A stretch of 64,000 bases of DNA, from positions 1 to 64,000 of the forward strand of contig MU858173.1 of the NCBI GenBank assembly GCA_033297075.1. Reading direction: 5' to 3'. The translations under genes were made by a program, and so were the position numbers. Within the stretch, counting starts at the first letter, position 1. Each line of letters opens with the position of its first letter. A model generated the notes under the pieces. It was given only the letters and a program-made list of their open reading frames with translations. It ran no database searches and was not told where the DNA came from. Positions 1 through 64,000 of this stretch are shown here, in pieces. This DNA comes from Rhypophila decipiens. Lineage: Eukaryota > Ascomycota > Sordariomycetes > Sordariales > Naviculisporaceae.

Positions 1-457
1 TGCATCCACCAGACCAACGGTGTTGGCCTGCTTCCTACGGTGTTCGCATGCCTAGCTTACAACGTATAAGCTACATGCCTGGCATTACTTTAACAGTTTA
101 TAATGGATTTAAGCTTTTTTTTTATTATAGAAGGAAAACAAACGAAGATATTTAGGGGGGTAGAAACATGTGTTTTAGGTAGGTTTTTATATTAGTTTAC
201 CTTATTTAAAATCATTAGTATTCTAAGATTTTACTATATTCTAGGGTTTTACTACCCCCTACAAAGTAAGGGGCTAATACAAACACTCCCAAGCTAACCA
301 AGTAGTCTTGATTGTACAGAACCCGCCTAAATAATATACATCTATGGTAAACACAACAAAAGAATTGCCCCATTTCTAGGTACCTACCTCTAGTGGGTGG
401 GTGTATATAATGTTTTTGTACAAACAACAGAGGCCTTTTATCTCTTGCCCTTTCAGA
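1..457. other. AT-rich gene-free stretch
   Basis: No supported gene. The sequence is AT-rich with T and A runs around 110-300 and many TA steps, unlike the GC-rich coding DNA that follows. It may be mutated repeat DNA (RIP-like) or simply the 3' flank of the neighbouring ribosomal-protein gene. Confidence 0.5.
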
Positions 458-1177
458 TTACCACCCTTGTGCCCTCAACTCCATAGTCCGATGAATAACA
501 GCATTAAAGCCCTTGCGGAACCTCGCCCGCCAAGCATCCCTGAGCCTCCGCTTGCGCCTCAGAGCAGGCCTCTCGTAGGCCCTCTGCGCCATCGCCATCG
601 CCCTGAGCCCGTTGCGCTTGACGAGGTTGTTGACGCGGGTAATGGCGGTGCGGGCGTCGGCGGCGCCCTGGACGTGGATCATGCGGCCGAGCGAGGGCGT
701 CAGGCGGAGGTCCTCGACCTTGTCCAGGTTGTGCTTCTTTACGAACTCGTCCGTGTTCCAGGGCGTGAGGGAGCGGTTTATACCCGAGATGCCGGCCGCA
801 CGCTGGGCGTCGGCTTCGATTGTTTTGGCGAGCCGGGAGCCTAGGGCCCAGTGGTTGGTTTGGGGTTGGTGGCTGGGGGTGGGGTTTTGTGCTTTTCCTG
901 TGGATGCTCGCGGGGGACGGGGAGGGAGGATCGAGGAGAGGCCTGCGCCGCGGGGGGAGGAGAGGACCGAGGGTCGCGATAGGGCGGGTTGTTTGTAGGG
1001 GCTGTTGGCGAGGAGGTCGTCGATTGCGGACCGGTTCGGGTTGGACGGCGGGGAAGATGAGGATGATTGGAGGCGCTGTTGTTGCTGGAGTAGGATGGAC
1101 GAGCGGGTTGGCTGGAGGAGAGACGACGCCGTGCGCATGCCCCGGCTGGCGGAGCGGACAACTTGACGGCACTCCAT
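458..1177 (-). CDS. MRP21: mitochondrial ribosomal protein bS21m (Mrp21-like)
   Basis: Intronless, 239 residues. The last 60 or so residues form the bacterial S21-like domain: a basic stretch with ERPALRRKRRLRDAW, then FRKGFNAVIHRTM and a terminal QGW, the usual ending of fungal mitochondrial S21. The N-terminal 130 residues are rich in Ser, Arg, Gln and Pro with few acids, as expected of a mitochondrial targeting sequence and the long low-complexity leader of fungal bS21m. The protein would be part of the small mitoribosomal subunit. The start is the first ATG of the open frame (MECRQVV). A second long frame on the same strand (504-1172) is an overlapping artefact. The gene is divergent from the RBM25-like gene. 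Confidence 0.85.
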   Translation of the reverse strand: MECRQVVRSASRGMRTASSLLQPTRSSILLQQQQRLQSSSSSPPSNPNRSAIDDLLANSPYKQPALSRPSVLSSPRGAGLSSILPPRPPRASTGKAQNPTPSHQPQTNHWALGSRLAKTIEADAQRAAGISGINRSLTPWNTDEFVKKHNLDKVEDLRLTPSLGRMIHVQGAADARTAITRVNNLVKRNGLRAMAMAQRAYERPALRRKRRLRDAWRARFRKGFNAVIHRTMELRAQGW

Positions 1178-1845
1178 GGTTGATGTCTGGTGATCTGGTA
1201 TTGTTAGAGGGTGACCAGGTTGAAATGCGGAATGAGAGTACCTAGTGGACCTACTTGATTGATTGAAACCTAGTCACTGACTTTCCACCGGTTCAAAATA
1301 TCAGCGCTCCTTCCTCCGGTGAGGCCCAGGCTTGACTGCAGATGCGGACCTCGTTGGTTACCGCGTCGTCCAAATGTCAATTCAAGAAAATGAGAGCACA
1401 AGCCACTCGTGAAATCTCTCAATTGCGCTAAGCCGGTTGTTGAACCGACCGCTGTGGCGCACTGGCCCAGCAGCGGTTTGCCGAGAACCCCAACACGGGA
1501 TTCCATTGGGTGAAATCGGGCACCCCTGTAGCCAGATTGCCAGATCACTGTCGGCTGCGCCACAGCGGATCCCAGCGTTCGGTGCAGCAGCGCGGCCCCG
1601 CTGAAGTTTTGCGACAGCCGTGAAGCTTGAATTCAATTTCACTTCGCGGCTCGCGACCTTCAACACTCGCAACATTCACAACAAAGCTCTTAAACTCGCA
1701 CACGCACAACTGCAAGGGAAGCTTTATCACCGCACATCGCTAACAGACTAGAACTGTCCTAGCAGCATCGTGTGGTCGACTGCGCTCGCTTCCGCGAGGA
1801 CTTCCAACGAGCTTTCGACTCTGCTCATCCGCGCTCAGTCTTAAA
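1178..1845. promoter_or_regulatory. divergent intergenic region
   Basis: A 668-bp space between the starts of the bS21m gene (-) and the RBM25-like gene (+). It must hold both promoters. Short open frames occur on both strands but none has family features. No TATA box is convincing. Confidence 0.4.
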
Positions 1846-4306
1846 ATGGCATACAATCCTTACGGAGGTAATACAGTCTGATTCTTTGCTGCGAAGTGTT
1901 TTTTCTTTCTTTGGGCCTTGTTTTTTCCCGCGCTCAAGGAAGAGCAGCCACAGAACCCCAGAACCGGTGATCGTTAACAGCCAGAACAGTGCCAGGCTAT
2001 GGCCCTCCTCCGAGTTTCGGTTCCTACCCTGGAGCCTCCCACCCTCCGGGCATGGCACCTCCGCCAGGTCTTGGTAAGAATTCCTATACAAGCCCTCATG
2101 CTACTTTCGGATTCTAACAGACTTGTCTTCAGGCCCTCCACCAGGCATGTCCTCCGCCCCTGGAATGGCACCACCTCCTGGTGTCCAGCCGCTCACTGCT
2201 TCGACGCAAGCTAATCGACCAAGCGGCCTACCTGCCTTCCAACCCCCTCCGAATCTGCCAAACATTAACTTCAACGCCCCCGTGATCCGTCTCGGTTCGA
2301 CAGCACCGCCGATGAAATCAGGCACCCCCCTGCCCAGCGACCGACGAGACTCACACGCCCCCACAGGCAATCGGCCGGGACTTGGTATGGACCGCAACTT
2401 GGAGCAGTCTCGAGCACAGTTGAGGGAGAATATGCAAGCTCTTGTGCCACCCACTAGCGAGGAGTGTCTCAAGACAATAGGCCTGCAGAAGATCCCCAGC
2501 GGAGTCGGAGGCGAAGACGGCATCCAAAAGCTTCTAAGCATCGTTGGCAGACTTCGGCGCTGGGATTCTGCGCACTCGCACTTGGAAGAGGACAAGGGCA
2601 TGCTTTTTGGTTTTGCTCAGTACGAGGATCCCGAATCTCTATCTGCTGCTATTGATCTTTTGAAAGAAATCCAAGTCCCCGTTTCAAAGCAGGCACCGAC
2701 CGAGAACCCGCCGAGAGCGGAAGAGGGCACCGATACATTCGAGGGCATCGAGAAAGTCAAGCTTGACATTGCTGTCGACCCCAATACCGTCAAGTATTTG
2801 GAGTCTTGGAAGAGCAGTCAAGGCGAGGACCCCGCAGTTGCCGCCAGGCTAACAGACAAACGGGAAAATCTGAAGCAATACGTCCAAAGTCTATTTTACC
2901 CGAGCTCCCATGCCACAAAAGATAGCGATGGCGATACTCCAATGACGGGCGGTATGAATGGGGCGGGCGACAATGTCGAAGTCATCAATATTCCCATCGC
3001 CCAAGAGGACGAGCTAGCCGATATCCCCGCAGACATGCGCGAGACCGTTGCGAAAGAAATTGCGGCATTCAGGGAGCGAAGTAACCAGAGAGATATGGAG
3101 CGATCGAAGCAAGAGGAAGAGCACGAGGAGAGAGAGCGGCGACGTAACGGGGCCCCCAAGGTTTCGCGTCTCGGTTCCCCTCAGGCAAATAACTCAAACA
3201 TGATACCGCTAGGACCACGTGGAGTCTTGAACGCGCCCTCTGGTCCTCGAGGGAATAGAGGCATCGACTTTGTCAACGGCGGTACTAGCAACGGTTATAA
3301 TTTCAAAGAAGAGGACGATACCGACGCGAGCGACAGCGAGCTCTACGAACGGGAGCAAGCCAAGAAGCGAGCAGAGGAGGACAAGATGTTTGTGGAGGCC
3401 GAGAGAAAATGGCTCGGGCGCGAGAAAATGAAGGATGACGCGCTCAAGAGAGAAGAAGCCGCCAACCAGGCCGAGATCGATGGCTTCGCCCGCAAACGTG
3501 CTGAACAGCTGGAGAAGGAGAAGAACTGGGATGATGAGCGCGAGGCAGCACAGAGAAAGCATCTCTACTATCGGGACCACGCCCAATGGGTCAAGCAACG
3601 GGCTGCTGAGCGGGAAGAGGAGGCCAGGAACGACGACAAGGATCGCCAGGCCGAGCAGGCCGAGCGGCGCAAATTCGATGCCGAGATGGAGCAGGCTCGC
3701 GGTATGGCTGACTCGTTCCTTGAGCGGCAAGCGGAGGAGATGGAGAGACGATCGACCGCCGCTTCCGCACCCGCGCCTGCTCCACAAGAGCGCTTCAAAA
3801 TCTCATTTGGCGCCGCAGCACAACGCGCTCAGGCTCGTGCAGCACCGGTTCGCACCATGGCCGACATCGAGGGTCTTCTCGACGATCAAGAAGAGGAGCA
3901 GACTACGAAGCGCCAACTTGTGCCTATCAAGTTCGAGCCCATCACCGATACCAAGACCATGTCGGAGGAAGACATCCAGAACGCTGTCAAGGCCTTGGCA
4001 CAGGAGATTCCGGTCGACAGAGAAGGTCTCTGGGCCTGGGATGTCAAGTGGGACTACCTGGAGGACTCTGTCATTCGCGAGAAGCTGCGGCCATTTGTTG
4101 AGAAGAAGGTTGTCGAGTTTCTTGGTGTTCAGGAGGAGTTTCTGGTCGATATCGTGGCGGAGCATATCCAGAAGCATGGCAAACCGGGTGAGCTCGTCGA
4201 GACACTCCGAGAAGCTCTGGACGAGGATGCCGAAGACCTGGTTAAGAAGTTGTGGCGCATGGTCATCTTCTTTACTGAAAGTGAGAAGCGTGGACTACCT
4301 GCTTAG
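1846..4306 (+). CDS. RBM25-like PWI-domain RNA-binding/splicing protein
   Basis: Three exons: 1846-1867, 1990-2073 and 2133-4306, 759 residues. The first exon encodes only MAYNPYG plus one base; the 5' introns have GTAATA and GTAAGA donors, and CTAAC lies before the third exon. The N terminus is a Pro/Gly/Met-rich leader (PPPG repeats). Residues of about 147-230 look like a weak RRM, with LRRWD and GFAQYEDPESL in RNP-like positions. Residues of about 345-580 are Glu/Arg/Lys-rich coiled coil of the RED/RS type. The C-terminal 120 residues form a PWI domain: LWAWDVKWDYL, then KKVVEFLG and LWRMVIFF. PWI proteins of this kind act in the nucleus in U1 snRNP-linked splice-site choice. The long +1 frame at 3435-4325 is a shadow. 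Confidence 0.85.
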
Positions 4307-5171
4307 GCAAAGGGTATGCCAATGACTTCTTCGAGTGATGGGGAAAAAGCACATGCCGAAAAAGGAAGCAAGATTGGCATATTTTGTGTGAAGCGACAAC
4401 GGCATTTGTGGGATTACTTTGACAGGAAGCAAAGATTTGGTTCTGGGATTTGCCCCGAAGGATTCATGGGAATTTTCCAAACGGCGGGCGTTGTGGGAGT
4501 TTTTTTTCTGTTTGGTATGTTTTTTGGAGTACGACGATTGGCTGTCTTGTATATTGTATCAATATTAATCTCGGGGTAGCTTTGCCACCCATGGCTCACG
4601 TTCACCTTGAGCAGTTAGTTCCATGCTGAAGAGTATCAGTCTGTCGTCAGATTAATCATCACGATGTAGCTGTCTCAGAGTTTCAGTTTCCGCGCTACCT
4701 ACATGTAGCAGATGAGCCGTTGCCGTTGAGTGTTGCTAGCTTTGATGGCAATGTTCCGTAGCAGCAGCAGCTTGTCAAAGTGGGACAAAGTCTGGGGAGT
4801 CCGGGGTAGGAAAATGCGGGGGGGAACAGTGCCTCGGTAGCGGGACCGCTCGGCGCTGGAGATGATCATCCGGGTCGACTCCAACTTTCCCCGCCGTTAG
4901 GTTGCCGTAGCTGGCTTCTTATTTCAATGACATCCCAAGTCTTTTTGTCTCCAATTCTTACCTTGAGGGAATCCAATTCAGGTCCCAGTGAAGCAATTGG
5001 AAAGAAGTGACTGTTCTGTTCAACCCTCTCAAATTTCAACCATCCCAATTGCCCTGCCTGACAGTTGCTCTTTCTTGCCAAGCCCAAGATTTACCTGACA
5101 GTGCAGTTCGAACGGGTACCATTCTAGTCAATTACACCAACCTACCTACCTTTCAAAGACCATCATCAACC
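4307..5171. other. intergenic, no gene seen
   Basis: 3' flank of the RBM25-like gene and promoter of the enoyl-CoA hydratase gene. It holds a T-rich, A-rich tail near 4500-4570. No coding signal beyond chance open frames. Confidence 0.5.
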
Positions 5172-6071
5172 ATGTCGCCCTCCTTCACGGCACCACCCCC
5201 CGCAACACCAGGCGACACAGTCCTGCTATCCTTCCCAGCACCGCACATCCTCCTAGTAACACTCAACCGCCCAGCCCAGCGCAACGCAGTCAATTCGGCC
5301 CAGCACGCAGCCCTAGCCTCAATCTGGGACTGGTTCGACGCTGAACCGTCCCTCCGCTGCGCCGTAATCACCGGGGCGGGGCATACCGCCTTTTGCGCGG
5401 GGGCAGATCTCAAAGAATGGGATGGGAGCTTCAACTCTGCTACACAAGCCAATGAATCTGACGAGATAAAGCGGGCGAGAGCTGCCAGGGCCAGTGAACA
5501 GCGGAGGCGTAATCGGAATGGGGGGTTCGGGGGCTTGTCGAACCGTGGCGGGAAAAAACCTGTTATTGCTGCTGTCAATGGCTTGTGTCTTGGGGGAGGG
5601 TTTGAGATGATGATTAATTGTGATTTGGTGGTTGCTGAGCGGACGAGAGCGAGGTTTGGGCTGCCAGAGGTGACGATTGGGGTTGTGGCTGTTGCTGGGG
5701 CGCTGCCGAGGTTGGTGCAGGTTGTGGGACGTCAGAGGGCGAGTGAGATGGCCATGACGGGGAGGATTAATTACAGTGCGGAAAAGATGGCTTCTTGGGG
5801 GGTTGTGAATGAGCTTGTTGAGGGGGGACGAGAGGCGGTGGTGAAAAAGGCTGTTGAGATTGCCAAGGAAATTTGTGGGAATTCGCCCGATGCGGTTATT
5901 GTTACGAGAGAGGGGATTTTGCTGGGCATGGAAGGGTTGGGGTTGGAGACTGCGACGGAGGTTTGTGAACGGGGTTTGTACGCTGGTATTGCATCGGGGG
6001 AGAATATGAGGGAGGGGGTCAAGAGTTTTGTTGAGAGGCGGAAGGCTGTCTGGGTGGATAGTAAGCTGTGA
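5172..6071 (+). CDS. peroxisomal enoyl-CoA hydratase/isomerase family protein (PTS1)
   Basis: Intronless, 299 residues. Crotonase fold: the first oxyanion-hole segment is GAGHTAFCAGADLKEW and the second is GLCLGGGFEMMINCDLV, followed by FGLPEVTIGV. The acid at the LPEV position matches the catalytic Glu of hydratases. The protein ends in SKL, the canonical type 1 peroxisome targeting signal, so it should act in the peroxisomal matrix, most likely in beta-oxidation or branched acyl-CoA breakdown. The exact substrate cannot be told. The open frame continues upstream to 5007, but the ATG at 5172 (AACC before ATG) begins the protein that aligns with the family. A Gly/Arg/Asn-rich insert (about residues 105-130) follows the first motif. 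Confidence 0.88.
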   Translation: MSPSFTAPPPATPGDTVLLSFPAPHILLVTLNRPAQRNAVNSAQHAALASIWDWFDAEPSLRCAVITGAGHTAFCAGADLKEWDGSFNSATQANESDEIKRARAARASEQRRRNRNGGFGGLSNRGGKKPVIAAVNGLCLGGGFEMMINCDLVVAERTRARFGLPEVTIGVVAVAGALPRLVQVVGRQRASEMAMTGRINYSAEKMASWGVVNELVEGGREAVVKKAVEIAKEICGNSPDAVIVTREGILLGMEGLGLETATEVCERGLYAGIASGENMREGVKSFVERRKAVWVDSKL

Positions 6072-6696
6072 GTTGCTAAAAAGGGAATGTAAATATATTT
6101 TCTTGTTTTTTCCTTACTATTGATGTTTGTTGTCTTACCCCTTGACCACTGCAGTATCCCGAGTGACGGACGGACTCCTGAAAAACAGCATCTCAACCAC
6201 GAACTTCCTTGTTTCAACGTCCCTTGTCCCCGGGATAATAGATGCGGGGTCTTTCTTCCCGTGGAAATATGTCAGGGCATCTGCAGGACGGTTCAAGTTG
6301 GAGATGGTATGGCCCGACGGCGTCTCCAATTTCCATCAATGAACATTCGCCCCGGACCACCTAATGGGAACCGGGAATAACATCACCACGAGAGACGAGG
6401 ATGCACAGTATGAGCGTCGATACAGCACTCTCTGAGAAATGTCTCTTGACAAATTGATAGGCGCGGATCATTGTCGTCATGTCGTTGGACAGGGGTGTTC
6501 ATCACAATTGCGGTAAAAAGGGTCTTTCACATAAAGAACTGGATTCCAGCACCAGAGAACAATTCCATCCTGATGCTCCGCGGTATCAAGCCGGCAACGG
6601 TTATAATTCACCCGTTTTCCCCACGACGCGTCCCAAACCATATCCTCATTTGTCTTTCCTTCTTCCATGAGTCTCTCGGCCTCATGTCACGACATC
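6072..6696. other. intergenic, no gene seen
   Basis: Spacer between the enoyl-CoA hydratase and GH28 genes, holding the GH28 promoter. Short open frames only; no domain or splice structure recognised. Confidence 0.5.
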
Positions 6697-8240
6697 ATGA
6701 AGGCCCTCACGTTGCTCTTTCTTGGTCTATCTTTGGCTACTAAGGCCCTCGCCACCATCGAGCTTCCTCCCGGAATTCCCCGATCGCTAGAAGAATTCCG
6801 CCAAATACATCCATACTCCCATCCAAGCTCCCATCCCAACCGAGCCGCCCGAAAACAAGTCCAAATCCGCGCCTCAGCCAATGAAACAGACGACATATCC
6901 TCCAACTTCCTCAATGGCCTCAAAGCAGCCAACAACGGGGGCACCCTCGTCCTGCCCGCCAACCAGACATTTATCATCGGAAAGCCCCTGGACCTGACCT
7001 TCCTAAACGACATCCAGATCCAACTCGACGGCGATATCAAATTCACAAACGACACGCCCTACTGGCAGGCGAATGCCTTTCGCCATCCCTTCCAGAACAG
7101 CATCATGTTTTGGAAATGGGGAGGCAAGGACATTAAAATCTTCGGCACCGGCGTGTTGAACGGAAACGGCCAGCGGTGGTGGAACGAGTTCGCAGGCCTA
7201 GAAATCCTCGACCCGAGTAATACTTACCTCCGGCCTATCCTATTCTACGCAGAGAGCGCAACAAGGCTGTCGATTGAAGGGATCCATCTCAAGGATTCGC
7301 CTTGTTGGACTACCTTTTTTGTTACCTGTCTGTTTCCCCTTCTCTCCATGTCTATCTCCTACATACCACCCATCCCACTAACAAATGCGAGCAACCCCTA
7401 AAAAAGCCAAACAAATATCCCTAAAAGACGTCGCCTGCACAGCAATCTCCCTCTCCCCGACCAAATCTCCCCCCAAAAACAGCGACTTTTTCGACTCCCT
7501 AAACGTAGCCCACATAACCGTCCAAAACGCCTGGGTCGACATTGGCGACGACTGTTTCTCGCCCAAATCCAACAATACCGACATTTTGGTAAAAAACATG
7601 TACTGCAACGGCACGCACGGGATCAGCATGGGATCCATAGGCCAGTATCCGGGCGAAATGTCGTTTATCAAGGATGTTGTCGTCGAAAACATGTACATGT
7701 TGAATGGCCAGCACGGGGCGAGGATCAAGACCTGGGCCGGGGAGGATGTCGGGTATGGGTTTGTGGATAATGTTACCTTTTCCAACTTTTGGAACGGCGG
7801 GAATGAGTACGCTGCGTATATTGATAGTTGTTATTTTAATGTGAGTTTTCGGGCATCCATTATTGGGGGAAAGGGGCTGACTGATCACTGACATGACGGA
7901 TAAACAGATCAACGCCAGTACCTGCGCAAAGTACCCGTCGAGGGTGAATATCACGAATGTCTTGTTTGAGAATTTCTCGGGGACATCGTCTGGGAAATAT
8001 GGCAATGCGGTTGCTCGTCTGACTTGCAGTCCTAATGCGGTTTGCGAGAATATACGGTTCCGGAACTTCAACGTTACGAGTCCGTGTGGAGGGGGACCGG
8101 CGGCTGTGGTCATTTGCGATGGCATCTCGGAGGATCTGGGCATTCCGTGTGTCAACTCGACGAGCAGCGTGGCTGTGGCGGCTTTGAAGAATAAATGCAG
8201 TACCGGTTTGGCGACACTGCCTACGCCGAAGACATGGTGA
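6697..8240 (+). CDS. GH28 glycoside hydrolase, exopolygalacturonase-like, secreted
   Basis: Three exons: 6697-7327, 7407-7840 and 7908-8240, 465 residues. The start at 6697 gives a signal peptide (MKALTLLFLGLSLATKALA); an in-frame ATG 30 bases upstream would spoil it. The right-handed beta-helix family 28 motifs appear in order: NSDFFDS in place of the usual NTDG, then GDDC with the two catalytic Asp residues, GTHGISMGS with the catalytic His, and ARIKTW. Many N-glycosylation sequons and late cysteines fit a secreted enzyme. The order and the CNGTHG form resemble exo-acting polygalacturonases, which release galacturonic acid from pectin ends. The first donor is weak (GTCTGT, phase 1) and its acceptor AAAAAG was chosen to keep frame; the second intron (GTGAGT...ACAG, phase 0) is clear. 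Confidence 0.85.
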
Positions 8241-8492
8241 TCAGAGTCACCGAGGAAGGACTTCTGGCTTCACACAGGTCTAAGCATATACGTTGAGTAT
8301 CAAGGAAGAGAAGTTTGGAGATGGTATTGCGTGTTGTATATTAAGTGGTAATAATGTTATGATAATGGGAATGATGCCTTTTGTGATGAGAATTGTCCCC
8401 AGACCTCAGTGATGTAGCATCGTTGAGAATCCATCCACTGGCCAAAACGTAGAAGATTGCCCATCTCCCAATAACAGTGTTCCATCAATCCC

Positions 8493-9179
8493 CTACAACA
8501 TGGCAACGACACCAAAGAAGCCCGCAGCGGCCATGGCAGCCCCGGCAAAGCCAGTCTCGCGGGCAGCAAAAGCACCGGCAGTCGACTTGGATGTAGTACC
8601 AGCAGCACCGCCGCCGGCCGTTCCAGTCGGGGTAGGAGCATCAGTCGCGCCGTGGCTCATGGTGCCGTGGTCCATGCTATCGGTGCCGGTCTCTTCGGGG
8701 CCGGAGCTCTCGGTTCCAGTGGAGGAGCTGTCGTCATCACCACCACCTGCGGCGGGGGTCGACGTGCAGATTGAACCCTCGAGGCTGCTGATGGCGTCAC
8801 CGGCCCCCGGCAAGGCGGTAACCTGCGGGCAGCTGCTGATGGCGGACATGATCTCGGACGAATGCTCCCCGAACCAGGACACCACCTCGCTGCTGTAGCT
8901 GCTGTAGGGGGCGGCGGCGCTGGGAGGGGGGGTGAATGGTGCGCAAGGATCGTTACCGGTGATGCTCAGGTGCACGATCTCGGGAGGCGGGGTGGGTAAG
9001 GAGCTGTAGAGGGAGAAGAGAGGCTGGATGCAGGTGGGGATTGCACCGGCGGGCATGCTAACGTCGCCTCCGGCCGTCTGGCGGGCCTCGAGCGCGCGCT
9101 TGACTTGTTGGTGGCCGGGGAAGAGCTCGGCCGAGACGGCAGTGGCCGCGGCGGCGAGGAGGACTGATCTGGTGAGCAT
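8493..9179 (-). CDS. GPI-anchored secreted surface protein with four cysteines
   Basis: Intronless, 228 residues. The start at 9179 (MLTRSVLLAAAATAVSA) gives a good signal peptide; the open frame runs 15 codons further upstream. The mature part has a KR site after about 10 residues, then a domain with four Cys in the contexts PTCIQ, DPCAPF, SSCPQV and SICTS, with YSSYSSEVVSWFGEHSSE between the pairs. A Ser/Thr/Gly/Asp-rich stalk follows, then a C-terminal hydrophobic tail after small residues, typical of a GPI attachment signal. The layout resembles proteins annotated in plant-associated fungi as infection-structure-specific, but that link is from memory and weak. A TATTTAA-like box lies about 135 bp upstream (near 9311). 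Confidence 0.7.
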   Translation of the reverse strand: MLTRSVLLAAAATAVSAELFPGHQQVKRALEARQTAGGDVSMPAGAIPTCIQPLFSLYSSLPTPPPEIVHLSITGNDPCAPFTPPPSAAAPYSSYSSEVVSWFGEHSSEIMSAISSCPQVTALPGAGDAISSLEGSICTSTPAAGGGDDDSSSTGTESSGPEETGTDSMDHGTMSHGATDAPTPTGTAGGGAAGTTSKSTAGAFAARETGFAGAAMAAAGFFGVVAML

Positions 9180-9951
9180 TCTGGCGACTGTGAGTTCTTG
9201 AAAGTAAGTTTTTGGCTGTCGCAAAGGTTGAAATTGAGATTTTGAAGCCGAGAAAGAGGTGGCAATGGAAGAGACATCTGAGATCAGAGAACTGTGGATT
9301 GGGTTCCCCCTTAAATAGCCTCAATAACACTGGATGGAACATGGCGTGTCCACTGTAAATTACCTCGGGGGCCGGAAAGGGGCATCTAGGCGAATCAATG
9401 GCTGTGTGACATCACCCATGGATGATGGGATGATGGGCCCTCACAGATTTCGCCTACCGGTGAGTGTCATGACCATTCAGAGCACTCGGTGGCGTGCGGT
9501 CTCATTATTTCATCAGTCATTCACTGTCTTTCCATCTGGCATCAATATGCGTAAAAGGTTACCAAAGACAAAGACATCCAAGCGTGAAGCTGATTGACGC
9601 TATACTGTTCTCGTCTTGATGTGTTTGTTGGAAGGTGTCATTGACGAAAGCTTGGGTGGCTTGGCACTTTTTGGTAGCCCTATTTGGACTGGTCCAGTTC
9701 GCTGATTGGCTCCCAGTGTCAATCACTTTGCCAAGCCAGCTGTCACTGCCGTACTCTAGATTTGTTCCAGCGGTTTTCAGCGCGAGTCGTGTTCCTTCTG
9801 GTACGGATTACAGTACTCGCATTGCCATCCTTTTCGGGAATATCCAGGGCTGAAAGCATGAAACAAGACTTTTGCTGCCCTATGAAAGCGGCATGTGCCA
9901 TGGACACAGCACGTGCAAGACTCGCTGGTTGTGAGAGTGTCCAACCTTTGG
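9180..9951. other. intergenic, no gene seen
   Basis: Upstream region of the GPI-protein gene. It carries a TATTTAA-like box near 9311 on the minus strand. No other feature supported. Confidence 0.4.
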
Positions 9952-10187
9952 TACCGCCTTCTCTCAACCGATATGGTTTTATCTCCCTGCAACGCTAGGC
10001 TCAGTGAAGACTAGCCTCACCAAAATGACCATGCATGCCAGCTGTTAATGATATCTGTGAACAGCTGGTACTGCTAGTAAATTTGATCAACGGCTGAGCT
10101 CCACCAGCTGACGAGTCTACAGCTCCTGCATTGATTGGCCCGATCTTGCAGGGGGGATAAAACCATATCGGTTGAGAGAAGGCGGTA
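9952..10187. mobile_element. TA-flanked terminal-inverted-repeat element (MITE-like)
   Basis: Two inverted copies of an approximately 42-base sequence end this 232-bp unit. The left copy starts CCGCCTTCTCTCAACCGATA at 9954, and its exact reverse complement ends at 10185. The first 30 bases match perfectly; further in there is one mismatch and one indel. Each outer end abuts a TA dinucleotide (9952-9953 and 10186-10187), the target-site duplication expected of Tc1/mariner-type transposition. The interior has no coding frame and contains repeated CAGCTG motifs. It is best read as a non-autonomous element moved by a transposase encoded elsewhere. Confidence 0.75.
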
Positions 10188-11460
10188 TCACCAATTCTTT
10201 TCTATTCTGGGCTTGGCACAGGTTGCACCGCATTAAAAGTGATCAATCATCAGCGCCTTCAGGGGGTGGCGACGGGATCCCGGACCGAGGGCAGGTATTT
10301 GGTTTTGCATAGATTGAGTCCCCTCAACGTCCACGTTGACTGTTGGCAATGCAATATAAATCATGAAGGCGCAGCATTGTGATACAAATGCCGGTGATGT
10401 TAATATCCATCTTTTCACAACATCAAAAGCTGTGTTCTCGACACTCAACAACAGATTACCACCATATGGCATCGACGTCTGGGACCTTGGGAAGGGCCAA
10501 CCGGAGATGCACAGGCCCATGGATTCACACCGACCGACTGGCCATCTCAAGCCACAAACGAGATTCAGTCCTCCCGGGAATTAGTCGGGCATGGTGGAAA
10601 TTTAGGTCGCGGAGGTTTCCGCTCCAGTCACTAGTCACGAAGAAGTCGTGGTGTCATCGACTAACAAATTGGTAAAGGGTACGGATTTGGGATGATATTT
10701 GTTCCTATTCCGCCTCACGAGCTTAGGTTTCAAATCCTGGGACAACGTTCGCCCGGGAGTCGCACCCGAACAAATCACCCAAGTCGCGCAAAATCGGCCG
10801 TCTCGTCATCAATGTAGAGCTGAAGATCAACCGATCGATACGGATATTCAGATCAGGTTACAGCAGAATGATCTTCCCTGAATCATGATTACACACTACC
10901 AATAGAGTCTGGGATTGCACCAAGCAACGCCGCTCGGAATGAACGTCAAAATTGACTACTCGTCGTTGAACCCCATGAACGGTTCAAGCTCAAGATCCGC
11001 TTCGATGCATAACGAACGGTCCGACCCACTCTCTTGGTAACATACTACATACCTGTGGTAGTGTATTGCTATTTTAGTTTACCCTAAGAGTTGCATAAGC
11101 TTAAACTAAGACTCCATTCATACTTTCATCGCCTCTACCCTACGGGTTAGAGTCTTGACTATCAGGCTTGATTTGGACATGGTTCATCTCACGGGTCTGG
11201 AAGGAAGCTGTGAGAGTACACACGGTCGTTAGAAGAAAAAGAAATACTGAGTTTTGAGTGATAAAACGTCTGTTAATGCACAATTCTCTGATACGTAGCC
11301 GCTTCTAGATGCGGGAAAATGGTGCAATCCATAACTCGCGTATAGATGGTTGCCTTGCATTTCTCGGTCGTAATATACATCTGTCACATAGCGCAACTAA
11401 AGGTGGGCACGACTATTCCTTCAAGGAATTAAAAAAGGAAAAAGAAAGTTGTATGACTTT
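10188..11460. other. gene-poor stretch
   Basis: About 1.3 kb without a supportable gene. Short frames on both strands have no family features. Composition is mixed, with AT-rich patches near 11040-11130. Confidence 0.5.
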
Positions 11461-11584
11461 GACACCATGTGGAATCGAACTCAAGCCCCGTGAGTCAAAG
11501 GAAACAAGTCCGGGCGCGGTCCAAAGCAAGCCTAATTTACAGCACCGGGAAGTGAGACGGATACCAATTGCACCAAGTGGGCTT
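11461..11584 (-). repeat. degenerate tRNA-like sequence (pol III box remnants)
   Basis: Read on the minus strand, this stretch has TGGTGCAATTGG, one base from the tRNA A box, and about 90 bases later GAGTTCGATTCC, one base from the B box. The T stem, anticodon stem and acceptor stem do not pair properly, so it is not a working tRNA. A T run follows the B box in the reading direction (TTTCTTTTTCC), resembling a pol III terminator. It could be a decayed tRNA or the head of a tRNA-derived SINE. At the other edge an 8-bp stem, 4-base loop hairpin (GCACCAAG/CTTGGTGC) overlaps the A-box side. Confidence 0.35.
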
Positions 11585-12740
11585 GGTGCTGGTGTTGAAA
11601 TTAGATGCCTTTGGATGGCCTTATAAGCTTGCGGTGCTGTCGTCCCAACTTACATTGGTGTGTTCCCAACACATCCGTCTCACAACTTGAATATGAATTG
11701 TGACTACATTGAAAGGACTTTGGGGTTCCATGACAAGAAGCTCGTCTTTCGCTCTTGGATCTCCGTGTTATGCCCGGGAACTCGAAGGTTGCACAACGGC
11801 ACGCGAAGAAAATTGTTATGCTAATATTGAGTCTCTGTCTCCTGAAAAGCACACAACCAGAGGTAAATGGATCCAAGACCTGACGTGCAGCTTGAAACGT
11901 GCACTCAACGGCCGAACTTCGTCGGCGGTTGTGATTCCGGATATCCCCGGTGATAGTGAGCGAAGACGGCGATGATAGGCCGGAGTTACGAGCGGCAAAG
12001 CAAACTTGGTATGCTTGATAGAGAATAGGAGACAGCTCATGTGGCTGCCGGTTCATTGCTGGATTAAGCGCCACGGAGTGGTGATGACTAGTCAACTTGC
12101 AAACAAGCTTTTCAGCCCTACTGGGCTGAATCATTTCACCACCATAACAATGGTATAAGCGTGGCATAATGCAGGAACCAAGGCACCAGGATAAGAAATA
12201 AGGGTATTGGTAAAAATTAGAAAGCGGGTTTAAGGGGTCGTGCGGTCGAATATAAACAAAATACCCAAGGGCGTGTGCAGCGCCTTCCCCGGGCTTGGAG
12301 GTTGAGTCATACCTCAGGTTTTCACCGCTCTTCGACTCTGCTCACACGGGTAATAAACAGCAACTCGTTTTGTGCCGAGACCGTCATTCCCAAGGCCGCG
12401 TAGCCAAGAACACACATTGAACTAAAAATCACTCGCATGCCCATTGCTCAAGGGATCTGAGTGGGTGAAATATATTCGCCGAATACACAAGTACGACTAC
12501 GGCGCCGATCCCCCGTGTGATGTTGCCGATGATTCATCCAGACCTTCTGGAAGAATGCCCTTTTCTGACCACCCCTTACCCTCCAAACTTACTCATCGAC
12601 AATCTCTAGACCCCGAACCCATCATCACTACCCACAACACGTGTTGGCCACGAGCTCCAAGAGGCACAGTTTCGAATCCCCTGGACGAGAGATTGATCAC
12701 AGATGGTCACAAAAAAGTCCAACGACACGACCGATTTGAA
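11585..12740. other. gene-poor stretch
   Basis: No supported gene. A 188-codon minus-strand frame at 11601-12167 lacks domains and shows random-like composition, so it is left out. Confidence 0.5.
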
Positions 12741-12748
12741 TATAAATA
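12741..12748 (+). promoter_or_regulatory. TATA-box-like element
   Basis: TATAAATA about 120 bp upstream of the ATG of the CmcJ/NvfI-like gene, a usual distance in filamentous fungi. Confidence 0.45.
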
Positions 12749-12861
12749 GAGAAATATCTCATTGCTTGAGCGTCTTTGGATCGACCATCATCAGCGCTCT
12801 TGGGCAGACAAGCAAGCGACATAGCACTTCTGACTCTTGACCTATCACCACCATTGCCAAG

Positions 12862-13779
12862 ATGACTCTACCATCGTCACCCACCATGACTCCCACAACC
12901 ACCACAGCAACAGCCTTCTTCTTCAACGGGACAACAGACGGCGGCAGCCCCTCAATAACCTTCGACAAGACCTCCAACCTCCTCCCGCGCATCTCCAAGA
13001 CCATAACAGTCCACGACTTCCGCCATCGCAGTCCGCCAGCTCGCCTCCCAACAACAAAATGCGAACTCGTCCCAGCGCCAACCAACCTCCGTGAAGCCAA
13101 CCTCAAGTCCCCCGACGAAACCCTCAAACAATCCACCATAGACGCTTACTACACCGAATGCGAGGTCCTAGTCCAGTCCCGACTCCCGGGTTGTGTCCGA
13201 GCCCTAGCCTTCCACCACCGACACAGGGAACAAGCCGGGCCGTCAAGCGAGGACGCCCTCCACGGCGTCCAAAGCTTCGCCAACAAGCCGGTTGCTACCT
13301 TCCACGTGGACAACGACTCCTCCACCGCGGAGCGTCACCTCCGTCGCAAGGTCGGCGATTCTCTTGCCGACGAGGAATGGCTCGGCAAGGGTAAGCGCTG
13401 GGGCATCGTCAATGTCTGGCGGCCTGTAGGTGATGTAGCCTATCGTCTACCACTTGCCCTTGCTGTTCAGGACGAAGATACTTTTTCTTCGCCATCTTCA
13501 TCTTCCGAAAAAGTAGAAGAGACGATGGTCAGGATCGAGACGCCGCAGAATTACAAGACGCACTTCATCGGTGTTAGGCCGTTGTCAGAACAAAAGTACA
13601 AGTTCTGGTACGCTAGTAACATGACGCCCGACGAGGCGCTCATTTTTATGGACTACGACTCGGCTACCGGGGAGATCTCGGGGGTTGCCCATGGAGCGGT
13701 CGAGGACCATAATACGCCCGATGATGCGCCGCTTCGGAGGTCGATTGAGGTTAGGGTGTTGGTTTTGTATGAGGATTAG
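12862..13779 (+). CDS. CmcJ/NvfI-like (GA4 desaturase/AsaB family) non-heme iron oxidoreductase
   Basis: Intronless, 305 residues. The family pattern is visible: an N-terminal FDK..NLLPRISKTITVHDFR block, an HVDND segment (H-x-D facial pair) near residue 150, VNVWRPVGDVAYRLPLALAV near 190, then KFWYASNMTPDEALIFMDYD and GVAHGAVEDH with the distal His, and a closing Arg segment (RRSIEVRVLVLYED). Members include AsaB-like and NvfI-like oxygenases and often sit in secondary-metabolite clusters. No polyketide, peptide or terpene synthase lies in this window, so the substrate is unknown. The start has GCCAAG before ATG; a Thr-rich leader of about 20 residues precedes the domain, and ATG at 12889 is an alternative. 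Confidence 0.8.
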   Translation: MTLPSSPTMTPTTTTATAFFFNGTTDGGSPSITFDKTSNLLPRISKTITVHDFRHRSPPARLPTTKCELVPAPTNLREANLKSPDETLKQSTIDAYYTECEVLVQSRLPGCVRALAFHHRHREQAGPSSEDALHGVQSFANKPVATFHVDNDSSTAERHLRRKVGDSLADEEWLGKGKRWGIVNVWRPVGDVAYRLPLALAVQDEDTFSSPSSSSEKVEETMVRIETPQNYKTHFIGVRPLSEQKYKFWYASNMTPDEALIFMDYDSATGEISGVAHGAVEDHNTPDDAPLRRSIEVRVLVLYED

Positions 13780-14806
13780 CGGTTGTTTGTTTTTGTTCTT
13801 GTTCTTTCTGGTTTTTGGTTTATAGCTTTTTGATAAACCAACGGCTTTGGTGTTTCTTTTTTGTTTTTCGGCTTCCCTAAAGCGGATAACCTGGTAGGGG
13901 TTACAGTCAATTGTCATTGCTGTTCTTCTGCTTTCTTCCTTTGGGAGATTTCGGTTTTGCGGGATACAGCCTTTTGTTTTTTTTTGGCTTTCTTCTTGTA
14001 GGATAAGGGAGGACTGTTTGGGCGAGGGATTTGTGGCTTTCTTTGCTCTTTGTGGTCGGTCAAGAAAATGGGTTAGACTGTACCATATCTTGAGGCGTTT
14101 CTGGGACTTGGGAATAGACCGGTGGAATGATGATCTGGATATATTCGGCCATCCTGTTGTTAGGAGATAACTTCCCGTTTCTGTTTGTATTAGATAATAT
14201 TCATCAATCGAGAGAGGTATTAATCCCGCACGAGGCTGTTGTGGATCCCCATGTTCTGGGGACCTGCCATTAACATGTGAAGGTGAGCGGAGACAGACTC
14301 AAGGCGGGCGCATTCGTCGCAATATGTAACAAGTGACATCTTGTCTCAATGCGAATACTGGGGCTCTGATAGGAAAATCGGCATTTATCATGACCGAAAG
14401 CCATGGCCTTGGCAATGCCGTGAAACATGTTGGGGGCCGAGTAGTATGCAGGTCCTCCTGTGGGATCTTTCCTCAAAGTAGAAATGCGGTGATTTCCTGT
14501 CGCAGGTTGTAACGCGCAAGTAGGCAGATTTTGCCTCACTTTGAGCCAGTCTGCCCTGCTTATTGACTTGACAAGAGGGACGCGTGGGCTTTTATGTAAG
14601 CATGCATGATGCAGAGTATATCAGACACCACTTGTGGCACCACCTGATTTCTGATGAGATGCCCAAAGGAGCCAAGAGTTTCCATTCGTGTTGAGACGGG
14701 CCTGAGTTCAGGACCGGCCCATGTTGCCTAGCAAAATAATGAACAAATCCTGAACTCGGCCTCTGCCCTGTGATTTGGATGGTCTTGACAAGGTTGCGCT
14801 CATCTT
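13780..14806. other. intergenic between convergent genes
   Basis: 3' flanks of the oxidoreductase (+) and acetyltransferase (-) genes. T-rich just after the first stop. No gene seen. Confidence 0.5.
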
Positions 14807-15556
14807 TCAGCGGCCTGGCTTGTAGATCATGGCCTCTATAGTGAGCTTCTCCTCTTCGCCCGGGACTTGGATGTAGAACTGCTCGACACAGCGGAAGCCG
14901 AGCCAAGTGTACAGCTCGTAGCCCATGGGACTCGCCATGACAGAGAGGTCTTTGAGATGCTCTCTCCTGACAGTCTCCATCGCCCACCGACACAGCGAAG
15001 TGCCGTGGCCACGACGCTGGAACTCCGGCAAGGTCGCCAGAATCTGCATGTGCATCTGCTCAGGGCCGATGGGTGAAAACACTTTTTTGTATTCCTTGAT
15101 CTGGCCCTTCCAGAAGGCGTCAAAGTGCTCGTGGTTGGCGTCCCTCCGTGTGCTTCCGCCGTTCTCTTCGACGTCGGTCACGGCTATGTGTTGACCGTTA
15201 GAACTGCCACAAGATCTAGTTTAGGCTTGGCACATGTAAAAGGACTTACGATCCTGAGGCACGTAAGTCGGGCCATGTATCCGCTTGTTGGCAAATGAGA
15301 CATCCCACACACCGAAGGCGACAATCTGACTGCCGTCGCCCGGTTCGAGACTGTCCTCGACCACCATGACCAGCCAGTCATCATAAGAGGGGTCGAGAAA
15401 GTACTCAAACAGCATGCGAGTGTACTTCCAATGGTCTTGGGGAAATTCATGCCGCCATGGAAAACGGTAATCCCACTGAGGATCAAGGGGCATGGCCTGG
15501 ATGATGACATTGGTGATGGCGTCCACGTCGGCCGGCAGGCCCAGCCGAGGTGTCAT
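14807..15556 (-). CDS. GNAT-family N-acetyltransferase
   Basis: Two exons on the minus strand: 15556-15250 and 15183-14807, 227 residues. The intron (15249-15184) has a GTAAGT donor, a CTAAC branch point and a CATAG acceptor. A closer-looking GGCAG acceptor at 15204 would break the frame. The GNAT core is in the second exon: MQILATLPEFQRRGHGTSLC contains the acetyl-CoA pyrophosphate loop (Q/R-x-x-G-x-G/A form), followed by LSVMASPMGYELYTWLGFRC, the usual beta5-alpha4 segment with MGYELY and LGF. The N-terminal exon holds WDYRFPWRHEFP and a beta strand of AFGVWDVS type. Fungal members of this group are cytosolic small-molecule acetyltransferases of unknown substrate. Confidence 0.82.
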
Positions 15557-16631
15557 TTCGCATTTGCGAGAGCAGGGCGAGGTTGGCGATGACTATGGTG
15601 AGGGGTGAAGAAGAAAAGGGCGAGGGGCAAAGTCTTGGAAAAGACGAGAAGAGAAAGGCAAGGCGGACAAGAGCGCCCCGGACCACCACGGGGGAGGAAA
15701 CAGCCTTATGACTTTCATGGTGAACGGGTTGGAAGAGAGATGAAGGTGCTTGCTGCTCAAAGAAAAGATTGAGCCTCAAATGTGGCCACTGCCGATGTTT
15801 CGCCATGTGGAAGCCTGGACGTGACACGAAATTGCTCTCAACTGACAGGTCTCGGAAGGTACAAGTGCAGTTCCTGCCGCGGGAGGGTGGGCAGACACAG
15901 CAGCCGATAAAGGAAGGTCCTGTGAAACAAGCGCAATGAAACCAGAAACTTTAAAATGCCAGTTGGAAGCACCTGTCGCAATTGTTATCTGCAGATAAAA
16001 GGAGTGAATTGGGCGGCGCATTTCTTTCCCGGTCAAAGACCTGCCGACAACAACCCACGAGACACCCTCGCCATTTCAGCTCTCCAAAGTTGCACCTCCT
16101 CGGGCGCGCACCGCGAAACGCGCCAACGCCAAATCGATCCTCCAACATGCAATAATTCGCTAAGCTATGCCTCATAGGGAATTGCGGTGTGCGTGATGGA
16201 AACGCGGCGCCTGAAGTGGGAGGCCTCGAATGATTGGGTGTGAGTTCTGCACTGCCCACCGCCTCGAACCTGCTGAGGACCAAACCGATCAAGTCGCTTC
16301 CCGCCAAATCCAGGGGTCCAAAATGCCCTGACCGCGCATGTCTGGTGCCGCCAAGTTCGCAATCGCAACTTGACTGGTGTCTCGTTTCAATCCACCGACA
16401 CTTTGCATCATCTCCCGAACCGTTTGATTGCGAGTTGCGACTCTGACCTTGTTTCCCAAGGTGTGTACTCGACTACTCGTCGTAATCGTATCGGCCCGGA
16501 TAGCAGACAGCGGACAGCAAATAGCGGGTAGCGGCCTGCAAAACATCGTGTCGCGCCATCGAGGGGTTGCTTTGTGATGCTCTAGCACGGCGCGGGGTCT
16601 GTCTCTCCCACTCAGCCGGAATTCCAGATCC
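15557..16631. promoter_or_regulatory. divergent intergenic region
   Basis: About 1.1 kb between the starts of the acetyltransferase (-) and zinc-cluster regulator (+) genes; holds both promoters. Open frames on both strands lack family features. Confidence 0.4.
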
Positions 16632-19291
16632 ATGGATTACCCAGGCCGAAGTCAACATCACGGCGGCACAAGATTTGCTTCGCGCCCCTGCCGCGTCGAC
16701 GGCGGAGGTCTGCTTGGGACTCCCCGGACCGGCCCCCAGATGAGCTCTTTGGACTATCATAACCCTTTCCTGCTGGAATCCTTTCCGGGGCAGCGACCGT
16801 CGCATCCCTCCCCTGGCAGTCTCCATACCACCCTCGAGCGCGCTCACCCGCGTCCGAATCATGCTTCGCCGAACTTTGCGGCGGCCGTGTCCAACGGAGG
16901 AGAAGCCATGATCCCTCCTGCCCATTCCCAGACCACTTCGACGTGGGCTTCTTTCGGGGACCAGAGCCCGAATGGAAGCCATGGTACCCTAGCTGACCCA
17001 AACCATTGGGACCCGACCATCTATCGAGACCCGGTGAACCCTGCCACTGCTGGTCATTTCTTCCATCCTGGACCCCAATGGTCTCATCATATCATCAACG
17101 CTGGCGTTCCACGCGCATCACAATCTCCTAGTCCGTCTGTTGATGGGCTTGTGGAAGCACCCGTCACCTCAGCGCCGCTGACCTCAACCCCGATTTATCC
17201 CTCTCTCTTTGCTCCTACCCCTGTACCGAGTCAACCTGCTTTTGTTCATAACAGTCCCCATCTCGAACAACCTATCCAAGGCGGATACTCTCAGGCTCCC
17301 TCCAACTCTGTTTTCTTGTTCCACTCATCGCCCTCAGTCAATTGGCCTGTCTCTGGTCCGCCATATAGTCAAGTCCTGCCTCCGGCTGTATCGGCACCAG
17401 ATGCCGGTTCGCTACAAGCTCCTGTCTTCAATCCGACCTTCGATGATCGTTCTCCATCTCGACTCTCATCAATCGACGCCAGTGCCATCTCTCCTCCTCC
17501 CCAGTCCCACTACCCGCTCTCCCCAGCATCTGCACTTGGCCGCGATCGCCGTGCTTCAACTGTTTCGACGGATATTACAGTCCCAGATGGCCTGCCGGAA
17601 AGAGGCACTCCCAGCCCCCTTGGACACCGGAAATTGTCAAAGGCTCAACCAGCTGCGGCATTTGAGTTTGTCCTCGTCAAGCCTGAAGAGGAAGCCGGCC
17701 AAAATGGAAGTCGTAAAAGGCCGGCAGAAGACCTCCCGCCTGGTGCTGCCTCTCAGACACTACGGGAGGTGCTGCTGCAGGGAAGCAACGGCGAAGTTCA
17801 AGGGGCTATGACTACATTTGGCCGTCGCGAAAAGAAGCGAGCTACATTTAGTGCCGAGAAGAAGAAGCGGGTCAAGCTCGTTCGGCAGGCAGGTGTCTGT
17901 GATCGATGTAAGAAGGCGAAGAAAGGCGTGAGTACCCGGCCCTTACGTTCTAGTGACTCGGACTGAGACTGACTTGTCGACCAGTGCGACCTGTTTCTGA
18001 AGGAAAGTCCATACGTTCCTTGTGATCTCTGCGGCCACACAGAGTTATACAAGGGCGCACTGAGGATGCCATGCTTCCAGTCTAAGCTTGAAGATCTGCT
18101 ATTTTTCCGTTCTGGTACGTGCCGTCTCCGATGCTACCAGGAAGTTTGTCCTCGCCCGCTCACCTTGCTAACATGTTCCAGGGCCCGCTGAGAACGAACC
18201 CTTGTACACCAAGCGACCGATGATATATAAGCTCGGAGAAATCTCAAAGAACGAGGCCATGATCAAAAGCCTGAAACTGACGCAAAACATTGGAGGCCAC
18301 CATCTCACAGTTTACGCATCCGAATTCGAGCCCGTGAAGGGCGATGTGCTTTCGTACCACTGGCAGGATCCCGAAGGCAACACACATGTGATGGATATGC
18401 CTCACTACTCGTTAACTGCATTCGAGAAGGTTAAGAACCATTTCGTGCACTATATCGAGACGGCGAAGCAGTCCTACCTACGTTCACTCAAGGATGACGG
18501 CGACCTGCCATGGTTGACTGTCGGTGCTTCGGATGCCTATGCCAGAGCTCGTCCAGAGTCTCTCACTCGGCTTGCACTTGATCTCTGGGCTGTTTGTCGA
18601 ATGATTGAGATACCGTGGACCATTTGCGGGGACGAGACGCTCGGGATTGAGCGCGTTACAGATGAACGGAATCCGCACTTCGGCAAGATTCCCATCCCAC
18701 CGGCAATGGACACCCAGCTCGACCAGGTGGTCATCAAGCACGTTCTGACACCTCTCCGTGATAAGCTCATCAACAAGTTCAACGAGCTCATCAAACCACC
18801 CAAGCCTGAAGCATGGTTCGACACATATCTAGCTTCATTTATGTTACTGAACCATATTGAGCACCTAGCCCGACACTCAGTTGAACATGCAAAGCTCCAC
18901 GCTGTTTCTGGGAAATACTCCAACATACCATTCTTGGAAGGCGCCCTCCACTGGGCCAAGATCATCCTGTCGAGATTCCACTTTGTCTGCAACGGGACCG
19001 CACCACTCAAGATGGATTGGAGCACCCCAGAGGCTGCAAAGATAGCCAGACTAAACAAAGCGCAGGTCGATTTCCTCACGACAACACAGAAGATGGTTTC
19101 AGCTAAAGGTTGGTCATCCATTCTCCCCATCTCCCCCGAATCAGTTCATTTCTAATATTGTCGAATTAGGGAATGATATACTTGTCTTGCGGCAGAAACA
19201 CAAGTATGAGGGCCCACTTTACTGGTCACACCAGTTATTTGTCGACGACTGGGACAAATCTCCAGCTCATGTCATAGAGGAAGAGGAATAG
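16632..19291 (+). CDS. zinc-cluster (Zn-Cys type) transcription regulator
   Basis: Four exons: 16632-17927, 17985-18114, 18182-19108 and 19170-19291, 824 residues. Residues 1-400 are low-complexity Ser/Pro/His-rich, as in transactivation regions. A basic block (RREKKRATFSAEKKKRVKLV) leads into the zinc motif CDRCKKAKKGC, cut by an intron just before the third Cys, then CDLC and a last Cys. The spacing is C-x2-C-x6-C-x11-C-x2-C-x13-C, close to the fungal Zn2Cys6 binuclear cluster but with a long last gap. The C-terminal 370 residues are helical with no named domain recognised (YKLGEISKNEAMIKSLKLTQ at its start). Splice sites are good: GTGAGT/CCAG, GTACGT/CCAG after GCTAAC, and GTTGGT/TTAG. ATG at 16740 is an alternative start. 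Expected to act in the nucleus; target genes unknown. Confidence 0.75.
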
Positions 19292-20001
19292 ATGTGCTTC
19301 ACCGGCCCTCCGGACATGAAGATGTATTCAATTGTCAATTTTGTCTGCGATGTGCCATTTCTTATCTTTTAATGGCGGCTGTCTTTTTTCTTTAGCAAGG
19401 AGTCTGGCTAGACTTGGGAAGCTATGGGTATTAATTGTATTTGCTTTGATTTTGTTTTGTTTTCTTTTGCTCTTTCTTGTCTGACACACTAATGCGGCAA
19501 CGCGGTGCTGAGGTGTTTTTTTACGTTGAGATGTTTATCCCGACGCTACAAGGACCGAGCCTCGGGGACAACTGTATTCTGTAAAGTCTTCACAATATCA
19601 TTGATTGGAGCGGTCACAGATGGCAGATGGCAGGGTGGTATCTGGATAGACCTTTCTTTTCCATGTCTTTTGGGACTCGCACATACGCCCTCGTCTGTCA
19701 TGAAAGACTTGTTGATAATGTGACAGACGGGTTAAATATTGATTTCTTCTGGACAAACACAGACACGAATAGAAGACTCGTTTTGATATCAGACTGTCGT
19801 CGTGACGTCTCTTATTGGGGTATGGAAAGTAAAATCCATTAAGTAAATACCAGATTATGTCTCTTTCTATGTTGACCTGGTCACATAATATATCGCACTC
19901 ATATCCAAAAATCTCTCGGATTTGTCTTTTTCCATAAGCCTTCACCAGTTATTCACCCTCTATAGCTTCTGATGATGCAACTCATGTCCTATGCGCCCGC
20001 A
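19292..20001. other. intergenic between convergent genes
   Basis: 3' flanks of the regulator (+) and the cytochrome b561-like gene (-). T-rich with no gene seen. Confidence 0.5.
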
Positions 20002-21123
20002 CTAGTCCTCGCTCCTCCGTGCCCCAGGGGAAGTACTCATCATCGGCTTTTCCACTGGCGGCCCGCTACCCCTCCTGCTCGAAGTCCTCGCGCTGCGGGG
20101 GACACGAGTCCTCCTGGCCCGAACAATTTCCGAGATGATAGCGACGGCCATCCAAAGACCCCACATGACAGCCGCGACGATGATGTACACTCTCTTGCGA
20201 TAATCCGATGCATTGGCAAGGTTGAGACCCAGCCCGCCGTTGATGATGCCCACTGTTACAGCAATTCGGCCGTTGAAGATGTGCAAGTACGACCAGACTT
20301 GTCGCCTCAACAGACGCTTGTACTTCTTGTGGTGGATATACCCCAGCATTGGCTGGATGATGAGGAGGACTAGGATTACGAGGCCGATGATGGGGTGGTA
20401 GCGGGTTGCTTCGTTGGTGAGCTTTTGTACTTGTCTGTCAGTCTGACAGTCACGTCACCTTTACAAAATTCAACCAAGAGAAAAGGGAAAAGAAGAAGAA
20501 AACGAACCAAATTCCCACCGTTCCCAAACGGGATCCTCACAGTCCTCACGAGATATATCCCCAACCCAACAGCAGCGATGTACACGGCCAAACTGACCAT
20601 CTGGAAAATGGCATGCACCCAAAGCGCCAGCTTGCCAGGCAAGACACGCATCAAGATGGATCCGAGGGGGAACAGGCCGATAAAGGCCACCGAGGCGACG
20701 ATGCCGTGTGCGTTGCGGTAGTAAGTTGCCGAGGAAATGTCGAAGCCTGCTCCTCTGTTGTTGCCGTTGCGACCGTTACCGCCGCTGCCAGAGCCAGAGC
20801 CATCGCCGTTGCCGTCGCCGGTTCCTCCGGACCCGGGATTGCCCCACCATCCGTTGTTGTTGCCGGAGCTGCCATCGTCGTCGGTGTCTTGGTCGCCACC
20901 GCCGTTGTAGCCGCCGCCCCCGTTGTAACCTCCTCCGCCTCCATGCCACCCGCGATCGGCGTGGGCTAGAGCTACTAGGACTGTGGATTGTTCATGTTAG
21001 ATGTTGCTTTGTTGTCAATTATTGATGTTAAGTAAAGGTGGACATACCCAAGCACAGTGCAATAGCGAGTCTAACCCGTGCTGAGAGTCGATACCCCATC
21101 ATGAGATCAGATATCCAACCCAT
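20002..21123 (-). CDS. secreted-start Gly-rich cytochrome b561-like membrane protein
   Basis: Three exons on the minus strand: 21123-21048, 20980-20508 and 20421-20002, 322 residues. The first exon and the start of the second form a signal peptide ending LVALAHA. A Gly/Asn/Asp-rich extracellular linker of about 70 residues (GGGGGYNGGGGYNGGG type) follows. The remaining part has about five membrane helices of the cytochrome b561/ferric reductase type. Candidate heme-ligand His residues lie in RNAHGIVASV, LWVHAIFQ, RYHPIIGLV and YLHIFNGRI. A charged cytosolic tail of about 35 residues ends the protein. Fungal relatives often carry a DOMON domain in front; here it is replaced by the Gly-rich linker, so electron transfer across the membrane is inferred only from the b561 part. 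Three in-frame ATGs (residues 1, 8, 9) could start it. Confidence 0.8.
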
Positions 21124-22355
21124 CTTGTAATGATGTGTTGAATTTGAAGCTAGGCACTTCTCTGTCGTCTATATGTTGTGTTCTTATTTCCAGTCCCGCG
21201 ATGAACGGTTTGTGGGAGGGAAGACTTTCTGTAACTTCAACTGCAGTTGGAATGTAGTGTGTGGGGGAAACAGAAAGTGAGACACTGGAATGTGGTGGAT
21301 GGATGGGTATGATGAGAACGGAATATTATGGCAAAAGTCTCCGGACCCGAACCTCTGGGTTGTGTTTGGAGATCTTATTCAGAACCGGTAGGTAGACCTT
21401 GGAAGCATAAGTCTGAGTAATAAAGGTAAAGATGTTTGCCAATGATGCCTAGGTGTAGTATAATAAGAGGCAGGGAGCGCGATATTGGAGACAATATCGG
21501 TACGCGGGTTTCCGTGGGGAGATGCGGCGTTGATGGGGGCGGGCCTGGCAAATGAAGGTTGCCGGTGTGTACCTTGATGAGGACTGTCAGGCCGCCTGAA
21601 TTGTGCCGTCGAGACCCAGCCAATATATAGCCAAGTCCCTACCTGCATCGCCCATCAACTTCGAGTATCTGTCCCACGTTTCGGGTATATCACAGTCCTC
21701 ACAGAGGAGGTAGTCGTCGATCATCTGTCAACACAACTACCGACCATCTTGGCGATTCCTATATTACAACCCATCAAGTACATTTCTTTCGATATTCGGG
21801 CTCGCGAGATAACATACTGCTTAACTCCAGCTCTACACCTGACGAAGCAAGCTGCTCAGCCACGATGACTGTCGCCGAGAAACAGAGAAAAAGGAAAGGT
21901 ACACGTCACACGCGGCATAGAGCACCGAAGAGAGGCACAAGATAGTGATCTCAATGGTCGGGCAGGTCGGTCAGACCAGCCGGTCGGTCTTGGTGAATGT
22001 GCTTGACGTTACAGTTATATGCATAAGCCGGCACTGGAAACAGTGGGCTGGGATCGGCGTGCATGATAGCTTGCATGGTTTCGCTGCCGTGTATTGGGGC
22101 GCTGCTCGAAGTGGTGAAGTTTCACGGGTATAAGACGTCGTCGGAACCGAGGGATGGGCAGCGGGACCCGGTTCTGTTTGGTTGGTTCTCCTCAGGGATG
22201 CTGTCATCACGGGTCTCGCGGTCGGTGTTAAAGAAGCTGCTCCTGAGAGAGACCAACCGTGTTGTGCTCTGGAGGAAAAAAAAGGACAATGACGGAGAGA
22301 ACAAAAGATGATTGATGTCTGCGATCCGGTAACCGGAAAAAGGTAAAAAGAAATC
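21124..22355. other. intergenic, no gene seen
   Basis: Promoter side of the cytochrome b561-like gene up to the Ser tRNA. Only chance open frames. Confidence 0.5.
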
Positions 22356-22478
22356 GTCGCCTGCAGGATTCGAACCTACGCTCCCGAAGGAACTGCCTAA
22401 CATGCTATCCCTAGGAACATTGCTGAACTTTCAAGCGGAAATAGCAGGGCAGCGCGTTAACCACTCCGCCAAAGCGAC
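22356..22478 (-). tRNA. tRNA-Ser (GCT) with intron
   Basis: The minus strand folds as a class II tRNA. The 7-bp acceptor stem is GTCGCTT/AGGCGAC and the A box is TGGCGGAGTGG. The anticodon stem CTGCC pairs with GGCAG around loop CTGCTA...A (anticodon GCT). The long variable arm is TTCCTTCGGGAG, typical of Ser, and the T arm contains GGTTCGAATCC. An intron of about 37 bases sits one base after the anticodon, the standard nuclear position. Confidence 0.92.
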
Positions 22479-23501
22479 TTTGCTGATTGCGACTTGCTGA
22501 TTGGTGTTAGTGCCAAGTCGTTCGTCTTATCAAGCTACCCCGCCAGGTCCCACTTTCTTTTTTTCCCTTCCCGGTATTTTCCAGATTCCCTCCAAAACCA
22601 ATCTAGGTATTCCAAAAGAAGAAACACCATCAAGTAGCTCATAAAAAAGTTCATGTACAATATCTAGAGTGGAATACTATTATTCTCAGTAAATTGAAGT
22701 TCTTGGTTTCTAGCATCCATTTCCACCCACCCCCGCTAGAAACACAATGAGGTGTGCCGTACCGTATTTCATGACTGTCTCATACCGTCATACCAAAACA
22801 CATCTCCAAGGACACATCATGTCTGTGAACCAAGATATTATATTCATAATTCACCATTAGCAAAAGGTCTTTTTTAGTCCAAGTGTTGCACGATGTGATG
22901 AATAGTAAAGGAAATGAGCAGACAAACTGCGGCATGAGTACGAATGGAATCCGGTTGTCACGTCATAATTTCGACACCGATCTAGGAGCTATTTGACGTT
23001 GCCGGATTTGTTAATCTTATTATATGATATGTTCTTAACCGTCCTCCTGTTTATTTCCATCATCTCTTCCGGAAGATAAGAGGGATGTAATTGCACATTG
23101 GAAAGAAAGCTCTTCTGGTTACCCCGGATAGTTATGAGACAATGAATGACGAACGGCCTTTCTCCTCCTATACGCAAAGATCGGTTGTACCGATGGGAAG
23201 TCAGGTTAAAAAGTCTGGAGGGCTTAATGTCAGTGCTTCTCGAGGCCGAATGGTGTGAAACACGCGCAATGGCCGGTGGGTATGCCTTTTGAGAGGATAT
23301 GGCCGGGCGGCGAGTACTAAGAGAACTTGAAAGAATCAGGCTGGATCAATGGCAACGAGTAAGCGTGTCCGATGTGGTAGAGAGAAATCGAAGTAGGAGG
23401 GTAGGATGCAGCAAAGACAAAGCGATAATAAGATGGGAACCAGAAGAAAATAAAAATACAAATGCCAAAAGAATGAATTAAGAAATGAGGCAACCGTTAC
23501 T
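22479..23501. other. intergenic, no gene seen
   Basis: About 1 kb between tRNA genes, with AT-rich patches and no supportable coding frame. Confidence 0.5.
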
Positions 23502-23587
23502 GCGCGATCCGAGATTCGAACTCGGGTCCCTTGCTTGTCCACGATGAGATTGGGAAGCAAGGATTCTAACCACTGAACTAACCGCGC
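23502..23587 (-). tRNA. tRNA-Gly (CCC) with intron
   Basis: On the minus strand the acceptor stem GCGCGGT/ATCGCGC pairs over 7 bp (one G-T). The D arm has the A box TTAGTTCAGTGG. The anticodon stem CTTGC/GCAAG holds loop TTCCCA...A (anticodon CCC) with an intron of about 15 bases after position 37. The T arm is CCGAGTTCGAATCTCGG. Confidence 0.9.
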
Positions 23588-24461
23588 CTCTTGTCATTTC
23601 CGGTGATTTGGTTGTGAGCAGGTGGACCTCCGTGTCCTGATATGGGTCCGTCCTGCTGCAGTTATTTCCACACGGAAGGAAAGACCGGTCCGGTGTTCGA
23701 GGTGAACGTCCCCCGGTTGTATGAACTTAAAACAAGTATCTCACGCACAAAATTGCAACTTCACTTGGAGATGAATTATAGCGGTATAACTGACAAGGTC
23801 ATTTGAAACATCATCTTGAACTTTGATCATGAATGCGTGGCATGTTGATGTCCAGAGGCAGTTTCTGGGAAATTGTCTGGGCATACATGCTTCCCTCGGG
23901 GACCCAACCTTCACGATCCTCATGGTCCTTCATGATCTCTTGAGAATGATGGACATGCCAGGTATCTCCGCGTCATTGCCACGCTCAGTTGCGGCGCCAC
24001 CGTTACTGACTTGCTAGACCTATGACGGACAGAGGTGTCTGCGAATGCCACCGGCTGACTTTGCTGATATGCTTCCAGTGTGGCTGCTGTACTTGTAAAC
24101 TTAGAATTTAGCCTTCCGCGCCCATCGCCGTAGGCTCGAAGTTCATGTCCTTCGTCAAGAGGTACCCAACGAAATGAAGAAACAGAAATGTTGGCTGAAA
24201 AAAATGGAATCCATAAAATGGACGTCAACGAGAACGCTTGACATGTTTTTCCCGGTAACCAAGATGGTTTTGTGGCTTTTACACTCACAGCTCCATCCCG
24301 TTAGATCTCATCAAGATAGAGCATAAGGTACCCGTAGAGAGTGTGAGTCATACGTACCCAAGACAGAAAATATCCACCAACACAAACCCTGACTCGACGA
24401 GGACGAATCCCACAATATTAGAAGCTTGCATTAACCATATTATAATCTAATTCACAGCAAC
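23588..24461. other. intergenic, no gene seen
   Basis: Between the Gly and initiator Met tRNA genes. A 122-codon minus frame (23920-24288) shows no features and is not called. Confidence 0.5.
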
Positions 24462-24533
24462 AGCTGCGTGGCGCAGCGGAAGCGCGCCGGGCTCATAACC
24501 CGGAGGTCACTCGATCGAAACGAGTCGCAGCTA
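24462..24533 (+). tRNA. initiator tRNA-Met (CAT)
   Basis: 72 bases, no intron. It shows the eukaryotic initiator marks: an A1-T72 end pair (AGCTGCG...CGCAGCTA), the D arm GTGGCGCAGCGGAAGCG, three G-C pairs under the anticodon (CGGG CTCATAA CCCG), and an ATCGAAA T-loop in place of TTCGA. The downstream sequence is T-rich. Confidence 0.95.
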
Positions 24534-24837
24534 TTCAATACCCAGAACTCTGAGTGAGTATTTTCTTTTTTGAGAAACTCTCTTATCCCTCCTTGTTGAC
24601 TCTCTTTCCCTCTTCGAGCAAGATACTGTTCTTCATTTTACCTTATTACCTCCTTATCTTAGAGAGCCGGTTTCGTATCTCTTATTTTTATAAAACTGAA
24701 AATTTCCAGTACTGTGTTTCCTCTGGTCCACCCTTTTCCGAAATCCCCACTGTATCGATTACCCCTTTTCAGTATTCCCCCACCTCCAGTAACCTAGTAA
24801 ACTGTAATTAGGTGCTGACACATCACTAATACCAACA
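24534..24837. other. short intergenic stretch
   Basis: T-rich DNA between two tRNA genes, including TTTTCTTTTTT shortly after the initiator tRNA, a plausible pol III terminator. No gene seen. Confidence 0.45.
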
Positions 24838-24909
24838 TCCGGTATAGTGTAACGGTCAACATATCGCGTTTTCACCGCGGGGCTCGGGGTTCGATTCCCC
24901 GTACCGGAG
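24838..24909 (+). tRNA. tRNA-Glu (TTC)
   Basis: Acceptor stem TCCGGTA/TACCGGA with discriminator G; A box TAGTGTAACGG; anticodon arm CGCG TTTTCAC CGCG (anticodon TTC); T arm CGGGGTTCGATTCCCCG. No intron. TTTTG follows the 3' end. Confidence 0.95.
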
Positions 24910-25246
24910 TTATCTTTTGCCTAGGTATATTTATGTCACTGCTTTCTTTTTAGTCATTTTGTATCAGTGGTCCTTATCATATTTTATTGCGAATGTAACG
25001 TGCATTAAGTTAAAGCTCGGTGCCCAATAAGCAAGTTCTCCTGTTCACTACCTCCAACGCCTTCCAAGATGAGCGGGACAGTCGAGCTGCAGATTAGTCG
25101 ACGGTGTTCCACATCCTCCATTTCACCTTTCCGAGGGGGATAGCACCTCGGTCATCCCTCCGGATTGGATTTTCATCAGCTTTCTTCCATCCATTTAATG
25201 ATTAAACCCTGTGCCTTGACCATTCGTACGCAGTGATAGTACCAGC
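24910..25246. other. intergenic, no gene seen
   Basis: Between the Glu tRNA and the 3' end of the kinase-ankyrin gene. Nothing supported. Confidence 0.5.
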
Positions 25247-28200
25247 TTAACTGCCGCGAAATTCCGTAAATTCCGGTGGTGGTGACCGTGGTGGTGGCCT
25301 TCCATCAAAAGTCACAGTCAATTTCAACCTCTCAATCTCTTCCTCGCTGTATATTTTGCGCATCTCCTCAAATCCTGCCGGGCTGACGAACATTCCTTGC
25401 TGGATGATTTTTCGTACCTCCTCTTCCGGTTCAACATAATCACGGTTAAGCTGTGCGAGGGGCGCGAACCTATGAGCACCCGACACGGAATTGTTTCTGA
25501 TATCTGTTCCCTGGGTTGGAAATTTCGCATCTTTCCAAGCAATTGAGTCGTTCTCCTGACTTGGATGAAACTTCACAGTGTCGAGTAGTTCCTCGTACTT
25601 GATGCGGGCATCCTCACTGGCCGACCACCTTGGCTGGACGATGCCGAGCACACCCTGGAGCAGCTTCAGTTGCACTCCGTTCGGAACAACATTTCCTCCC
25701 AAGATATAGTCGCAGTCCCACCAGCAACCCATAAGGTCTACGAGCTGTTCCTCGGGCTCTTTGGATCGATCTTCCCAGTGGGCCTTGCGGACTATCATGC
25801 CGATAGTGTCTCGTATTAGCTGGAACTGATAGTTAGTGCGGGTTCCAGTAATTCTTGGCAAATTCCACCAGCTTCCTTCGACCAGTCTCCTCCGTATCGT
25901 TCGGTCCCACTCGCATCTCAGTATCACCGGTAGCACTTGGAATGATACTGATAGGACTAGTCTCCAGCTCGATATACTCGATCGTTGCCTGTTCCATGTC
26001 GTCTCCAGGCAGATTGAGCCCAAGGTTGCTGTATTGCTCATTTCCGTACATTGGTAGCTCCTCGTCACCTAGTTCGCCTTGAAGCGAGGTTTCATAGCCG
26101 TCGACGCTTCGTGGCAGAATCCTCAAGGCAACTTCATTTCCCGATCGCCTTGCGATATCCTGTGCGGTCAGGCCCTGTTTGTTTCGCATAGTGGTGATGT
26201 CAGCTCCCTGCTTATGATTACGAAATAGGAAGCTGAAAATGGCGTTCCTGCCCATTAACACTGCCAAGTGCACAGGCGCGTTGCCATAAAAGTCATGCTT
26301 ATCCAGCGGTGAGTCTGCCTTCAACAGGGCCATGACGATCTCCAGTGAGCCGTTCATGATGGCACAATGTAATGGGGTGCCATATTGATTGTTGCAGAGG
26401 TCGAGTTTTGGCTTCTCTTGCTCATGCTGTAAAATGGCCTGGACAATCTCAAGATTGCCGTTCAGACAGGCTTTGTGAAGGACCGTCATGCCGTACTTGT
26501 CGGTGTGGTTGACAATGGCGCCATTCTCGAGCAGGATCGACAAGTTTGTCCTAAATGAGCAGCTATGAAGTGCTGTTCTTCCGTGCTTATCCTCGATGTT
26601 GAGCAGCTTGGGACACAGCTTCAAGAGCCAACTTGTTGCTCGGTTCGACGGTCCTGTAACGGCCATGTGCAACGGGGTTCGACCCATGCTGTCCATTGGA
26701 GGAGCACGTTCCGCCTCGAAACATCTGGTGTTCGAACTAATGATCTCAAGAATGTGAGTACTGTCCGGAGTGTCTCTTCGGGCGGCCATCTGCGCTGCAA
26801 ATATGACGGGAAGGTCGTATATGTTCTTGTTTCCTGGCTTTGTTAGGGGCAAGGACGCGAGGTCTGGCATAGCATGAACCAGAGCCGCAAACGTATCGAC
26901 ACTGTGGAAGTCAATGGCTTGAGAAATCGCCGTCATTCCGTTAGGTGCAACGGTATCGAGGCAGGTAAGTTCTCGCAGGATTTCGATCGTCCGAGACAAC
27001 CGAAGGTTCCGTTCATTGCCGTGAATGGCTTCCTCCTCCAGTGGTGACAAGTAGCTCAGCGCGCAACCAAATGCCCTATTTGCGGCAGTCTTCAGCTTGG
27101 TTGCGACGCCATCGGCCTCTAACAGCGCTTTGAGAATCTCCGAGTTGTGGTATTTTGCCGCTAGGTGTATTGCGTTCCATGTCACCCGAGGATCTGACGG
27201 GGGGTATTGGCTTTCCTCATACACAGGAAGCAACGGGTCGGCTCCGCATGAAAGAAGATACTGTACAGCAGAGAGGTTGTTGACCGCCAGGGCAAATGCA
27301 AGTGGCGAGCCACTCAACCGAGTTGGCCATTGAGGGTGTATGGTATGAAATATGGGACACCTGGTGTGGAGGCTATCCCGTCGGTCCCGGGCGGGTTGGT
27401 CATGGTAGTAGATGTGCAGTCTCTTATCACGGAGCTCAATGTCATTGATCATTGCGATACGGTGATAAATAGAACAGTGACAGGCGTCAGAGATGATACT
27501 GGCAGTGCTGGAAACGTCTCCCTGTACTGTTCCCAACTGGTCAGGATCGGCCACGAGCACCTCGTTGTCGTCGATAAAATCCAGGACCAAAATGTTCGGA
27601 GTTTTGTGTTTATCTGTTGACTTGAGTAGAGCTCTGAGTTTGTCGAGATATGTGCTCGTCGCACTACTAGTCTCAGGCTCTCCGTCGGAATGGATCAAAT
27701 GGCCAAAAACCTGAGCAACTGGATGCGAAAGGCTCTGCGCTGTCTGAGCATGTCGGGAAGCCTGTGCAAGGGACGGCGCTGTCCCGAACCCCAGCTTGTA
27801 GCATATGGCTAACTGCCATGTGGCTTCTGCGCTGTCTCGGATTCGTGTGTTCGAAACAAGGGTTTGGAGGTTGTTAAAGATCTGCACCTGGTGTTCCCAA
27901 ACCATCTCTCGGTCCAGATCAGGGCGGAACATCTGTTGTGTCGTTATCATTTGCTGTCAGTAAATAGGCAACTCCTTTTGTTGCTTCTTTAGGGCTGCTA
28001 GTGAACGAGTAGAACGTACATCATATGACCACTCTGAGTCACCAAGATGTAGAGCAATCATCGCCTGCAATACCTGAGTTCCGGCCGAGCTATGAAGTGG
28101 TAACAAGTTAGCTACTGTACTTGTGAGGTCCAAAGACCCTAGGAGTCTACTTACTGCCAGGTCGACATAAATGGATAGCTGACAAGGTTGGATCTGCGCT

Positions 28201-29451
28201 GAAAGGGATCAACTTGCAAAGCCATAGCCAACCCGGCACATAGAATCGACCTCCGAAGAGAATTTGCATGCCCAGTCAGCCTTGGGATCGATTTCTTGGC
28301 CAAGTCCAGCAAAGTCTCTGGGTGTTCAACATAGCAAGGGGCTTCACTGGCACTGTCTGGGACCAAGCCTTCATCGACGATGTGTCGAAAATACTCCTTG
28401 CCGTCGAGAAATGTCTCCCAGACCAGGAGTCCAAAAGACCAAACATCGCATTTATGCATTTCATCAGATGCAATGGGGTATTGATCTTGCTCGTGGACTT
28501 CTGGAGCATTGTAGCTGGTAATGGATGATGTCAGTCGGCTACATTATCTTGTAACATGGAGAGATGGAGCTCACGGAAATTTTCCTGTATATCTCAGCGA
28601 CTCATCATTAGGATCTTGCCCGCTATTTCCGAGGACGATCGAGTGGCCAAAGTCAGCAAGTTTGGCAATGGTACCTAATGGACGATCGCCACAGTCGAAT
28701 ATCAGGACGTTGTCAAGCTTTGTGTCCCCATGAACGATACCACATGCATGTAGGCCAGCAATGGCAGAGGCTACATCACCAAGAAGAATCTCTTTGTGCT
28801 GAATCGAGAGCTTGGGACTGGCGGCGAGGAGGTACTCCCGAAAGGTGCCATGGGCTGCATAAGGTACCAGAAGATATGGCATGATCTGACCGCCTGTGTT
28901 TGATGGTCCAGATTGGCCTGATCCACCTCCAGAAGATTTGTGCCACCCGTAGCCAAGCACATCGATGATATTTGGATGGGCTCGGAGTGGGTGGTGACGC
29001 ATAATTCGAAGCTCAAGGATCACGGACTTCAGTCTGCGTCGATACGTCGAGTCGTTTGGAGAAGAGCCGATCTTGAGCTGTTTGATAGCGAGAAGAAGTT
29101 CATGATTCCTGTTGTTGCGCACCTGGCATCTATGCACGATGAAGGTCTCACCCTCACCGAGCTTCTCCTCGCGCTGGACTTGGCTCCACGGACATAGCGG
29201 CAAGCTGAGAGACTTGACGGTCTGAATAACGCCATCCAGGCCCAGGCTGGACGCCTCTGCAGGATTTGAGAAAGCAGCAGAACTAAGAGTGGATATGCGC
29301 GTCCGCGAAGAACCTGTCATCCAACTCAGCGTGGAAGCCACCGACGCTGAGCTGCTCTGTTATCGCCGATGACGTTAGGTACGGACCAAGGCCAAAAGCT
29401 GGGACTGATGAATAGAAGAGTTCGTCTTACACTTAAATCACCGAATTCCAT
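25247..29451 (-). CDS. protein kinase with SEL1-like and ankyrin repeats
   Basis: Six or seven exons on the minus strand: 29451-29431, 29356-28575, 28514-28155, 28089-28020, 27953-25869 and 25819-25247; about 1296 residues. The kinase domain (about residues 65-385) is intact: LGEGETFIVH loop, AIK Lys, an alpha-C Glu (ILELRIMRH), HGDTKLDN catalytic loop (HGD for HRD), DFG, YNAPE, and DVWSFGLLVWE. A SEL1-like stretch (WQLAICYKLGFGTAPSLAQA) follows near residue 450. Roughly six to ten ankyrin repeats occupy about 630-1030 (for example GRTPLHMAV, GRTALHSCS, GMTVLHKAC, GTPLHCAIM). The last junction is unsure: a weak donor GTGGAA at 25868 joined to TTCCAG at 25820 after ACTAAC keeps frame. Without it the protein stops at 25833, losing about 190 Pro/Glu-rich residues. 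It diverges from the HeLo-pseudokinase gene. Probable role: a signalling kinase that senses or relays through ankyrin contacts. Confidence 0.8.
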
Positions 29452-29756
29452 CGTAGCAATGGCTCACGAACACTGCACGGCAGCAGTTTTGCTCAGTGCT
29501 TTAATGCAAATGAAGGCTGCTGTGTTTCAGGCAGAATCTGATTTCAGGTGTCAAGAACGGCAATTCACCGCATCACGTGTGTGATGTGCCAAAAATCGTG
29601 CATATTGCTCCTGCCTCAAACCTCCAAGTGGTACCATTCAGCTCAGCCCCCACGAACCCCGCAACTGTTCCAGACCCAAGTTGGTTCCCTCACTCGTGGC
29701 TTCCCTTTTCGTCTTCACCGGCCGAAACACGACTGGAGTACACTACAGCTGACAAA
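29452..29756. promoter_or_regulatory. shared bidirectional promoter of the kinase / HeLo-pseudokinase pair
   Basis: Only 305 bp separate the two start codons. No TATA box is obvious on either strand. A palindromic CACGTGTG stands at about 29574, a possible bHLH-type (E-box) site. Co-regulation of the two genes is inferred from the spacing. Confidence 0.5.
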
Positions 29757-31626
29757 ATGGACATCGCTGCTATGACAATCAAGGCGCTTGAGCTGATGTG
29801 GGTATTTGGGAACCAAACGGCAGAACTGATCATCACTTTCCGAGCGTTCGACAGCGTAAGGGCAGATTGTCTGTTTGTAGTACAAAGCCCTTTATTCTGA
29901 CACTCAACAGGATGCGAGACTCCTCGAGGCCAAGATCAGAGATGAGATTAGCACGGGAAAGTATATGAAGCATCTCCTGTTTGACTCTTCATCGGTAAGT
30001 TTAGTCTTTCTTGAGCATCTTTCTTTTGGTATTGTTCATAATATCTTGATAGTACTAGGTGTGATCTCGTTAACATCTTGACCCTTTGGACAATGATCTG
30101 TTCAGGTATATGATAGTAAAACACTTTTCGACCAGTTCGACTACGATGTACAGAGTCAGATCCTCGTCTTCTTCGAACAATCCACAGGAGTGCTGCATCA
30201 AGCCCTCCAAGTCCTCACCCGTCTCTTTGGAAACCGCGACTCGGACCCTCCCAAGCTCCTGGCTTCCTCGTCCGATGCCTCCTCCTTCAGTTCTGCATCA
30301 ACAGCCTTCACATACGAATATCCAAAAGCCCAGCAACACAATAGTCCAGGACTCGGGCCAAGCCTCCAAGTTGACCCCATCCCCCGAAAACCCAGCCCAC
30401 TCAAGCGGTTATGGTGGTCTGTCTACGACAAGCGGCGAATCGAGTCCATTCTAGCCGAATTCAGCGACCTCAATGCCCGGAATCTGAGAAAGATCCAGCT
30501 CTGGTGCCTTGGGGCGGAGCTGAGCGTTGATCGTGGCGGACATCTTTTGCGACTTGAGAGTGATCCAAATTCCAAAGCTCTGGGATTCGACCTCGACGCA
30601 AGACTTCAGATTTCCACCATCGAGGGTGTTTCAGGCCCTATGGACTCTGAAGAGCTGGAGGTTCAAGAGTCCAAGGTGCTGATCGGGGACATGCCTGCGA
30701 TTCAGGACGTGCTCGGAGGTCGGTATGGGATTTCACAGTGGGATGGGCGTCCGGTCCTTGTCGAGTACCGTAATTACGCACCCGAATCTCCGGTACCCGT
30801 CATGCTCGATGACCGCACCCGAGAGGTCATCGACCGCCTCGCCAAAGTCCTGCACCAGCCGAAAGAGACCATCTTCCGCATGCCCAATTGTCTTGGTTGG
30901 ACTAGCCAAGCGGAGCAGAACAGGGCGGCCCTATTCTTTGCTATTCCGGAAGGCTCCCAGCCGTCACCTATCAGTCTCCTTGACATAATCGTCTCATCAC
31001 CAACTACGCCGTCTTTGGGCAGCAGATTTACCCTCGCACTGCGATTAGCAGGCTGTATATCCCAACTTCAGCTCGTGAAATGGGTCCATGAAAGCTTCCG
31101 CAGCGAAAACATTCTCTTTTACCCTCGTGTTGACGTTAAACACGAGAACGCCGATGACCGATGCACGCCTCACAATATCGACCTCACCGAACCTTGGGTC
31201 CTTGGATTCGAAAACAGCAGACCAGATCCGTTTTTCTCGGCCGGACGCCCAGACAAGTGCCCTGAGCGAGACGTCTACCGCCATCCCAGCCGACAACAAA
31301 CACCAACGCAGCACTTCAACAAGCTGCACGACATCTACGCACTGGGAGTTGTGCTGCTGGAAATTGGCCTCTGGCAGGAAGCGCTGAGTCTGGAAAAAGG
31401 ACGGTTCGCCAAGGTGCGAGAGCCGCTGACGATCAAGAAACAACTCGTCAAGAATGCGGAAAAACGACTCGGGGCCAAGATGGGCAACCGATACCGGGAT
31501 GTTGTGGTCCGGTGTCTGGAGGGAAGATTCGAGGTTGTGAATGACACCAAGGAGGAACTGAAGCTGCAGCAGGCGTTTCGGGAAACTGTGGTCGATGTGT
31601 TGGAGAGGTCCGCAAACAACATCTGA
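29757..31626 (+). CDS. HeLo-like domain fused to pseudokinase (MLKL-like architecture)
   Basis: Three exons: 29757-29855, 29911-29994 and 30106-31626, 567 residues, all splices phase 0 with GTAAGG, GTAAGT donors. Residues 1-105 are helical and match the layout of fungal HeLo-type N termini: MDIAAMTIKALELMWVFG, then DARLLEAKIRDEIS, GKYMKHLLF and LFDQFDYDVQSQILVFF. A Ser/Pro-rich stretch follows, then a domain with the kinase fold (about 240-560). It has lost catalysis: the beta-3 Lys is missing (PVLVEYR), the catalytic loop is HESFRSEN with no Asp, and DFG is replaced by GFEN. The C-lobe landmarks YRHP and HDIYALGVVLLEIGLW remain. This is the fungal HeLo/DUF7580-like class. A membrane-acting death or incompatibility role is inferred from family knowledge; no amyloid motif was seen. 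Confidence 0.72.
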
Positions 31627-31798
31627 CCTTTCGCTCTTACGCTTTGACAGTTACACTGCAGGCGACAAGTCATGAGTGATATGACCTCTGTAGCTCTGCT
31701 TTCTATACCTAATATCATGCCAGAAAAGCTCACATACCTTACCTTTTCACAGGCACGTGAGGCATTTTAGCACCTTCTTACCGTAGAACGTTCACATG
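31627..31798. other. 3' flank of the HeLo-pseudokinase gene
   Basis: Short spacer with no feature. Confidence 0.4.
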
Positions 31799-32020
31799 TT
31801 AGCGACATGTTAGGTAATCGATGAGATAATAAAGGTTTCGTGCTAATGCACGATCGACATCATCGTCAGCAAATAATGGGCCGATGTCCTTCGGCGACGG
31901 TTGAGTTATGGCTCCACCAGGAATTGACTTGGGGATGTCATCTGGAGGGGCCGCAGGGATCGACAATGCGGTGGCCATCTTGCAGACATGATCGATAATT
32001 AAGTGGCCAAACCGTTGCAT
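31799..32020 (-). CDS. possible small protein, unknown
   Basis: 73-residue frame starting at ATG 32020 (alternative ATG at 31978 giving MATALSIPAAPPDD). Its composition is protein-like: a Pro-rich middle, then FADDDVDRALARNLYYLIDYL, which could form an amphipathic helix. It has no signal peptide or known motif. It lies convergent to the HeLo-pseudokinase gene and divergent from the PEBP gene, whose upstream region it overlaps. It may be chance. Confidence 0.25.
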   Translation of the reverse strand: MQRFGHLIIDHVCKMATALSIPAAPPDDIPKSIPGGAITQPSPKDIGPLFADDDVDRALARNLYYLIDYLTCR

Positions 32021-32231
32021 TACTACACACCATTTCTATCCACGACTCCATTTGTTTGCCCTTCAAAACAGACACATGCTTTCAATCAAGAATATCAGAC
32101 GCCGAAGCAATCATCCATCAGACGGACATTATCATCTTCGTCCGAATCATCATCCGGTCTCAACTATCCCCGAGCGAGCAAGCTCCCCAGACAAAAGAAC
32201 TGCCAAAAGAACACACAACAAAGCCAACAAG

Positions 32232-33038
32232 ATGCCAAAAGAAGCCCCCAGCATAACCTCAACCCTCGCCTCTCTGGCTTCCCTCTCCTCAACTCGCTCC
32301 CCAGCTCCTCTAAAGATCCACTTTCCAACAACAAACACAACCGTCTCCTCCCCCGGCGTCCACCTCACCAAAGAAGCTACAAGCCCTTCACCAATCTACT
32401 CAATCTCAGCATCGGCCCTGTCCCACCTAACCTTTCCCAACTGCGACCTCTCCCCAAGCACCTCGGCAAGCACAGAAAGCAGTCTATCCTCCGCCTCCGC
32501 ATCCACCTCGGCCCTTCAATCAGGACAAGCTTCAGCCTCCGCCGGCCGTAGAAGATCCAGCGGAATATCTCTCCGTCCCGATCCCGCCCAACTCCACAGC
32601 CAACCGCGATACATGGTCGTAGCACTAGACCTAGACGCCCCCTTCCCCTCGGTACCCCTAATGGCGCCCTTGTTACATGGTGTTCAAGCGGATCTGGTCC
32701 TTTCAACCGATGAGATTGACGAGGGAGAAGAGTATATACCTCTCGAAGTGGCGTCTTTGGATTCGGCAGAGGGATACGGGGAGTGTGTGAACCATGTTGT
32801 GGATTATATTGGACCGTCGCCTCCGCCGACGAGTAGTCCGCATCGATACATGTTTATGTTGTGGGAGCAGCCTAGGGGGTTGACTAGGGCGAGAATTGCT
32901 GAGGAGGTTAAATTGGGCAATGGGTATGGGCATGGAGATCATATGGGTATTAAGGGGCGCGCGAGGTGGGATCAGGAGGGGTTCGAGAAGAGATTGGGAT
33001 TGGAGAGGGTTGTTGGAGGGAACTATTTTGTTTGTTGA
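32232..33038 (+). CDS. phosphatidylethanolamine-binding (PEBP/CETR) family protein
   Basis: Intronless from the ATG at 32232 (MPKEAPSITSTLASL), 268 residues; an upstream in-frame ATG at 32076 would add 52 basic residues. PEBP signatures: YMVVALDLDAPFP (the DPDAP motif, here DLDAP), LLHGVQADL (the HW/HGL position), and SPHRYMFMLWEQP (GxHR...L..Q). A Ser/Ala-rich insert of about 70 residues lies between the first strand (APLKIHFP) and DLDAP. Fungal PEBPs bind anionic ligands and some inhibit carboxypeptidase Y or act in kinase control; the role here is unknown. The short hydrophobic N terminus is not a convincing signal peptide. Confidence 0.8.
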   Translation: MPKEAPSITSTLASLASLSSTRSPAPLKIHFPTTNTTVSSPGVHLTKEATSPSPIYSISASALSHLTFPNCDLSPSTSASTESSLSSASASTSALQSGQASASAGRRRSSGISLRPDPAQLHSQPRYMVVALDLDAPFPSVPLMAPLLHGVQADLVLSTDEIDEGEEYIPLEVASLDSAEGYGECVNHVVDYIGPSPPPTSSPHRYMFMLWEQPRGLTRARIAEEVKLGNGYGHGDHMGIKGRARWDQEGFEKRLGLERVVGGNYFVC

Positions 33039-33257
33039 ATAGGTTTGCTCGCATGGGAAATCGTTGGTTGGTTGTTTTCGGTTACTTCTTTTCAAGATTG
33101 ACACGCTTCAGACTGTCTGGTTGATGATCAAGGACTTGTGGAACGTGTCCCATTCATCCATTGCACCTAAGAACTTGGAATCATAACTACAGATACTGTT
33201 ACATGTAGTCATCGACATTGAAGCACCCCATATAACTAATGTTTCCACCCTGGCCTT

Positions 33258-34351
33258 CTACTGACTGCAGAGGCTGTCATAGACACGGTCCGGCTGGCTC
33301 CAAGCATTGCCCCAGTCATTGGCCCTGAAGCGGTTGAAGTAATCAGACCCGGGCATGGCGCTGACAAGGGTACTCTCTGTTGCATTTATCAGTAACGAGG
33401 ACGAGAATAAAAAACAGGAGGAGGATGGACTTACTCTGGTCAGCAACGAAATACCAGTCATCGCTGCGCATCTCAGTGTCGCCCAAGCAGGCAACGATGG
33501 TCGAGTCCTTTGTCCTCTTCTCGAAGAACATGGCATGCTTGCACCACCCGACATAAACCTTGGCATGGTCCTTGTTCTTGCCGCTGATCTCGAACCAGTT
33601 GCCGGCATCGACCGTCTGGGGGATCGACTCCCAGCCCGCTATGCGTTTATATCCCTTGTGGTTCGAGAGCAGAATCTCGTCCTTGTAGAGATAGAGGCCG
33701 TACTTGCGCCAGATGACGATGACACGCTCCCAATCGCTGCAGTGATTTGGATCACAGGTCAGTAAAGTGATTTGTTGCCCGGACCGGAGAGAGAAGTACA
33801 ACAGAAAGAGGGGACAGCCTGACGCACTAATCATGGCTGTTACTTGAGCCCCTGAACCCATCCTTCTCGTAGAACAGGTTGTAGCTAACCCGGATCTCGG
33901 TGCCTCCCTCGCCGCGTCCGCTGGTATTCGGGCAATTGCGAACATTGTAGTAGACGGGCATGGCCGGTCCCCAACCACGCGCGCTCAGGGAGGCCTGCTT
34001 GCACGTCGAGATATGGGGCCAGTCCTCGGCGCCGGCAGGCGGGCGCTTTGATCCGTCCGGCCGGAAGGGGTAGTTGGGGTAGCACTGCGGGTTGCCGTTG
34101 GCTTGGGCAAAGTGGAACATGCTGTTTTGCCATGTCAGTCATTTTGTCGACTCTCTCGATTATCTAGGTAGGATAAACCAGGCAAGCGAAGGAGGCAAGA
34201 CATACGGAGACCCCAATTTTGCAATGCTGTAGGCCATGTCGGCATTGATCGATCCGAGGGAGCTGGCAAGAATGCCGGTGCTGGCCGTCGCCCAAGGGAG
34301 AAAGGTGATGGCGGCGGCCAGCAACGCTGGTGAGAAATCCGAGATCTTCAT
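33258..34351 (-). CDS. secreted NPP1-like (necrosis-inducing protein family) protein
   Basis: Four exons on the minus strand: 34351-34206, 34121-33828, 33736-33435 and 33376-33258, 286 residues. MKISDFSPALLAAAITFLPW begins a signal peptide ending ATAS. Family landmarks: QCYPNYPF early, RVSYNLFYEKDG, then a split heptapeptide region that reads SHDYDWERVIVIW across the third exon boundary; the classic family form is GHRHDWE. WFEISG and a C-terminal DYFNRF/LCSQ follow. The intron joins use donors GTATGT, GTGCGT and GTAAGT, all frame-consistent; a GTAACA donor 17 bases earlier would break the frame. Classical NLPs damage dicot membranes; because the metal-binding motif differs here, activity cannot be assumed. 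Confidence 0.7.
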
Positions 34352-35602
34352 TTTGATGATGGATGTAGCAAGGGCGTGCTCCGAGGGGTGAGATGGGTTG
34401 TTGGTGCAGAAGAACGTCGACAACTTATGAAGGAGACCAGGACATTTTATAAGACGTCTTGTTTCCATTTTCATCCAAGTCATGTAAACATTTCGGAACA
34501 TAAAAGTCCACACAAGGCCGGCGGCACTGTAGATGCCCGTGATGCCCAGAGCCTTGGCAATCAGGCAGAAATAAATCAATCATTGAGGGGATTCACCGAC
34601 TTTGGGTTGTTGTAAGTTGAGATATGGGGTTTTCGTTTTTAAAATGCTGCCTGGTACTCAAGTTGGAGCGAGTGGAAACCTCTTTACATGGCATACCCCT
34701 TCCTACACAGCTCGGATATCATCGCGGCTGTGGGGATTGTGGATTGTTACAACCTTGTATTCCAGGTGCCTAAATTTAGTGCTGTGTCAGCGCCGACTGT
34801 CTCCATTCTGATGACCATCCAGCGAGTTTTCAGATATCACCATGTACTGAAACCGCTCTAGGTATTAACCAGCAAAAGTTTTCATGACCTGTTCTCATCA
34901 AGAATTGTAAACCTTTGTCTTTCCTTGGGCAACTCCGATGTCCATGATAGAAGGTGTGTCACAAGAACCTCCGCTGACTCAAGGCGACTCAAGAACTCCG
35001 AGACCGGCGACCATAGAGACGATCATGATTCTCACATATGTCCAGCCAACCTCCTCAACCGGTTGGCCATCTCCATCCTCATTCCCATTATCAGCCTCCC
35101 ACCGAAAGCCGTGATTTAGCAGCCAAGCCCCGAGGCTTAAAGAACATTCTTAATTGTCATCGTAGTTGCACCAAGACCACAATTGCTCCTTGTAACCACT
35201 TTCAGGCAGCGCACCAACTTGGCCATAGATTCGCCCTGTGTTGGCCCCAGTCAGTTTACCTTCTACGCAGAACCTGCTTACACCAAAGAACTTTACAGTG
35301 GACATTTCCGGTGCGAGACTTTAAAAGTGTTACAGTATGAGGACATTGGACGTGGTTCTCACAGGGCAGATGTAGTCCCAAGACATCTGTAAGTGTTGAA
35401 ACATGAAGATCAGACAAATCCCAAGGTTCCTTCCTACTTGAGATCAAGCCACAAGATCCCCGGGCTGTTTTGTTACTGTACATGCCCAAAAATAAACTCC
35501 TCAATAACCATCCAAGACACAAAGACATACTTGGGCATGATCCAAGCCCAAAACAAAACAAGTGCAAACGCCGCAAGACAAAAAGGTCCGGTGCTGACCA
35601 GC
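34352..35602. other. intergenic, no gene seen
   Basis: Between the start of the NPP1-like gene and the end of the TauD-like gene. Short open frames only. Confidence 0.5.
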
Positions 35603-37041
35603 TCAAGCACAGCTAGCCCTGCGGTGCTTAATCCTCAGCTCAGGGGGCGACCTCTCAATATCCCAGATAGCATTCTTGCGGTACTCATTGTCTCCATAAC
35701 ACTCCCAGCTGACCTTCTCGAGGGCAGGTGGAACCTTCCACATGCGCTCCTGATTCCTCAGCCACAATCGTAGCATATGGCGGCGCTTGCTGCCCTCATC
35801 CGAGAACCCACTGCGGGCATGGAGCATGGCAAAGTTGTTAAAGATCTCAATGTCGCCCTTCTTCAAGGTGAGCTCAACCGCATGCTGCTTGGCCAAAAAG
35901 TACACCGTGTCTAACGCCTCGGCCTGAATCTCTGTCATGGCTGGGACGTCTGGGTGGTGAGGCGAAAAGTGGGCGCCTGTCAATGGGCGACGGGAGAACT
36001 GGAAACCTGGACCGTGACCATCAAAGTTGTAGAGGAGGGGACGAGTATGATATTGTCCGTTCCAGAATCTGTGTTTGAAGAGTCAGTTAGCCACAAGGTC
36101 ATGAGCTGGAGCTGGACATTGGCAAGGACTCACTCGTCAAAGATCCAATCATCCTTGGCAAGGACATGGATAATATCCGGTCGGGTCTTTGCAATCTCAT
36201 TGTAGATCTTGGCTGATGATGCGAGGAAGCATTCACCACCATATGCTGCCACGTTGAGGGCATACAGTGACAAGACATCACAAAGGTCGGTGTGGAATGG
36301 TTGGGCACGGGCAACATAGGGAGAGTTGGGCATGCTGCCGTTCTTTTTGATGTCCTCAACCACAGCTTGTATGTGAACTGAAGGAAGAAGTCCCATAAGT
36401 TAGCAAGGGGCCATATTGTATGTGGCTAAGAGGTAACTTACGAAGCATCCGGCCGTCATAGTCTTGCATGCCTCGTGTCTCAGCAATGTAGCTGGTGACA
36501 CCAAGGTACAACAGAATGTTGTCATGGTTGGAATACTTGTCAGGCTGCAGACCGCGGAGCACCACGAAGCCTCTACCGTCGTGAACGGTCTTGGAGACTT
36601 GAACTAGACGACCTCCTAATAATGGCAGAGGGAATGTGGCTTGGTTGACATCATCAGGTCCGAGGTTGCCGGGAAGGGCTGAAACATGTGATGGTCAGCC
36701 ACAAGGTTGAAAAGGTCAGGGTAGGAAGTAACTGAACCTTTGAAGTGATCAAGTGCTGCTTCAATCTCTTCCAGGTCCTCAGTGGTGAAGTGAAAGACAT
36801 AGTCATCTTCAGACTTGAAGTCAGACCCTGACCAAGCCCTCTCTGAGTCGACCTGAAGGGGCCATCCAGCAGGCAGGGTAGTAGGACGGTTGGGTTCAAG
36901 GAACTTTAGTCTCTCAACGCGGTCCTTGTAGACCTTGTATGATGGGAACCACCCGATCTCAGGGCGGACAACTTTGTCCTCGGCCTCTGGGATCTCTGGC
37001 ATGGCATGAATAGGACTGGATCGGATTGTGCAAGCCGCCAT
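35603..37041 (-). CDS. TauD/TfdA-type Fe(II)/2-oxoglutarate dioxygenase
   Basis: Four exons on the minus strand: 37041-36738, 36678-36442, 36377-36134 and 36068-35603, 416 residues. Iron ligands are visible as FHTDLCDV (H-x-D) in the third exon and NNFAMLHARSGF (distal His) in the fourth. The 2-oxoglutarate Arg is in RHMLRLWLRN. The N-terminal VVRPEIGWFPSYKVYKDRV and a VFHFTTEDLEEIEAAL helix match fungal members of this family. Start is the ATG at 37041 (MAACTIRSS); the frame is open a little further upstream but has no ATG. Such enzymes hydroxylate or degrade small molecules in the cytosol; the substrate is unknown. It faces the Ayr1-like gene across 1.7 kb. Confidence 0.82.
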
Positions 37042-38769
37042 GTTTGGTGTTTGATGCTTGAGACTTGTGGGTATGAGTGAGATTTTGGAAGAAGTCAAGG
37101 GAGGGCTTTTAGGTGAGAATATGATGAGATGAGTGACGAGTGAAGCTGGAGGACTGATGGAGAATGGCTCTTCATCTCTTCTTTGGTCCTCTCATGGGCC
37201 CCTTTATATAGACGAGTCTTGATCATTGAGTCGGCAACGGCATCGATTCCGGCACCGTGAATTGCCGCAGAGCCTCATTCTAGCCGTCACGCTGGAACAC
37301 CATCATACCTTCCCTCTAGCAGATTTGTCTCGAGTTGAGCCGCACCGATAAGAGTGCTGGAATTGATTGGGAGACGGGAAGATGAAGATGCAACGAGGTC
37401 ATCTGCGCTCGTTCGCATGCCATGTTTGCCCAATCAGCTCGATCCGGCTAACATGACTTCTTGGTCCATCGAGATGCCGGTCCGGGGTCGACGGGACGGA
37501 GGCCACGGAGGCGGCGCACTGGGCTGAGATGGGGACAGCGATTGCGTAACGGAATCGAGTTAGTGACGGGTAAGGCCGTGGGGAAGAACCAATAATTCGG
37601 GAGCTATAGTTAAGGTTAATGTTACCAAGACCCCCAGACATGTCTCTAGACTTATTTTTGCCCACTTCCATTGGCCAACGGTGAGGAAATGGTCTGATAA
37701 ACCCATCATCAGCTTCCTTGAGGTGCTTCTTCTAGCCCAACCTGTAATAAGTGCCTCCTGCATCATGTCCTCTTCAGCCCGAAAACGATGCATCTCATCC
37801 CTGCCAGCCCAGACAAAAGGGGGTGTGGACTCGGAATCGAGCCACGGAATTGGCCTGATTACTACAAACCTGCAGATAGTTTTCTCCACTTGAGGCTCTG
37901 CGATTCTTGGCAATTGGGCCATCGAGGGGGATGAGTGTGGTAATTGGGGCGCTTTCTGGCCTGTTTTGCCGAATCCGGGCTTCCAGACCGGTGCCACGGG
38001 AAGTCTAGAATTAATTAGTGCAAACATGATGTTACAAACGTGTGGTGGTAAGAGCATTGTGAGAGACAGGTTATGGGTGACATCGAGTAAAAAGAGGATA
38101 AGGAAACAAGAAGACGGATCATGAAGAGGTGGTTGACTGGTTGGAACCAGTGGAACAGAACTGAATCGAAGGGTTGCACTCTAAACAGTTGGCAGTGTGG
38201 AATTGGTCAGGAGGAAAACAAGAAACAGCGATATGGGATGAGGGATGGGACGGATGGGGGAGGGTCCAACTTGAGCGTCAAGCGGGGAAGTTGAGGCTCT
38301 GCGGAAATATTCCTTCCCTGGGGAGGAGGGCAAGAGCAGTCCCCCAAAATTCCTTCCAATTTCCTCCCGTCGATCTCTGTGGGGCTCGTAGTGACTGGAG
38401 CCGTTTGCTTTGGCAATCATTTCTGATGTCAAGGCAAGAGCGGAGTTCCGGTCCTTGCTCACACCACCTCTTGATCTGAGTCTTGTCACGAAATTCCTCA
38501 GTTGCGCTTTCCTCGTTTCTCCAAGTATAACACTCAATTGCAGCTGGCAGGGCTGGGATGCCAGGCGGCAAATCTAGAAGTCACGTGGCTTGCCCAGATG
38601 CCTCGGCATTCGCATCCCTGTCCCCAGCACTTTCCCACTGAACAATTGGAACCAACAAAGTGGGGGAAATCTTATCAGCAATTTTGGACAATCAAGGGCA
38701 AACAGTCTCATCATCGTCAAGGCTCAACTCACCATAGACTTATCTACACACCATCTCATACAAGGAAAA
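37042..38769. promoter_or_regulatory. divergent intergenic region
   Basis: 1.7 kb between the TauD-like gene (-) and the SDR gene (+). A 165-codon minus frame at 37560-38057 has no domain and is not called. Apart from the TATA box at 37203, nothing specific is seen. Confidence 0.45.
37203..37210 (-). promoter_or_regulatory. TATA-box-like element
   Basis: TATATAAA on the minus strand about 165 bp upstream of the TauD-like start codon. Confidence 0.45.
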
Positions 38770-39892
38770 ATGGGCCCCAAGCCAGGTCAAAAGACGTGCC
38801 TCATCACTGGGTGAGCGCGGCCATCCCTTATCTCATTGGTCTGCAACCCGGGTCGAGATCGGTCATGCTGACAGTCACATTCGTGCAGCTGCACCCCAGG
38901 TGGCATCGGCCATGCCCTTGCTCTCGAGTTCAACCGTCAGGGTGAGTGATTCCCAAGTTTCGAGTCCCTGTTCCTATCTGACTTTTGCTGACCTCTGATC
39001 AGGCGTTCACGTCATCGCGACGGCCCGTAACACTGCCGTCCTAGCCGAGCTCGAGCCGCTGGGTATGAGCATCGTCGCCCTTGATGTCACCAAAGCCGAG
39101 AGCATCAAGACCTGCCATGAAGAAGTGGCCAAGATCAACGGCGGAAAGCTCGACTTTCTCGTCAACAATGCGTTAGTTTCGCTTTTTTATTTCATGATTT
39201 CCCTCCCTTGTTCCTCCCTAGATTGCCGTAACTGACAGACAAGGTCCAGCGGCCGGACCCACACCCACCCCGCCACCGACATCGACATGGACGACGTCCG
39301 CGAGACCTTCGAGACCAACGTCTTTGGTGTAATGGCAATGTGCCAGGCCTTCGTCGACCAGCTCATCGCCGCCAAGGGCCTCATCATCAACATTGCCTCC
39401 CTAGCCGCCGTCACGCCCTACGCCTTCGGGTCCGTCTACAGCGCCACCAAGGCCGCCGTAGTAGGCTACTCGCGCACCATGCGTCTCGAGCTCAAGCCTT
39501 TCGGCGTCCGCGTCATGGTGGCCATGACTGGCACCGTCCGCAGCCAGATCGCCAGCAAGACACACCGCACCTTGCCGCCCAACAGCATTTACCAACGTGT
39601 CAAGGACGTGTTCGAGAAGAGGCTTGTTTTCTCGCAGAATAACGGGACCGTGGACACGGGAACGTATGCTAGGCAGCTGGTCAGCAGTGCGCTCAAGTAC
39701 GAGAGCCCGTCGATTCTGAGGGCGTGGTTTGGTCGGCCTGATTGGTTCTGGGCTGGCGGCTGGGCGAGCTTGGTCTGGACGGGTACCTGGTTTGGAGAGT
39801 GGCTGTTGGACTTTGCGCTGTATAGGAAGATTGGCCTCAACAGGATTGATCAGGTGTTGAGGGAGGAGGCCAGGAAGAAGAAGCTCACTTAA
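38770..39892 (+). CDS. short-chain dehydrogenase, Ayr1-like 1-acyl-DHAP reductase
   Basis: Four exons: 38770-38810, 38889-38941, 39003-39171 and 39244-39892, 303 residues. The NADP(H)-binding TGCTPGGIG motif is split by the first intron. DVTKAES, LDFLVNNA, the INIASLAA catalytic Ser region and VYSATKAAV (Tyr-x3-Lys) follow in the SDR order. RETFETNVFG is characteristic of the Ayr1 subgroup, which reduces 1-acyl-dihydroxyacetone phosphate in ER or lipid-droplet phosphatidate synthesis. The C-terminal 60 residues are Trp-rich and hydrophobic (FWAGGWASLVWTGTW), a likely membrane or droplet anchor as in Ayr1. Splice sites are GTGAGC/GCAG, GTGAGT/TCAG and GTTAGT/CAAG. Confidence 0.85.
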
Positions 39893-40087
39893 TCAAGGAG
39901 ACGTATAGTATTCCCAGAGTACGTGGCTGGAGACTACCATTCTGGATGATTTCTGTCATTTGAGAATTAATCTGTACTTTTGATATGTCCAACAGGCAAA
40001 CAACCTCCTTTTGCTTTTCATACCGTCTAGTTACACGTATTGAACCCACACACCGCGACAAACTCAGGCCGCATACCAATCACCAAC

Positions 40088-42359
40088 TCAACGACTAGCC
40101 TCAAGAGAATCATAGCCAGCCCCCAGCGCACGACAAACCTCCTGGCTCTCAAACGGCACCTGCACCCCATCCCACTGCAAAATCCTCGTCGTCGGATTCT
40201 GCACCGTAACCTTTTCCCACCTCCCCCTTGTCCTCACCTGTCCCAAGGTATTTAGATACCCCCTAACCTCCAGATACCTCTCATCAGGGTTAGGATCCCC
40301 CGTCCTCGCAAACCAGCTCCAGTAGTCCACAATGAGCTGCATAAACTTCACATCGAGCCCATCACGATCCGGCCTCCCCGCGCGCCGTTCAGTCCCAAAA
40401 ACAATCATTTGCTCCCCTGCGTGGCATTTAAAGTACTCCTTTGAGGGGTCACCATTGGGGAAAGCGTCTGATTTGGGCGGGATACACCATGGACGCGTGT
40501 ACCCGTTTGTTTGGTAGGTTCTGTTAAAGTTGTAGGAATACGCCGATTTAAAGGCTGTGGATTTGACGGCCGAGTAGAGTTTGGCTAAAGAGTAGCAGAC
40601 GAATACTGCGTCTGTGGCTATCCGCATTGAGGCGTTGAATATCTCTGACGATTGGGGGGATAGGCTGCCGGGAGAAAAGTTGGGGTTTGTAGAGCCGGGA
40701 TAGCGGGCTAGGGGGTAGAGAGAGGATATGTTGGTGTTGGGGGGCATGTTGAAGTGGGTTGTTACTTCTTGGGCAAAGTAGGATTCGAATGTTGAGTTGG
40801 CGAGGGGCAGGTTGTCGACTTGGACGCCTGCTTCGTCGCGGTTGAAGCCTGCTATTATGGATATGTTGGAGGCGTAGCTTAGCCCGGTTTGGTTGACGAT
40901 TAGTTGGTTGGTGGTTAGGTAGCTCCCGTCTATAACCACGCCGCTGTTTATGGGGAATTGGTTAGTGGTTTGACTAGGTAGATGGACAGGTAGTGGGTTT
41001 AACTTGCTTGACATTGTTGGTCATATTCACGAGCTCGAATCCGGAATACTTGGACAAGCACTTGAGGGCGTCTTTGGCATTTGCACATCCTGCCTCTTTC
41101 AAGACCGCTTTGGTGGCGGTCTCGTAGTTGTGTTGGAGCGTATCATATTGCGGATAGGACAAGAGGGGTGCGGACTGTGCTGCTCCCGCGCTTGGCCATC
41201 CATCAGGACCGGATTGCATAATGGCCCGGTGGAACAGTCCCTCAGCTTTCTTGACGCCGAGCATCATGTGTGTCGAGTGCGCGCCCGAGGACTCGCCGAA
41301 CAAGGTAACCCTGTCGGGATCACCGCCAAAGTACTTGATGTACTTGTTCACCCACTGCAAGGCGCTAGTCATGTCCGAGAGGGCGTAGTTGCCATTATGC
41401 ACGCCGTCGTTGAGGTTGAGGAACCCGATTGTGCCGACGCGGTAGTTGACCGATACCACGACGACGTCTCCGCGCGAAGCCAGGTTTGTGCCGTCCGTGT
41501 TGGTGTTCTTGCCCGATCCCGAGGTCAACCCGCCGCCGTAGAGATACAGCATGACCGGCTTGAGCTGTGATTTCTGGCTGTACTCGCCCATTCGTGGCAG
41601 ATACGGGGTCCAAACGTTGGCAAAGAGACAATCCTCGCTGCTGCCGTTCTTGACCTCCCCGATGGGCTGCGAACAATCGGCCCCGGCATTGGTGGCGTCT
41701 ACCTCGCCGTCGCTCTCAAAGCTGGCTGCCTTGGAGTAGGTGAAGCGCGCGGGCTTGTCCGCGTACCGAATCCCTCGGAACTTCCAGGTATGATAGTCCC
41801 GGTAGCCTGTCAGGAGCTTGTTGCCCACGAACTGAGAAACTTGCCAGTTTACAGAATTGTCGGCAAATGTGCTGTTGGAGAGTGGCGCGCTCTGGGTGCA
41901 GAGCATGGGCAGCTCGCTGAGACAATCAATGTCATGGGCCTCGCCCGTGGCGTCGATTCCCCTGCAGATGTCGGCATCTTGAAGTTTAAGGACCCAATAC
42001 AGTTGGTCTTTTGGCGCAAGTTTCTCGTAGATTTGGTATCCGAGGGCGGTCTTGAGGGTGTCGTCAAAGTCGGTGTTGTCTGGGTTCCAAGGGATCTCGC
42101 CCAAGAGGTCACAGGAAAATTTGGCAGACGAATATGGACTTGGTTGGCTGACAAGGATGGCACCCGCTCCTTTATTTTCCGCACCTGTTTGTTTCTGTCA
42201 GTAGGTGTTTTCTTCGGTTTACCTTGGTTCGGGAACCGGGAACTTACTGTCGAGCTCGTTCTTGGTCAGAATGGTCAGTCCGCCACCAACCCACAAGCCG
42301 TGGACTGCTGGGATGGCAAGTCCGACAGCGAGGAGATGCTTGGACACGATCGCGAACAT
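40088..42359 (-). CDS. secreted type B carboxylesterase
   Basis: Three exons on the minus strand: 42359-42248, 42184-41008 and 40943-40088, 714 residues. A signal peptide starts MFAIVSKHLLAVG. An unusual N-terminal part of about 150 residues precedes the alpha/beta-hydrolase. The family pieces are FRGIRYAD, SEDCLFANVWTP, LYLYGGGLTSGS (oxyanion hole), NYRVGTIGF, GESSGA (nucleophile elbow, G-E-S-x-G) and a late CHAGEQMIVFG with the probable catalytic His. Several N-glycosylation sequons are present. The second intron appears to be a GC-AG intron (GCAAGT...ACAG, 41007-40944); no GT donor nearby keeps the frame without losing family-like residues. Substrate unknown; it is likely exported. Confidence 0.8.
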
Positions 42360-44924
42360 GGTGTATCTGGCGTCCTCAGTAGGTTTTCGTCATACTGCAG
42401 AGTGTATCGTGTTTGAGTAGCCAAGACATCTCTGGTAAACTCGTTGGCCTTGCGTGCCCAATATAAATACCGCTTTCGAGTATGTCGGCAAGGACCCCTT
42501 CTCCTCCAAGAAAGTCAATCCCCATTCCGTCGGACGGACTCCGTAAGCCCTAAGGTGGTTGTAGGGCGTATTATACAACTGTTTACCCCGTGTGCCCAAT
42601 TAGCCGATACCGATCAGCGAGATCTTTGCCGTCTCTCCCGGCTCGATCTCTATATTGTGGCTTCATGTGGGCAGTTACAGACATGGTAAGCGAAGGGACC
42701 TGCAGCATGTTTTGTAGGTCGAGTATTGCATTCGGGCGACTCGGCCTGAGATTTTGGGATTTGCGTTTGCCCATCGTGTAATAGGGGCCGAGTGAGAGAA
42801 CACGACCGATGTTGGTGAACGACTGAACGTTGGGATGGGAGACACAGCCTTCGGTAGTTAATTATCGGGTGACTGTGGAATAATTAGTAGCTTGTCTTAT
42901 CAACTTTGCAAGGCAACAATATCGAACAATGCAAATTGCAAACTGCTTCTCCAAGTTACACCCGGTATGGAGATGCGATGGGGTCTTTGTGATGCCATCG
43001 ACTGTGGAGGTTGACTCCTCTCTGCCCTACGTAGCTTGCCACATCATCGGTAACTGGGACAAAGCGAAGTCGTCATATGTATAGAGACGAACAAGCTTTG
43101 TTAATATCAGATCCATATTGCTGCCATGCTCGTTCTCGTTCTCGTTTTCGATCTCTCTCAATTCTTGTCATCACGAGTCTTGGCGTTGCCCCTTTTTCTC
43201 GGGCGAGAAATCACGAAAACGAGCAGTAATTGTTTTGATACCGAACAGATCGGTTTAGTGGCGCCCATCGTCCAAGATGGCCGGAAAAAAACAAGAATCT
43301 CGAAAGGGCTTGGTGAAACCGGTCGGCGAGGTCATAGCGACAACCGTTTGTCCGGGGCTCCGGATCGAGAGTTCGGTCGAGGAATCCGCCGGCCAAGACC
43401 CCGAGATGCAGCTTGCACAGACTTTCTTCAAGGCGTTTCTTGGACCGAGATCTCTGTATGCCCCACTGTTTTGATAGCGGATCTCGTTCCCTTTGGTCCA
43501 AAATGAGGGCCACAAGGCGCTATGCCGTTGCTGGCCAAGCGCCCGCTGTCGATCGAATCTTGCAACGCCTTCCACGAGCGGGCCACGTTGTGGGACACGT
43601 GCGGGGAAGAAGAAGTGCATATTTCTCGAGTTCTTGTTCGCAACTTTCCTTGCCTTCCTTCTTCTTTTTCGTTGGCGTTATGCATGTTGAGGTATTTGGT
43701 GTGTGGAATCAGCTTCGAATTGGACGGGGGCCAAAACGTGGCAAGCCATGGCATGGCATGTCGCCTTTTGTGCTGACGGAACATGGACATGAAGCCGAAA
43801 ACCATCATGGTCAATTTGCCAAGCCCCCTATTCCACGGTTCAACGGTCTTGAGCAAAATGCCCCAACGTCGGTTCCAAACCCTTCTTGCCTGCAAAAGTA
43901 CCAACAGCATTGACTAGCTGCAGTGTATGACAACAAATACGGAGTAACAGGGCACAATTCTAGTGTACAGTACTCCGTACACTGGAGTGAGCTCCTAAAA
44001 GTCCAGCGATTGTGCCACTCGGAGGCCGTGTCCTAAAAGGAGCAGGATCGTCGGGGCTTTAGCCTAAAGCAAGCCTCGAGATTTGTCCCGACGACCGCAC
44101 AAACCGCTACGAAAAGAGGATAGCGGTAGGTAGCAGTATTAATCAGCACTGAAGGAGTCAGTTCCGCTCTTCAATGGTCTGAACACCAGCTGCCCAGGCT
44201 TCGGCCCCTCTTGGCAGGTCCTGTGCCATTTGTTGCGCTGCTACTGCACCCTTCGGACCGTATTACGCCCTTGGGTCCATTCGACGTTGCTGTCTTGGGC
44301 CATGGCTTCTGTCACACCTGGTGCTCGATGCTGGCAGTTTATGCAGCAGAACATAATGCCAAGCACACTTCACTTGCTGACACTACATGAGAATTAGTCG
44401 ATCAGTACCCCGTACTCCAGTCCACAGCTCTGGCCTGGACCGGTATGGACATGGGCCGAAGCACGTGGTTGCGATGGGACGGCATCAAACCCCAGTAACA
44501 CCCGGTCCCCGTTCCTACCGAGAGACATGTCTGTCTGTCTGTCTGTCCCTCCCTCCCTTCCCGTCCCTCCCTTTCCGACGGGCTTGATCGGACATTTTTC
44601 TCATCCAAACTTTTCTTCTCTCTCCCCTTCTCCCCCGGTTTTCTTCCTGAATACCGATCCGAGTTCCATCTTCTCCCGCCACATACGCAACCTGCGCAGA
44701 CGAGAACCTTAGCTCGACCTCGGTTCCGTTCTTTCGGTTCTGCATGGAGCTCGGAATAGAACTTGGCTTGCCATAGTCATGCCGGCATAATCTCACCACC
44801 CATCGACTGTTACACGTCTCTTGGAACCCGGGACGATACAAAAATCACTTGCACACACGGTCTGATATAATCATTGGACTCTTGAATTCGGTAGACCATT
44901 ATAGGGTCTGAATCAAAAAACAAA
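42360..44924. other. gene-poor intergenic stretch
   Basis: 2.6 kb without a supportable gene. It holds the esterase promoter, several domain-less open frames, a GTCT/CCCT simple repeat near 44528-44570 and repeated ACTCCGTAC/ACGGAGTA words around 43940-43985. Confidence 0.5.
42462..42469 (-). promoter_or_regulatory. TATA-box-like element
   Basis: TATTTATA on the minus strand, about 105 bp upstream of the esterase ATG. Confidence 0.4.
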
Positions 44925-45383
44925 ATGGGCCAAAAACAGTCGGCGCCGGTAAGATTTTCCTAATATCTAGATTCCGTAACGAAAACCGTCGGGAGACATG
45001 ACTTACCGTATCATTCACCTAAACAGCTGCCGTCGGCATTTTACTGCCCAGAGACGGGAATGGCATTGGAGAACCCGTTGGGAGTATGCGAGCATTGCCA
45101 TGCGGCGCACGACATCATCTGGCAGTCGGTCTATGTCTGCCCCAACACGGGCTACCGGGTCGAAGCGCTCTCGCGGCGTCTCGACAAGGAGTGTCCGTCG
45201 TGCTTCCAGGTGCACCAGCCTTACAGCAAGCGCGTCTACATCTGCCCCGTCACAGGAGCTCAGATCCCGCACCCGCGAGAGACCGGGGGCAAGTGCCAGA
45301 AGTGCAAGCGGAGCCATGAGGATAATTCCACGCCAATGGGTAGTCGTGAGGCGGTCATGACCGCCAGAGGATTGAATGCTTGA
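44925..45383 (+). CDS. small triple CPxTG/CxxC zinc-ribbon-like protein, N-myristoylation signal
   Basis: Two exons: 44925-44948 and 45027-45383, 126 residues; donor GTAAGA, acceptor AACAG, phase 0. The N terminus MGQKQSAP fits an N-myristoylation signal (Gly2, Ser6). The rest is three consecutive units, each with an aromatic-x-CPxTG turn and a CxxC about 15-20 residues later: FYCPETG...CEHC, VYVCPNTG...CPSC and VYICPVTG...CQKC. Each unit could bind one zinc ion in a ribbon. No named family was recognised. The Kozak context (CAAAATGG) and regular Cys spacing make the gene convincing although the protein is small. Function unknown; a membrane-tethered zinc-binding adaptor is a guess. Confidence 0.72.
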
Positions 45384-46890
45384 CGACTGGGCATGACGAC
45401 GACGATGTGGGTGCAAACATCTGCCGGTATATCTGAGAAGGAAACGGGTCAGCATCAAAGAGACGATGGAACGTTTGAAGGAAGACGAAGTCGACTGGAC
45501 CAACGGAATCGTAATGTTTCATTGTCCAGTATATCGACATGGGAGATGAGAAGTGGGAGGAAGAACGAGGAAGAGGGAGACTACTGGACACTGAGTCGAC
45601 TGCAACGTGCGCGATGGGCTTTTCTTGTTTGCTTTTATTATTCGTTACGGAACTTTCATGGACAGTGGTGTGTTGGATTCTGGATACCCCCAAAGCACGT
45701 TTATTTACCTTTTGTTCCTTTTTTATATTAACGGTAGCATCATAGCAGTTGCTGTATCCTACCATTCAGTCGGCGCTACCTACCTGCATAGCGGCTACTC
45801 AATGAGAACTTTCATTTGTTTTCCCGTCAATATCGATCCACAAAATCAAGTTCATAGCCGAGAATCGCTGTGAACCATGGCTCCAGCTAGACCATCAACA
45901 CATTATTTGCAGAGGTATTCGCTCACGAAAATATGCTTAAAACTCGGTCAATGGTAGCATTGCATATTGGGCTGAAAACTCAACTGCGGTTCGCTAACTC
46001 AAAGACACATTGCTGCAGATTCTGGAAGTCTCATCTCGCCCGTCTTCTTCCGGCCACCATAAGGAAATCTTTACGAACAACTGGCGGTGGCGTTGCAGTT
46101 GTGAGCAAAATAAAGTGTGACCGCGCGTTCTAGTCTAACAAGAAATCTAGAACAAACCCACTGCAACAATAACGAGCCGTCACTGACATGTCAACATGGC
46201 CGAGCTTTTGTTGACTACAACGTTTCAACATCACAAGATGTCTTGTTTTTCCTCCTGGAGCGTTACTCAAAGCTTATATGCGCTTAGGGGAACGTTGAAA
46301 GTGCGAGCATTCAGAGGGAATTGCTGCAAGAAGCGCAAAGCTGCAACTTGATATTAGCCTGAGGCCGCAGTAACAAAGAAATGAGTAAAGTTCAGCGGCA
46401 AAGACTCTGCAGCCCAATTTACTTTTTGGCGGAGACAACTTTATCCATATTTAGGATCCGCCATCGAGAACTCCCTTATGGTCACACGCAATATAAACAT
46501 CTACCACAGTATGCTAATTTTAACCGCCTACTAACCTGACAAGTACCATGAATATTCGACCCGTTCCGCTGGCCCATCCCAGCCAGAGGGAAGATGGCAC
46601 GATGCGACCAGAACCAGGACTCGAGATGCACTCTAGAATTGCTCGCCACACAATAATCGCTTTCCTCGAGAAGCGACTGCTACTTGTTCTAGATGCGCGC
46701 CAATATCCTTGCCGTCCAGTCCATATATTCCGTCAGTGGCGGCGTGCCTCGGTAACGAGAACCGGGCTCAGAGCCCCGGAACCCATATAGCAGCAATGCT
46801 TCTTAAGTATCCCGAATATCCCGAAGCCAAGCGTGCCGTTCTCTGGGATTCACGCCGATCCAGGAACTCTGCACCACCCCTTCCGACACC
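45384..46890. other. intergenic, no gene seen
   Basis: Spacer and promoter of the LysM gene. Only chance open frames. Confidence 0.5.
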
Positions 46891-48508
46891 ATGGCACGAC
46901 GATCAGCTCTCATCAGGGGAATCTTGATCCTGGCCTTGGGGTTCACTGCCCAGGTCAATGCCCAGTGTTCGAGGAGCATTGAGGCGCACGATGGCGACAC
47001 CTGTGCTTCACTCGCTGCCCTCACGGGGATCACGGTTGCGCAATTTCTCAAGTCCAACCCCGCCGTGACCAGCTGCTCGACTCTCACCCCCGGCCGGACA
47101 TATTGCGTCGAAGGTACGGCACCAGCGGCAACCAGCTCGGCAACCAGCCCTGTGCAAACTTCGGGCCCTCTCCAGGTCAGCACAGACGGCACTTGCGGAC
47201 CGGGAGTGACCTGCAAGGGCTCGAGATTCGGAGGCTGCTGCTCGGAACACGGATTCTGCGGAAGCACCGCCGACTACTGCGGTGACGGATGCCAGCCAAG
47301 TCTCGGGACTTGTGGCTCAGACCCTGGAACACCATCCAGCAGCACCATTACACCACCACCAGCAGGAACGGCGACCAAGACCGTCACCGTCACTAGCACC
47401 GCCACAACCACCAGCACCGCCATCGTCTCGATAACGAGGGCCTCTATTGTTCTCCAGACATCCACCGTGGTCGTCACCAGCGCCGTCATTTCCACCAGCA
47501 CCCGCACCGCGCTGGTCACTGCCACTGGCACTGTCACGGCAACCGTTACCTCCACGGCCGTGGTAACCTCTACCGCGACCGCGTCGGCCAAAGTCGTCAC
47601 TTTGACAAGCATAATCTTCTCGACGTCGACTCAATACCAAACAGCCGTGACAACCTCCACCGCCGTAGCTACGCGGACCGCCGTGGTCACCTCGACAGCC
47701 AAGGTTACATCGACCTCGGTCGTGGTCGAGACCTTGACCACCATCAAGACGGTAAGCGTAACAGCCTGCGGCGGCGGCGGCGGACTCGTCACCACCATCT
47801 GGCAGACGCAGACGAACAGACCAACTCCGACAATCATTATCGGCACCACGCGTATCCCAGGTGGACCGAGCCAGCCCCGTCCTACTCCGTACCTCCCCGG
47901 TAGTTCAAACAAATGTGAGTTTTTACCCCCGGCTTCTTGCTATTCCCCGGAAACTTGTTGTTTGGATAGGTAAAAGAGAAGGAACACACACCTCCTCTAC
48001 CTCCAGTCTGCCTTTACCCGATTGCTTTTTTACAGGATAGGAAGACCCCCAAACACCCTTGCCGAACCTTGCCTGCCCCATTATCCCTGCCTACCTTGGG
48101 TCACTCTATTGTGTTGGATCAAACCTGCCCCATCCGCCCATTTGTCTGCAACGATGATCATGGTGAAATCAGACCTCTAATCTAGCCTCCCATCTTTTTC
48201 TTTTCTCCAAACGAATAGGCCGCAACTACGATCAAATCCAAGAAGGCGATACCTGCCGCCAGATAGCCAACCGAAACTCTGTCTCGCTGCTGGATTTGTA
48301 AGTCCATCCAAAGAAAAAGCCAAAAATCAGCAATCACATTAATGCTAACAAACTTTGTAACAGCTACAAACTAAATCCATCGGTGAGCGCCAACAAACCC
48401 CTCCTCGGCGGGCTCTTGTGCACCCTGGAACTATTACTGAGTGGTCTTTGCCAGATTGATTGTGACGACCTGTGGCCCGGATATTTTGTCTGCGTGGAGG
48501 ATAATTAG
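46891..48508 (+). CDS. secreted LysM-CBM18-LysM chitin-binding protein
   Basis: Four exons: 46891-47914, 48219-48297, 48364-48382 and 48455-48508, 391 residues. A signal peptide (ILILALGFTAQVNA) leads into a first LysM (HDGDTCASLAALTGITVAQF ... GRTYCV). A CBM18 hevein-type domain follows (TCGPGVTCKGSRFGGCCSEH, then FCGSTADYCGDGC). Then comes a Thr/Ser/Val-rich linker of about 170 residues. A second LysM is spread over the three small last exons: EGDTCRQIANRN, FYKLNPS, then IDCDDLWPGYFVCVED. Splicing all three introns is needed to complete it; the first is long (304 bases). Such proteins sit in the cell wall or bind chitin fragments, and some shield fungi from plant chitin receptors. Which applies here is unknown. 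Confidence 0.8.
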
Positions 48509-49566
48509 TGGCCGTCATCGACGAGCGAGCCGGAAACGGAAAGGCTGGATGGAAGAAGCTATTTAGGAACGAAAGCAGTCCAAGGTTGCAAGGTAATTCG
48601 ACCGCGGAGATTGGGAAGCAAAGGTGCTTAAGGCTGGAATGACCAAGGGGAGGCGACTCGGAAGCCTGAGGGGGCCCTGCATGAGAACATATCATTGGGA
48701 GTCTGTAGGGATGGAAGTAAATAGTGGGTTGGTGCATAATGAGAATGCTTAATATCAGCAAACATTCCCTTCATATTCTCTCGGATTGTCCTTTATGACC
48801 ATGGGACTGACTACATGCTGAAATCATTCGCAAGGAACAAGAAAACGACCAATCCCCTTCAACCTCTTGTTCAGCCCAGTATCCTTCATTCCTTCCTTCT
48901 ACTGAAGTGTGCTTAGAAAGGCTGGATATGCGGTAATACGTGTACTGGAGGGCACTATGGGCAGCGATGTATAGTGGTCGAGCTCTTCGACCCAATCCTA
49001 AGTGGGCAGGGTGCTGCCATGGTGAGGGACGCAGTCAACATCGGTCAACGTAAACAATCTCTTTGTTGGGTCAGGGTGGCAAACTCCTGCGGGTACAATG
49101 TGTCTGTCCTTTCTCAGAGACAGTACCCCTGAATTGTGACAGAAAGAGAAACAATGACCAATTCTGGAGTCCTTCCCTTTGTCCCTGTTGCCTAACCAAT
49201 GAATAACACGAATTCCAAACAGCCACAAAAGCTTGTAGCTCGGCTTGTTTGAGAAACAACCTGAAACCCAAGGCCACCACTCGTTAGACAGTGAGATTAT
49301 GCCAAACACATCCATTCCTCACCATGCCAGGGAAAGTAGTATAAAAACCACCAGAATCCACCACTTCTACTCACAATCACTTCCTTTCCCCCCAAACAAA
49401 CAGCTCGATCTTGAGGCTCAAGACAACCAACTTGCAAGCCAAAGATCGAGTGCCCTTACTGACCAACACAGACTAGACCTACCAAACAGTAGTCCAACTA
49501 AGTTCCGAGCCCCTCAAACGAACAAAACACAAAGAGAAGAAAAGAATCAACAAAGTCAAAACGAAA
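48509..49566. other. intergenic, no gene seen
   Basis: No coding frame with family features. Likely the promoter of the small membrane protein that follows. Confidence 0.5.
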
Positions 49567-49791
49567 ATGTCCACTTCCGACAACGGCGGCGGAAAAGAGC
49601 TGTACGACGACTGGCCAGAATTTCCGCCAGTCAACCTCAGCAAAGCAGGCCCAATCGACCGGGAACTAGACATAGACGCGACCCCCCTCGACAAGATTCT
49701 CAAACCCTATGAGCGGTTCCACCTAATCGGACTAGGTCTAACAATCGGGCTGACAGGCCTCATCTTGAACGAGCTGTCTGCCCTCATGTAG
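49567..49791 (+). CDS. small tail-anchored-like membrane protein, unknown
   Basis: Intronless, 74 residues. A polar acidic N-terminal part (ELYDDWPEFPPVNLSKAG, then DRELDIDATPLDKILKPYERF) is followed by one hydrophobic segment close to the C terminus (HLIGLGLTIGLTGLILNELS). The context AAAATGTCC suits a start. The Asp/Pro-rich leader and single tail helix look like a real short membrane protein, perhaps of ER or mitochondrial outer membrane, but no family is recognised. Confidence 0.5.
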   Translation: MSTSDNGGGKELYDDWPEFPPVNLSKAGPIDRELDIDATPLDKILKPYERFHLIGLGLTIGLTGLILNELSALM

Positions 49792-50661
49792 TCAAGCAAG
49801 AGTTTCCACACACACACACACACACACAGACACAAAACGACCGAGCAATCCCCGGCATTACAACGTTTCCTCAGGACAAAAAGGATGCACTCTTCACTCA
49901 ACTCACTCACTCATTCACATGAGAAAGTGATGGTGCTCGTGATTGTGATCAACATTCTTTCCCTGGACAGGAGCAGCCGCAGGGACTCGGTCAAGTGTCT
50001 GTGTAGAACTTGGACAAAGTTTCAGCTGAACACGAAAGCTTGACCATCAAGCCTCAGCTACACTGATCACTAATTAATATAACAGAATAATCCTTATATT
50101 TACATCCCAGTCCCATATCCCGCTAACCAATCCCCAGTGTAATGAAATTTTAGTAACTGTAATATTGTCCACTTCAGGTGTGCCTCCTTGTTTTGAACGA
50201 GCGCTACCTCAGCAGTCATGTCCTCCATCACTAGAATCGAAAGGTGCAGCAAATTGTGGTTATGCTGCATCATGCCACGGCCAGAAACGTTCTCTAGATA
50301 TAAGTTTTTTTCAGATGAATCAATTAATAGGTACCTAACTGAACGCAAAGACAAGATGAGTGACGCAAGAAAAGAAATGATAACGAATAACGCCATCCGA
50401 CCCGAGACATCATGCCATCCGTCTACTGGATCGCCGGTTAATCATCACCTGATATCATAATACAAGTTGTCCTTTGGACCCTTCCACTTCCTTGAAATAA
50501 GAAATGCTCGTTGTATCATTCATCCCATACTCATCAACGGTCAACCTCATCTCATCATCTCCTCAAAATACAATGCCTCAACCCCACATTTTACTCATCC
50601 CCTTTGCATACCTTCCAGGCCGGAACCCTCATAATTGAGATCGAGTATTCTTGCCACAAGC
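49792..50661. other. intergenic, no gene seen
   Basis: 3' flanks of two convergent genes. It includes the (CA)n tract listed separately. Nothing else supported. Confidence 0.5.
49807..49828. repeat. (CA)11 microsatellite
   Basis: Eleven CA units just after the stop codon of the small membrane protein gene, followed by the imperfect GACACA. Confidence 0.9.
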
Positions 50662-52415
50662 TTAGAGCTCCTTATGCACCTGCTCCTTGGCCTGCTGAGC
50701 CTTGTTCTTGGCGGCGTCAGCTCCCATGTTGAGCTGGCTGAGGACCCAGTCCCAACCTCCCTTGACGTTCTCTCCGAGCCTAGCGAGGATGGTTTCGGAC
50801 GGTGATGATGTTCCGTACTTGAAGTAGGTGTGCTGCTTGCGAGCAAGGGCACGAATCTCGTTGATCTTTGATCCCTGAGGAACCGGGATGCCGTAGCTGT
50901 CGAGGTAAGCCTTCAAGTCGCTCTCGCTCCAGGTGTCGAAAGTGTTGGCCTTGGCGGAATCGGTGGCGCTCGCGAGATAGCTGGTGACCGAAGCGTATGT
51001 ATCACCTCCAGCGGACGAGGCAGAGGCATAGTAGGCCTGAGCGGCCTTGACAAGATCTTCGCGAGTGGCGCCGGCCTGCTCACTGGCCTTCTTTGCAGCA
51101 GCATTGCCGCTGTTGGCGAGGTAGGTCTTCAGGTTGTCGTAGGTGTAGTCATCATAGGTCCAGGCGGTCCAGCCAGATGCGGCCTTGTGAGAATGCTTAC
51201 GAACCAAGGCACGGAGCTCATCGACCTTAGAGCCCTGAGGAACGGGCACACCACGAGCATCCAGATATGCCTTCAGTCGGCTCTCGGACCAGGTATCGAT
51301 GACCTTGTTGAATGCATCGGTCTTGGCTTGTGAAGCAGCGTCGGTGGCCTTGGCAACATTCTCGCCGACATTGGAGGTAGCAGCGCCATATGCTGAAGCA
51401 GCAGATGCACCAACGGTGTCACCCATGATCTCAGCACGATGCTTTCGGACGAGGGCGCGCAGCTGGTTGACCTTGGTACCCTGAGGAACGTTGATGGAAT
51501 TCTTGTCGCAGAACTCCTTCAGCTGGGACTCGCTCCAGGCATCAATGAGCTTGTCAGTCACGGATGCATATGCCGCCTCGGCACTGGCTTGGGCCTTGGC
51601 CTTTTGTTCCTGGGCGCGGAGGTATGCAAGTCGTGAGTTGCGGCGGACGGAGGCAACGAGCTTGTCTCTCTATAAAAGGTTATCAGCATTGAACGAGGCA
51701 AAAATAGGTGGAAGGGAACGTACCGTGGTCGGCTGAGGAGCAGGGATGCCATGAGTGTCGAGCCATTCCTTCAAGTCAGATTCGCTCCAGGTAGAATAGA
51801 GCCAGTTGCCAGGGTATGAGGCCGTCTCACCGGCCTTCTCAGCGGCTGTCTCGTAGGCACTCCGAGCCTTCTGGAGCAGAGTGTCGCGCTTTCGGGGCTG
51901 GGGAACAGGAATACCGTGGTAATCGCAGAAAGACTTGAGCTGGCTGTCGGTCCAAGTGTCCAAGATCCAATCCTTGACGCTGCCCCAGGCAGTCTGAGCT
52001 TTGTCTTCAGTCTCGTACCAGGTGCCCGAAACCTGATTGACGAGAGCATCCTTGTTTGCACCAGCAGACTGCTTCGTCTCGATGCCCTTCTGCTTCAAGT
52101 ACTCACTCAACTGAGCCGAGTCCCAGTTCTTGTATGGTGTCGTGACCCAGGAATCCCAGTTCTCAGAGACGAGCTTCTCGAGTTGCTTGCGATCTGCTGG
52201 GGTGGGGTAGGGGACATCGTGATCTGAGAGCCACCGCTCGAGCTCCGTCTCGTGCCACTTGTTGTATGCTATGAAATAACCTGTCAATTGGTTTTTCTGG
52301 AATGTCAATGAGATCCAGGAGAAAATAGGGACGTACCAGCATTGGAGAACCATGAGCTACCGAGGGCGACGTCAGCCACCACGGCCAACGAAAAGAGGGC
52401 CGCTGAGATCCTCAT
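50662..52415 (-). CDS. Ish1/Msc1-like stress-responsive repeat protein
   Basis: Three exons on the minus strand: 52415-52337, 52268-51724 and 51669-50662, 543 residues. A signal peptide starts MRISAALFSLAVVADVALG. About seven or eight Ish1 repeats follow, each with W(S/T)ESxLKxxLDxxGIPVPQ and a second helix of the RxxLxxxVRK type. Examples are KWHETELERWLSDHDVPYP, TWTDSQLKSFCDYHGIPVPQ, AWSESQLKEFCDKNSINVPQ and TWSESDLKAYLDSYGIPVPQ. In fission yeast Ish1 is a stress-induced protein at the nuclear envelope; fungal Msc1-like relatives enter the ER. The second exon could also begin 12 bases earlier (52280) in frame, giving alternative acceptors GACAG or CATAG. Confidence 0.87.
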
Positions 52416-53360
52416 TGTGTGCGAGTGTACTGTTCAAATCGTGATTGTCGTCTGTTGGTTTGGGGATTGTGGTTAAACGTAGATATTGATCAGAGCAAAG
52501 CGAGTCGAAGCACTATTGCTGGTTAATATTGGTGAAGTTGGGGAGGAAAAGGGAGAGAAAAGAGAGAATGGGATTCAGCAGTGACGTGATGGAGTGCTGG
52601 AACAGCAGAGCGGTGGCTGCCTTCTGAGACAAAGAAGCTACTGGTAGCGTGGAGAGTCAAGACGTCATTGTTTCCAACGTTTGGAGGGCAGGCAGGATTG
52701 GACCAGATGTGTTGCAGCTCGCCAGCTGTCGAAGTCCGGTGGCAGCCAATCAAAGGCGGACTACGCACTGCACAGGTGTGCAGACTGAACCGCAAACAAG
52801 TGACAATCGACACTTTCGCGAAGCACATGTCAAGTGAGACGCGATCAAGGGCGGTGGGAGAAAAGCCTCCGGCCCCGGTGACGTCAGTCCGCTGCACATC
52901 ACGGCGGGACACTGCAGTTGGCGATTGGCCACCGGCGAATTTTCAAAACAATCCTTCCCAAGCTGCTGCTCTTTCATCTGTTTGGGATCACACAGGTGGA
53001 GTCCTATCGATCATCATTTGCTTTCCTTCCACTGTCAGGTTGCTGCAACGCAGAAGATCTCTATGACGTCACCAGATGGCCATGACGTTCCAGCCCTTCG
53101 AGTGCCAAGCCAACAGCCACTTTGACGACGAGCGGCAACCAACGATAGCGACAGATTTCAATCAATGCACGAGCTATCAATCTGGGTCCGGGTTCCTGGG
53201 AGCTTCGTGAGGGTTACACGTGTAATATGAATGTGCAAGCTGCTCAAGAGCACAGTTAGCTGGCCGGCGAGTGTACATATTACACTTCGTGTAAGGACCA
53301 AGCGAGGTACATGTACCCTTGACCGCCTCCTAATGAACAAGGTGCAAAAGACCCACGCAA

Positions 53361-53414
53361 CATCCAAGGGTGAGATTGCATCCAAGGGTGAGATTGCATC
53401 CAAGGGTGAGATTG
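53361..53414. repeat. 18-bp tandem repeat, three copies
   Basis: Unit CATCCAAGGGTGAGATTG repeated three times without mismatch (53361, 53379, 53397). Confidence 0.95.
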
Positions 53415-53829
53415 GGCCGGCAGGCCGGTCATGAACCGCAGACCGGTGGCCTGCATCGGGGAGTGACAAGTTTTAATGAGTCTCCACAGTCAACGGCCAC
53501 CCGGCCCTTTCCCTTTCCCTTGCCGTCTGGGTGCGGCGAATCGTTCGGGTCTGAGGAAAAGAGCGGGCCGGACACGGAGCCACGCCACCCGGCCCGAGAA
53601 CACCCAAAACTGCACCTACACAGATGTAGAATCGAGGGATGGGTCAAAAATTTACACTCAAACTCCATTCTCTATAGTGGGCTTACAGGGCACTACCCGC
53701 CTGAATGGATGGAATTCAGGGGGTATTCCAAGGCACTGTTTTAGGGGTTCTTAGCGCCCCCTCAATTTTGGCCCTTTCGACTTTGACCAATCCCATTTCG
53801 ACGCCCACGTGCCTACTAACCTCAAACAA

Positions 53830-53862
53830 AAGCAAACTGCGAGCATGGAGCAAGCATTACAC
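53830..53862 (+). repeat. truncated copy of the next gene's start region
   Basis: 33 bases that match 54127-54159 at 29 positions and include an ATG followed by the same first six codons (MEQALH). The frame here stops after about 21 codons. It appears to be a partial 5' duplication. Confidence 0.7.
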
Positions 53863-54141
53863 TTTCACGTAGGTATAAAACAGGGACTGATTTCAGATAT
53901 AGTCTTTTAAGGTGTTAATATCTTTTGTCTTTATGATAATATGTAATTAGATTTTCACACTCCATAATTACCAATACAGATATCCGTGTACCTAGGTATG
54001 TAATATCGAGACCATTTGAATCTGATGTGCTTTCATCGCCCAGGAACGAACCGTACTTATTCCGGCCAAACTGCTCGTCTGCTCTGTTTCTTTCGTAGTT
54101 TCGTCGTCCAACTGCTCGTCTACCGCAAGCAAACTGTTAGC

Positions 54142-55711
54142 ATGGAACAAGCACTACACAATCGAATCCCGAGATGGGAAGCCATCCGCAACATCACTGG
54201 ACAACCTGGCATCTCCGTCGGCGTCATACACCAAGGCCGCGAAGTTTTAAACTATCATGCCGGCGTCATCGATTTCGATACGAACAAGAAGCCCAACGGT
54301 GATACTCTCTATTGCATTGCCTCCTTGTCCAAGGCCCTCATGGCCGCGTCGATTGACATGCTGGTCCGGGAAGGCGAGACATCGTGGGACACGCCTGTGC
54401 ACTCCATTATTCCTGAGTTCCGGCACACCCACAAGACCGCTGAACTCAAAGGCATGACTCTGCGGGACATCTGTTCACACCGTACTGGTCTGCTTAGCCT
54501 GGACGAAATCACCCAGGGCCTCGACGGCAGGATTCTCATTGACAAGAAGGAGGTGGTCAAAGTCTGCAACGCCATGCCCGTCAAACACGAACTGAGGAGC
54601 AGCTTCCTCTACAACAACGGTCTCTTTGAGCTCGCGGGTCACGTGGTGGAGCGTCTCTCGGGCTATTCTACCTGGGGCGTCTTCCAGCACGAACGTATCT
54701 ATGAGCCCCTCGGCATGAATCGCACGAGGGCATTCAGAGATGACGACGAGATTGACGATAACTTTGCCCAGCCTTATATGATTCTCACTGATGGCACGCC
54801 ATCCTACATTCCCTCTACCGAGTTATCAGTCGATTCGATGAACGGCGGTTCTGGAGGCGTGAGAAGCTCGCTGAACGACTTGCTGAAGTGGAGTCGGTGC
54901 CTCCTGGCCTCATTCGACAAGGCATTGCCCGAGATGGTGGCATCGTGCCTCACAACTCGCCCATTTTCACCAGGTGCACCATTGCAAACCCTGAGGATGC
55001 AGAAGCGGGGGATTACTGCACCGGCTGGTGCCATCATCGAACTCCTGCCAAATTGGGGCTAATTTCGCCAAATCGAACCCTCATTTCCCCGTCTTGGGGG
55101 CTGCTTCTCCGTCCCTACTTGTCTATGGCCACCAAGGAGACGTACCCGGCAACACGTGCAACATTTACATCATCCCAGAAACGAACTCAGCTGTGGTTGT
55201 GCTCGCCAACGGCACCGGCCACAGTGATGCAACAGACTGGATTGCCCAAGACATCATTCAGACCATATCGGAACTCAAGCCAGAGGTTGACTTTCTCTCA
55301 GTGGCCAAGGAGGCCTCAAGGCTGTATCTCTCCCACTACACCCGCGACTTTCGGGACCCCCTTGAACGTAATCGAGGAGCCAAATCTCCGCTCCCCCCTC
55401 TCGGCGACTTTGTGGGGACCTATGTCATGGAAGACCTCGACGTGGTCTTTATTTGTGTGTCCCTCGTCCCGAACTCGGGCATAATGCGGATGCGGATCAA
55501 TGGGCACGATGACCAAGCGATGGTGCTGAATTATTACAATGATGACGTTTTCAGTTATCTCCCAGATAGCTACGACGAATGCCTCAAACGTGGCCTGGAC
55601 AGGACACACTGGTCCGCTTTCCTGATACATTTCCTGCGTGATGAACAGGGCCGTGTCAAGGGCTGCCGCTGGGAGCTAGACGGTGTCGACACTTTGTTCA
55701 CTCGCAAATAG
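54142..55711 (+). pseudogene. beta-lactamase/transpeptidase-like serine hydrolase, broken by two frameshifts
   Basis: Starts at ATG 54142 (MEQALHNRIPRW). The class C beta-lactamase-like fold shows SLSK (S-x-x-K) near residue 60 and YNN (Y-x-N) near residue 155. The third motif HQG lies in YGHQGDVPG. Three reading frames carry consecutive parts of one protein. Frame one runs to about 54920 (RCLLASFDK). A second frame from there to about 55080 reads DGGIVPHNSPIF and DYCTGWCHHRTPAKLGLISP. A third runs from about 55085 (FPVLGAASPSLLVYGHQG) to 55711. No intron fits either junction, so each looks like loss of one base. As it stands the first frame ends at 55062, about 306 residues in, without the third motif. 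Sequencing error is the main alternative. Confidence 0.7.
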
Positions 55712-56165
55712 TTTTGGTTATTATATAAGGGCTTCATAAACACGCGCCTTTTAGCAGACAGACTACAATAGTATCAATGAACTAATAGTCTCTCAAAGCT
55801 AGCGCTTATCGAGATACATGACTGACAATAGAAAGAGAGAGAAAAGACTGCCTGCAAAGTCCACACTTTACCACATCAAAACTGGATACACACAAAGCCC
55901 GACCGATTGGAATATTCAGTGTTTTCTGACTGAATACAGCTGAGACGTTTCTTGGAATCCTTTCTGCCACGAACTAGGCGACAGCTTGATCATATGATAA
56001 ACAGCGTCCCTGCAAACCCTGTGCCAGGGTTGAGCCTGCGTGTCTTGCAAAAGAAGGATTGCACCCTTCGGCTGGTCCCAGCGACTGATGGAAAATCTTG
56101 TCAGTACAAAATGGCTCGTTGGTCATGTCCAGACCAATATTCGAATCAGACGTGAATAGGGTGTC
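55712..56165. other. intergenic between convergent genes
   Basis: AT-rich 3' flanks; no gene seen. Confidence 0.5.
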
Positions 56166-56693
56166 TTACCAAGTATCGACCAGCCACAGCAACACTTTCC
56201 AAGCACCAGATTGAGAATGACCATGAGCAGGCAAAGCGTCTGCCTTGCTATGGCGCCTTCTTATCCACCACGTCGATTTGACTCTTCCCACGCTGTAAAG
56301 GTCGACCCCCCCCCCCCCCCCCGCTGCCCTGCCTCGCGATTCTCCCTCCTGCTGCATCCCAAATTTCCACGCAGCATAACTGGTCGCCCTCCCGGGGCAA
56401 TAGAAGAACCACAGGATCCAGCAAACCACGCATACGGCATAGTAAACTGCGCCGAGCACAAGTACGAGCGGTACCAAGGGCGATATCAAGGCAGCGCCGA
56501 GCAAAACGAGGATGAATAGGCCGGGCACGGCCCAGACTTTGGGCCACCTGTAGTAAGAATCCATAGCGACAATGGCCATGGTGTAGAATGTCACGATGCC
56601 TTGTGAATAGAAATATCCATTGGATCCGAGGATTTCAGCTAGGCTGCTTGTGAAGTGGTCCACTGGGCCTGCTTGGTGAGTAGCTGGAGCCAT
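56166..56693 (-). CDS. small membrane protein, PY-cluster member 1
   Basis: Intronless, 175 residues. Start MAPATHQAG; one moderate hydrophobic segment (GIVTFYTMAIVAM), then a long hydrophobic hairpin (VPGLFILVLLGAALISPLVP, continuing to VCWILWFFYCPG). The tail after it contains a run of Gly encoded by a 17-base G tract. All three frames are open for some distance beyond the tract, so the true C terminus is uncertain; none of them ends in the PPxY motif found in the neighbours. The WILWFFYCPG segment resembles RFLYCPS in the decayed copy next door. No known family; membrane location only. Confidence 0.55.
   Translation of the reverse strand: MAPATHQAGPVDHFTSSLAEILGSNGYFYSQGIVTFYTMAIVAMDSYYRWPKVWAVPGLFILVLLGAALISPLVPLVLVLGAVYYAVCVVCWILWFFYCPGRATSYAAWKFGMQQEGESRGRAAGGGGGVDLYSVGRVKSTWWIRRRHSKADALPAHGHSQSGAWKVLLWLVDTW
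56306..56322. repeat. 17-base poly-C tract inside a coding frame
   Basis: Seventeen consecutive C on the plus strand (G on the coding strand), inside the small membrane protein gene. Such tracts slip easily in replication and sequencing. Confidence 0.85.
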
Positions 56694-57325
56694 TGGGACT
56701 GCCTTGATCTGTCGAGATATCGTCTAGTCCTCAGCTGTGAGGACGAAAGTGGTAGGGCGGTAGGATTATGGAGGAAGTCAAGGACTTTGGAACAGCAAGA
56801 GATTCCAAAAGTGCGTACTTGTGTGGGTCGGGACCCTGAACCCCGGAGTCACAGTCACCTGGGGTAAAGCTCTTCAAAAATAAATGTTAATACGCCACAT
56901 GCTCGGTGGCTGCCGTAGAAATGCTAATATCATTCATTTGGTATCCGTGTGATAATTTCTGTGCTCAGGTCAACTTGGTCAACTCTTCATTGTGATTTAA
57001 TCGTACTGTCGATATCCGTGTATTCGGTCTCATGCCCGACTCGGAAAAGCCCCAAGGAGTTAAGAATCGTTCTCTCGCAAATTGTAATAAAACCGGTAGG
57101 TTGGCCACCTGACTAGTAGCTGTAGAACCACCTCTATAACATCTTGCTAATGTTGAACCTAGGGATCTTGCAAAGGAGATACTTGTACCCTTGGACCTGG
57201 TGTCTATGACGTGACAGGTGAGATCTGGTCAGTATGAGATGACGGTTCCGGGTTTGGCATGTTTCAACTAGAATACGACTCAGAAATGAACGAGGGAATC
57301 TCTTACCAAGTGCAATACAAGCTCA
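56694..57325. other. upstream region of PY-cluster member 1
   Basis: No gene. The part at about 56815-56935 resembles 57585-57690 (shared AATACGCCAC and GGTGGCTGCCGTA words), pointing to an old tandem duplication of the promoter. Confidence 0.45.
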
Positions 57326-57608
57326 TTAAGAAAACCAATCACCTCGGTATCCCCAATCCTGATATGGTGGAGGAGGCGTATTCGCCACTCCCGGTTGATA
57401 CTCTCTGGTCCGGCGCCTAGGCGGCGGAGGAGTTTTCACCACCGTGGACGGACAGTAGAGAAACCTAAGACACCAAGAGACCCTGGATCGTTCTGGTCCT
57501 AAGTCGCAAGGAAGCTGAATAGATCGTCAGGATGAGGGAAAGATGGCACTGCTGATGAGGAGACGACGAAAATGCTTTCTTATGTGGACCCGGGATGGGT
57601 CCCGTCAT
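57326..57608 (-). pseudogene. decayed paralogue in the PY membrane-protein cluster
   Basis: From a possible start ATG at 57608 (MTGPIPGPHKKAFSSSPHQQ) the frame breaks, but another frame after a possible intron acceptor (CTGAC...TTCAG near 57510) reads on. It runs through WCLRFLYCPSTVVKTPPPPR to NTPPPPYQDWGYRGDW and a stop. RFLYCPS resembles WFFYCPG of member 1, and the PPPPY end matches the PY-motif tails of the later members. The membrane segments are mostly lost. It could instead be a short spliced gene. Confidence 0.4.
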
Positions 57609-58088
57609 CTCGGGTAAGCCTTCCAGAATCAAAGTCAATACGCCACCATGTTCTGGTGGCTGCCGTAAAAAGTCAAACTTCGATTTTTTGTGTTCAGGTG
57701 ATCATTTCCCTCATCAGGACGAAAATTCTTATTGGATAATTTGAATTCAGAACTGTCGATGTACCACCATTCGCTCTTCTAGTCTTAGTCCAGAAAAGGC
57801 CTCCAAAGCGCAAAGACTCTGGCTTTAGAATAGCTAGATCCTGAATTGCACGCCCTCCTTTGCTCATTGAAACTTATGGTTTCATCATAGAAATGTTCAG
57901 AATCCAATGGGACTCCCGATGGAGCCGGCAAAAACTTGAACCCGGCCACATCCTCATGTCCATGGGACCCTTCCACGATACCTGTTATTGAGGCTGAAAT
58001 GTGTCAGTAAATGAAAGGTATGGTCGTTATGATCAAGAAAATAACTCACCATCTCCAAGGCCCAAAAGGCGACCGGCCGACCATATCC
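57609..58088. other. intergenic in the PY cluster
   Basis: Contains a 63-codon minus frame (57785-57976) without features. Holds the second copy of the duplicated promoter-like words. No gene supported. Confidence 0.4.
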
Positions 58089-58586
58089 TCACGATCTCAA
58101 GGCCGCTGCCTGAGAGTACGAAGGGGGTGAAGCCGTTGCCTCAGGATACGAAGGGAGCTCCATGGCCCTCTCCCTATAACTAGGCGGCTTGCTGACAACG
58201 CCAGTGTTGCTCTCCTCATCCTCAGTGTCAGTCCATTCTTCCGAGTCCCCAATGTTACTCTCTTCGTCTCTAGCACCGCGACTCGGATTCCTCACTGTCT
58301 TTCTCTGGTCCCTGGCGTAAGGCCCCTTGGAGGAAAAAGCCCAACAACAAATAACCAGTGACAAAACCACGAGGAATGGCCAGACAAGACCTACGCAGAG
58401 AGCCTCGAGGACAATGCAAATCCAGACGATAAGTTTCTTGAGTACTCCCGGATATCTCCCCATGTCACGAGCAGAAATAGCAACCCAAACGCCAGCCCAG
58501 CAGAGACCCCAAAAGACATACAGGCCGAGCGCAATGAAGATCCAGTCGTCCGTGTGCTGGTTTCGTCCCAGGACACAACCTCCCAT
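58089..58586 (-). CDS. small membrane protein with PPxY motifs, PY-cluster member 3
   Basis: 165 residues from the ATG at 58586; the frame is open about 70 codons further upstream but that part is repeat-rich (encoded by AAAATG units). MGGCVLG suits N-myristoylation plus palmitoylation at Cys4. A first hydrophobic segment (WIFIALGLYVFWGLCWAGVW) and a long second one (LIVWICIVLEALCVGLVWPF onward) are separated by about 20 polar residues. The cytosolic tail is acidic and Ser-rich and carries KPPSYRERA, ELPSYPEA and SPPSYSQA. PPxY motifs bind WW domains such as those of Rsp5/Nedd4 ubiquitin ligases, so a trafficking or ubiquitin-adaptor role is plausible. No named family. Confidence 0.6.
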   Translation of the reverse strand: MGGCVLGRNQHTDDWIFIALGLYVFWGLCWAGVWVAISARDMGRYPGVLKKLIVWICIVLEALCVGLVWPFLVVLSLVICCWAFSSKGPYARDQRKTVRNPSRGARDEESNIGDSEEWTDTEDEESNTGVVSKPPSYRERAMELPSYPEATASPPSYSQAAALRS

Positions 58587-59018
58587 GGTGCCTTGTTTCG
58601 ATTTGCGTTGAGACCTGCGCTGATGATTCTTGCAAAAGGTGTCTGATAGGACGTGACTGAGGCGATTTCCCGATTCGGGGCAGTCCCTGGAATGGCGCAA
58701 GTTGGCGTCTGTTGACAGTGAAACGAGGCGAAAAAGAAAAGAACAAAAAACCAAAATGAAAATGAAAATGAAAATGAAAAGAGATGTATTTGTGGCAAAG
58801 TTAAACATTAGATTTGGCAGGCTTAATCCAGGGCCCAGAAACCTCTGGCCGATATGAAGAGAGTTCCAACCCTAAATATCTAACCCGTGACCTTTATTCT
58901 TTTGGGTAATAAACTTTCATGATATTTCCCTCTCGAACCCTCAATCCAGGTGAATTGCTCAGCTAGATCATAAGAGTAGGCGTTTAAGACCTGGTCGCCA
59001 ACCATCCACAGAACGCGC
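58587..59018. other. intergenic in the PY cluster
   Basis: Promoter of member 3, including an AAAATG hexamer repeat (58753-58776). No gene. Confidence 0.4.
58753..58776. repeat. (AAAATG)4 hexamer repeat
   Basis: Four exact AAAATG units followed by AAAA, upstream of PY-cluster member 3. Confidence 0.9.
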
Positions 59019-59486
59019 TCATTGTTTCGAACCGACTGCCTGGTTATATGACGGAAGCTCCATCTCGTGGTTGTTGGTCGGGGGTTGATTGACCACTCCC
59101 GCGTTGCTGCCAGTGTTCTGCGCAGCTCCCCCGGAGCCGTTCCCGCCCTCCACCGTCACGCCGGTGGCGCCCTTGCCACAGCACCTGATCCCACAGCATG
59201 TAGGCATCCTTCCCCGTTTTGGGTCGCACATGCACTTACAGAAAAGCAGCAGTAAAGTCAAAAGAAGGGTAAGCGGCCAGAGCGCGCCTAGAACGATAGC
59301 CAAGAGCAGCATACTGATCCATGCGCACCAGTCCCTGGGTATGTCGCTGTCAGGTTTGTTTATGTTTTGAATGAGATCCTTCACGAGCCCGCCGGCGAGA
59401 GCAACCGCGAAAATGCAGTAGACGATAAGAACCGCAAACATCAAGTCATTGTTTTTGGAATTTTCCACAAAGGTGATCGGGGCCAT
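59019..59486 (-). CDS. small membrane protein with LPxY tail, PY-cluster member 4
   Basis: 155 residues from the ATG at 59486 (MAPITFVENSK); upstream open frame is probably leader. Hydrophobic segment one is MFAVLIVYCIFAVALAGGLV. After a polar loop (NINKPDSDIPRDW) comes a long second segment (WISMLLLAIVLGALWPLTLL onward). It is followed by a Cys cluster (CKCMCDPKRGRMPTCCGIRC) and a Gly/Asn-rich tail ending MELPSYNQAVGSKQ. The shared LWP in the second segment and MELPSY end show common origin with member 3. The Cys cluster may be palmitoylated or bind metal. Function unknown. Confidence 0.6.
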   Translation of the reverse strand: MAPITFVENSKNNDLMFAVLIVYCIFAVALAGGLVKDLIQNINKPDSDIPRDWCAWISMLLLAIVLGALWPLTLLLTLLLLFCKCMCDPKRGRMPTCCGIRCCGKGATGVTVEGGNGSGGAAQNTGSNAGVVNQPPTNNHEMELPSYNQAVGSKQ

Positions 59487-60226
59487 GGTTGCTCGTTGTT
59501 TGGCACTGGTGCAGGAAGTGGACCCCGTCTGCTGAATATTGGAAGGTTTTTTTGCTTTGATCCGTGTTCTTGGTGGAGGTCTTGTCGGATCTGAATGCGG
59601 TGATAAATGGGCGATGGCTGAAGCGGATGTCTGGCTTGGATGGACTGAGTATAGAAGAAGGATGAGTCCATGGATTGAAGGGAAAAGAAGAAGGTGTAAC
59701 TTCCAAGCTCTTTCGAGAAAGAGTGTGCTTGGGACTTCTTCGGGCAAAGGACGATCAGCAAATTGGAAGGAAGGTGCACATCGGAACCGTCGAACCCTAT
59801 GCCGGTTTCCTCCACCTGCTGGCCGGTTAGACTTTCTCGTGCCACTGCTCGGCTGAACCTTAAAGCCAAATGACCTCAGATGGCGGTAGATTATTTGACA
59901 ATTCCGGTATCCACGGTCTGAACAGGTTGTGCCGGAAGCCGTACCATCGTCATCAGGTAAACGAGATATGTACCTATTAATACACTGTATCGTATTCGTC
60001 GTGCAATTTTACTAGCATATCCTACTTGTCTAACATCCCTAAGATCTATAATGTATAAAACTCCAAAAAGCAAATGGATATCATGCCGCCTTTACTCATG
60101 ACAAAACAAAACTCCAAATTATCGCTATGCCCTTGACCCATATTAAATCCTCAAACTTTTCCGTTTCCTGCTACCGTTTCCCATATCACATTAGATCCAA
60201 TCCGATTGATGCTCATGCCGTTATAG
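59487..60226. other. intergenic, no gene seen
   Basis: Promoter of PY-cluster member 4 and the 3' flank of the G-alpha-like gene. Nothing supported. Confidence 0.5.
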
Positions 60227-62323
60227 TCACTTCGTTCCCATCCGAATAACACCAGCGTCATCCAACACGCTATTCAGTTTCGTGTCCTTGATCGCTCCCA
60301 AGATAAAGTTCGTCGTCTCTGGCTCCTCGGGCTCGCCCACATGCACATACATCTGTCGTTTGCCACGCTGGCACTTGAACTTTTCCACCAAAAACGCCAA
60401 AGTTTGCGCCTCGTTCCCGTCTTCGCCCATGTAATCCGGGAACTCCTTCCTTGACAACGGCTTCTTGGCCAACTTCTCCTTGAACATGGCGAGGTTGGAA
60501 AAGACAGCGATGATAGACATCTTTGGGTGGTAGCTCTTTGACTCAGCCATCGCCGCCAAGAGTGCCAGTTCTTCCTTGATTGCGTTGCTTCCGTTTTCGT
60601 CCAAGTCGTACATGGCGAGGTCAAATATCTTGACATACGCCGTGGCGTCATACAAGACAATACTCCGCTTCCTCGGCAACAAGGGAGAGCAGCACGTCAG
60701 ACGAGTGAAGTCGATCCATGTAACAGAGAGAGCGTTGAAGTCAAAGGTGCCGCGGAATAGACTACGCTTGTCGTTGAGATAGAACATGTGGTAGTCCGCC
60801 GGAGCAGGCATGTAGTTCGGGGACGACACACGCCGGAAAGCGTCCATGACGATCCTGTTGTGAGCCTCGAGCCTGCCATTTCTGTAGCCGACATGCTTCT
60901 TGCAGGCTTCGCGGAACTGTTCAGAGGCCCAGAGCTTCTCGATGGGTTCGATGAGCTCCTGCAACACTGAGACGTCCAAAGCCTCTTCTTGTCCTGCCTG
61001 CGATTTCGGCGACGGAATTTTCTCATGCACTGATGTGAGATGTTGCAACTCGTCCTCGGTCCAGACATATCCAGCGTACCAGATCGCTGCCGAGACCATC
61101 TCCTTGAGCTCGATCAATACTTGGCGCCTAATCGTGTTGATATACATGGCCCTGCTGGTAGGTTCCATTCCAGAAGTTCCATGGGTCGAATAGCCCGTGC
61201 TCTTGGCCATGAACCGGTCCATGAGGAGTGACATGGAAGCATTGGAGCCGTTGGTCAAGATGACGCATTGCCTGTTGCGGTTGCCGAGATCAGCCTCGAT
61301 CTGTTTGTCGATGAGTTGGGATCGCTTCCGGGCCTCACGGGCTTCCCGGGCGGCCGAACGTTCGTCCTTGTCTAGTTGCTTGAGGATGGGCCAAGTGCTG
61401 GAGCGAGAGATGGATTGTCTCCGTGCGAGCTTCTCGGACGACTGCTCAGGTTGGGCCTTTTTGAGGACAGTCGTAGGCTTGGCTGGAGCAGGCAGTAAGA
61501 GAGAGCCGAGTGTGTAAAGTCCTGACTTCAGGCGAGCTGTGACAGACGGCGAATGGTCTCCATTGAAGTGGGTGGCGAGCTCAAGCCCGTCGTGTTTAAT
61601 CTCACCAAAGACCTCGCGGCTGGCATAGCTATCGAGCAGCAACTCCTGGTCCAGCAATGCTTTATAACCACTCGCCTTCAGCAAGACACCGAGTCCGGCC
61701 GAAAGATGATCGGCAAAGGGTTGAAACCGGCTGAGCACACCACTGATGCCTCCCTCTCGTTCCTCCGTCTCGATACTCAAAGTAATCTCTCTCTTCGGCC
61801 GCTTGTCATCGCCACTCCGGCGGACGCCTTTAAGCGACTCCTGGTCACTGTCGCTGTCATGACTAGCCTCCTTCCCCGCGCTTACCACAGTGACGTTCCC
61901 AAGGCGGACCCGCGGCGGAGGAGGAGGAGCAGATGCAGCAACAATCGGACACAACTTGTCGGCAAATGCCCTGCCGGTTGTGGCGCAGACATCCAAATCC
62001 CTATTGAACTGAGCACACACAATCGTCTCATCGTCCATCAAATATCCCCGGATCCGTTCCAGATTCTTCCTGATGCAAGACAACGAGGTTGCCATTCTCG
62101 ACACAGACGACAAAGTCGACGACTGTTGACCATGGAGATTGCCATACTGCCGCATGTGCCTGAGCGACACAATGGTGGTGTTGATGTCATCGCTGATGCG
62201 GGCAATTGTCACCAGTCTCCTGTTGGTCTCGGCCGACCTGGCAGGGGTCAAGGTCATGGTCATCTCCAATATCGTCGTCGTCGAAGTAGTAGTCGTCGTC
62301 GTCGTCGTCGTTAACGCCGCCAT
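60227..62323 (-). CDS. G-protein alpha-subunit-like protein with degenerate GTP-binding motifs
   Basis: Intronless, 698 residues; the ATG at 62323 is followed by a Thr run from a GTC/GAC microsatellite, and a later ATG (MTMTLTPARSAE) is an alternative. Residues 1-340 are unlike G-alpha (Ser-rich, basic, one long helix-rich part). From about 350 the order of a G-alpha subunit can be followed. A former P-loop (LTNGSNASMSLLMDRF) comes first. Then an all-helical insert (TIRRQVLIELKEMVSAAIWY), a switch region (RSLFRGTFDFNALSVTWIDF), and VFSNLAMFKEKLAKKPL where FLNKKDLF would be. Finally a G-alpha-type C terminus reads MYVHVGEPEEPETTNF and LNSVLDDAGVI. The GKST, DVGGQ, NKxD and TCAT motifs are all altered, and the N-terminal Gly/Cys lipid site is absent. 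It probably does not cycle GTP normally. Confidence 0.7.
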   Translation of the reverse strand: MAALTTTTTTTTTSTTTILEMTMTLTPARSAETNRRLVTIARISDDINTTIVSLRHMRQYGNLHGQQSSTLSSVSRMATSLSCIRKNLERIRGYLMDDETIVCAQFNRDLDVCATTGRAFADKLCPIVAASAPPPPPRVRLGNVTVVSAGKEASHDSDSDQESLKGVRRSGDDKRPKREITLSIETEEREGGISGVLSRFQPFADHLSAGLGVLLKASGYKALLDQELLLDSYASREVFGEIKHDGLELATHFNGDHSPSVTARLKSGLYTLGSLLLPAPAKPTTVLKKAQPEQSSEKLARRQSISRSSTWPILKQLDKDERSAAREAREARKRSQLIDKQIEADLGNRNRQCVILTNGSNASMSLLMDRFMAKSTGYSTHGTSGMEPTSRAMYINTIRRQVLIELKEMVSAAIWYAGYVWTEDELQHLTSVHEKIPSPKSQAGQEEALDVSVLQELIEPIEKLWASEQFREACKKHVGYRNGRLEAHNRIVMDAFRRVSSPNYMPAPADYHMFYLNDKRSLFRGTFDFNALSVTWIDFTRLTCCSPLLPRKRSIVLYDATAYVKIFDLAMYDLDENGSNAIKEELALLAAMAESKSYHPKMSIIAVFSNLAMFKEKLAKKPLSRKEFPDYMGEDGNEAQTLAFLVEKFKCQRGKRQMYVHVGEPEEPETTNFILGAIKDTKLNSVLDDAGVIRMGTK

Positions 62324-64000
62324 GGTGGGTATAGTAATAGTCGTCAATTGCTAGCAATACATGACATGCAATGCCAAGAAAGGGCAAGAGTAAAGGAAGA
62401 CGAAACAGGTGTGGATGGTATCTGTATGCGGGCGTGGGGTGTAATTGAAGAAGAGCAAAGGAAAAGGGTCAGCGGAGGGGAAGCGGGAAAGGGATGCAAC
62501 CTCTTTTTACTTTGGCAAAGTTCTAGAAGAACTGGAAACGGCCCCAAGATTGGCGCAAAAACCATGTAATAAGACACGGCAAAGCAGAGCGGCGTGAGCG
62601 AGATTCCAATGGGAATCGACAGACGGACGCTTCAACTGGCCTAAATTAGATTAACCAGCACCGGCACCAGCCAGCAAACACCAGTCAGATCCCGTCGGTG
62701 ATGTCCACCCGCGCGGCACATGACTGCATTGTGCCGGCAAGAAGGGAAGGAGAGAACGAGAAAACAACAAACGACAAAACGGGAAAAGCGAAGACCGAAC
62801 CAGAAAGTCTTGTCAATGCATCCGGGCAAACTGTATTTGCATTCATGGAAGGAATGGCAACACATGGGCAAGAATCCCCCATCGAACCTTCCTCGCCGCG
62901 CCGCTTGTTGCTGCCCTTGTTGGTCGGATGTAACCCCGCCCCTCTCGCCTTGGACCACTGCCTGAAGAAAACAGTGGAAACCCGCATGATTGGGGGCCCG
63001 TGGAATTCCAGAAAACTTGAGAAAATGGTACCCAACCCCATCCAAGGTGGAGGATTTTTACACGTGTTCCCGCCCCAGGAGATGCACAGATCGGCCATGA
63101 GCTGCCATCGTTCGTTTCGGAGTGAGTGTTGGCATCATGGAATCGATGGATCGCAACAGGAGAGGCGTCCGGGCGGTCAGCCAGCGCCATAAACGAAGCC
63201 ATCATGACCCCGCTGGAACTATTGGGGCCGTTGCAGCCACTTGCCCGAACAACACCATCCGTCAAGTGTCAATGGACTTTCACGATAAGCGGGGGGAAGA
63301 AAAAAATGCGAAAAAAACATTCCGAATTCCAACGCCAATGGCCCGAACCCCTTCTTGGCAGTGATTATTGAAGTCTGGAATTCTGCGAAAAGAGCGCTTG
63401 TAAGCTTAGCAAAACGTCGCTAACACCTGAATGGGCAGTTGAGGCGACAGAGGATGGATTCCATTACCAGATCGTTTGTTCAGTTGGCAGAATGCCCCGA
63501 AACCTGGCAAAATACCCGTAGCAAAAAGGCTAGCATCGGCGTTGTGTGCAAAAAGGGTCCACCTCCCCCCAGGAAAATTTCCAAAAATGAAGTGGAAATT
63601 CCAAGATTCCCCAGAAAAAAAGCCTTCTTCACCGATCGCGATTCGCGACCGTTGATGACGGACGGACCGGCCCCCGCCCCTTTTTTACCGCCTCGGACTT
63701 ACCGTCCAGGGGTCCACGGATCGAGCTAATCAGCCCTAGTCTGAACCCCTGTCGTTTTCTCGCCTCACCTGAACCTGCCGCCTCAGGCTTTTCTTCACGT
63801 TACATTTCCATTCAGCTCGGGAATAAATCACCTTTGCTCGTGCATTTCGGCTTTATTCCCGTGAATAGGGGCAGTCAGCATGATTGCTACAGTATACTTC
63901 AACAAACGTCATCCCGTTGTATTTGTGAAGTTGAGCTACGTTCTCAATCAGCATCATTCAATCGAATTAGGCAATGTCCGAAATGACATTCGGTGACATC
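62324..64000. other. gene-poor right end
   Basis: 1.7 kb with no supportable gene, likely the promoter of the G-alpha-like gene and possibly of a gene beyond the window. Open frames at 62641-63265 on both strands overlap and lack features. Confidence 0.5.

Follow-up and report, generated by a model that had tools for sequence, protein, structure and literature searches.

A head-to-head gene pair at 25833-31626 of the window (the whole analysed stretch of 64,000 nucleotides from Rhypophila decipiens contig MU858173.1) encodes a kinase with ankyrin repeats on the minus strand and a pseudokinase preceded by a HeLo domain on the plus strand. By analogy with the control of MLKL by RIPK3, the pair is rather likely to form a conserved two-component module in which the kinase controls the HeLo effector via the pseudokinase. 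Linkage, concordant gene trees, the HeLo domain, the dead and intact kinase motifs, and repeated pairing and fusion are the observed parts of this module. Exon reading bore out the divergent arrangement proposed in the initial annotation, with 305 bp between the start codons. A chance open-reading-frame origin of the locus is excluded by sequence comparison, because both genes are conserved in other fungi. The features of the locus are as follows:

29431..29451, minus strand: kinase-ankyrin gene, exon 1; start codon at 29451, in agreement with orthologue P0121
28575..29356, minus strand: kinase-ankyrin gene, exon 2; kinase N lobe, beta-3 Lys, HGDxKxDN, DFG
28155..28514, minus strand: kinase-ankyrin gene, exon 3; APE motif, kinase C lobe
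28020..28089, minus strand: kinase-ankyrin gene, exon 4; in agreement with P0121
25833..27932, minus strand: kinase-ankyrin gene, exon 5; ankyrin repeats, preceded by a helical region that is SEL1-like by eye; stop at 25833
25247..26068, minus strand: 273-codon open frame in a different phase; resembles by eye the tail found at the C terminus of longer orthologues
29452..29756, no strand: shared intergenic region of 305 bp; possible bidirectional promoter
29757..29855, plus strand: HeLo-pseudokinase gene, exon 1; start codon 29757, GT/AG splice sites, orthologue alignment
29911..29994, plus strand: HeLo-pseudokinase gene, exon 2 (HeLo domain); splice sites, orthologues
30106..31626, plus strand: HeLo-pseudokinase gene, exon 3; remainder of HeLo to about 30492, linker, pseudokinase at about 30646-31623
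31237..31239, plus strand: codon of Ser439 in the activation loop of the pseudokinase, placed from the exon map; candidate phosphoacceptor

The plus-strand gene (29757-31626) comprises three exons, ends in a stop codon at 31624-31626 and encodes a protein of 567 aa, 96% identical to an annotated protein of Rhypophila sp. PSN 637. Its first exon encodes the N-terminal helix of the HeLo domain. The median hydropathy of the N-terminal helix is 0.95. Judged by profile comparison, the N terminus is a HeLo domain, as originally proposed: a profile-profile alignment with hhalign, run with controls, matched HeLo (PF14479) at E 3.4e-9 over 181 columns, and Pfam detected the family in 50 of 67 orthologues (E <= 0.01). 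The protein alone misses the Pfam cut-off (E 0.03), and its closest relative, P0001, shows no Pfam HeLo at E <= 0.01. The hhalign match covers approximately residues 1-190 rather than the 1-110 first assigned to the domain; in the predicted model, long helices occupy residues 2-27, 34-57, 74-102 and 159-197.

DUF7580 (PF24476) was assigned by Pfam to residues 349-563 of the same protein, scoring 36.8 bits against a cut-off of 27, and to 63 of the 67 orthologues (E <= 0.01). The 67-member alignment confirmed that this kinase fold is devoid of catalytic motifs throughout, having lost the beta-3 Lys, the catalytic Asp and DFG, which the initial annotation had read from the window. A C-terminal kinase domain without catalytic motifs is also found in MLKL, and GFE is aligned at the place of DFG in MLKL. 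The top four matches of a PDB sequence search with the pseudokinase were all MLKL, weak and short (E 6e-4 to 5e-3). In a structure comparison of the predicted model, which covers mainly residues 242-567 and the N-terminal 241 residues barely, BRAF came first, RAF kinases rather than MLKL heading the ranking; the best matches included the kinase folds of RAF, RIPK1 and LIMK. Given this coverage, the lack of HeLo or MLKL entries among the matches carries no weight. Position 439 is occupied by Ser in 65 and by Thr in 2 of the 67 orthologues, and a phosphorylatable residue in 67/67 is no more than compatible with an upstream kinase activating the protein by phosphorylation of this loop.

The minus-strand gene, at 29451-25833, comprises five exons and encodes a kinase domain, then a helical stretch, then ankyrin repeats. 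The start of exon 5 was taken from the annotated R. decipiens orthologue P0121, which is 99% identical and whose model ends at 25833 instead of the 25247 first assigned. The open frame at 25247-26068 matches no Pfam family at E <= 1 and may yet belong to this gene, by way of an intron missing from the annotation or of a frame change. The kinase is catalytically intact by its motifs: an alignment of 27 orthologues shows no variation at the catalytic Asp, the DFG Asp or APE, and a beta-3 Lys in 26/26, the remaining sequence having a gap there. The HRD motif reads HGD. These data and Pfam, which reported kinase and ankyrin families and no others above its cut-off, uphold the earlier description of an intact kinase followed by ankyrin repeats. 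The SEL1-like repeats described alongside them survive as a helical region SEL1-like by eye, with no Pfam match in the window frames (E <= 1) or in P0121 (E <= 0.01). Pfam SEL1 was found in 3 of the 27 orthologues; two paralogues gave weak matches (E 0.016 and 0.0043). The predicted model of the protein has a pLDDT of 71.5 and a pTM of 0.58.

RIPK4 and ANKK1 also consist of a kinase followed by ankyrin repeats, and the initial annotation had drawn that parallel. The layout is indeed shared, but the 17 PDB sequences matching the kinase exon (E <= 0.001) contain no RIPK; they are led by a MAPKK-like protein and ULK1 and also include ULK2, IKK-beta and others. The active kinase of the pair is therefore, as far as sequence tells, not RIPK-like, and the similarity of layout looks convergent.

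A search with the plus-strand protein returned 192 relatives at E <= 0.001, distributed by name across Pezizomycotina (the best 120 of 192 were considered) and conserved over the full length, mostly at 37-53% identity beyond the nearest relatives. The kinase gave 48 matches, from which the best 32 were used (P0121-P0152, E <= 2.2e-36); the 16 weaker ones, some from animals or oomycetes, were set aside. At least 14 of the 32 share a contig with a HeLo-pseudokinase relative among the 120 matches listed, sharing being defined as the same organism name and an identical size of the longest contig. The linked pairs come from Annulohypoxylon bovei, Hypomontagnella monticulosa, Hypoxylon sp. FL1150, Rostrohypoxylon terebratum, Trichoderma viride, Cenococcum geophilum, Fusarium equiseti, Monosporascus sp., an 8,166-bp contig, two Bathelium assemblies, Diplodia corticola, Periconia macrospinosa and Coniocarpon cinnabarinum. 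They span Sordariomycetes, Dothideomycetes and Arthoniomycetes. Seven of the 14 carry consecutive locus tags (279131/279132, 007811/007812, 004124/004125, 008748/008747, 004405/004404, 004662/004663, 005393/005392); for Cenococcum (417 kb) and Diplodia (2.1 Mb) the evidence is the common contig alone. The expected adjacency of the relatives in other fungi is thus found among the matches listed; outside Rhypophila it was read from contig sharing and locus tags rather than from DNA, and says nothing on orientation.

The other 18 of the 32 kinase relatives have no partner among the 120 listed matches, which 90% clustering and the restriction to the best 120 of 192 matches may explain; one of them lacks a contig, and P0151 lacks the kinase family. 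Searching with a profile made from the kinase alignment gave 47 rows at E <= 1e-20 and added no further named orthologues; its new rows, P0169-P0180, are mostly ankyrin proteins of other kinds. Among the matches listed, HeLo-pseudokinase relatives also occur under many names of Eurotiomycetes and Leotiomycetes.

Gene trees were built from the 14 pairs plus Rhypophila, whose two proteins stem from two isolates. The kinase and HeLo-pseudokinase trees recover the same well-supported groupings, and their distance matrices correlate at r 0.94, whereas permuting the labels 2000 times never gave more than 0.53. Cenococcum (Dothideomycetes) clusters with F. equiseti (support 100/98 and 100/99). Monosporascus, a member of Xylariales, joins T. 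viride with 100/100 support in each tree. Because both trees agree on these two groupings, which contradict taxonomy, the two genes were probably moved, or sorted, jointly. The deep nodes of both trees are unsure owing to long branches.

The pairing also recurs within the same genome, where a search with P0001, an orthologue of the plus-strand protein, located 19 pseudokinase loci. Three more head-to-head pairs combine a HeLo or HeLo-like pseudokinase with an intact kinase:

C139 (L025): kinase on minus, HeLo-pseudokinase on plus strand; head-to-head, 410 bp between start codons
C87 (L026): HeLo-pseudokinase on minus (HeLo E 4.8e-15), kinase-ankyrin gene on plus strand; 637 bp between start codons
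C154 (L042): pseudokinase, HeLo-like by eye, and kinase; head-to-head, 505 bp between start codons

The C139 kinase carries sub-threshold SEL1 and ankyrin repeats, and the HeLo match of its partner (E 0.00037) lies just under the cut-off; at C154, neither a Pfam match at the pseudokinase N terminus nor ankyrins in the kinase were detected. Head-to-head kinase and pseudokinase genes are also present at C224 and C26, where the catalytic motifs of the putative kinases are split over frames. At C271 a kinase-ankyrin gene (DFS for DFG) lies tail to tail with a pseudokinase, and at C1 the two stand in tandem, about 2.4 kb apart. Both of these pseudokinases are preceded by a caspase-like stretch, at C1 by a Pfam Peptidase_C14 match under the cut-off (E 0.002) and at C271 as judged by eye. 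Finally, at C6, C62, C79 and C128 pseudokinase and kinase share a single open frame (checked for C6), so that pairing among the paralogues takes head-to-head, tandem, tail-to-tail and single-frame forms.

No kinase was found near 7 of the 19 loci (C117, C209, C2, C167, C46, C251, C52), an absence that is weak for six of them, the kinase search behind it having missed the window's own kinase, and that was read over 9 kb for C117. Four of the seven carry HeLo, and C251 sits at a contig edge. A kinase match lies within 5 kb of 7 of the 15 unfused pseudokinase loci, where 0.5 to 1.3 would be expected (P 3e-7 to 1.4e-4), and of 6 of 14 when the window is left out (P 4e-6 to 8e-4); proximity was measured by match coordinates, on which C1 is 7 kb apart. 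A kinase profile detected a kinase at 8/8 loci already recognised as pairs or fusions (L025, L026, L028, L042-L046), compared with 1/13 in a contrast set of other DUF7580 loci (L029-L041), which are different and more degenerate in sequence and were sorted by eye. The single hit there (C363, L033) lacks an intact catalytic motif, and further frames intervene. Conversely, the five best kinase-domain matches to the minus-strand protein (C129 itself, C139, C271, C1 and C87) all adjoin a pseudokinase.

Since a HeLo domain is present, relatives are adjacent elsewhere and paralogous pairs exist in the genome, a two-gene functional module is well supported, and the two products very probably act together. 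Direct interaction, phosphorylation, autoinhibition, membrane damage and the trigger are what we infer beyond that. The minus-strand protein would serve as sensor and switch, its ankyrin repeats binding a ligand or a guarded protein and controlling the kinase domain, and the plus-strand protein would be the effector, its HeLo domain restrained by the catalytically dead kinase domain. Upon activation the kinase would engage the pseudokinase, most likely by phosphorylating the conserved activation-loop Ser/Thr439; the HeLo domain, thus freed, would oligomerise in the membrane and thereby kill or permeabilise the hyphal compartment. Read from the sequences, control may run from kinase to pseudokinase or in reverse, and the outcome may be death or something else.

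Pseudokinases such as STRAD (with LKB1), JAK JH2 and that of Gcn2 are allosteric partners of active kinases. An analogous role, in which the pseudokinase is a partner or scaffold that activates the kinase, the output is that of an ordinary pathway and the HeLo-type bundle merely positions the complex at the membrane, seems unlikely here. It would accord with the four loci at which pseudokinase and kinase share a frame, with the two kinase-adjoining pseudokinases that follow a caspase-like stretch in place of HeLo, and with Gcn2, for which high kinase output is described as needing the pseudokinase domain. Because fusions exist and the N terminus varies (HeLo or caspase-like), the kinase-pseudokinase contact would be the constant part. 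However, the HeLo and HELL domains tested so far are, in the available text of PMC12881547, membrane-targeting death effectors. The caspase-like alternative is likewise a death-type domain.

It is less probable still that the genes are mere neighbours with a common promoter and separate functions, e.g., in sexual development. Head-to-head fungal genes are commonly co-regulated, which favours such a reading, and co-regulation alone can be a source of gene linkage. However, the pairing recurs in diverged paralogues in differing orientations and as single frames, and the two trees are concordant against taxonomy, so promoter sharing is insufficient as an explanation. Least probable is a heterokaryon-incompatibility locus, polymorphic among strains: het genes do include HeLo-type domains (PMC12881547, in the text available) and HET-domain genes adjoin two of the paralogous pairs, but the full-length conservation of the plus-strand protein and the 96% and 99% identities to annotated Rhypophila proteins, the latter possibly from a very close isolate, speak against it. 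Of the proposal of a two-gene death or non-self recognition module, the two-gene part is retained; wide conservation argues against a fast-evolving recognition locus.

The module under the preferred reading, a kinase controlling a HeLo effector via a pseudokinase, resembles RIPK3-MLKL in joining an active kinase to a pseudokinase with an N-terminal helical bundle (HeLo here), membrane-targeting by analogy, and differs in its kinase, which carries ankyrin repeats and whose sequence is not RIPK-like. The initial comparison with RIPK-MLKL thus holds for layout, is plausible for mechanism and fails for kinase sequence. Plant MLKLs have a helical domain at the N terminus and a kinase-like domain behind it, a layout that the fungal protein shares; we know of no linked partner kinase in plants. 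Plant MLKL homologues are mentioned in the available part of PMC12881547. HET-S/NWD2 and HELLP/PNT1 are described as adjacent genes for a sensor and a HeLo-type effector (PMC12881547, PMC10197012, as far as their available text goes); the present pair is likewise a neighbouring pair with a HeLo-type effector, but an ankyrin-repeat kinase takes the place of the NLR.

One figure legend of PMC12881547 already mentions fungal HELL proteins with a kinase or pseudokinase domain as reminiscent of MLKL; its available text says nothing of a linked active kinase gene. The literature searched, which leaves most subscription journals outside, neither describes a linked active kinase nor uses the term DUF7580. 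In the accessible sections of PMC12881547, a 2025 review, fungal HeLo effectors act downstream of NLRs via amyloid motifs or as parts of NLRs, and wider study is called for of fungal HeLo/4HB proteins and of the extent to which necroptosis is conserved in fungi. We tentatively suggest, as a quite conceivable generalisation, that filamentous ascomycetes possess an old family of two-gene death modules, multiplied by duplication and at times transferred as a unit, with a sensor-solenoid kinase wired to a pseudokinase that bears exchangeable killers (HeLo in several, caspase-like in others), i.e., a necroptosis-like switch without NLRs or amyloids. A kinase linked to a HeLo-pseudokinase from Sordariomycetes to Arthoniomycetes would provide a genetically tractable test for an MLKL-type kinase-to-pseudokinase trigger in fungi, and a route to ask whether that trigger is ancestral or convergent.

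Kinase and pseudokinase are joined in one open frame at four contigs of the Rhypophila decipiens genome, C6 (stretch L028, 2955-5363), C62, C79 and C128, and these single-frame loci are, as predicted from sequence, a fused version of the kinase/pseudokinase pairing. An additional kinase gene (L028 6187-8998, + strand) stands head to head with the fused gene of C6. Within the window, an open frame in a different phase (25247-26068) overlaps the kinase gene at its 3' end and is similar, by eye, to the C-terminal extension of its orthologues, and a 707-codon frame at 60227-62350 with a long N-terminal extension gives a G-protein alpha match of 70 bits, above the cut-off.

In two of the paralogous head-to-head pairs, the HeLo-pseudokinase gene is directly adjoined by a HET-domain gene (L025 6894-8438, contig C139; L026 281-2215, contig C87). 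The C termini of two HeLo proteins, L018 (C26 266432-266977) and L023 (C39 114347-114976), resemble HET-S-type repeated amyloid motifs by eye. On contig C363, subtilase (Peptidase S8) sequence comes after a DUF7580-type gene in the same orientation (L033 2073-4248); the two are possibly a single gene.

Two pseudokinases, each adjoining a kinase-ankyrin gene, were preceded by a caspase-like stretch, assigned from a Pfam Peptidase_C14 match below the cut-off (E 0.002) in C1 and by eye in C271:

L046 322-2758 (C1): caspase-like stretch, then pseudokinase
L045 4900-7000 (C271): caspase-like stretch, then pseudokinase

The caspase-like stretches read YYGGH...LDCC and YYAGH...LDCC, respectively. The effector joined to the pseudokinase thus seems, from these sequences, to be exchangeable.
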